Source: a virus. From it: DNA of 30,873 bases. Below are positions 1 to 30,873 of the stretch, one piece after another (within the stretch, counting starts at the first letter, position 1; every line of letters starts with the position of its first letter). Made by a program: the position numbers and the translations under genes. Under the pieces are notes generated by a model. The model was not told the DNA's origin. It did not search any database and saw nothing but the letters and a program-made list of their open reading frames with translations. The stretch lies in the IMG/VR virus record IMGVR_UViG_3300025727_000003, positions 1-30,873 of that record; one strand, 5' to 3'.

Positions 1-127
1 AGGTAGTTGAAGAAATCGAAAGCGAAATCGCTAAAGCTGAAAACGAAAGAGCAATACGAGAAGGAGATGAAGATCTTCAAATGGTGTATTAAAAACGATA
101 TAAGAGTTTATCGAGAACCAACAAGAC
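1..127. repeat. Left copy of 127-bp terminal direct repeat (circle junction)
   Basis: Bases 1-127 are identical to 30747-30873. A perfect overlap of 127 bases, a common largest k-mer in short-read assembly, is the usual sign of a circular contig rather than a biological terminal repeat. Removing one copy gives a 30,746-bp circle. This copy holds the end of the small gene whose full version is at 30638-30838 (stop at 90-92) and the start of the gene at 67-315. The physical molecule could be circularly permuted or have ends elsewhere; the sequence does not show which. Confidence 0.95.
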
Positions 128-315
128 CAGGTAAGAAACCACCAGTAATACTTGTTCTAGATTATAAAGGACAAATTAAAAAAGGATCAGAGGTGTTCTC
201 ACAAGGAACTCAACAGTTAGAACAAAAGATAGCAGAGGTATATGAGTGGGCATATGATAGAGCTCTTAATGCACTACAAAGACAGCAACAGATAAAGAGA
301 GACAATAGTACATAA
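67..315 (+). CDS. Small protein of unknown function, 82 aa
   Basis: I do not recognise this protein. The reading frame is open from a TTG at 7, but the ATG at 67 is the better start: it gives a protein beginning MKIFKWCIKN, and the codons before it lie inside the upstream gene (stop at 92 in another frame), leaving a 26-bp overlap. The product is basic at its N-terminal half, has a proline-rich stretch (PTRPGKKPP), and ends in a Gln- and Arg-rich helix likely to be amphipathic. There is no signal peptide or membrane segment. It is the last gene of the small-gene strip that follows the terminase, and an intrinsic terminator lies just downstream. Confidence 0.7.
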   Translation: MKIFKWCIKNDIRVYREPTRPGKKPPVILVLDYKGQIKKGSEVFSQGTQQLEQKIAEVYEWAYDRALNALQRQQQIKRDNST

Positions 316-342
316 TTAAACTTTTCATGTTAGTTAGTTTTG

Positions 343-370
343 GGGAATCAGAGATGGTTCCCTTTTTTTA
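343..370 (+). terminator. Intrinsic terminator before the tail module
   Basis: GGGAATC (343-349) pairs with GGTTCCC (356-362), including one G-T pair, around a six-base loop, and is followed by seven T residues. This is a normal Rho-independent terminator. It ends the transcript of the small-gene strip and sits immediately before the promoter-like motif at 372-401, so the two mark a transcription unit boundary. Confidence 0.8.
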
Positions 371-371
371 T

Positions 372-401
372 ACAAAAAACCCAAATAACTATTGTAATAA
401 T
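372..401 (+). promoter_or_regulatory. Late promoter-like motif, copy a (tail chaperone)
   Basis: ACAAA at 372-376, 15 bases, then TTGTAATAAT at 392-401, directly followed by the ATG at 402. It is one of six copies in this genome with the same 15-base spacing. The terminator at 343-370 lies just upstream. If TTGT is the -10 region, transcription would start at or next to the ATG, giving a leaderless mRNA. Function is inferred from recurrence, spacing and position. Confidence 0.7.
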
Positions 402-1064
402 ATGAAAGTTAAGATACAAGTACCAGAATCTTTAAGAGAGATTAGTTTAGAACAATACCAGAAGTACAACAAGATAAACACAGATGCTAATCAGAACTCC
501 AATTTCTTGTTACATAAGACAGTAGAAATATTTTGTAATCTAAATTTACAGAATGTAATTAAAGTAGAGTTTAATAGTGTAATGGAAGTTGTAAGAATTA
601 TAAATGATATGTTTAATAAAGATGCTAAACTTGTACCTACTTTTACAATGGAAGGTGTTGCTTATGGCTTTGTTCCAGATTTAGATAAAATAACATTAGG
701 TGAATATATAGACCTTGATACTACACTAGGAGATTGGAGCAACATGCACAAAGCTATGGCAGTATTATACAGACCAATAAAAGACACATTAAAAAATAAA
801 TACCTGGTAGAAGACTATAAAGGATCAGAAGAATCTGAAAAATATAAACAGATGCCACTTGATATAGTTATGGGTTCTATACTTTTTTTTTACAATTTAA
901 AGAACGAATTACTGAAAACTATCCTGAACTCTTTGAATCAAGAGGTGATCCAGGGGATGACTATTCAACAGAGGGAGGATTTACTAGGAAGTGGGGATGG
1001 TATAACTCGCTATATAGACTGGCTGGATCAGATGCAACCAAAATTGAATCTGTCAGTGAATTAA
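402..1064 (+). CDS. Tail assembly chaperone-like protein, short (G-like) form, 220 aa
   Basis: The start at 402 is chosen over an in-frame ATG at 327 because 327 lies before the terminator hairpin, while 402 follows the promoter-like motif. The protein begins MKVKIQVPES and carries a segment, TLGEYIDLDT...HKAMAVLYRP...MPLDIVMGSILFFYNL, that resembles a family I recall from Bacteroidetes and other marine phages. Its place before tail completion and tape-measure genes, and a second coding frame overlapping its 3' end, fit the G/GT chaperone arrangement of lambda-like tails. The role is inferred from position and the frameshift layout; similarity to a named chaperone was not tested. A T9 run at 883-891 lies inside the gene. 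Confidence 0.65.
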   Translation: MKVKIQVPESLREISLEQYQKYNKINTDANQNSNFLLHKTVEIFCNLNLQNVIKVEFNSVMEVVRIINDMFNKDAKLVPTFTMEGVAYGFVPDLDKITLGEYIDLDTTLGDWSNMHKAMAVLYRPIKDTLKNKYLVEDYKGSEESEKYKQMPLDIVMGSILFFYNLKNELLKTILNSLNQEVIQGMTIQQREDLLGSGDGITRYIDWLDQMQPKLNLSVN

Positions 1065-1150
1065 ATGTACATTCAGCTTTATTTTATTTAGCATATGAGC
1101 AAGACAAATTACAAACAGAAAGAAATTTAATCAAACAGAAAACAAGATGA
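402..1150 (+). CDS. Predicted -1 frameshift product (GT-like tail assembly chaperone), about 249 aa
   Basis: The first 163 codons (402-890) are shared with the short form. Slipping back one base on T_TTT_TTT at 884-890 opens a frame from 890 to a TGA at 1148-1150. The added 86 residues include GFTRKWGWYNSLYRLAG and SELNVHSALFYLAYEQDK, which look like a real folded domain and resemble a C-terminal segment I recall from other Bacteroidetes phages. This frame exactly fills the apparent gap 1065-1146, and its TGA overlaps the next ATG as ATGA, as expected for coupled phage genes. The frame has no good start of its own: an upstream stop lies at 860-862. The alternative is one T missing from the homopolymer in the assembly, which would make a single intact gene. 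Confidence 0.65.
883..891 (+). other. T9 slippery site for probable programmed -1 frameshift
   Basis: Nine T residues lie in the frame CTT TTT TTT TAC. Positions 884-890 match the X_XXY_YYZ slippery heptamer as T_TTT_TTT. The -1 frame is then open for 86 codons. I did not find a convincing stimulatory hairpin directly after it. Transcriptional slippage on the T run could give the same product. Confidence 0.6.
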
Positions 1151-1602
1151 CAGGATTTTACGATTTAACAAACAAAATAAAAGAAACACTAGAAGCAGAA
1201 CCATTTGTAAACAATGTATCATATGGAAGCTTTGATAATGTAGATTTAAACAAGCAGACTATATTTCCTTTATCTCACGTAATGGTTAATCAATGTACAA
1301 TAAACACTAAAGTACTTACATTTAATATTTCTGTTATGTGTATGGATATAGTAGATGTAAGCAAAGAAGAAACAACAGATTTATTTTTAGGTAATGACAA
1401 TGAGCAAGATGTATTAAACACACAACTAGGAGTGTTAGACAGATTAATGGCATTACTACAAAGAGGAGATTTATATACAGAAAAATATCAAGTAGATGCA
1501 GATGTAGCATGTGAACCATTTGTAGATAGATTTGAAAACAAGTTAGCAGGATGGGTAGCAACATTTGATGTACAGATACAAAACGACATGACTATATGTT
1601 AG
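1147..1602 (+). CDS. Tail completion/terminator-like virion protein, 151 aa
   Basis: A soluble protein with no signal peptide. Recognisable stretches are NKQTIFPLSHVMVN, MDIVDVSKE, DVLNTQLGVLDRL and EPFVDRFENKLAGW, which I associate with a family in Bacteroidetes phages that sits among head-tail joining and tail genes. The ATG overlaps the TGA of the -1 frame chaperone product (ATGA), suggesting translational coupling, and its own stop overlaps the next gene by 7 bases. A tail terminator or completion role is inferred from order and size, not from a catalytic or structural motif. Confidence 0.6.
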   Translation: MTGFYDLTNKIKETLEAEPFVNNVSYGSFDNVDLNKQTIFPLSHVMVNQCTINTKVLTFNISVMCMDIVDVSKEETTDLFLGNDNEQDVLNTQLGVLDRLMALLQRGDLYTEKYQVDADVACEPFVDRFENKLAGWVATFDVQIQNDMTIC

Positions 1603-2126
1603 AAAAAGAGAACACAAGAAAAGCATTAGAAGCATTTAAGGATTATGTAATTAGTCAGTCTAGAGCTAACCTAACTAAAAAGAATAAGAACGTATCTAAA
1701 CAGCTGTATAATTCTCTTAAAGGTATAATAGATGTTATGCCTAATTCATTTAGTTTAAAGTTTGAGATGGAAGATTATGGTAAGTTCCAAGACGAGGGAG
1801 TGAAAGGAGCAACAAGCACATATCCAGAAAGTACTAATAGTCCATTTAAGTTTGGAACAGGATCAGGAAAGAAAGGTGGATTGTCTGGAGGTATTAAGAA
1901 ATGGGTAGAAGCAAGAAGATTTCAATTTAGAGATGCTAAAGGAAAGTTTACAAGTTATGAATCTACAGCTTATGTTATTTCTAGATCAATATGGAATAAA
2001 GGAATTAAAGCAAGCTTGTTTTTTACTAAACCTTTTGAGAAAGGATTTAAAAGATTACCAGAAGAATTACTAGAAGCATACGGATTAGACGTAGAAGAAT
2101 TTATAGATTTTACAATAAAACAATAG
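1596..2126 (+). CDS. HK97 gp10-like tail/head-tail protein, 176 aa
   Basis: A basic, soluble protein. An N-terminal helical part is followed by GKFQDEGVKG, then a glycine-rich loop (FKFGTGSGKKGGLSGG) and a C-terminal helix ending in DVEEFIDF. The pattern 'YGxFxDEGVKG' followed by a loop and a C-terminal helix is like phage gp10-type tail/neck proteins, though identity with that family was not tested. It overlaps the upstream gene by 7 bases and is followed 3 bases later by the next tail gene, so it is part of the late tail operon. Confidence 0.55.
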   Translation: MLEKENTRKALEAFKDYVISQSRANLTKKNKNVSKQLYNSLKGIIDVMPNSFSLKFEMEDYGKFQDEGVKGATSTYPESTNSPFKFGTGSGKKGGLSGGIKKWVEARRFQFRDAKGKFTSYESTAYVISRSIWNKGIKASLFFTKPFEKGFKRLPEELLEAYGLDVEEFIDFTIKQ

Positions 2127-2129
2127 AAC

Positions 2130-3065
2130 ATGGCAAATATATTATTAAGAAGTCCTTTTTATATTAATCAAACACAAAGTGGTGCACAATCAGCAAAACT
2201 AGAATTAGAGATTGATGGAACATTAAGGTATACAATTATAAAAGACACACCAACAACATCAGTAACATTTGAAATAGCAGAACTAGCAAGAGACTATCTA
2301 GATATTACTTACGCAGGTTCTTATCAAAATCAAAAAGTTACAATAGCGGGAGAGATTACATGGTATCAATCAACTAACGCAACAGGAGGAACTACAGGAA
2401 CACCAGTAACATTTACTCATAATGGTTTTGATGGCTATTGGGATTACTATAACACCTCTTCAGATAAAGACTTCTGTGGTACAGGATCTTGTTTAATGCA
2501 AGACAATACAACAATATATGTACCTGAAGGAGAAGGAGGGTTTATTCCAGTGTTATCATCAGGTTCAATAATTTATAATTCATTTACAGGTTCTACAACT
2601 TCTTTAGCAGTGGGATCACCACCTGTAACAATAACTATTAAAAGAACAGACTGTTCAAGATACACACCAATGCAAGTAACATTTGTAAACAAATACGGAG
2701 CTTTACAAGATGTTTATTTCGACAAGAAAAGTGTAGAGTCAGTAAGAACTACATCACAACAATATAGAAACAGCAACATTAGTTCAAGTGGTACATATTC
2801 AAAAACCTCACATCAATACAGAACTTTAAAGAAACAAGCAAGAGAAACAATGACTTTAAACACAGGATATATAGATGAAGGAATGAATGAATCAATGAAA
2901 CAATTAATGTTGTCAGAACAAGTTTGGATGCACATGGGATCAGAAATTCACCCAATAGATATTGTAACTAATTCATTAACTCTGAAAACAAAAGCAAACG
3001 ATAAATTAATAAATTACACATTAGAAGTAATTCACGCACATGACCATATTGATAACGTTAGGTAA
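2130..3065 (+). CDS. Tail/baseplate structural protein, 311 aa
   Basis: Largely beta-rich: many Thr, Ser and Val, with a central region containing FCGTGSC, a possible disulfide or metal pair. The C-terminal third has the segment SVRTTSQQYRNSN...YRTLKKQARETMTLNTGYIDEG followed by MKQLMLSEQVWMHMG, which I recall from Bacteroidetes phage tail loci. It probably forms part of the tail tip, next to the very large protein encoded downstream. The stop and the next ATG share one base (TAATG). The exact role is not known. Confidence 0.6.
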   Translation: MANILLRSPFYINQTQSGAQSAKLELEIDGTLRYTIIKDTPTTSVTFEIAELARDYLDITYAGSYQNQKVTIAGEITWYQSTNATGGTTGTPVTFTHNGFDGYWDYYNTSSDKDFCGTGSCLMQDNTTIYVPEGEGGFIPVLSSGSIIYNSFTGSTTSLAVGSPPVTITIKRTDCSRYTPMQVTFVNKYGALQDVYFDKKSVESVRTTSQQYRNSNISSSGTYSKTSHQYRTLKKQARETMTLNTGYIDEGMNESMKQLMLSEQVWMHMGSEIHPIDIVTNSLTLKTKANDKLINYTLEVIHAHDHIDNVR

Positions 3066-6000
3066 TGAAAGTAACACTACAATTATACATAGAAGGAAAT
3101 AGAGTTGATTTATTTAGTGACGAGTCTGTAAATATTATACAGTCTATTCAGAACGTTAAAGATATATCTAAAATTTTTGTAGAGTTTACTAGAACCTTTA
3201 ATGTGCCTGCTTCTAAAAATAATAATAAAATATTTGAACATTATTATAACTATTCTATTGATGGAGGATTTGACGCAAGAATAAAAAAGACATCTACAAT
3301 AGAGCTTAATTCAAGACCATTTAAAATAGGAAAGATAAAGCTAGATGGTGTTGATTTAGAAGATGGTTCACCTAACACTTATAGAATAACGTTCTTTGGA
3401 AACACAATAGATTTAAATGATTTACTAGGAGATGATGATTTAAGTTCTTTAGATTTAACTGCTTTTGACTCTACTTATACACCAGCTGAAGTAAAAACAG
3501 CACTACAATCAGGTCTAACAAAAACATATACCAAATCAGACGCATCAACTATTATCTATCCTCAAGGTATAATAGCACCATTAATATCACACACTACAAG
3601 ACTCTACTATGAAGCTTCTACCACAGCAGTGTACCCAGATCCGTTAGGAGGAAACTTATATCCATCTAGCACAAATCATCAAGGTGTTTATTACGAAGAG
3701 TTAAAATATGCTATTAGAGCAGATGCAATAATAAGAGCTATAGAAGACAAATATGGATTAACCTTTAGTAATGATTTCTTTAACACAACTAATAACGCAT
3801 ATTATGGTTTGTATTTATGGCTACAAAGAAAGAAAGGTAAGGCATTTGAAGAAGCAGCAGTAACAAAACAAGTAACAGGATTTACTATAGATTACAATCA
3901 AGAAATTCCTGAAGTATCAAGTTATGTAGATAGATTAGTTGTGCAGAATGTAACATCAGGTTCTATACAATACTCTTTAACAATAGAATCAACAACAAGT
4001 ATAGATGGTACAGTTATAATAAAAAAAGATGGAGGTTCATTTGACCAAAGAGAGATAAGCGGAACTTCAATAACATTAAATGGTTATTTAACAAACGGAA
4101 CATACACTGTATTTATAAATTCTGCTGAAACATCATTTACTTTATCTACAAACACACAATGGGATTTAGATCCTACTTATTATCCAGATAGTGCAGCACA
4201 ATATCCTTTAACAAGTACATTTGCTTTTAATAACACCAGAACGTTTATTATAAGTGAGCAAATGCCAGAGATGAAAGTAATAGACTTTTTAACTGGACTG
4301 TTTCAGTTGTTTAATTTAACAGCTTACACCGAAAACGGAACTATAGTAATTAAAACATTAAATGAATATTATTCTGATTCTGATACAGTCTGGGATATTA
4401 CAAACGATGTAGATACTACAAAAAGCACAGTTGATGTAGCTTTGCCTTATAAAGAAGTAGAATTTAGATATGAAGGATTAGATACAAAATTAGCAAAGCA
4501 ACACGAACAAATAAACAACACCTCTTGGGGAACAGAGAGTTATTCAGGTGATGATTACTATGATGCAAATCCAGAAATATATTCAGTAATAGCTCCTTTT
4601 GAGCACATGAAGTATGAAAGGTTATATAATGGAAGTACACCTATAGAAGCACAAGTTGGATGGTTTGTAGATGATAACAACGAAGCTTACTTTGGTAAGC
4701 CTTTATTGTTTTATACTTATAATCAAACATCAGCAACATCAATAAGATTCCTAGAAACAGAAGATGCAGGCACATATGACGATATAACAAGTTATTTTAT
4801 TCCTTCTAACAGTGTAGACATAGACAGCACCGTAAGTGATGTATCAAATAATTACAGAAACGAAATAAACGAATACACTAACACAAATGCATTTGATAAG
4901 ACATTGTTTGCACAATACTATCAAAACTACATTTCTCAAGTGTTTCAAGAAAACAGAAGATTAACTACTGTTTATGCTTATTTACCTTTAAAAATGTTAC
5001 AAGAGTTTATTCTTGCTGACACAATAGCAATAAGCGACAAGAACTATACTATAAATGAAATAGAAACAGATTTTAGTACTGGCAGAAGTAAATTAGAATT
5101 AATTAATGGTTTGACGGTGTCTGTAGGAGGATCAACACCAATTACAACAACAACAACTTCAGACGAAGATGCATGTACTGAATGTAGTGCTGATTCTACA
5201 TTTTGTACTGTAGATGGATTAACACCCACAGCTGACAAAACATGTGACGTAGGAAGAAGTGTAGTTGTAAGTGGGTTAACAAGCCAACAACAAACCGAAG
5301 ATATTACGTTAACAGCTACAGCTAATAATTTTATAGGTACAGCTACGTATTTATGGTCTGGTGGAAATGCAGCAGGATTAACAACATCTTCTATAACAAT
5401 AACAAATGCAACAACAGGAAACGTAACATATACTTGTGTGGCTACAGATAGTGATGATAGTGCAGAGTTTACAGATACGCATACGGTTCTATGGACACCT
5501 AAAACATATGTAATAACATTAAACGTAATAGACAGTATTTCATCACCTACATCTGCAGCGTATAATGTGACAGGAGATCAGACAGGAACAACTCAAACAC
5601 TACAAGAAGGTGAAACATATTCATTTAATACAAGTGTAAGTGTTAATAGTGGCTATCAATTTACATCAGGACCTTCTATATCAAACGCAACAGGTACTGT
5701 AGGAACATCTAACTTAACAGTAAATACAACTTTAACTGGTACAGTTCAAGCAACATCACAATTCTTAACTATTAGTGGACCTACTGCTAAAACGGTAAAT
5801 GTAAATTTAACTCTACTTGCTACACCTTCAGGATTTACTCCCACGAGTTATTCTTGGTCTGGTGGTTCTGCAAGTGGTTCTACTCAAAGTATAACATTTA
5901 CAGAAACCGTAGCAGACACATACACTTATACGTGTACAGCAACAGATGGTACAATCACTGCAACAGATACACACGTGGTAGTCTGGACAACACAAACGTT

Positions 6001-7798
6001 AATTGATATAACGTTAGCTATAGACACAAGTGCAATAACAGCTCCAGTTAATTCATTTACAATCACAGGAGACCAAGACGGATTAGTAAAATCACAAAAT
6101 TCTGGTACAGTGTTTGTCTTTAGTTCTGGTATAGAATTAAATTCAGGATTTGAGTATGTAGGTAGTGCTCCAACAGTTAACAATGCAGGGGGAACATTTA
6201 CAACGAGCCAAACAGTAACAACTGTATTTGGTTCTGCAACCATTCAGCTAATAGTATATAATTATTATGTAGTAACAGGATGTTCAGGTCAAACAGTAGC
6301 AGGACAAACAATATATGTAAGATCAAGAGATACTTTTACAGTAGGAAACAGTACAACAGGAACTTATATAAAAATAAACAACTTATGTTACTATACATCT
6401 TCAACAGCATTTGCTTCTGACTGGGCAACTAATAATGGTGTTACAGTAGGTGATGGTGAAGGTACAGGGTGTGACACTTGTACAGGAGGAGGAACAACAA
6501 CAGATCCTTGTTTAGCAACTAAATCAGTATTTTATTTAAGATACTCTACATCTAATGATGTTTGTGAAAACGAACAATCTAAAAACTTTTACTATGTAAA
6601 TGGATCAGGTCTTTCTCAAACAAATTCTAATTGGTGTAGTATAACAGATCTTTATACTTACGCAGACTGTACAGTAGCAGCACCAACTGGATATTATTCA
6701 CTAGACAACGACAACACAGATAGAAGATATTGGAATGGTTCTAGTTTTAGTGTATGTATAAATTGTATTGATGCAAATGGATTGTATTATTTAGGACAAA
6801 GCTGGGATCCAGTTCAAGATTATTGTGATTCTTCACAAGGGGTTTTTGGATATTATTATTTTGACAATAATAAAACACTAACTACAGCTACAAGTAATGA
6901 TGACATGTATACAAGTGCTGCTAATATTGGTACTCCTAATAAAGCGCCAGAAGGATTTTATACAGACCTTACAAGTTATAGATATTACGAACCAAATACA
7001 GCACAAGTATGGGAAAACTATGGGGGATGTCCAGTTAGACCAACAACAACAACTACTACTACTGTACCAACACTAACGGTGTTTAGACAATATGGAGACT
7101 GTCCTACAGGCGGACTTGATGCGACTAAAGTGTTTGGTAATAATTCTACAAGTGGTTTCCCATTTGTAATAGAAGATGAAAACGGAGATTGTTGGTCAGA
7201 TCCACAGTTTACATCAACATCATCTACAGATTGGGTTGGTGATAGTGCGTTTACACATTATGATGATTGTGTTTCTTGTACGGGTACTACAACTACTACC
7301 ACGACTACCACAACGACACAAGCACCAGACAATGTATTTGTAGTAGAAAGACAAAGTGATGGATTCGCAACATATGTACAATTAGATTCTGGTTATCAAG
7401 TAGGAAATACAGATTTAACTATATCAACAGATGGTGCAACGTGTTATGATATAGCAGGAACAGCTTTAGTAACTGATCCTACAGTTTATGGTGAAATTAC
7501 AGGTTCTTGTATAACTACAACCACAACAACTACGACAACAACAATTACTTGTGGATCTCAAACATTATACAAATCGGCAGTAAGTGCAACAGACGTATGT
7601 TGTAATTCAGCAACAGCTAGAACAGTTTATATGGATAGCAACAGCATTACAACAGCAACTGCTATTTATCAAGATGATACTTGTAGTGCAACTTTGGCAA
7701 CAGATCAATACTTCTCTGAAGATTTTGGAGAGTATTATTTCTGGAACTCATCAACAACCACATTAACAGGACCAACAACTTGTCCAGCATGTCCATAA
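3065..7798 (+). CDS. Giant multidomain tail-tip/receptor-binding protein with Ig-like repeats and poly-Thr linkers, 1577 aa
   Basis: The largest gene of the phage. Residues 1 to about 690 form a tail-associated region (MKVTLQLYIEGNRVDLF...) of a type seen in Bacteroidetes phages. A Thr run (about 693-698) leads to two Ig/PKD-like repeats (about 724-812 and 898-975: YLWSGG...TYTCVATD and YSWSGG...TYTCTATD), each followed by a second beta domain (ITLNVID, ITLAIDT). From about 1060 the protein is Cys-rich, with small repeated modules of the type 'C...YYxxxG' separated by Thr runs near residues 1327, 1408 and 1484. The end is PTTCPACP. The runs use mixed ACA/ACT/ACC/ACG codons, so the peptide rather than a DNA repeat seems to be kept. 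It likely forms the tail tip and contacts the host surface; this is inferred. A glycosyltransferase-like gene starts 2 bases after the stop. Confidence 0.7.
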   Translation: MKVTLQLYIEGNRVDLFSDESVNIIQSIQNVKDISKIFVEFTRTFNVPASKNNNKIFEHYYNYSIDGGFDARIKKTSTIELNSRPFKIGKIKLDGVDLEDGSPNTYRITFFGNTIDLNDLLGDDDLSSLDLTAFDSTYTPAEVKTALQSGLTKTYTKSDASTIIYPQGIIAPLISHTTRLYYEASTTAVYPDPLGGNLYPSSTNHQGVYYEELKYAIRADAIIRAIEDKYGLTFSNDFFNTTNNAYYGLYLWLQRKKGKAFEEAAVTKQVTGFTIDYNQEIPEVSSYVDRLVVQNVTSGSIQYSLTIESTTSIDGTVIIKKDGGSFDQREISGTSITLNGYLTNGTYTVFINSAETSFTLSTNTQWDLDPTYYPDSAAQYPLTSTFAFNNTRTFIISEQMPEMKVIDFLTGLFQLFNLTAYTENGTIVIKTLNEYYSDSDTVWDITNDVDTTKSTVDVALPYKEVEFRYEGLDTKLAKQHEQINNTSWGTESYSGDDYYDANPEIYSVIAPFEHMKYERLYNGSTPIEAQVGWFVDDNNEAYFGKPLLFYTYNQTSATSIRFLETEDAGTYDDITSYFIPSNSVDIDSTVSDVSNNYRNEINEYTNTNAFDKTLFAQYYQNYISQVFQENRRLTTVYAYLPLKMLQEFILADTIAISDKNYTINEIETDFSTGRSKLELINGLTVSVGGSTPITTTTTSDEDACTECSADSTFCTVDGLTPTADKTCDVGRSVVVSGLTSQQQTEDITLTATANNFIGTATYLWSGGNAAGLTTSSITITNATTGNVTYTCVATDSDDSAEFTDTHTVLWTPKTYVITLNVIDSISSPTSAAYNVTGDQTGTTQTLQEGETYSFNTSVSVNSGYQFTSGPSISNATGTVGTSNLTVNTTLTGTVQATSQFLTISGPTAKTVNVNLTLLATPSGFTPTSYSWSGGSASGSTQSITFTETVADTYTYTCTATDGTITATDTHVVVWTTQTLIDITLAIDTSAITAPVNSFTITGDQDGLVKSQNSGTVFVFSSGIELNSGFEYVGSAPTVNNAGGTFTTSQTVTTVFGSATIQLIVYNYYVVTGCSGQTVAGQTIYVRSRDTFTVGNSTTGTYIKINNLCYYTSSTAFASDWATNNGVTVGDGEGTGCDTCTGGGTTTDPCLATKSVFYLRYSTSNDVCENEQSKNFYYVNGSGLSQTNSNWCSITDLYTYADCTVAAPTGYYSLDNDNTDRRYWNGSSFSVCINCIDANGLYYLGQSWDPVQDYCDSSQGVFGYYYFDNNKTLTTATSNDDMYTSAANIGTPNKAPEGFYTDLTSYRYYEPNTAQVWENYGGCPVRPTTTTTTTVPTLTVFRQYGDCPTGGLDATKVFGNNSTSGFPFVIEDENGDCWSDPQFTSTSSTDWVGDSAFTHYDDCVSCTGTTTTTTTTTTTQAPDNVFVVERQSDGFATYVQLDSGYQVGNTDLTISTDGATCYDIAGTALVTDPTVYGEITGSCITTTTTTTTTTITCGSQTLYKSAVSATDVCCNSATARTVYMDSNSITTATAIYQDDTCSATLATDQYFSEDFGEYYFWNSSTTTLTGPTTCPACP

Positions 7799-7799
7799 T

Positions 7800-8684
7800 A
7801 TGAAATATATAGCAGCACAACCAGAATTAAAATACTATGAATGGCAAGTAGACACTATGATATATTCGTATTTAAAACAAGGAGTAGATCCTAATGATAT
7901 CATAATACTATGGGGAAACACAGGTGAATATAATTGTGACGGTTTAAGAAAGAAATATCCAACAGTAAACTTTCATAAATACCCTTATAAAAGAGAAGCA
8001 TATCCACCTGCTATAAAACCGTATTTAATGTCTAAATATTTTGGAAGCTGTAAGTGTACACAAAGTGAACAATATTATTATGCAGACGCAGACACTATAT
8101 TAACTAAACCTTTACCTGACTTTCCAAACGATACTGTTTTTATGTCAGACACAAAAAGCTATATAGGTTATGATTATATAATTTCAAAAGGAGAAGAGAT
8201 TTTAGACATTATGTGTGAAGCAACAAAAATAGATAAAAACATTATTAAAGAAAGAAGACACGAATCAGGAGGATGTCAATTTATATTTTCAGGAACAGAC
8301 AGTAAATTCTGGAAAGAAGTATACGTGAACTCTAACGCACTTTATAGAGAGATGCGTAGATACAATCAAGAACACAAAGAAAAGTACAAAGGAACATATC
8401 CTATACAAGCATGGACTGCTGAAATGTGGGCAACTTTATGGCAGTTTTTTAAAAAAGGATATAAAACAGAAATTAGTAAGGATTTAAGTTTTGCATGGGC
8501 AACAGATCCATTAAATATGCTAGAGGGTAAAAGAATACTACATAATGCAGGAGTAACAGACAAGCATAAAGATTTTTTTAAGAAATCTAATTGGCAAAAT
8601 GAAAGTCCACCATCAGATCTCAATATAACAAAAACCCATTGTAGTTATTATTATTACAAGCAAGTATTAGAAGCAACATGTTAG
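7800..8684 (+). CDS. GT-A type glycosyltransferase-like protein, 294 aa
   Basis: The segment YYYADADTILTKPL (about residues 91-104) has a DxD motif (DAD) after a hydrophobic strand, the metal and sugar-nucleotide binding signature of GT-A folds. Later ESGGCQFIFSG and ILHNAGV look like acceptor-side and C-terminal His motifs of such enzymes. There is no signal peptide, so it would act in the cytoplasm. It lies between the giant Thr-run protein and the tape measure, inside the tail operon, so the likely substrate is a virion protein; modified DNA or host glycan are alternatives. The TAG overlaps the next small gene by 7 bases. Confidence 0.65.
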   Translation: MKYIAAQPELKYYEWQVDTMIYSYLKQGVDPNDIIILWGNTGEYNCDGLRKKYPTVNFHKYPYKREAYPPAIKPYLMSKYFGSCKCTQSEQYYYADADTILTKPLPDFPNDTVFMSDTKSYIGYDYIISKGEEILDIMCEATKIDKNIIKERRHESGGCQFIFSGTDSKFWKEVYVNSNALYREMRRYNQEHKEKYKGTYPIQAWTAEMWATLWQFFKKGYKTEISKDLSFAWATDPLNMLEGKRILHNAGVTDKHKDFFKKSNWQNESPPSDLNITKTHCSYYYYKQVLEATC

Positions 8685-8818
8685 GAAACGTACTAGAATT
8701 ATTAAGATTAGCAAAGCAAGAGAAAATATCTGGCAAGTATATAGATATAGCATTAGGTAAAAATAAAATGCCAGAAACAATAAAAGAAGCATACGAACAA
8801 TTTAAAAAGAACAAGTAA
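8678..8818 (+). CDS. Small tail-operon protein of unknown function, 46 aa
   Basis: A short gene starting MLGNVLELLRLAKQEK and ending EAYEQFKKNK, mostly helical and basic at its end. It fills the space between the glycosyltransferase-like gene and the tape measure, overlapping the former by 7 bases and sharing one base with the latter (TAATG). That tight coupling and the lack of stops support it as a real gene. Function unknown; a small helper for tape-measure assembly is a guess from position only. Confidence 0.6.
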   Translation: MLGNVLELLRLAKQEKISGKYIDIALGKNKMPETIKEAYEQFKKNK

Positions 8819-10569
8819 TGGCTAAAGAAATAGATATTGATATTAATGTAAAAGCTAAAGATGCTGAAAAAAACTTACAAAAAGTAGGTGTCGGTTTAAA
8901 AGGTATACAAGAAGGAGCAAAAGTAGCAGGTAAAGCAGTGTTTAGTTTAAATAATATTTTTAAAGCTAATGTTGCTATAAAAGTATTTAGTGCTGTATTA
9001 AATGTTCTTAAAGATACATTTATGTCTAATCAAAAAGTTGTAGACACTTTTGCCACAGCAACTACAGCTTTAAAGTTAGTTTTTAATGATTTATTTAAAT
9101 TTATAGAAGCTAATATAGGAACGGTAGTTAGTTTCTTTAAAGATATATTTGAAAATCCAGTAGAAAGTTTAAAGGCTTTTGGGCAGGCAATAAAAGATAA
9201 TCTTATTGAAAGATTTACTTCTGCATTAGAAGTTTTAGGATATTTAAGAGATGCGGTAGTTAAAGTGTTTCAAGGTGATTTTAAAGGAGCTTTTGATTCT
9301 GTTAAAGAAGCAGGAAAAGAATATGCAGATGTATTAACAGGAGTAGATAACACAGTGGATAAAGTTGTAGAAACAACTAAAAAAGTTATAGAAGCAACAA
9401 CAGAATATACAGCATCAATAATTGACCAAGCTAAAAACATTACAAAACTAAACAACTTAAATAAAATAGCAAGAGCAGAAAATGCAGGTATAATAGAAGA
9501 TTATGATAGACAAGCTGAAATACAAAGACAATTAAGAGACGACACAAGATTAACTGTAGAGGAAAGAATAGTAGCTAATGAAAAACTAGCTGAACTATTA
9601 AAAGAGCAACAAGAGTTAATGGAAACTAATGCTAAAATAGCTGTAGACGCAGCTAAAGCAGAGTTAGCGTTAGATGAAGATAATGTAGACCGAAAAGTAG
9701 CATTAATAGAAGCTGAAAATGAACTTGCAGCAGTAAAAGCAAGAGTAACAGGACTTACAAGTGAGCAATTAACAAACCAAGCAGCATTAGAAACAGAATT
9801 AATAGAACTAACTACAAGTAAAATACAAGGAGAACAAGAAGCACAAAGTATTTTAAATAAAGGAAGAGCAGAGTTAATAGACAACGAAGTCAATAGGCTA
9901 CAAAAGTTAAAAGACATAGAAGAAGCTGAAAGAGCAGAAACCTTAAAAACTTTAGATTTAAAACGTAAAAGCTTTAAGGAAAATACACAACAAAGAATTG
10001 ATGCAGAAAACGAATACAATAGATTTGCTAATGAATCTAAAGTGCAAGAAGAAAAAAGAGATAAAGAAATAGCAGATGCAAAAGTAGCAGCAGTTACTGG
10101 AGCATTAGGAGCATTAGCTAGTCTAGTTGGAGAAAACAATAAATATGGAAAAGCTTTAGCTATAACTCAATCAATAATAGATACATATGCAGGTGCTACA
10201 AAAGCTTTAAAATCTGGACCACCACCATTTAACTTTATTGCAGCAGCATCAGTTGTTGCAGCAGGTTTTGCTAATGTTAGAAAAATAACATCAACTAAAG
10301 AACCAGCACCACCTAGCTTTGCAACAGGAGGAGCAGGAGGATCAGTACCAACTCCAGCAATATCAACTCCACCAGCATTCAATGTAGTGGGAGCAACAGA
10401 AACAAGCCAACTTGCACAAACAATAGCAGGAGCACAACAAAAACCAGTAAGAGCTTATGTGGTAAGTACAGATGTAAGTACTCAACAAGCCCTAGATAGA
10501 AAAACAGCTAACCAAGCAACATTAGGAAGAGCAAAAAATGCTAGAGCAAATGTTCAAGGTGGTTTTTAG
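8818..10569 (+). CDS. Tail tape measure protein, 583 aa
   Basis: A long helical protein. Residues about 1-150 include a hydrophobic helix (ANVAIKVFSAVLNVLKDTF). Residues about 185-440 are charged, coiled-coil sequence rich in Glu, Ala and Lys. Residues about 440-500 are hydrophobic (GALGALASLVG, FIAAASVVAAGFANVRKI) and the C-terminus is Pro-, Gly- and Ala-rich. This order is typical of tape measures, which set tail length and help DNA entry. At the usual 1.5 angstrom per residue, 583 residues would predict a tail somewhat under 90 nm, consistent with a siphovirus. Unusually it follows, rather than precedes, the tail-tip genes. The large minus-strand open frame inside it is a shadow. Confidence 0.8.
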   Translation: MAKEIDIDINVKAKDAEKNLQKVGVGLKGIQEGAKVAGKAVFSLNNIFKANVAIKVFSAVLNVLKDTFMSNQKVVDTFATATTALKLVFNDLFKFIEANIGTVVSFFKDIFENPVESLKAFGQAIKDNLIERFTSALEVLGYLRDAVVKVFQGDFKGAFDSVKEAGKEYADVLTGVDNTVDKVVETTKKVIEATTEYTASIIDQAKNITKLNNLNKIARAENAGIIEDYDRQAEIQRQLRDDTRLTVEERIVANEKLAELLKEQQELMETNAKIAVDAAKAELALDEDNVDRKVALIEAENELAAVKARVTGLTSEQLTNQAALETELIELTTSKIQGEQEAQSILNKGRAELIDNEVNRLQKLKDIEEAERAETLKTLDLKRKSFKENTQQRIDAENEYNRFANESKVQEEKRDKEIADAKVAAVTGALGALASLVGENNKYGKALAITQSIIDTYAGATKALKSGPPPFNFIAAASVVAAGFANVRKITSTKEPAPPSFATGGAGGSVPTPAISTPPAFNVVGATETSQLAQTIAGAQQKPVRAYVVSTDVSTQQALDRKTANQATLGRAKNARANVQGGF

Positions 10570-10577
10570 AAACTAAA

Positions 10578-10607
10578 ACAAAATAATAAAATTAATATTG
10601 TTATAAT
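10578..10607 (+). promoter_or_regulatory. Late promoter-like motif, copy b (protease)
   Basis: ACAAA at 10578-10582, 15 bases, then TTGTTATAAT at 10598-10607, immediately before the ATG at 10608. The second box also contains TGTTATAAT, which fits an extended -10 sequence. It lies in the 38-bp gap between the tape measure and protease genes and probably starts the head transcript. Confidence 0.7.
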
Positions 10608-11255
10608 ATGGACATCATAGAATTATTTATAGACGAAGAGGACAATGTTTCAGGAATTGACGCAATAAGTATAGTAGAAAACCCAGCAATTCAAGAAGAC
10701 TTTGTTTTTTTAAAGAATCAAGAGTTTAAATTAGCTGAACTAGATAAAGAAAAAAGACTTTTACTAGGACCAGCATTAATACCTAATAAACCAATTTATA
10801 GAAAAAGCGGTGAAAAAGAGTATTATATATACTTCTCAAGAAATACAGTAAGAAAAGCAAGTGAGTTATTCTTGCAAAGAGCTAAACAACATAGATCTAC
10901 ATTAGAACACGAAGCATCACTACAAGGATTAACAGTTGTAGAGAGTTGGATAGTAGAAGGAGAAGAAGACAAGACTAGATTATACGACATGGATGTGCCA
11001 ATAGGTACATGGATGGTTTCAATGAAAGTAGACAATGATGATGTATGGGAGAACTATATTAAAACAGGAAAAGTAAAAGGATTTTCAATAGAAGGTTATT
11101 TTGCAGATAAATTAGAAAGACCTAACGAGCCTAATAAATTTTCTGAATGTGATTGTGACGATAAACTTGATACTTGTATTTGTAAGGATGAAAAAGCAGC
11201 AGAAAAACTATTAAGTGCTGTAAAGTCAATAGTCAAACAAAATATAGATGAGTAG
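10608..11255 (+). CDS. Prohead protease, XkdF-like (peptidase S78_2 type), 215 aa
   Basis: Residues about 52-170 match the XkdF-like serine protease family: LLGPALIPNKPIYR, YYIYFSRNTVRKASELFL, STLEHEASLQGLTVVESWIVE, PIGTWMVSMKVDND and KGFSIEGYFADK. His101 (in LEHE) and Ser160 (in GFSIEG), or Ser138, are candidate catalytic residues. The family processes scaffold and capsid proteins during head maturation. It is followed by scaffold and major capsid genes, as expected. The C-terminus has a tight four-Cys cluster (Cys181, 183, 190, 192). The end overlaps the next gene by 8 bases. Confidence 0.85.
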   Translation: MDIIELFIDEEDNVSGIDAISIVENPAIQEDFVFLKNQEFKLAELDKEKRLLLGPALIPNKPIYRKSGEKEYYIYFSRNTVRKASELFLQRAKQHRSTLEHEASLQGLTVVESWIVEGEEDKTRLYDMDVPIGTWMVSMKVDNDDVWENYIKTGKVKGFSIEGYFADKLERPNEPNKFSECDCDDKLDTCICKDEKAAEKLLSAVKSIVKQNIDE

Positions 11256-11451
11256 AATAAGATATACGGTTCCTACATCAGGAACAAGAGCGTGTTTATG
11301 TAGAGATAAAGACACATATTCTATTGAGTGTTGTAATGATCAAGATTACATGGCACAGGGTATTGGGAACATATCAGGACCAATAGGATTTCTATTGCAA
11401 GAAAATGGAGACTATATATTACAAGAAAATAACAGTAAAATAGAATTATAA
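11248..11451 (+). CDS. Small Cys-containing virion-locus protein, 67 aa
   Basis: Contains ACLCRDKDTYSIECCNDQDYMAQGIGNI. The pattern of CxC, then CC about ten residues later, then AQGIG, is one I recall from a short protein family placed next to head genes in Bacteroidetes phages. The four Cys could bind metal or crosslink. It overlaps the protease gene by 8 bases and is followed 1 base later by the next gene. Function unknown; a minor virion protein is plausible. Confidence 0.6.
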   Translation: MSRIRYTVPTSGTRACLCRDKDTYSIECCNDQDYMAQGIGNISGPIGFLLQENGDYILQENNSKIEL

Positions 11452-11452
11452 A

Positions 11453-11905
11453 ATGGCAAATAAAAAAATATCAGCATTAAGTGCTGCAACAGCATTACAA
11501 GGGACAGAATTAATACCTGTAGTACAAAGCAGTGAAACAAAATACACAACAGTAAAAGACATTGTAAATTATTTAGTGCCAACAGCATTAACAGTTAGCG
11601 TGGCTGGTGGGACTATAGATCTAGGTAGTTCTACTTATGATGATGCAGAACTTATTGTTCTTACTTGGTCAGGAGCAACTGGAACTATGGAGCTTACTCT
11701 ACCAAGTGCAACAACAAACACCAATAGAGTGATAAGACTTATTTCAGACACTACCTTTCAAAGTTCAACACACGCAGACTTAACACCTGTCTCTACTCAA
11801 ACACTAGATGGTAGTTCAAGTGCTTATAGAATTAACAAAGAGTATGAAGGTATCACTGTTTGGAGTAACGGAACAGAATGGTTTGTAATCCAATCAAAAT
11901 CTTAA
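11453..11905 (+). CDS. Probable head decoration/fibre protein, 150 aa
   Basis: The N-terminus, MANKKISALSAATALQGTELIPVVQSSETKYTTVKDI, matches a short adaptor found at the start of many phage structural proteins. The rest is beta-rich, with Thr and Ser, and ends in GTEWFVIQSKS, a common end for small fibre or decoration domains. It sits between protease and scaffold genes, so a head-associated fibre or decoration role is more likely than a tail role. There is no signal peptide or membrane segment. Confidence 0.55.
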   Translation: MANKKISALSAATALQGTELIPVVQSSETKYTTVKDIVNYLVPTALTVSVAGGTIDLGSSTYDDAELIVLTWSGATGTMELTLPSATTNTNRVIRLISDTTFQSSTHADLTPVSTQTLDGSSSAYRINKEYEGITVWSNGTEWFVIQSKS

Positions 11906-11912
11906 AAATATA

Positions 11913-11942
11913 ACAAACACAAATTAATTTAATTGTAATAGT
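11913..11942 (+). promoter_or_regulatory. Late promoter-like motif, copy c (scaffold/capsid)
   Basis: ACAAA at 11913-11917, 15 bases, then TTGTAATAGT at 11933-11942, directly before the ATG at 11943. It lies in the short gap before the scaffold and major capsid genes, where a strong late promoter would be expected. Confidence 0.7.
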
Positions 11943-12578
11943 ATGAAAGCGACAGAAATGTTAAAACAAGTAAAAGACCTACTAGGTATGAACGCTGCAG
12001 AAGTAAATTTAGAAGAGCAAGATATAAATCTTGAAGCTACTAAAGAAGAAACTTTAGCTACAGACAAAGTAGAGGAAACAAAAGTAGAGCTTGCAACTAT
12101 GCAGCTTGAAAATGGTACAACAGTAGAAGCAGAAGCTTTTGAAGCTGGTAACGAGATTTTTATTGTTACAGAAGACGAAAAAGTTGCACTACCAGTTGGA
12201 AGTTATACACTTGAAGATTCTACACAATTAGTTGTAGAGGAAGAAGGTATAATTGCTTCTATTGGCGAAGCTGAAACTGAAGAAACTGAAGAAGTGGAAG
12301 CAGCAACAGATTACGCTACAAAAGAAGATTTAGCAGAAGTAAGAAAAGCAGTCGAAGATATTGTAGCTATGATTGAAGAATTAGGTTATGGTAAAAAAGA
12401 CGAAGAAATGACTTCTGAAGTTAAGGCTGAAGATACTACAAAAGAAATTTTATCTGAAGTAGAAAAAGTAAAACACAATCCAGAAAGTGAAGAAAAAACA
12501 CAATTAAACATTCCTTCAAATTCTAGACCTATGAATACTTTAGATAGAGTAATGCAAACAATATCAAATTTTAATTAA
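11943..12578 (+). CDS. Capsid scaffold-like protein, 211 aa
   Basis: Very acidic, rich in Glu, Thr and Lys, and predicted mostly helical or unstructured. A central part (ENGTTVEAEAFEAGNEIF...PVGSYTLEDS) resembles a short beta domain found in scaffold proteins of Bacteroidetes phages. A helical stretch (KEDLAEVRKAVEDIVAMIEEL) follows and the C-terminus is basic-polar (RPMNTLDRVMQTISNF), a plausible capsid-binding end. It lies between the protease and the major capsid gene, the usual place for a scaffold. The gap to the capsid start is 11 bases. Confidence 0.75.
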   Translation: MKATEMLKQVKDLLGMNAAEVNLEEQDINLEATKEETLATDKVEETKVELATMQLENGTTVEAEAFEAGNEIFIVTEDEKVALPVGSYTLEDSTQLVVEEEGIIASIGEAETEETEEVEAATDYATKEDLAEVRKAVEDIVAMIEELGYGKKDEEMTSEVKAEDTTKEILSEVEKVKHNPESEEKTQLNIPSNSRPMNTLDRVMQTISNFN

Positions 12579-12589
12579 AATAATAAAAA

Positions 12590-13534
12590 ATGGCAAATAG
12601 CACAACATCAATAACTACTACTTATGCAGGAGAATTCGCAGGAAAATATGTATCTGCAGCTCTTTTAAGTGGAAACACATTAGCTAACAATTTAATAACA
12701 GTTAAGCCAAATGTGAAATACAAAGAAGTAATGAAAAAAGTTGCTTCAACAAGTATTGTTAAAAACGGAGCATGTGACTTTTCAGGTCAATCAGACGTTT
12801 TAACTTTAACAGAAAGAATATTAGCACCAGAAGAATTCCAAGTGAACCTAGAGCTTTGTAAAAAAGACTACGTAACAGATTGGGAAGCTGTTCAAATGGG
12901 ATATTCTACTATAAACGAAACTTTACCTCCATCATTTTCTGATTTCTTAATCGGACATGTATCAGCTAAAGTTGCTCAAAAAATTGAAAACAATATCTGG
13001 ACAGGAACAAATGCAACAGACGGAGAGTTTGATGGATTTATAACTACATTAGGTGCTGACGCAGACGTAAATGATGTAACAGGTACAGCATCAACAGCGG
13101 CAAACATTATTACAGAGCTTGGTAAAATTGCTGATGCAATTCCTGCTGCTGCATATGGTTCAGAAGATATGACTATCTATTTACCTTCTAACATGTATAG
13201 AAACTACGTTAGAGCATTAGGTGGATTTGGAGCATCTGGTTTAGGAGCTGCAGGTACAAACAATCAAGGTACACAATGGTATTCAAAAGGAGCAGGTCTT
13301 CAGTTTGATGGTATTCCAGTTGTATTAGCACAAGGTTTATCAAGTAGTGACGCAGTTGCTGCTGAAAAATCAAACTTATTCTTTGGAAGTGGTCTATTAT
13401 CAGATCAAAACGAAGTAAAAGTATTAGATATGGCTGATCTAGATGGTTCTCAAAATGTAAGAATCGTAATGAGATTTACTGCTGGTATTCAGCATGCAAT
13501 CGGATCTGACATTGTATTATACGCAACAGCGTAA
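12590..13534 (+). CDS. Major capsid protein, HK97-fold type, 314 aa
   Basis: Begins MANSTTSITTTYAGEFAGKYVSAAL and has features typical of Bacteroidetes phage major capsid proteins: an early region with KYKEVMKKV, a helix around LPPSFSDFLIGHVSAKVAQKIENNIWTG (spine helix-like), a P-domain-like middle and a C-terminal beta part ending IVLYATA. It follows a scaffold and a protease, so maturation likely resembles other HK97-type heads. The gene is followed by a strong intrinsic terminator. Assignment rests on family resemblance and order. Confidence 0.85.
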   Translation: MANSTTSITTTYAGEFAGKYVSAALLSGNTLANNLITVKPNVKYKEVMKKVASTSIVKNGACDFSGQSDVLTLTERILAPEEFQVNLELCKKDYVTDWEAVQMGYSTINETLPPSFSDFLIGHVSAKVAQKIENNIWTGTNATDGEFDGFITTLGADADVNDVTGTASTAANIITELGKIADAIPAAAYGSEDMTIYLPSNMYRNYVRALGGFGASGLGAAGTNNQGTQWYSKGAGLQFDGIPVVLAQGLSSSDAVAAEKSNLFFGSGLLSDQNEVKVLDMADLDGSQNVRIVMRFTAGIQHAIGSDIVLYATA

Positions 13535-13559
13535 TTAAAGATTGTATAACATAAGAAAG

Positions 13560-13591
13560 GGTAGGTAGCTAAACTGCCTACCTTTTTTTTT
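13560..13591 (+). terminator. Intrinsic terminator after the major capsid gene
   Basis: GGTAGGTAG (13560-13568) pairs with CTGCCTACC (13574-13582), with one G-T pair, around a five-base loop, then nine T residues. It is the strongest terminator in the window. The next gene starts only 15 bases later and has no ACAAA/TTGT motif, so it must be read through or use a promoter I cannot see. Confidence 0.9.
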
Positions 13592-13605
13592 AAAATAAAA
13601 ATAAT

Positions 13606-14154
13606 ATGGCTTGTGATTTAACACTAGGAAGAAAAGAACCTTGTAAAGACGTAGTTGGAGGTATAAAAAAAGTATATTTTACTGATTTTGGTGATTTTGG
13701 AACTGTAACAGATTCAAATGAAGAAATTACTGATATGAGTGGAACTTTTACTGCCTTTGAATATGATTTAAAAGGAAATTCATCTTTTGAAACAACAGTA
13801 AATAGCTCTAGAGAAAATGGAACAACATTTTTCGAGCAAACACTAAACATAACATTAAAAAAATTATCTAAAGAGGATAATAAAGAATTAAAGCTGTTAG
13901 CATATGGGAGACCACATATAGCAGTAGAAGATTATAATGGTAATGTTATGGTAATGGGATTAGAAAATGGAGCAGACGTAAGTGGAGGAACAATAGTAAC
14001 AGGAGCAGCAATGGGTGACCTTTCAGGTTATACGTTAGCGTTCACTGCACAGGAAACTTCACCAGCTAAATTTTTAGATAGTCCTACAGCAGCAGATCCA
14101 TACGCAGGTATGGCGTCAGCTACAGTAACAGTAACTGAAGGAACTAACTCTTAA
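13606..14154 (+). CDS. Major tail tube protein-like, 182 aa
   Basis: Begins MACDLTLGRKEPCKDVVGGIKKVYFTDFGDFG, an N-terminus I associate with major tail (tube) proteins of Bacteroidetes phages. It continues with a beta-rich core (FEYDLKGNSSFETTVNSSRENGTTFFEQTLNITLKKLS) and ends in a Thr-rich tail with PYAGM. Size and composition suit a tube subunit. It is flanked by two terminators, so it may be its own transcript unit or be made by readthrough from the capsid gene; two such separate stops are consistent with a highly expressed gene whose dose is set independently. Confidence 0.7.
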   Translation: MACDLTLGRKEPCKDVVGGIKKVYFTDFGDFGTVTDSNEEITDMSGTFTAFEYDLKGNSSFETTVNSSRENGTTFFEQTLNITLKKLSKEDNKELKLLAYGRPHIAVEDYNGNVMVMGLENGADVSGGTIVTGAAMGDLSGYTLAFTAQETSPAKFLDSPTAADPYAGMASATVTVTEGTNS

Positions 14155-14176
14155 TAATTCCTTAATTTTAATAAAG

Positions 14177-14201
14177 AAGGCACTAATTGGTGCCTTTTTT
14201 T
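14177..14201 (+). terminator. Intrinsic terminator after the tail tube gene
   Basis: AAGGCAC (14177-14183) pairs with GTGCCTT (14190-14196) around the loop TAATTG, followed by a T run to 14201. A promoter-like motif starts 15 bases downstream, again giving a terminator-promoter pair. Confidence 0.85.
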
Positions 14202-14215
14202 ATGCTTAATAATTA

Positions 14216-14245
14216 ACAAAATAACATTTATTTTATTGTATAATT
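14216..14245 (+). promoter_or_regulatory. Late promoter-like motif, copy f (portal operon)
   Basis: ACAAA at 14216-14220, 15 bases, then TTGTATAATT at 14236-14245, directly before the ATG at 14246. Its whole 35-base context is very similar to the copy before the terminase at 28209, which supports a shared binding site. Confidence 0.75.
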
Positions 14246-14593
14246 ATGATAATATTACAGAACAGTTCTAGTTCTCAAACGATAAATTTTATTCCAAGAG
14301 AATACGAAGCATCTGACAGCAACATTTATAACATATCAATTATAAATGAAACAACAAATAAGTCAGTATATGATCAAGACACAAATGTATTTACATTAAA
14401 TGATTATTATTATCAATATTCAGCTGTGTTTACATTAGTAGAAGACACGTTTTACACGATGACAATTAAAAAAAGTGGCAGTATTATTTATAAAGATAAA
14501 ATATTCTGTACAAATCAAACTGTTACAAATTATTCAGTAAACAATAATGAATATGACGAGCAAGAAACAACAAACGAATTTATAGTATTATAA
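14246..14593 (+). CDS. Unknown protein upstream of the portal, 115 aa
   Basis: A beta-rich protein beginning MIILQNSSSSQTINFIPREY. The middle has alternating hydrophobic and polar residues, as in a small beta sandwich, and a later part reads KDKIFCTNQTV. Similar short proteins sit beside portal genes in Bacteroidetes phages, as far as I recall. It starts at a late promoter-like motif and is followed 1 base later by the portal gene, so it is the first gene of that operon. A minor virion or head-tail role is possible. Confidence 0.55.
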   Translation: MIILQNSSSSQTINFIPREYEASDSNIYNISIINETTNKSVYDQDTNVFTLNDYYYQYSAVFTLVEDTFYTMTIKKSGSIIYKDKIFCTNQTVTNYSVNNNEYDEQETTNEFIVL

Positions 14594-14594
14594 T

Positions 14595-16349
14595 ATGGAC
14601 AATTTACACATAGTAAACTTATCAGAATATAATAGACCTAAAATATCTGAAGATAAACACAGAGATTGGGTTAATTATGGAGAGAACAATGATTATTATT
14701 CTTATTTAATAAAGTTATTTATTAATTCTGCAACAAACAATGCAATTATTCAAGGAATATCTCAATTAGTATATGGTAAGGGACTAGATGCAACAGATAG
14801 TTCACAAAAGCCAGATGAATATGCTGCAATGAAATCTATATTTAGAGATGAAGATTTAAGAAATGTAATATTAGATTTAAAGTTATTAGGAGAAGGAAGT
14901 TTTCAAGTATTATACCAAGATAAAAGAGTAGTAAAAGCAGAACACTTCCCAAGACAAACATTAAGAGCAGAAAAATGTAATGATGATGGAGAGATTGAAG
15001 CATATTATTATTTTCATGACTGGACCAAGATAAAAGCAAATAGTAAACCTAAAAGAATAGCTGCTTTTGGATTTGGTAATGGTAAAGAGCCAGAAATTAA
15101 GATTGTAAAAAGATATGTAAGTGGATATGATTATTATTGTCCAGTAGATTATCAAGGAGCTTTATCTTATGCGGAATTAGAATCAGAAATATCAGACTAT
15201 TTAATTAATGATGTGCAAAACGGATTTTCAGGAACTAAAGTTGTTAATTTTAATAATGGGGTGCCTGATAGAGAAAAACAAATGCAGGTAAAGAATGATG
15301 TCATGAATAAATTGACAGGAGCAAGAGGAGAAAAAGTAATTATAGCATTTAACAACAACGCAGAAAGCAAAACAACAATAGATGACGTACCATTAGTAGA
15401 TGCACCAGCACACTATCAATACTTATCTACTGAATGTTCTAATAAATTAATTATAGGACACAGAGTAACTTCTCCATTACTTTTAGGTATAAGAACAGAA
15501 AATAATGGACTAGGATCAAATGCTGATGAAATTAAAACAGCTTCTTTATTATTTGATAACGTTACAATAAAGCCTTATCAGGAGCTTTTAATAGGTTGTA
15601 TAGACTCTATACTCGCAGTAAACGAGATAAGCCTTAATTTGTACTTTAAAACGCTTCAGCCGCTTGCTTTTATAGAAACAGATAATGCTGTTACAGACGA
15701 AGCAAGAGAAGAAGAGACAGGAGTTAAATTAGCAGAAGAAAAACCAGACCTTACAGATGAAATGGGAGAAGATTTTCTTTCACAGCTAGAAGGTGAGATA
15801 ATGGATGAGTATGACCTTATAGGAAAAAGAGAATATTCAGAAGAAAATGAAGGTTTAGAACAGTGGAAGCAAAAAGTAATAGACGGTGATTTAGAATTAG
15901 AATCAATTAAGTCTAAACCATCAGATGAAAGTGTTTTAGACAAAAGTGTATATAAGGTAAGATATGCTTACGAAGAAAAATACACTAGCGGACAATCAAG
16001 AAAGTTTTGTTCAACTATGATGAAAAGAACAAGAAATGGTGTTGTTTATAGATTAGAAGACATAGATAAAGCTTCTAGAGCAGGAATAAACAAGTCATTT
16101 GGACATAAAGGACAATCATATGATCTATTTAAATATAAAGGTGGACCAAATTGTGGGCATTTATGGGAAGAAAGACTTTATAAATTAAAAAAGAAAAATG
16201 ATGGAGAATACTATGAAGATAAATCTTTAGCAAGTAGCAAAGAAGTTGATAGTATTCCTAAATCATATAAACCAAGACCAGCAGGGCATAAAAAAGCAGC
16301 AATAGCTCCTAAAGATATGCCTAATAACGGATACAAAAAACCTAGATAA
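14595..16349 (+). CDS. Portal protein with an extra C-terminal Cys/His domain, 584 aa
   Basis: The first 350 or so residues resemble Bacteroidetes phage portals (KLFINSATNNAIIQGISQLVYGKGLD..., KSIFRDEDLRNVILDLKLLGEGSFQVLYQ, LIIGHRVTSPLLLGI). The portal is the ring through which DNA enters the head. After a Glu-rich linker a second domain (about residues 453-540) contains KFCSTMMKRTRNGVVYRLEDID, FGHKGQSYDLFKYKGGPNCGHLWEER, with conserved-looking Cys, His and Trp, reminiscent of domains attached to portal, protease or MuF-type proteins in Bacteroidetes phages. It ends in a basic, Pro-rich tail. It lies after the capsid and tail tube genes rather than directly after the terminase, which is unusual. 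Confidence 0.8.
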   Translation: MDNLHIVNLSEYNRPKISEDKHRDWVNYGENNDYYSYLIKLFINSATNNAIIQGISQLVYGKGLDATDSSQKPDEYAAMKSIFRDEDLRNVILDLKLLGEGSFQVLYQDKRVVKAEHFPRQTLRAEKCNDDGEIEAYYYFHDWTKIKANSKPKRIAAFGFGNGKEPEIKIVKRYVSGYDYYCPVDYQGALSYAELESEISDYLINDVQNGFSGTKVVNFNNGVPDREKQMQVKNDVMNKLTGARGEKVIIAFNNNAESKTTIDDVPLVDAPAHYQYLSTECSNKLIIGHRVTSPLLLGIRTENNGLGSNADEIKTASLLFDNVTIKPYQELLIGCIDSILAVNEISLNLYFKTLQPLAFIETDNAVTDEAREEETGVKLAEEKPDLTDEMGEDFLSQLEGEIMDEYDLIGKREYSEENEGLEQWKQKVIDGDLELESIKSKPSDESVLDKSVYKVRYAYEEKYTSGQSRKFCSTMMKRTRNGVVYRLEDIDKASRAGINKSFGHKGQSYDLFKYKGGPNCGHLWEERLYKLKKKNDGEYYEDKSLASSKEVDSIPKSYKPRPAGHKKAAIAPKDMPNNGYKKPR

Positions 16350-16351
16350 AA

Positions 16352-16852
16352 ATGGCACAGGCATTATTAATTAGTAGAAAAGATATAGTAAAGTTCACAG
16401 CAATGAATGGTAATGTTGATACTGATAAGTTTATTCAGTTTATTAAAATTGCACAAGACATTCATATACAAAATTATTTGGGATCAGACTTGTTAAATAA
16501 AATTGAAGCAGATATAATTGCAGGCACTTTAACAGGAAGTTATTTAAGTTTAGTTAGTGATTATGTAAAACCAATGCTTGTTCATTGGGCAATGGTTGAG
16601 TATCTTCCTTTTGCTGCCTACACGGTTGCCAATAAAGGAGTCTACAAACATACAAGCGAAAACGCTTCTAATGTAGATAAAACTGAAATAGATTTTCTGA
16701 TTGAGAAAGAAAGAAACCTAGCGCAGTACTATACTGATAGATTTATCAGCTATATGAGTTACAATAGTAGCTCCTTTACAGAGTATAATAGCAATTCTAA
16801 TGAGGATGTATATCCTGATAAAGACGCAAGTTTTGAAGGATGGGTATTGTAA
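16352..16852 (+). CDS. Head-tail connector protein (DUF6712-like), 166 aa
   Basis: Begins MAQALLISRKDIVKFTAMNGNVDTDKFIQFIKIAQDIHIQNYLG; the pattern of an N-terminal 'LIS..DI...T' followed by 'D..KF...I..AQ...I...LG..L' is that of small connector proteins found with Bacteroidetes phage portals. A second helical half contains MLVHWAMVEYLPFAAYTVANKGV. It follows the portal by 2 bases. It probably binds the portal ring as a head-completion protein. Confidence 0.7.
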   Translation: MAQALLISRKDIVKFTAMNGNVDTDKFIQFIKIAQDIHIQNYLGSDLLNKIEADIIAGTLTGSYLSLVSDYVKPMLVHWAMVEYLPFAAYTVANKGVYKHTSENASNVDKTEIDFLIEKERNLAQYYTDRFISYMSYNSSSFTEYNSNSNEDVYPDKDASFEGWVL

Positions 16853-16950
16853 AGAAAAAGTATAAACCTAAAGCCTATAACTTGGAAAGATTAAAAAAAT
16901 TCATTATAGACCTGAAAAAGAATAACAAAAAATTAAAAAACCTATTGTAA
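16840..16950 (+). CDS. Small basic peptide, 36 aa
   Basis: A 36-residue, lysine-rich frame (MGIVKKKYKPKAYN... ending KLKNLL) starting inside the end of the connector gene (13-base overlap). Its last codons lie within the promoter-like motif at 16925-16954. Coupled phage genes often have such overlaps, and the peptide forms a basic helix, but its shortness and the overlap with a regulatory motif make it uncertain. Function unknown. Confidence 0.45.
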   Translation: MGIVKKKYKPKAYNLERLKKFIIDLKKNNKKLKNLL

Positions 16951-16954
16951 TAAT
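16925..16954 (+). promoter_or_regulatory. Late promoter-like motif, copy g (fibre module)
   Basis: ACAAA at 16925-16929, 15 bases, then TTGTAATAAT at 16945-16954, directly before the ATG at 16955. The second box is identical to copy a at 392-401. It probably starts the fibre and lysis transcript. Confidence 0.7.
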
Positions 16955-17122
16955 ATGAGTTTCGGTTCGATATATGACGTATCTTGGTGGGGATTAACAA
17001 ATGAATCAAATGGTTGGGGTAACATATACCCTTTTGATGCAGATGGATCTAATTTTAGAGCAGATACAACATTAGTATTGGCAGACACAACAAATTATAC
17101 AGGAGATCAAACAATATTTTAA
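16955..17122 (+). CDS. Small virion-locus protein, 55 aa
   Basis: A short protein beginning MSFGSIYDVSWWG and rich in Trp, Asn and Gly (WWGLTNESNGWGNIYPF), without signal peptide or membrane helix. It starts exactly at a late promoter-like motif and is followed 3 bases later by the fibre gene. The composition suits a small structural peptide associated with fibres. I do not recognise a family. Confidence 0.6.
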   Translation: MSFGSIYDVSWWGLTNESNGWGNIYPFDADGSNFRADTTLVLADTTNYTGDQTIF

Positions 17123-17125
17123 AAA

Positions 17126-17719
17126 ATGGCAAAACAAACAATTAATATAGGAACAACAGCAAATGACGGGACAGGTGATCCAATAAGATCCGCATTTGAC
17201 AAATCAAATGACAACACCAACGAAATATATTCACTTTTTGGTGATGGCACAACACTTGCAGTAAGTGGAGATGCAACTGTATCAGCAGGTGCTTTAACAA
17301 TAGCAGCAGATGCAGTAGTAACTGCTAAAATATTAGATTCAAATGTAACTACAGCTAAACTAGCAGATGATTCTGTAAGTTTTGAAAAAGTAGACGCAGA
17401 GTTTACAACAAGTAGTGCGTTAAGTGCAGGTGCAACAGTTGCAGTAGATTTTGACGCAGCACAAGTATTTACGCTAACACCTAACGCTAATACAACATTT
17501 AACATAACAAACCCAAAAATAGGAATCACTAAAACAATAATAGTAACAGGAGCAGGAAGTAGTTATACAGCTGATACTTGGCAAGTAGGTGGAGGAGCAG
17601 GTACGTTTAATAAAATAGCAGGTACTTATGACGATACAAGTTCAACTAAAAACTTTTATCAAATAACGTGTGTAAGTGCTACAGAATTTTGGTATAGTAT
17701 TAGTCAAATAGCAAGTTAA
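17126..17719 (+). CDS. Fibre/neck-appendage-like structural protein, 197 aa
   Basis: The start, MAKQTINIGTTANDGTGDPIRSAFDKSNDNTNEIYSLFG, is a well-known N-terminal module of marine phage structural and fibre proteins, thought to anchor the protein on the virion. The middle is Ala-, Thr- and Val-rich with a repeated 'TAKILDSNVTTAKLADDSV' type segment common in trimeric fibres, and the C-terminus is a beta domain ending WYSISQIAS. It heads the fibre module and probably forms a fibre shaft and attachment base. Confidence 0.65.
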   Translation: MAKQTINIGTTANDGTGDPIRSAFDKSNDNTNEIYSLFGDGTTLAVSGDATVSAGALTIAADAVVTAKILDSNVTTAKLADDSVSFEKVDAEFTTSSALSAGATVAVDFDAAQVFTLTPNANTTFNITNPKIGITKTIIVTGAGSSYTADTWQVGGGAGTFNKIAGTYDDTSSTKNFYQITCVSATEFWYSISQIAS

Positions 17720-17740
17720 AATTTAACATAAAAATATAGT

Positions 17741-19531
17741 ATGTTTGGACAAGGTATAAATTTTGGAACTTTAGGCGCAGCTCAAGTAATAGCCGACTTT
17801 CTTGTAATCGCAGGAGGAGGTTCTGGTCATAGGTCAGATGTCAATAATGGTGCAGGTGCAGGTGGTGCAGGTGGTCTGCGAACTTCATACGGAATTACAT
17901 CTGGAGGAGGAGCAAGTGCTGAATCAAAAATTACATTAGTAGATGCAACAACTTATACATTTACAGTAGGTGCTGGAGGTGCAGATAATACAACTGGTGG
18001 AGGACCTGCTATAAGTGGTTCAGATTCATCTATTGCAGCAGCAGGAATTACTACTATTACTTCTCTCGGTGGAGGAGGAGGTGGTGGTGTAGGTTTACCT
18101 GCAGAAGCTTCAACATCAGGAGGTTCTGGTGGTGGAGGTGGTGGATATAACAGTGGCGCTGGTGCAGCAGGTACTGCTAATCAAGGATTTGCAGGAGGTA
18201 CAGGTTCATCAAGTACAAGCGGTACTTTTTCTCAAAGAAATGGTGCTGGTGGTGGTGGAGCAGGAGCTGTTGGAACAAATGGTAGTAATTCTTCTGCAGG
18301 TGCTGGTGGTTCAGGTTTATCTGTTAGCATAACTGGTTCATCAGTAGGTTATGCTGGTGGAGGTTCAGGAGGAAATAAAGCAGGTTCAGGAATTGCAAGT
18401 AGTGATGGAGGAGGAACAGGAGCAGGAACAACTGGAATAGGAACAGCTGGAACAGTCAACACAGGTGGTGGTGGCGGTGGAGGTGGTGTCGCATCTTATG
18501 CTGGAAAAGGAGGTGGTAGTGGTATAATTATATTTAGATTACCAACTTCTGCTTATACAACAGGATATACAACAGGTTCACCAACAGTTACAACAGATGG
18601 AAGTTCAACAATATTACAATACACAGGTTCAGGTACTTATGTACACGGAGCAACCGCACCTGAATTAATGTATTATTTAGTTTTAGCAGGTGGTGCTTCA
18701 GGTGCTTCCAATGGAGGAGGTGGAGGTGCAGGTGGATTAAGAACATCTTATGGAACAGTATCAGGTGGTGGAGGTTCATTAGAAAGTGGAATTACATTAT
18801 CTAACGGAACTTACACTATTACTATTGGTGGTGGTGGTGCTTCTGTTGATAACACTACATCATATCAAGCAAGAGGAAATGCAGGTTCTGATTCGCATAT
18901 ACAAGCTTCAGGAATGACAACAATAAACACAAGTGGAGGTGGAGCTCCAGGTTCTAATAATTTAACTGCATCATCAGGTGGTGGTTGTGGTGGTGGGCAA
19001 GGTGCATCAATTTCAGCAAGGTCTGCACAAGCAGGAACAAGTGGAGAGGGTTATCCAGGAGGAGCAACCCCAAGTGTAGGACACCCTTATCGAGGAGGTG
19101 GGGGAGGTGGAACTGGTCAAGCAGGTTTCGCTAATAATGAATCCACATCAAGCAACATAAGTAGAGGTGGCGATGGATTAGCTTCAAATATAACTGCTTC
19201 TACAGTAAGATATGGTGCAGGAGGAGGTGGTACTGGAGGAACAGGTTCAGGTTATTCAGGACCTGGAGGTACAGGTGGTACAGGCGGTGGAGGTACTGGG
19301 GGTGCTTACAACGGAAGTGGTACAGATGGTACGGCAAGTACAGGAAGCGGAGGTGGAGCAACAGGAGATGCACAAAGTTATACGTCAGGAGCAGGTGGTT
19401 CAGGAATAGTAATATTAAGATTGCTAACATCTTTATATTCAGGAACAACAAGTGGTGCTCAATCGATTTCAACAGATGGACTTGATACAATAATAAAATT
19501 TACAGGTAGTGGTAGTTATACCCATAGTTAA
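17741..19531 (+). CDS. Glycine-rich adhesin/tail fibre with two tandem homologous halves, 596 aa
   Basis: Two related halves of about 290 residues each. The first starts near residue 20 (DFLVIAGGGSG...GGLRTSYGITSGGG) and ends SGIIIFRLPTSAY...STILQYTGSGTYVHG; the second starts near residue 310 (YYLVLAGGASG...GGLRTSYGTVSGGG) and ends SGIVILRLLTSLY...DTIIKFTGSGSYTHS. Between these ends lie many runs of Gly (GGGGGGG), as in polyglycine-II adhesins such as phage S16 gp38, where Gly-rich loops form a packed receptor-binding tip. It most likely binds the host surface. The extreme GGN codon use also creates false open frames on both strands. Confidence 0.7.
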   Translation: MFGQGINFGTLGAAQVIADFLVIAGGGSGHRSDVNNGAGAGGAGGLRTSYGITSGGGASAESKITLVDATTYTFTVGAGGADNTTGGGPAISGSDSSIAAAGITTITSLGGGGGGGVGLPAEASTSGGSGGGGGGYNSGAGAAGTANQGFAGGTGSSSTSGTFSQRNGAGGGGAGAVGTNGSNSSAGAGGSGLSVSITGSSVGYAGGGSGGNKAGSGIASSDGGGTGAGTTGIGTAGTVNTGGGGGGGGVASYAGKGGGSGIIIFRLPTSAYTTGYTTGSPTVTTDGSSTILQYTGSGTYVHGATAPELMYYLVLAGGASGASNGGGGGAGGLRTSYGTVSGGGGSLESGITLSNGTYTITIGGGGASVDNTTSYQARGNAGSDSHIQASGMTTINTSGGGAPGSNNLTASSGGGCGGGQGASISARSAQAGTSGEGYPGGATPSVGHPYRGGGGGGTGQAGFANNESTSSNISRGGDGLASNITASTVRYGAGGGGTGGTGSGYSGPGGTGGTGGGGTGGAYNGSGTDGTASTGSGGGATGDAQSYTSGAGGSGIVILRLLTSLYSGTTSGAQSISTDGLDTIIKFTGSGSYTHS

Positions 19532-19549
19532 TAATTAAAACAAATTAAA

Positions 19550-19930
19550 ATGGCACATTTTGCACAAATAGATGAAAACAATATAGTAATTCAAGTAATT
19601 GTAATAAACAATGAAATATTATTAGATACAAATGACAATGAATCTGAAGCTAAAGGTATAGATTTTTGTGAATCATTATATGGTCATAGAGATTGGGTAC
19701 AAACATCTTATAATGGAAATATGAGATATAATTATGCAGGAATAGGTTATACTTGGGATAGTGAAAACGATGCTTTTTATGCACCACAACCATTTGCAAG
19801 TTGGTCATTAAATGAAGATTATAAATGGGAAGCACCCGTACCTTATCCTGAAGATGCATCACCTGAAAAAATATACGAGTGGGATGAAGATAATCTTACT
19901 TGGAAAGTAGTTGAACTTACAATAGAATAA
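19550..19930 (+). CDS. Marine-phage fibre-locus protein, 126 aa
   Basis: Begins MAHFAQIDENNIVIQVIVINNEILLD and contains GIDFCESLYGHRDWVQTSYN, NYAGIGYTWDSENDAFYAPQPFASWSLNED and YEWDEDNLTWKVVE. As I recall, this layout matches a small protein family widespread in cyanophages, pelagiphages and other marine phages, usually near tail fibre genes. The function is not established; a fibre-associated or assembly role is suggested by location. It is the last gene of the fibre module. Confidence 0.65.
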   Translation: MAHFAQIDENNIVIQVIVINNEILLDTNDNESEAKGIDFCESLYGHRDWVQTSYNGNMRYNYAGIGYTWDSENDAFYAPQPFASWSLNEDYKWEAPVPYPEDASPEKIYEWDEDNLTWKVVELTIE

Positions 19931-19934
19931 TGAT

Positions 19935-20096
19935 ATGACTTACATTAGCTTTAAACCAACAATAATAGGAATAATAGTTTATATAATATCTATGACACAA
20001 TTAAATGAAGTATTACAAGCATTATTAATAGTAGCAACGTTGGTTTATACAGTAATTAAGATCATACAACTTTTAGATAAATTCGATAAAAAATAA
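19935..20096 (+). CDS. Small membrane protein, holin or antiholin candidate, 53 aa
   Basis: The protein has two hydrophobic stretches, roughly FKPTIIGIIVYIISM and VLQALLIVATLVYTVIKII, with a charged C-terminus (LLDKFDKK). It lies 4 bases after the fibre-locus gene and ahead of the endolysin and 3TM holin genes. Two short membrane segments in a lysis cassette suit a pinholin or antiholin, but no family was recognised. An upstream ATG at 19930 is closed after two codons, so 19935 is the start. Confidence 0.55.
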   Translation: MTYISFKPTIIGIIVYIISMTQLNEVLQALLIVATLVYTVIKIIQLLDKFDKK

Positions 20097-20099
20097 ATT

Positions 20100-20198
20100 A
20101 TGGTAAGAATATTAAGATACATAGCAATTAAATTAGAAAAATTTAATATTGCAGTCGCTAAAGGCTGGAATAGATGGCTTGGTAAAATAAAAATGTAA
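20100..20198 (+). CDS. Small basic peptide in the lysis region, 32 aa
   Basis: A 32-residue frame (starts MVRILRYIAIKLEKFN, ends LGKIKM) with an amphipathic, basic helix. It begins 3 bases after the preceding small membrane protein and ends 10 bases before the endolysin, filling the space neatly. Similar short basic peptides occur in phage lysis regions, but no function can be given. Confidence 0.45.
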   Translation: MVRILRYIAIKLEKFNIAVAKGWNRWLGKIKM

Positions 20199-20208
20199 TT
20201 TATGTCTA

Positions 20209-20568
20209 ATGAAATCATATTTTAGATATAGTGAATTTGACTCGCCTGACTTTCCTGATAGTGGTTATAATATGGATCCAACCTTTTTACGCATGCTCAA
20301 CTATGCACGTCAAATTGCAGGGATACCATTCAGGATTAATTCAGGATTCAGAACTACAGAACATAATGCAAAAGTGGGAGGATCGGAGAATTCATCACAT
20401 TTACATGGATTCGCTGCCGATATACATGCAACATCCAGTACAGCAAGATACGAAATACTATCAGCACTTATCAAAGCTGGATTCTATAGGATAGGAATAG
20501 CAAACACATTTATACATGTAGATGCAGATCCTAATAAAATACAAAAAGTAATATGGACATATGATTAA
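20209..20568 (+). CDS. Endolysin, peptidase M15 family (D-Ala-D-Ala type), 119 aa
   Basis: Residues FRINSGFRTTEHNAKVGGSENSSHLHGFAADIHA carry the M15 signature: Arg48 in SGFRT, His64 and Asp71 in SSHLHGFAAD, and a second zinc ligand His103 in FIHVDAD. The enzyme would cut peptidoglycan stem peptides to release progeny. It has no signal peptide, so it needs a holin, and a 3TM holin gene overlaps its end by 8 bases. The ATG at 20202 is closed after seven codons, so 20209 is used. The protein is a single catalytic domain, normal for Gram-negative hosts. Confidence 0.85.
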   Translation: MKSYFRYSEFDSPDFPDSGYNMDPTFLRMLNYARQIAGIPFRINSGFRTTEHNAKVGGSENSSHLHGFAADIHATSSTARYEILSALIKAGFYRIGIANTFIHVDADPNKIQKVIWTYD

Positions 20569-20932
20569 GATATTAAAAGCTTTATTAGGATTAAGAGGTA
20601 ATGGTGGTTCTGGTTTAGGACTAGAAATAAGAGAACTTATAAAGGGAAAAGAAATAGACCCACAGAAGCTAATTGAACTGCAAGGAGAGATCAACAAAGT
20701 AGAAGCACAGCACAGAACAATCTTTGTAGCTGGATGGAGACCTTTTATTGGATGGGTTTGTGGTGTAGCTTTAGCATACAACTTTGTATTAAGAGATTTA
20801 CTAATATGGTTTATTGGACCTGAACAAGTACCTCCAGCTCTACAGATGGAACATTTAATGACAGTATTAATAGGTATGTTAGGACTAGGAGGAATGAGAA
20901 CTTTTGAGAAACTAAAAGACAAGTCTAACTAA
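20561..20932 (+). CDS. Holin, 3-TM (GTA-holin-like) family, 123 aa
   Basis: After a Gly-rich start and a charged segment, HRTIFVAGWRPFIGWVCGVALAYNFVLRDLL is the hallmark of the 3TM holin family first named from gene-transfer agents. Further hydrophobic stretches are VPPALQMEHLMTVLIGMLGLGGMRTFEK. It would form holes in the inner membrane for endolysin release. It overlaps the endolysin gene by 8 bases, so the two are translationally coupled. Confidence 0.85.
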   Translation: MIKILKALLGLRGNGGSGLGLEIRELIKGKEIDPQKLIELQGEINKVEAQHRTIFVAGWRPFIGWVCGVALAYNFVLRDLLIWFIGPEQVPPALQMEHLMTVLIGMLGLGGMRTFEKLKDKSN

Positions 20933-20933
20933 T

Positions 20934-21137
20934 ATGTCAGTAAAATTAAAACCATCTACAAAGGAATACAAAAGAGATTCAAAAGGCAAGATAATTGGAA
21001 AACAATACACTTGGCAACATTATCCACCTTGTAGTTTTAAAACAGAAGAATTAAAGACAATGCATAGTAGTTCTTCATATAGCAGAAAAAAACATTTAAT
21101 TGTTAATGAGCTCGAGAAAAGGAACGTTAAAGTATAG
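20934..21137 (+). CDS. Small basic protein after the holin, 67 aa
   Basis: Lys-rich and soluble, beginning MSVKLKPSTKEYKRDSKGKIIGKQYTW and containing a SSSYSRKKHLIVNELEKRNVK end. Similar small proteins that read 'STKEY.RD..G...' followed by 'L.NELEKR.V' occur in marine phages, as I recall, but no function is known. It is the last gene of the late unit; the regulatory gap before the early genes follows. Confidence 0.6.
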   Translation: MSVKLKPSTKEYKRDSKGKIIGKQYTWQHYPPCSFKTEELKTMHSSSSYSRKKHLIVNELEKRNVKV

Positions 21138-21233
21138 TTAGTCCTATATTTACCAAAGCAAGAGAATAGATTGTTAACATTTACAGTTGAAAAGAAAATT
21201 AACCTACCTATTTACTTTTTTAAAAAAAGTCTA

Positions 21234-21241
21234 TAACTTTG
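21234..21241 (+). promoter_or_regulatory. Candidate host-type early promoter (-7 box TAACTTTG)
   Basis: TAACTTTG matches the Bacteroidetes -7 consensus TAnnTTTG exactly and lies in the only sizeable gap (21138-21303) between late and early genes. No clear TTG -33 box was found at the usual distance, so the call is tentative. Just upstream, 21214-21230 is a near-palindrome of T and A runs framed by AC and GT that could bind a regulator. The same core with a final A (TAACTTTA) recurs at 22043 and 25088. Confidence 0.5.
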
Positions 21242-21274
21242 GTGGGTTAGTGGTAAATAATGTATAACAATTTT

Positions 21275-21298
21275 TTAATAAATTAATAAATTAATATT
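21275..21298 (+). repeat. Three tandem 8-bp AT-only repeats in the early intergenic region
   Basis: TTAATAAA (21275-21282), TTAATAAA (21283-21290) and TTAATATT (21291-21298) run in tandem, all A and T. They lie just before the first early gene. Such blocks serve as unwinding elements of replication origins or as binding sites, but simple AT richness is an alternative. Confidence 0.6.
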
Positions 21299-21303
21299 TA
21301 AAT

Positions 21304-21534
21304 ATGGATGATATAAGAAGATTAGCTGACAAAATAATAAATGATTTTAATTTAACTGTAAGAGACAGAACAGATGAACTATTAAAACTAGATGCAATAC
21401 AATATACTAATCTTGGTCTAGACTCTAAAAAAACAGAAAAGAACGAAGTAAAAGCTAATTCTAAATATATCTATAAAAAAATACAAGACATAGATCCTGA
21501 AACAGGTAAACATCTTATAACAAGTATGGATTAA
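21304..21534 (+). CDS. First early gene, unknown, 76 aa
   Basis: A soluble, charged helical protein beginning MDDIRRLADKIINDFNLTV and ending IDPETGKHLITSMD. It is the first gene after the early promoter candidate. There are no Cys or membrane segments. First early genes often encode host-takeover or DNA-binding proteins; no homolog was recognised. It is followed 5 bases later by the NinG-like gene. Confidence 0.6.
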   Translation: MDDIRRLADKIINDFNLTVRDRTDELLKLDAIQYTNLGLDSKKTEKNEVKANSKYIYKKIQDIDPETGKHLITSMD

Positions 21535-21539
21535 TAATT

Positions 21540-21932
21540 ATGCCAAGAAAACCTAAACGAAAGAACTTAATAAAAAAACTAGATGCTGTATTTTCTAAAT
21601 ACATAAGATTACGAGACTCTGATCCAGAAGGATATTGTAGATGTGCTACATGTGGAGAAGTCCATCATTGGACTAAAATACAAGCAGGACACTTTATATC
21701 TAGAAAACATTACTCTACAAGGTGGGATGAAGAGAATGTACATGCTCAATGTGTAGCTTGCAATGTATTTCGATATGGCGAACAGTATAAATTTAGTTTA
21801 TATATAGGTGATAACTTGTCAAAAGAATTATATGATAAAAGCAGGTTAATTGCTAAATTTACAGATATAGAAATAACTGAAATGATAGACGATTATAATG
21901 AAAGAATAAAAGAATTTTCTTTTAGTACTTAA
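21540..21932 (+). CDS. NinG-like recombination nuclease (HNH/Rap type), 130 aa
   Basis: Contains YCRCATCGEVHHWTKIQAGHFISRKHYSTRWDEENVHAQCVACN, that is, a CxC/CxxC pair, the conserved QAGHF..R and RWDE.NVH.QC..CN blocks of lambda NinG (Rap). NinG processes Holliday junctions and recombination intermediates. Cys residues bind zinc and the His in GHF is the likely catalytic residue. It is followed by an intrinsic terminator. Confidence 0.8.
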   Translation: MPRKPKRKNLIKKLDAVFSKYIRLRDSDPEGYCRCATCGEVHHWTKIQAGHFISRKHYSTRWDEENVHAQCVACNVFRYGEQYKFSLYIGDNLSKELYDKSRLIAKFTDIEITEMIDDYNERIKEFSFST

Positions 21933-21963
21933 ATTTATTTCTAGTTTTTATTGTTCTTTGTTT

Positions 21964-21996
21964 AAAGGAGGGGATTAATTTTCCCTCTTTTTTTTT
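21964..21996 (+). terminator. Intrinsic terminator after the NinG-like gene
   Basis: A stem GAGGGGA (21968-21974) pairs with TTCCCTC (21981-21987), with one G-T pair, plus weaker A-T pairs outside it, a loop of six bases, and a T run to 21996. It separates the first early pair from the rest of the early operon, which has its own TAACTTTA element at 22043. Confidence 0.8.
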
Positions 21997-22042
21997 GAGT
22001 TAATTTTATTAACAATTTATTATAATATTAAATTATTTTGTT

Positions 22043-22050
22043 TAACTTTA
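22043..22050 (+). promoter_or_regulatory. Candidate early promoter (-7 box TAACTTTA)
   Basis: TAACTTTA differs from the Bacteroidetes -7 consensus TAnnTTTG at one base. It lies 12 bases before the ATG at 22055 and directly follows a terminator, in AT-rich DNA. No clear -33 box was found. Confidence 0.4.
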
Positions 22051-22054
22051 TGAA

Positions 22055-22213
22055 ATGATTGAAATACATTATATTAATTTGCTAAAACAAAAGCAAGAAG
22101 AAATAGATAAATTAAGAACTACTTTATTTGAAATAATACAATCTAAATATTTAAGTAAAGAAGATAAACAATTAATAATAAACAACTTTTTTAATGACAC
22201 AGAACAACAATAA
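22055..22213 (+). CDS. Small helical early protein, 52 aa
   Basis: Begins MIEIHYINLLKQKQEEIDKLR and ends with a polar FNDTEQQ; it looks like a short coiled coil. The ATG at 22050 is closed after two codons, so 22055 is used. Its end overlaps the next gene by 20 bases in another frame. The unbroken frame and coupling support a real gene. Function unknown. Confidence 0.55.
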   Translation: MIEIHYINLLKQKQEEIDKLRTTLFEIIQSKYLSKEDKQLIINNFFNDTEQQ

Positions 22214-22442
22214 ACTAAATAGAATTAATACAACACAAGATTCTATAAGTAAACAAGGAGCTGTAGATAGAGCTACTGAAATAGCACTTAATCCTATATG
22301 GAGAAAGGCTACCGATATAGAGAAACAACAAATACTAGGAGACATTAGTTTAATAGGAAAGTATCTTTACTTCGAGAAAAATCTGTTACCGACAACAGAG
22401 GACTATAAAATGTTATATAATTTAGATAATATAAAAAAATAA
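22194..22442 (+). CDS. Unknown early protein, 82 aa
   Basis: Polar N-terminus, then a helical part (QGAVDRATEIALNPIWRKATDIEKQQILGDISLIGKYLY). It lies 2 bases upstream of the SSB-like gene and overlaps the preceding gene by 20 bases. It could be a replication accessory protein from its neighbours, but there is no recognised motif. Confidence 0.55.
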   Translation: MTQNNNKLNRINTTQDSISKQGAVDRATEIALNPIWRKATDIEKQQILGDISLIGKYLYFEKNLLPTTEDYKMLYNLDNIKK

Positions 22443-22444
22443 TA

Positions 22445-22756
22445 ATGGAATTATTAGGTACAATTAAATCAATAGGAGATTTAGAAACTATTAAACAGTT
22501 AAAGAAAAAAACTGTATTAGTAGAAACACAAAGTAAATTTCCTCAAACAATACCAGTCGAATTTTTAAATGATAAAATAGATTTGGTAAATGACTTAAAA
22601 GTTGGTCAGACAATTAATTTAGGTATCAATTTAAGATCAAACGAATATAAAGGCAAGTATTATATAAACGTTACTGGATGGAAAGTAATAAGTGCTGTAG
22701 CTGAAACAACATCAAACGCACAAATGCCAGATGTAAACGACAACCTTCCGTTCTAA
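22445..22756 (+). CDS. DUF3127-type SSB-like protein with acidic C-terminal tip, 103 aa
   Basis: The first 80 residues (ELLGTIKSIGDLETIKQLKKKTVLVETQSKFPQTIPVEFLNDK..., NLGINLRSNEYKGKYYINVTGWKV) match the DUF3127 family, which has an OB-like fold and is typical of Bacteroidetes and their phages. The end, PDVNDNLPF, resembles the acidic tip of bacterial SSB (DDIPF) that recruits partner proteins. This suggests a phage single-strand DNA-binding protein. It overlaps the helicase gene by one base. Confidence 0.75.
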   Translation: MELLGTIKSIGDLETIKQLKKKTVLVETQSKFPQTIPVEFLNDKIDLVNDLKVGQTINLGINLRSNEYKGKYYINVTGWKVISAVAETTSNAQMPDVNDNLPF

Positions 22757-23661
22757 TGATAGTTAGCTCTTCTAATATATTTAAAAAGTTATTAGATATA
22801 AAACACGGAAGAGTAAAGGAGGGTTTAAAAATAGGAGTACCAGATATAGACGAGTACTTACGTTACAAGCAAGGCAATTTTAATTTATTAATTGGTCATG
22901 CTAATGTTGGTAAAACAACTGTTATAATGTATTTATTCGTCATATGGGCTCTTAAACACAAAAAGAGGTTTCTAATTTGGTCTTCAGAAAATACACCTCA
23001 ATCAATTCAAAGAAAAATAGTAGAGTTTAAAATGCGTAAGCCTATCACAAAGGCAGAGGATGCAGAGATAAAAGACGCATTAGAATGGTCTGATCAATAT
23101 TTTAAAATAATAGATGTTGAAGAGCTCTACACATATAAGCAATTACTAGAAGAAGCAAAAGCAATTAAAGATGCTTGGGATTATGACGCAATACTTATAG
23201 ATCCATATAACTCTTTAGTAAAAGACAAACAATTATATAAAGAAGTAGGAGGTCACGAATACGACTATCAAGTTAGTACAGAATTTAGATTGTTTGCTAA
23301 AAAAAATAACATTACATTATATTTAAATGCTCATGGAGTAACAGAAGCATTACGTAGATCACATCCTAAAGGACACGAGTATGAAGGACTAGCTATGCCT
23401 TTAAGTATGGCAAGCGTTGAAGGAGGAGGAAAATGGGGAAACCGTTGTGATGATCTGATATGCATTCACCGTTACACATCTCATCCTACTGATTGGATAT
23501 ACTCAAATCTATTTGTTTTAAAAATAAAGGAAATGGAAACAGGAGGAAGATGTACACCTTTTGATGAACCAATTAAATTAAGAATGGAAAAAAATAATAT
23601 AGGTTTTACATTTATGGATAAAGACCTTTTAGATAAACAAAAAAAACAATTACTATTTTGA
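22756..23661 (+). CDS. Replicative helicase-like RecA-fold ATPase (DnaB/T7 gp4 C-terminal type), 301 aa
   Basis: Walker A is GHANVGKTT (Gly47-Thr55; Lys53), Walker B is AILIDPYN (Asp149), and a NAHG motif follows at 191-194. The layout resembles the helicase domain of DnaB and T7 gp4 type proteins. There is no primase or N-terminal loader domain, so a host primase or another phage gene must supply priming. It lies next to the SSB-like gene. DnaB-like motor or a RecA-family recombinase are both possible; the motif set favours the helicase. Confidence 0.75.
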   Translation: MIVSSSNIFKKLLDIKHGRVKEGLKIGVPDIDEYLRYKQGNFNLLIGHANVGKTTVIMYLFVIWALKHKKRFLIWSSENTPQSIQRKIVEFKMRKPITKAEDAEIKDALEWSDQYFKIIDVEELYTYKQLLEEAKAIKDAWDYDAILIDPYNSLVKDKQLYKEVGGHEYDYQVSTEFRLFAKKNNITLYLNAHGVTEALRRSHPKGHEYEGLAMPLSMASVEGGGKWGNRCDDLICIHRYTSHPTDWIYSNLFVLKIKEMETGGRCTPFDEPIKLRMEKNNIGFTFMDKDLLDKQKKQLLF

Positions 23662-23879
23662 CAATACTAATAATATTACTAATAATAACAACTTTTTTTC
23701 TGATGATAGGACAATTTAATAATGCTGATATTTATATTGCATTAATAAAAGGTTTTATGATCGGAGCACTATTTCACAAAGAACAATATGATGACGGATT
23801 TGATGAATACACCTTACAGTGTTTAATAGGATTTATAAATGTTACAGTGAAATGGGAACAGCAGACTGGCTTGGATTAG
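23658..23879 (+). CDS. Small membrane protein with an acidic tail, 73 aa
   Basis: Starts with TTG at 23658, overlapping the helicase stop (TTGA); an in-frame ATG at about 23702 is a shorter alternative. A hydrophobic N-terminus (TILIILLIITTFFLMIG) is followed by NADIYIALIKGFMIGALF and an acidic YDDGFDEYTLQ region, then a second hydrophobic helix (CLIGFINVTV). Similar small proteins are known to me from Bacteroidetes phages; role unknown. Confidence 0.55.
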   Translation: MTILIILLIITTFFLMIGQFNNADIYIALIKGFMIGALFHKEQYDDGFDEYTLQCLIGFINVTVKWEQQTGLD

Positions 23880-24394
23880 TAGCGAAGCAACATAAAGAAT
23901 GGATTAGAATAGTAAATGGCTTTGGTGAATACGATTATGCTGAAGACATTGTACAGGAAAGTTATTTAATATTATATAAATATGCTAAACCAGAAAAAGT
24001 TATTGAAAATGGTGTTATTCGTAGGGGTTATATGTATTTTACTTTACGTACTACTTACTACTTATATTACAATGCAAAGTATAAAGTTAGGAAAGTTTCT
24101 ATTGATGATGGATTACTTCAGTTAGAAGACAACACTGATTTAAGAGAACATGATGCTTATAATTTAATATGTGAAAAAATAGATGATGAAATAAATAATT
24201 GGCATTGGTATGACAAAAAGCTTTTTACATTATACAGAGACACAAACATGAGTATTAGAAAAATTGCAGGAGAGACTAAAATAAGTTGGGTAAGTATATT
24301 TAATACATTGAAGAACGCTAAAAATATAATTAAAGATAAATTAAAAGAAGATTACGAAGATTACAAAAACGAAGATTATGAACGATTACAATAA
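23852..24394 (+). CDS. Sigma factor-like protein (ECF/sigma-70 region 2 and 4), 180 aa
   Basis: The start is ATG at 23852 (MGTADWLGLV); an in-frame ATG at 23819 lies deeper inside the upstream gene. Residues about 10-75 resemble sigma region 2, with DYAEDIVQESYLILYKY as the core-binding helix (compare 'DLVQETFLRLW'). Residues about 115-165 resemble region 4, with KLFTLYRDTNMSIRKIAGETKISWVSIFNTLKNAK as a helix-turn-helix. A phage sigma of this type would direct host RNA polymerase to new promoters. The ACAAA-N15-TTGTAATAAT motif is the obvious candidate target, since ECF promoters also carry an AAC-type -35 box. That link is inference. Confidence 0.7.
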   Translation: MGTADWLGLVAKQHKEWIRIVNGFGEYDYAEDIVQESYLILYKYAKPEKVIENGVIRRGYMYFTLRTTYYLYYNAKYKVRKVSIDDGLLQLEDNTDLREHDAYNLICEKIDDEINNWHWYDKKLFTLYRDTNMSIRKIAGETKISWVSIFNTLKNAKNIIKDKLKEDYEDYKNEDYERLQ

Positions 24395-24782
24395 ATTTAA
24401 AGCCAATTTTGAATATCAACAAAAAGTTGCTGCTAAAGGTTTTGGCGATACAATCGAAAAAATAACTAAAGCAACAGGAATAAAAAAAGTAGTAGATACT
24501 GTAGCTGAAGCACTAGATGCAGACTGTGGATGCGATAAAAGAAAAAAGAAACTAAATGAGTTATTTCCTTATAGGATGCCAGGGCTTTTTACAGAACAGG
24601 AATTTTTGTATCTTCAAGATATATTCATAGAAAAAAAGAACGATATAACAAAATACGCACCAAGAATGTTAGAAATATACAATAGAGTTTTTAAAGAAAA
24701 AAAACAACTTACTAACTGTAGTCCTTGCTTTGTTGGACAAGTGTATAATAAACTAGAAGCAATTTACAATGAGTACAAATAA
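24378..24782 (+). CDS. Unknown early protein with a DCGC Cys motif, 134 aa
   Basis: Begins MNDYNKFKANFEYQQKV; a GFGDTIEKITKATGIKKVVD segment is followed by DADCGCDKRKKKLNELFPYRMPG and later NCSPCFVGQV. The paired Cys clusters could bind zinc. I recall similar 'GxGDTxEKxTKATGIKK ... DCGC..RK..LN..FP' proteins in Bacteroidetes phages, but not their function. It overlaps the sigma-like gene by 17 bases. Confidence 0.6.
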   Translation: MNDYNKFKANFEYQQKVAAKGFGDTIEKITKATGIKKVVDTVAEALDADCGCDKRKKKLNELFPYRMPGLFTEQEFLYLQDIFIEKKNDITKYAPRMLEIYNRVFKEKKQLTNCSPCFVGQVYNKLEAIYNEYK

Positions 24783-25083
24783 AATGGAGTTAATAAAAGA
24801 ACTAGAATATATTACAAACTACGAGACTTTAGGAAACAAATTAATCCAATGGGGTAAGAACTCTGAAAACAAAGACATAAAGCTTTGTAAAGAATCTTTA
24901 GCAGAGATAGGAATATATGTAGCACATCTTGAATACGAGAGAAGAACATATGAAAAAACTATACAGTCTTATAGATCAGATAAGATAAGAGCTTTACAAA
25001 GAGCAAGAAGAGTAGAAACAGAACTTGAAGAAGCAAATAAATTTGTAAAAAAACATAAAAAAGGTAAAGAGTTAGGATTATAA
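24769..25083 (+). CDS. Coiled-coil early protein, 104 aa
   Basis: A highly charged helical protein; the segment HLEYERRTYEKTIQSYRSDKIRALQRARRVETELEEANKFVK is predicted coiled coil. The end is basic (KKHKKGKELGL). It overlaps the upstream gene by 14 bases; an ATG at 24784 would remove the overlap. Function unknown. Confidence 0.55.
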   Translation: MSTNKMELIKELEYITNYETLGNKLIQWGKNSENKDIKLCKESLAEIGIYVAHLEYERRTYEKTIQSYRSDKIRALQRARRVETELEEANKFVKKHKKGKELGL

Positions 25084-25087
25084 TTGT

Positions 25088-25095
25088 TAACTTTA
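25088..25095 (+). promoter_or_regulatory. Candidate early promoter (-7 box TAACTTTA)
   Basis: TAACTTTA, preceded by TTGT, lies 16 bases upstream of the ATG at 25112 in a short AT-rich gap. It matches the 22043 element and differs from TAnnTTTG at one base. No clear -33 box was seen. It would drive the nucleotide-metabolism genes. Confidence 0.4.
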
Positions 25096-25111
25096 TATAA
25101 ACAATTACAAT

Positions 25112-25381
25112 ATGAATATATTAAAAAAGGCAGACGAGATAATAAATGCAAGAGGAGAAGAAAAACAAAGAATGTATGGCCCAATGCAAGAAAGCATGCA
25201 AAGATGTGCAGACCTTGCCTCATTAATGACTCAAAAAACAATTACAAGTAAAGATGTGCATATGGTTATGGTTGCTATGAAATTTGCAAGAGAAGCATAC
25301 AGTCACAAAGAAGATAATTTATTAGACGCGGTAGCTTATATTGCTTCACTAAACACATTAGAGGAAGATGGAAAACTTTGA
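25112..25381 (+). CDS. DUF6378-like early protein, 89 aa
   Basis: Begins MNILKKADEIINARGEEKQRMYGPMQESMQRCADLASLMTQKTIT and has MVAMKFAREAYSHKEDNLLDAVAYIASL. The conserved pattern 'KADEII..R.E...YG......R.A.LAS.MT.K.IT..D....MVA.K..RE....K.DNLLD..AYI..L' is that of the phage DUF6378 family, placed next to nucleotide-metabolism genes in many phages. Function not established. It overlaps the ThyA-family gene by 14 bases. Confidence 0.7.
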   Translation: MNILKKADEIINARGEEKQRMYGPMQESMQRCADLASLMTQKTITSKDVHMVMVAMKFAREAYSHKEDNLLDAVAYIASLNTLEEDGKL

Positions 25382-26144
25382 GACAGCATATAAAAGACAT
25401 TTACATGATGTAACTTACCACGGAGAAAATATAACAGGGCGCAATGGAACTACATCACAAATATTAGGTAAGCAGATTTCAGCAAATCTTGAAGAGGGCT
25501 TTCCAATTATTACTAGTCGAAGAGTTTTTGCTAAAACAATGGCAATAGAAACTCAATGGATGCTTGAGGGTAGGACGAATGTTAATTGGTTAAATAATAA
25601 AAAAGTAAATATTTGGAATAAATGGGCAGATGAAAATGGAGAGCTAGGTCCAGTATATGGAAAGCAATTAATAGATTTTCATGGCAAAAACCAAATAAAA
25701 AATCTTGTGCTAAATATTAAAAAAAATTTATACAGTAGAAGACACGTGGTTACATATTGGAACCCAAATGAAATTAAACTTATGGCGTTACCCCCATGCC
25801 ATTATTCATTTCAAGTATTAATAACTAACAGAGTTAATATAATAGTGACCATGAGAAGTCTTGATATGTTTGTGGGGCTTCCTTACGATATGGGAATGTA
25901 TTCTATTATATGCAGCTCAATTGCACATGAATTAAAAATGAAAGCAGGAAAAGTAATTATTAATGCAGCGAGTGCACATATATATACAGAACATAAACCT
26001 TTAATAAAACAATATTTAAATAATAATCAATTTGCTTTGCCTATATTACATAGCGTTTCAACCTTTACAAATTTTAACGCAGCTGAATTTAGCTTAATGA
26101 ATTACTGTTATTCAGAACATTTAAAGCCAGAAGTTGTACTATGA
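25368..26144 (+). CDS. ThyA-family enzyme with dCMP-type specificity residue (possible dCMP hydroxymethylase), 258 aa
   Basis: The fold is clearly thymidylate synthase-like: Arg25 in TGRNGT, Glu61, Trp83, GPVYGKQ (94-100), RRH (124-126), catalytic Cys144 in LPPCHYSFQ, and HIY (204-206). The dUMP-selecting Asn (Asn177 in E. coli) is Asp174 here (GLPYD). Family knowledge: Asn-to-Asp at this site switches Lactobacillus enzyme towards dCMP, and T4 dCMP hydroxymethylase has Asp there. Met162 and Ser202 (normally Gln and Asp) also look T4 gp42-like from memory. The next gene is MazG-like, overlapping by ATGA, as dCTP breakdown feeds dCMP hydroxymethylase in T4. No hmdCMP kinase was found. Ordinary thymidylate synthase remains possible. 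Confidence 0.85.
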   Translation: MENFETAYKRHLHDVTYHGENITGRNGTTSQILGKQISANLEEGFPIITSRRVFAKTMAIETQWMLEGRTNVNWLNNKKVNIWNKWADENGELGPVYGKQLIDFHGKNQIKNLVLNIKKNLYSRRHVVTYWNPNEIKLMALPPCHYSFQVLITNRVNIIVTMRSLDMFVGLPYDMGMYSIICSSIAHELKMKAGKVIINAASAHIYTEHKPLIKQYLNNNQFALPILHSVSTFTNFNAAEFSLMNYCYSEHLKPEVVL

Positions 26145-26440
26145 TTTATAATAAAATACTTAAGTGGGCAAAAGTCCGTGGAATATTAGACAGTGGAGAT
26201 CCAAAAACACAATTAATAAAATTAGTTGAAGAACAAGGAGAATTAGCTGAAGCGATATTAAAAAACAATAAAGAAGAAGTTAAAGATGCGGTGGGGGACA
26301 TGATAGTAGTATTAACTAATTTAAGTTATTTTTATGATTTAACCATACCAGAATGTGTAGAGTCTGCATATAATGAAATAAAAAATAGAAAAGGAAAAAT
26401 AATAAATAACACATTTGTAAAAGATGAAAACAGTAAATAA
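26141..26440 (+). CDS. MazG-like nucleotide pyrophosphohydrolase, 99 aa
   Basis: Has the MazG helix motif KLVEEQGELAEA (Glu30, 31, 34), DAVGDMIVV with Asp49 and Asp53, and the C-terminal AYNEIKNRKGKI segment typical of the family. These enzymes hydrolyse NTPs or dNTPs to monophosphates with Mg. Coupled to the ThyA-family gene by ATGA, it could act on dCTP and so supply dCMP, by analogy with T4 gp56 dCTPase. Alternative roles are dUTP cleanup or (p)ppGpp removal, as proposed for other phage MazG proteins. It overlaps the exonuclease gene by 17 bases. Confidence 0.8.
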   Translation: MIYNKILKWAKVRGILDSGDPKTQLIKLVEEQGELAEAILKNNKEEVKDAVGDMIVVLTNLSYFYDLTIPECVESAYNEIKNRKGKIINNTFVKDENSK

Positions 26441-27452
26441 AAATCCAAATTGGAAACATATTACATTTATGACTCCAAAGATTAATTTTTTAAATTGGGC
26501 AGAAAGCGGAGTGCAAATAAAAATAAATAAAGAAGTTTTTAAATTTCAAGAACCACACGAAATTGAAGCTTTATTTACAAACGTAACTCCTTCGTTTAAT
26601 TCAGATAGCACTTGTTTTATACCGGTTAATGAAATGAAAAGCATACATGCAAAAAAGAAAAGAGCTGAGCAAATAAAACTATTAAATGGGCAGATATGGG
26701 ACAAGGATAAACTTTTAGATAAAATGTACGACGATAGCTTTTATTATGGGGAGCTAGGTAAATACGCTTTAAGTTCAAGTTCTATAAAAAATCTAATTGA
26801 TTCACCTAAAAGCTACGCAAGAAGTTTAAATTATAAATCAGATAGTCCCGCTTTTAAAACGGGTAGACTCATACATTTAGCGGCACTAGAACCAGAAAAA
26901 CTAAACACACTGTGTCACGTAGTAGAAGTGCAATCAGCTGTCACTAAAAAATTTAAAGATAAAGTTAAAGAAATAGGATCAGGGGATTTTGTGTTTACAA
27001 GAAAAGAATATGATAAAGCTATGTATGTAGTAGACTCACTTCAACAAAACGATCTATGGCAAGACTTAACTAGAAAAGCAGAATTTGAAAAACCAGCTTT
27101 TGACATATTACATGGTTATCCTTTTAGAGCCAAAGCGGATATATTAGGTAAAGATTTTGTTGCTGATTTAAAAACAACTTCAGATCTTAAAGCGTTTAAA
27201 TATTCAGCTAAAAAATACTCATATGATGTACAATTTTATATTTATTGTAATTTATTTAAAGTAGATTACAAAAATTTTTATTTCTTTGTGATAGATAAAG
27301 GTTCAGGAGATTTAGGAATATACGACTGTGAAGAATCATTTTATGAGTCAGGAAAACAAAAACTAGAATATGGCATTAGAATATTTGAAAGATATTTTAT
27401 AAATAAAGAAGAAGAGTTAAACGAATACGTTATACGTGATACGCTTGCGTAA
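26424..27452 (+). CDS. PD-(D/E)XK exonuclease (RecB/RecE-like; DUF3799 type), 342 aa
   Basis: The nuclease core is in residues about 145-280: GRLIHLA (147-153), FEKPAFD with Glu222, GYPFRAKADI with Asp239, VADLKTT with Asp248 and Lys250, and Q270xxY273 in VQFYIY. These match the PD-(D/E)XK RecB/lambda-exonuclease-like motifs. The first 110 residues are a separate N-terminal part with no clear match. Such enzymes process double-strand ends for phage recombination; the NinG-like nuclease at 21540 could act in the same pathway. No annealing protein (RecT or Erf) was recognised. Confidence 0.8.
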   Translation: MKTVNKNPNWKHITFMTPKINFLNWAESGVQIKINKEVFKFQEPHEIEALFTNVTPSFNSDSTCFIPVNEMKSIHAKKKRAEQIKLLNGQIWDKDKLLDKMYDDSFYYGELGKYALSSSSIKNLIDSPKSYARSLNYKSDSPAFKTGRLIHLAALEPEKLNTLCHVVEVQSAVTKKFKDKVKEIGSGDFVFTRKEYDKAMYVVDSLQQNDLWQDLTRKAEFEKPAFDILHGYPFRAKADILGKDFVADLKTTSDLKAFKYSAKKYSYDVQFYIYCNLFKVDYKNFYFFVIDKGSGDLGIYDCEESFYESGKQKLEYGIRIFERYFINKEEELNEYVIRDTLA

Positions 27453-27661
27453 TGAATGAAGAAATTGAAAAGTATTATCTAATGGCCTTAATGGATTTAG
27501 CTGCTGGTTCAGGTGTAAATGAACTAGAAAATGCTATAAAGCTTTATGAAAATTTAGAGAATTATGAAGCATGTGCTGGAATATTAAAAGCGCTAAACGA
27601 AAACAAATACTATAAATATGATAACATCAGAATTAAAAAATATAATAAAGGTAGAGACTAG
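27452..27661 (+). CDS. Small acidic helical protein, 69 aa
   Basis: Mostly helical with the repeated 'ELENAIKLYENLENYEACAGILKAL' pattern of TPR-like or helical-hairpin proteins. The end is basic (IRIKKYNKGRD). Its ATG is shared with the exonuclease stop (TAATG) and its 3' part overlaps the DnaA-like gene by 44 bases. Function unknown. Confidence 0.55.
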   Translation: MNEEIEKYYLMALMDLAAGSGVNELENAIKLYENLENYEACAGILKALNENKYYKYDNIRIKKYNKGRD

Positions 27662-28025
27662 TATTGATCTAGATAATGAAAAAACCTTAAATTGTAGAGA
27701 AAGAGATTTTACAGAGGCAAGAGCCATGTATTATAAACTACTACGTAAATACACTAACATGACTTATTCTAAAATAGGTAAGTCTGTAAACAAGAATCAT
27801 GCAACAGTTTTACATGCGTGTAATTCTTTTGATTGGTGGACAAAGCAAGATGAAGGATTATTAAACGTGTATACTAAAGTAAAACAAAAGTTTAGTGATT
27901 ATCTTGGATACGAAAAGGTAGATAAAAAACTAGAATACAATTTAGAGAGACTATTTGAAAACTACTTGGATCTAAAGAAACAATATGAAATATTACAGGA
28001 ACGCGTAAAAGAAATTAACAAATGA
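27618..28025 (+). CDS. DnaA domain IV-like DNA-binding protein, 135 aa
   Basis: Residues about 33-72 (AMYYKLLRKYTNMTYSKIGKSVNKNHATVLHAC) match the DnaA domain IV helix-turn-helix, especially 'K.NHATVLHAC', the counterpart of the DnaA signature H.TV that reads the DnaA box. There is no AAA+ ATPase domain. A coiled-coil C-terminus follows (LERLFENYLDLKKQYEILQERVKEI). It probably binds the origin and recruits the host replisome or the phage helicase. It overlaps the preceding gene by 44 bases, which is unusually long, but the next internal Met would cut the domain. Confidence 0.75.
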   Translation: MITSELKNIIKVETSIDLDNEKTLNCRERDFTEARAMYYKLLRKYTNMTYSKIGKSVNKNHATVLHACNSFDWWTKQDEGLLNVYTKVKQKFSDYLGYEKVDKKLEYNLERLFENYLDLKKQYEILQERVKEINK

Positions 28026-28033
28026 TCTAGACT

Positions 28034-28216
28034 ATGAGAGCACTTTGTGTTTTGTTATTGTTAGCTTTAACAAACTGTAGTAAACCAGAATTTAATTGTG
28101 ACTTAAAAACAATTGAAGCGTATGCTGTTAAAAAATGTAACACCTATGCAGACAACGAAGAGTGTGTAAGTGAAGTTATTTATTTAATAACTACATCATG
28201 TGGAATTAACAAATAA
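28034..28216 (+). CDS. Small lipoprotein with lipobox, 60 aa
   Basis: The N-terminus MRALCVLLLLALTNCSK is a type II signal peptide: a hydrophobic core followed by a lipobox LTNC, with Cys15 as the lipidated residue. The mature part of about 46 residues has further Cys at about 22, 34, 43 and 57, suggesting two disulfides in the periplasm. Phage-encoded lipoproteins of this size act as superinfection exclusion factors or o-spanins. It lacks the Pro-rich segment common in spanins, so exclusion may be likelier. It ends inside the promoter-like motif before the terminase. Confidence 0.65.
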   Translation: MRALCVLLLLALTNCSKPEFNCDLKTIEAYAVKKCNTYADNEECVSEVIYLITTSCGINK

Positions 28217-28238
28217 TAACATTTTTTATTGTATTATT
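28209..28238 (+). promoter_or_regulatory. Late promoter-like motif, copy j (terminase)
   Basis: ACAAA at 28209-28213, 15 bases, then TTGTATTATT at 28229-28238. The ATG of the terminase small subunit is 24 bases further on, unlike the five other copies that touch their ATG. This separates the motif from the start codon and supports a promoter rather than a ribosome-binding element. Confidence 0.7.
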
Positions 28239-28261
28239 GATTAATCAAGTTAATTCAAGTT

Positions 28262-28492
28262 ATGGCACACGGAGGAAAAAGACAAGGAGCAGGTAGAAAA
28301 GCAAAAGCAGATGAGCTTAATCTAATAGAGAAACTAACTCCATTAGAAGATGCTGCATACCAAGCTTTAAAAGCTGGAGTAGAAAAAGGAGACTTTAAAT
28401 ACGTTCAGTTGTTTTATAATTACTACGCAGGTAAACCAAGAGAAACAAAAGACATACATATAAACGAAGACACACCTCTGTTCATTGATTAA
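28262..28492 (+). CDS. Terminase small subunit-like protein, 76 aa
   Basis: Begins MAHGGKRQGAGRKAKADELN, a basic, Gly-rich start common to small terminase subunits, and has a helical core (EDAAYQALKAGVEKGDFKYVQLFYNYYAGKP) ending with acidic residues. The typical role is to recognise phage DNA and activate the large subunit. It directly precedes and shares one base with the large subunit gene. It is short for the family, so the DNA-binding domain may be compact. Confidence 0.75.
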   Translation: MAHGGKRQGAGRKAKADELNLIEKLTPLEDAAYQALKAGVEKGDFKYVQLFYNYYAGKPRETKDIHINEDTPLFID

Positions 28493-29664
28493 TGAGAGTT
28501 AAAAAAACAACAGCGTTTGACAAACTTCTTAAACTAAACAAAAGAGTTAAGATTGTAAGAGGTGGAACTTCAGCTGGTAAAACTATTTGTATACTATCTA
28601 TATTAATAGACCAAGCAATACGAAATGCAGGAAGCGAGATAAGTGTAGTATCAGAATCAGTACCTCATTTAAGAAGAGGAGCATTAAAAGACTTCCTGAA
28701 TATCTTAAAAGGATTAAATAGATACTACGAAGACAAATACAATAAAACAAATTTAAAGTACACATTCTCTAATGGAAGTTATATAGAATTCTTTTCTACA
28801 GATCAACCAGACAAGTTAAGAGGTTCTAGAAGAACAGATCTATTTATTAATGAGTGTAACAATGTTAGCTTTGAAGCTTACCAGCAATTATCTATAAGAA
28901 CTTCTGGGGAGGTGTGGTTAGATTATAACCCTACTAATTTGTTCTGGGTAGATAAAGAATTAATCAATACAGAAGACACAAACTTCATTACATTAACTTA
29001 CAAGGACAATAATGAACTTCCTAATAGTATTATCAAAGAAATAGAGAAAGCTCGTCTAAAGGCATCTAAAAGCTCTTATTGGGCTAACTGGTGGCGAGTG
29101 TATGGACTAGGTGAGATAGGAACACTTGAAGGAGCTTGTATTCCTGATTGGAAACAAATAGATGTAATACCACCTCATGCTAGGTTATTATGTCATGGAT
29201 TAGACTTTGGTTATTCGGTAGACGAAGCAGCATTAGTAGCACTATACAAACTAGATGATGCATATATATTTGATGAAGTACTCTATAGAAAGGGAATGTT
29301 AAACTCACATATAAGCCAATACTTAAAAAACAATCAGATACTAGGAAGCTTATGGGCAGATAGTGCAGAGCCTAAATCAATAGCAGAGTTAAACACATAT
29401 GGTCATCAAGTCTTTCCAGTTACAAAAGGAAGAGACAGTATAGTGTATGGTATAAACCTAATAAACCAAAACAGTATATTTGTTACACAAAGATCAAAGA
29501 ACTTAATTAAAGAGCTTCAGGGTTATGTCTGGATGAAAGACAAGCAAGGTAACACACTACAAAAGCCTAACCCTATGTCTGGAGACCATAGTATTGATGC
29601 AGCTAGATATGCATTAACCTCACAATTACAAGATCCTAATAAAGGAGAATACCACATTTGGTAA
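28492..29664 (+). CDS. Terminase large subunit, 390 aa
   Basis: ATPase motor: Walker A GGTSAGKT (24-31), Walker B DLFINE (116-121) with catalytic Glu121. Nuclease: Asp238 in HGLDFGY, Asp290 in WADSAEP, and Asp365/Asp369 in GDHSIDAARYAL. The layout matches the PBSX-type (Terminase_3) family. It cuts and packages DNA into the prohead. In many siphoviruses the portal follows; here it is separated by the tail and head modules. Confidence 0.9.
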   Translation: MRVKKTTAFDKLLKLNKRVKIVRGGTSAGKTICILSILIDQAIRNAGSEISVVSESVPHLRRGALKDFLNILKGLNRYYEDKYNKTNLKYTFSNGSYIEFFSTDQPDKLRGSRRTDLFINECNNVSFEAYQQLSIRTSGEVWLDYNPTNLFWVDKELINTEDTNFITLTYKDNNELPNSIIKEIEKARLKASKSSYWANWWRVYGLGEIGTLEGACIPDWKQIDVIPPHARLLCHGLDFGYSVDEAALVALYKLDDAYIFDEVLYRKGMLNSHISQYLKNNQILGSLWADSAEPKSIAELNTYGHQVFPVTKGRDSIVYGINLINQNSIFVTQRSKNLIKELQGYVWMKDKQGNTLQKPNPMSGDHSIDAARYALTSQLQDPNKGEYHIW

Positions 29665-29750
29665 ATGTTAAAGAAATGTTAAAATTTATAATTAATGTTG
29701 ATAGTTTGTTAAAAACACCTATATTAGCTTCATAACTAATTATAAATATA

Positions 29751-29912
29751 ATGAAAAGTTTTGAAATTAAATTAAAAAATAGATTAAGTAATAAAAATAG
29801 TGATTACTATAAAAGTAATAATGGAATTTTAACTAAAATAATTACTTGTAAAAATATAAATCAAATAAAAGAAATTTATAAAAAAGATTTAGTAGAATAT
29901 AAAGAATTATAA
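29751..29912 (+). CDS. Small basic protein, 53 aa
   Basis: Begins MKSFEIKLKNRLSNKNSD and continues with Lys-, Asn- and Ile-rich sequence to KDLVEYKEL. The 86-bp gap before it has no confident promoter (a weak TTG-N16-TAGCTT pattern near 29706). Function unknown; the codon use fits the phage but short size limits confidence. Confidence 0.5.
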   Translation: MKSFEIKLKNRLSNKNSDYYKSNNGILTKIITCKNINQIKEIYKKDLVEYKEL

Positions 29913-29944
29913 TTAGAAATCGTTAACATATAATAACAATACAG

Positions 29945-30064
29945 ATGCTGATAACCCATAGTAACATAAAAACACTAAAACCGATATCAATCATGGATTA
30001 TTATCCTAGTGAGGAATTTAGTAAGTCTAATGTGAATGGGCAGCATCTTTTTAAAAACAAATAA
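29945..30064 (+). CDS. Possible small protein, 39 aa
   Basis: The frame reads MLITHSNIKTLKPISIMDYYPSEEFSK... and ends FKNK. A start at an internal ATG (MDYYPSEEF...) is equally possible. The next gene begins right after its stop. It has no membrane helix. Low confidence; the compact packing is the main support. Confidence 0.4.
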   Translation: MLITHSNIKTLKPISIMDYYPSEEFSKSNVNGQHLFKNK

Positions 30065-30184
30065 ATGGAATGCTTATTAATATTTTTTACGATATTTGGA
30101 ATTATTGCTTTTATTATCGCAGTTTATCATTTTGCGATAGACCAATATGAAATATACCAAATCAATAAAGAAAACAAAAACTAA
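30065..30184 (+). CDS. Small single-pass membrane protein, 39 aa
   Basis: An N-terminal hydrophobic helix (LLIFFTIFGIIAFIIAVYHFAI) and a polar C-terminus (DQYEIYQINKENKN). The start abuts the previous stop. The predicted orientation cannot be decided from the sequence. It is one of several membrane peptides in this strip. Confidence 0.55.
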   Translation: MECLLIFFTIFGIIAFIIAVYHFAIDQYEIYQINKENKN

Positions 30185-30188
30185 AAAA

Positions 30189-30287
30189 ATGAATAAAAAA
30201 GAAATGATTAAATGGGCTTTTATTATCTACTTTGTAGTATTTAGTTTTTTAGGAATTATAGGAACACTAACTTATTACCTACCATAA
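30189..30287 (+). CDS. Small single-pass membrane peptide, 32 aa
   Basis: MNKKEMIKWAFIIYFVVFSFLGIIG followed by TLTYYLP. A positively charged N-terminus and one hydrophobic helix. Its stop shares a base with the next start (TAATG). Confidence 0.5.
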   Translation: MNKKEMIKWAFIIYFVVFSFLGIIGTLTYYLP

Positions 30288-30499
30288 TGAGTATATTAAA
30301 AGAAAAAGTTGATCTATTAACAAAAGATAATATAGACATTAATTCTAGACTATCAAAAACATTAAAAGATTTAAACCAAATACATTCTAATATTAAAACA
30401 ATAAGATTGGAATATGATATACTTAAAAATTATATATCAGAAAAATCAGATGAAGGATGCTTAAAAGCAAGGGAAATATTAAATAAATCAAAATGGTGA
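30287..30499 (+). CDS. Small coiled-coil protein, 70 aa
   Basis: A continuous heptad-like pattern from KEKVDLLTKDNIDINSRLSKTLKDLNQIHSNIKTIRLEYDILKNYI, predicted coiled coil, ending EILNKSKW. It could be a dimerising partner of the neighbouring small membrane proteins. Function unknown. Confidence 0.55.
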   Translation: MSILKEKVDLLTKDNIDINSRLSKTLKDLNQIHSNIKTIRLEYDILKNYISEKSDEGCLKAREILNKSKW

Positions 30500-30657
30500 A
30501 AACAATATACAAAGCAACACAACAAGACATTAATATGCCTGTAGATAAAAAACTACAGAGGATAATACTTAAAAACTTCTTTTGGGGTTTAGGTATCTGG
30601 ACTGTAATAATGATTTTTACAATTAATTTTTTATTTTATGTCATTAGAGGAAGCTAG
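30493..30657 (+). CDS. Small membrane protein, 54 aa
   Basis: Starts MVKTIYKATQQDINMPVDKKLQR and ends with one hydrophobic helix (FFWGLGIWTVIMIFTINFLFYVI) and RGS, a type with N-terminus in the cytoplasm. It overlaps both neighbours (7 and 20 bases), typical of tightly packed phage genes. Confidence 0.55.
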   Translation: MVKTIYKATQQDINMPVDKKLQRIILKNFFWGLGIWTVIMIFTINFLFYVIRGS

Positions 30658-30838
30658 AAACAAATTACTATTAATCAATCGTGAGCTGTTTCATCATGGA
30701 GGTTTAACACAAGGATCATCAATAAGAATAACTAAAAAACTTTTAAAGGTAGTTGAAGAAATCGAAAGCGAAATCGCTAAAGCTGAAAACGAAAGAGCAA
30801 TACGAGAAGGAGATGAAGATCTTCAAATGGTGTATTAA
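30638..30838 (+). CDS. Small helical protein, 66 aa, crossing the circle junction
   Basis: Begins MSLEEARNKLLLINRELFHHGGL and has a charged coiled-coil C-terminus (VVEEIESEIAKAENERAIREGDED). Its 3' part is repeated at 1-92 because of the circular assembly, and its end overlaps the gene at 67 by 26 bases once the circle is joined. Function unknown. Confidence 0.6.
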   Translation: MSLEEARNKLLLINRELFHHGGLTQGSSIRITKKLLKVVEEIESEIAKAENERAIREGDEDLQMVY

Positions 30839-30873
30839 AAACGATATAAGAGTTTATCGAGAACCAACAAGAC
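30747..30873. repeat. Right copy of 127-bp terminal direct repeat (circle junction)
   Basis: Identical to 1-127. Either copy should be removed before drawing the circle. It covers the end of the 30638 gene and the first 61 bases of the gene at 67-315. Confidence 0.95.

Follow-up and report, generated by a model that had tools for sequence, protein, structure and literature searches.

A candidate receptor-binding protein with two tandem polyglycine domains and a linked PHROG 7759 gene in a tailed phage

Introduction

The report on the tail fiber of cyanophage Pam3 presents its glycine-rich domain as a conserved stem that ends in a variable distal tip, to which receptor recognition is assigned (PMC9608196). 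The Pam3 protein gp24 carries one such domain behind an N-terminal helical shaft, and a small Tfa-like protein, the chaperone gp25, is dedicated to this fiber (7ypx, 7yfw). In T2-type and S16 phages, gp38 is a separate tip protein wherein a polyglycine II lattice presents hypervariable receptor loops, and the account of the lattice in PP01 gp38 places a beta-helix scaffold below it (PMC12892980). For a haloarchaeal hafunavirus, the part of the study concerned with host range maps the mutations to a glycine-rich adhesin gene and the adjacent small gene, in a hypervariable region (PMC8651126). A glycine-rich protein is also found at the tail tip of Bxb1, a mycobacterial siphophage (9d93). The fold and the idea of exchanged adhesin modules are already known.

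The window analyzed here is the whole of a 30,873-base virus record. It derives from a tailed phage, with terminase, portal, tape measure, holin, and endolysin genes. Its terminase is nearest to those of Flavobacterium psychrophilum phages (50% identity), from which we guess a flavobacterial host. Elsewhere in the window, positions 3065 to 7798 encode a 1577-amino acid protein with Ig-like-looking repeats and long threonine runs in its C-terminal part, which matches PHROG 38559 (unknown function) over amino acids 6 to 690. Directly downstream, positions 7800 to 8684 encode a 294-amino acid PHROG 4417 protein that has no Pfam match. Our subject is a glycine-rich protein encoded between a tail fiber connector gene and a small gene of PHROG 7759.

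Results

Two homologous polyglycine domains

The ORF at positions 17,741 to 19,531 (plus strand, 596 amino acids) exists as originally described, and both of its halves carry the start block AGGLRTSYG..SGGG and an end block in which SGI.I.RL..S.Y is followed by TGSG.Y.H. Domain 1 (D1; amino acids 19–309, positions 17,795 to 18,667) includes the tail of its own end block and has nine variable segments between positions 17,825 and 18,505. Domain 2 (D2; amino acids 310–596, positions 18,668 to 19,528) has nine between 18,704 and 19,387. BLASTP aligns the halves with 42% identity over 267 columns (E 1.5e-17). Their global alignment score is 555. Full shuffles reach no more than 246, and shuffles restricted to residues other than G, S, A, and T no more than 423 (300 of each). 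Because the score also exceeds that of these composition-matched shuffles, the likeness of the halves goes beyond glycine content, and the two are homologous polyglycine domains over their whole length. The original description of different Gly-rich middles needs one correction. Variable segments alternate there with conserved glycine stretches, but the middles are homologous too, by a narrow margin (367 versus at most 347 in 300 of the stricter shuffles).

The designation of this protein as a polyglycine adhesin is well supported. Both halves exceed the curated cutoff (24.3 bits) of the Pfam family PF21722 (Gly_rich_2), with scores of 30.1 bits for the first and 49.9 bits for the second; a search of the domains against PDB sequences gave no match. 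The D2 model, built from an alignment of 92 domains, is confident (pLDDT 92.7, pTM 0.92), and the full-length model, built from 18 rows, is weaker (pLDDT 79.2, pTM 0.70). When VIA-align was run on 92 chains chosen by Foldseek, the D2 model matched solved glycine-rich phage tail-tip domains, best of all that of Bxb1 (Z 12.8, rmsd 3.0, 172 residues, 32% identity) and then the Pam3 fiber (Z 11.3, rmsd 3.1, 160 residues, 24% identity), with the glycine-rich domains of ALK/LTK as the next family (Z 5.4). The fold match rests on this structural alignment, since the best E-value from Foldseek was only 1.7e-3, to Bxb1. As judged from the models, the adhesin contains the stacked glycine-rich stretches of the solved lattice of the Pam3 gp24, Bxb1, and gp38 type.

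Predicted structures extend the comparison to cultured phages. The D2 model has 84 matches with E ≤ 0.001 among predicted viral proteins, led by a glycine-rich protein of Pelagibacter phage HTVC025P (TM 0.81), and a glycine-rich protein of Synechococcus phage Bellamy shares the predicted fold of the window domains (BFVD). Relative to the window, these are phages of unrelated families and hosts. A tblastn search of isolated phages with the whole adhesin returned no match, which we do not take as absence; because predicted structures of isolate proteins do match, the low-complexity filter of BLAST is the probable cause.

The adhesin resembles the part of Pam3 gp24 described above in its fold and in joining conserved glycine stretches to variable segments. 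It differs in having two glycine-rich domains with only ~18 residues before the first, and the full-length model, at low confidence there, predicts no N-terminal helix of the kind by which gp24 docks in the same chain. It is likewise similar to gp38, as a modeled lattice with variable loops in a putative separate tip protein, but the modeled D2 has a beta scaffold different from the beta-helix reported for PP01 gp38. S16 gp38 was not among the VIA-align matches listed from the 92 chains compared, which excludes nothing.

Three loci from other samples (L007, L008, and L011) that are 100% identical to the window start or stop within the adhesin gene, at window positions 18,139, 19,132, and 19,256. 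These ends may stem from differences between strains or from repeats encountered during assembly.

The adhesin gene lies in an exchangeable cassette

Upstream of the adhesin gene, positions 17,126 to 17,719 (plus strand) encode a 197-amino acid connector with a T4 gp9/10-like N-terminus (PF07880, score 31.9, cutoff 25; PHROG 677, baseplate wedge tail fiber connector) by which the tip module is probably attached to the tail. Downstream, a conserved right flank (20,209 to 20,932, plus strand) holds an M15 endolysin gene (20,209 to 20,568) and a holin gene (20,561 to 20,932), both 100% identical in loci L019, L249, L250, and L252. Sibling loci were picked by the neighboring endolysin or holin rather than by the adhesin. 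L249 is 94% identical to the window up to position 17,426 and 97% from 19,921, and L250 is 86% identical up to 17,306 and 98% from 19,935. Finer alignment of both loci places the 5′ edge of the exchanged segment at ~17,200 to 17,220, inside the connector gene near codon 28, and its 3′ edge at 19,930, which is the stop codon of the small gene.

What occupies this slot differs among siblings. L249 encodes a 907-amino acid fiber with DUF7483 and LamG domains, L252 encodes a related fiber, and in L250 an S74 chaperone domain is accompanied by two more ORFs. The fact that siblings fill the same slot with other fiber types is our best evidence that the glycine-rich protein is a receptor-binding part. 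Judged from sequence comparison, the adhesin and the small gene would constitute a receptor-binding cassette that siblings replace whole, and such replacement probably changes which bacteria are bound.

A PHROG 7759 gene is linked to the adhesin

The small gene at positions 19,550 to 19,930 (plus strand) encodes a 126-amino acid protein of PHROG 7759, a family matched by all 68 partner relatives scanned. We counted its linkage to glycine-rich (Gly) ORFs with only identical sequences merged, so that close kin count separately. Selection by the adhesin gave 80 loci with 96 distinct Gly ORFs, of which 85 are followed by the partner, seven by another gene, and four by another Gly ORF. Of the 79 distinct partner genes in these loci, 77 come after a Gly ORF, a class amounting to 117 of 794 plus-strand ORFs. 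Where new loci were picked by the partner (L091 to L166), a Gly ORF lies upstream of 49 of 63 partner genes, against a background of 87 of 732. Loci chosen by holin or endolysin (n = 107, some on contigs fetched before, and with cases at locus ends left out) gave a partner for 16 of 17 Gly ORFs and a Gly ORF for 14 of 14 partners; 93 of these loci exceed 5 kb, and 16 of them have both genes and 70 have neither. Three adhesin–partner pairs stand in a row in L032, L040, L050, L055, L063, L075, L078, and L080.

The same arrangement occurs in isolates, wherein a glycine-rich ORF is directly upstream of the partner in seven of nine regions chosen by the partner. In Bellamy, for example, gp33 is followed by the PHROG 7759 relative gp34, both annotated as hypothetical. 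Locus L167, on a contig of an Aliivibrio MAG (the one locus from a scan of genome contigs), combines a PHROG 7759-like gene with a match to the glycine-rich domain. Longer versions of the family, with open frames of 227 to 329 amino acids, are present in L025 (1392 to 2228), L027 (1656 to 2336), L039 (1786 to 2637), and L058 (1077 to 2063), that of L025 having inserts and extra Trp-rich repeats.

The remaining 14 of the 63 genes in partner-chosen loci have another upstream neighbor, often an ORF that by eye resembles 2OG-Fe(II) oxygenases. The ORF just upstream is not glycine-rich in L111, L116, L129, L130, L137, L150, and L154; those read in L111, L116, L129, L137, and L150 have the oxygenase-like appearance, and L116, L129, L130, and L137 have a glycine-rich ORF slightly further upstream.

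Distances among partners and among adhesins are correlated (Mantel rho 0.27; maximum of 0.115 in 300 free permutations), and within 19 multi-pair loci (45 pairs) the value is 0.62, whereas shuffles average 0.52 and attain 0.62 in 2 of 500 cases. This covariation is modest, and a close mirror-tree relationship was rejected. Partner identity to the window also does not closely track the C-terminal loop set, being 84% for L022 (domain 52%) and 79% for L003 (domain 80%). If the partner binds the adhesin, it therefore more likely binds the scaffold.

Searches of the partner against Pfam, NCBIfam, and the PDB found no convincing family (best PDB E 8.6), and so a chaperone role rests on gene position and linkage. 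By analogy with Pam3 gp25, the partner is probably an assembly chaperone of the adhesin. The two proteins differ in that gp25 is reported as Tfa-like, and no Tfa family appeared among the Pfam matches of the 68 partner relatives at E up to 1. The main rival to the chaperone reading makes the product of the small gene part of the virion, a tip protein (cap or co-receptor) that is carried along with the adhesin. It draws on the same linkage data and on the position of PHROG 7759 near fiber genes in the isolate regions, but the chaperone is preferred because of the Pam3 precedent, in which the chaperone is reported as not detected in virions (PMC9608196). Nothing found here speaks directly against a tip component, which is possible, if on balance unlikely. 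The small hafunavirus protein that follows its glycine-rich adhesin in the described gene order (PMC8651126) was considered as a homologue and rejected, as the HF2 protein does not resemble PHROG 7759 in sequence (E 0.29 with a negative score). The HF2 adhesin gave no match to our domain model either. On these sequence searches, the hafunavirus parallel is one of arrangement and not of descent.

The two domains have separate histories

The tandem arrangement had been predicted to arise by duplication in place, followed by divergence of the loops. The halves are indeed homologous from end to end, and proteins with one domain and with two are both found in the same setting. Each half is nevertheless nearer to domains of other phages than to its neighbor. 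D1 and D2 are 51% identical, whereas D1 is 77% identical to its nearest relative, D1 of L009 (D2 of L009, just 52%), and D2 is 80% and 79% identical to the second domains of L003 and L006, the connectors of which are 75% and 70% identical to that of the window.

A quick tree of 92 domains (121 before near copies were removed) gives a consistent picture. First domains fall mostly in one supported clade, and window D1 is in a 13-row clade that includes 10 first domains (support 98), whereas second domains are spread over the tree. In the same tree, L003 D1 groups with single-domain proteins (support 100) and L019 D2 with two single-domain proteins (support 99). The differing neighbors and identities indicate that the domains move independently. 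Moreover, the loop sets of the two domains are unrelated in all 14 distinct two-domain proteins, which include close kin (L003, L004, and L005; L010 and L012), with identities of 0.01 to 0.11. Duplication in place followed by loop divergence is accordingly improbable, though a duplication in the distant past may have taken place.

Exchange is visible among near relatives. L019 shares the connector (97%) and the endolysin and holin (100%) with the window, but its D1 and D2 are only 69% and 53% identical. At the DNA level, identity is 96 to 100% at positions 16,921 to 17,500, 37 to 89% inside the adhesin gene, and 95 to 100% beyond ~19,980. A general flank-identity screen for swapped alleles returned 34 pairs scored as different, mostly truncated contigs or small differences, and overlooked L019, as the BLAST alignments extended into the adhesin gene. 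The parts of the adhesin look like exchanged modules.

Matching loops are mostly shared as sets

An alignment of 103 domains shows conserved blocks alternating with variable ones, and nine variable segments lie between the conserved glycine motifs of each domain. Loop exposure was judged from conservation, DSSP, and model confidence, and the nine segments mostly coincide with lower confidence in the D2 model. Over 4186 domain pairs, non-glycine identity averages 0.06 in loops and 0.43 in the scaffold, the low loop average being partly built in because loops were defined as variable columns. Just 13 of the 4186 pairs share loops at ≥0.35, and in the strongest of these nearly all nine loops match. 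For example, D1 of the window and D1 of L009 share all nine (loops 0.78, scaffold 0.59); in a pairwise alignment with Gly–Gly pairs excluded, 48 of 62 loop positions agree versus 78 of 128 scaffold positions (Fisher p 0.03). Where loops match between phages, it is mostly whole sets that match. Some weaker pairs, such as L065 and L072, share part of their loops but not all, which indicates that smaller blocks move too.

Comparison of loops among relatives had been proposed to reveal either recombination or hypervariation. Exchange is seen among relatives (L019, L249, and L250), and in three of four pairs the loops do not outpace the scaffold, a result that speaks against continuing hypervariation by point mutation. 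Diversification of the loops in place, whether through targeted hypermutation (e.g., a diversity-generating retroelement) or through point mutations under strong diversifying selection, would fit the placement of variable segments between conserved glycine stretches and the D1 pair of the window and L019 (loop dN/dS 0.67 versus scaffold 0.35), but it is very improbable given loop dN/dS values of 0.19, 0.21, and 0.08 in three matched pairs (scaffold 0.18, 0.21, and 0.20) and the lack of a reverse transcriptase among those window proteins that were scanned, a subset of the ORFs.

Discussion

We propose, with a probability of roughly 0.72 for the reading as a whole, that positions 17,741 to 19,531 encode the receptor-binding tip protein of a tailed phage, with two domains acquired as blocks and carried with a partner in an exchangeable cassette. 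Each of the two tandem polyglycine-lattice domains would consist of a conserved beta/glycine scaffold presenting about nine variable segments. Because the loop sets of the domains are unrelated, two distinct binding surfaces are probably available at the tip. The domains and their loop sets would have been acquired from a pool common to aquatic phages, rather than by copying a neighbor and mutating its loops. The adhesin gene would form the core of a cassette bounded by roughly codon 28 of the connector and the stop codon of the 126-amino acid gene, a slot in which sibling phages place LamG-type or S74-type fibers. The PHROG 7759 gene would be passed on together with the adhesin gene, and its product is most likely the partner of the adhesin, an assembly chaperone if the analogy with Pam3 gp25 holds.

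A broader generalization is tentative, at somewhat less than even odds. It holds that PHROG 7759 is a widespread, dedicated partner of polyglycine adhesins (chaperone or cap) in aquatic phages of unrelated hosts, with one partner per adhesin even in loci that have three pairs in succession, and that two-domain adhesins are bispecific and built from loop sets held in common by phages, which hand them on as intact specificity blocks. The literature searched, which lay largely outside the subscription journals and was queried by terms other than PHROG numbers, yielded no paper on the pairing of such adhesins with PHROG 7759. Within that scope, the tandem pair with unrelated loop sets, the inheritance of loop sets as blocks, and the tight PHROG 7759 linkage appear to be new.

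If this interpretation is correct, an unnamed protein family, encoded next to the receptor-binding genes of cyanophages, pelagiphages, and flavobacteria-like phages, would gain a likely role. It would also suggest that the specificity of polyglycine adhesins is inherited as whole loop sets, and phages with a common set, such as those of the window and L009, are therefore predicted to share a receptor. Such a relationship would aid phage host prediction from metagenomes, and the reading can be tested in cultured phages that carry this gene pair.
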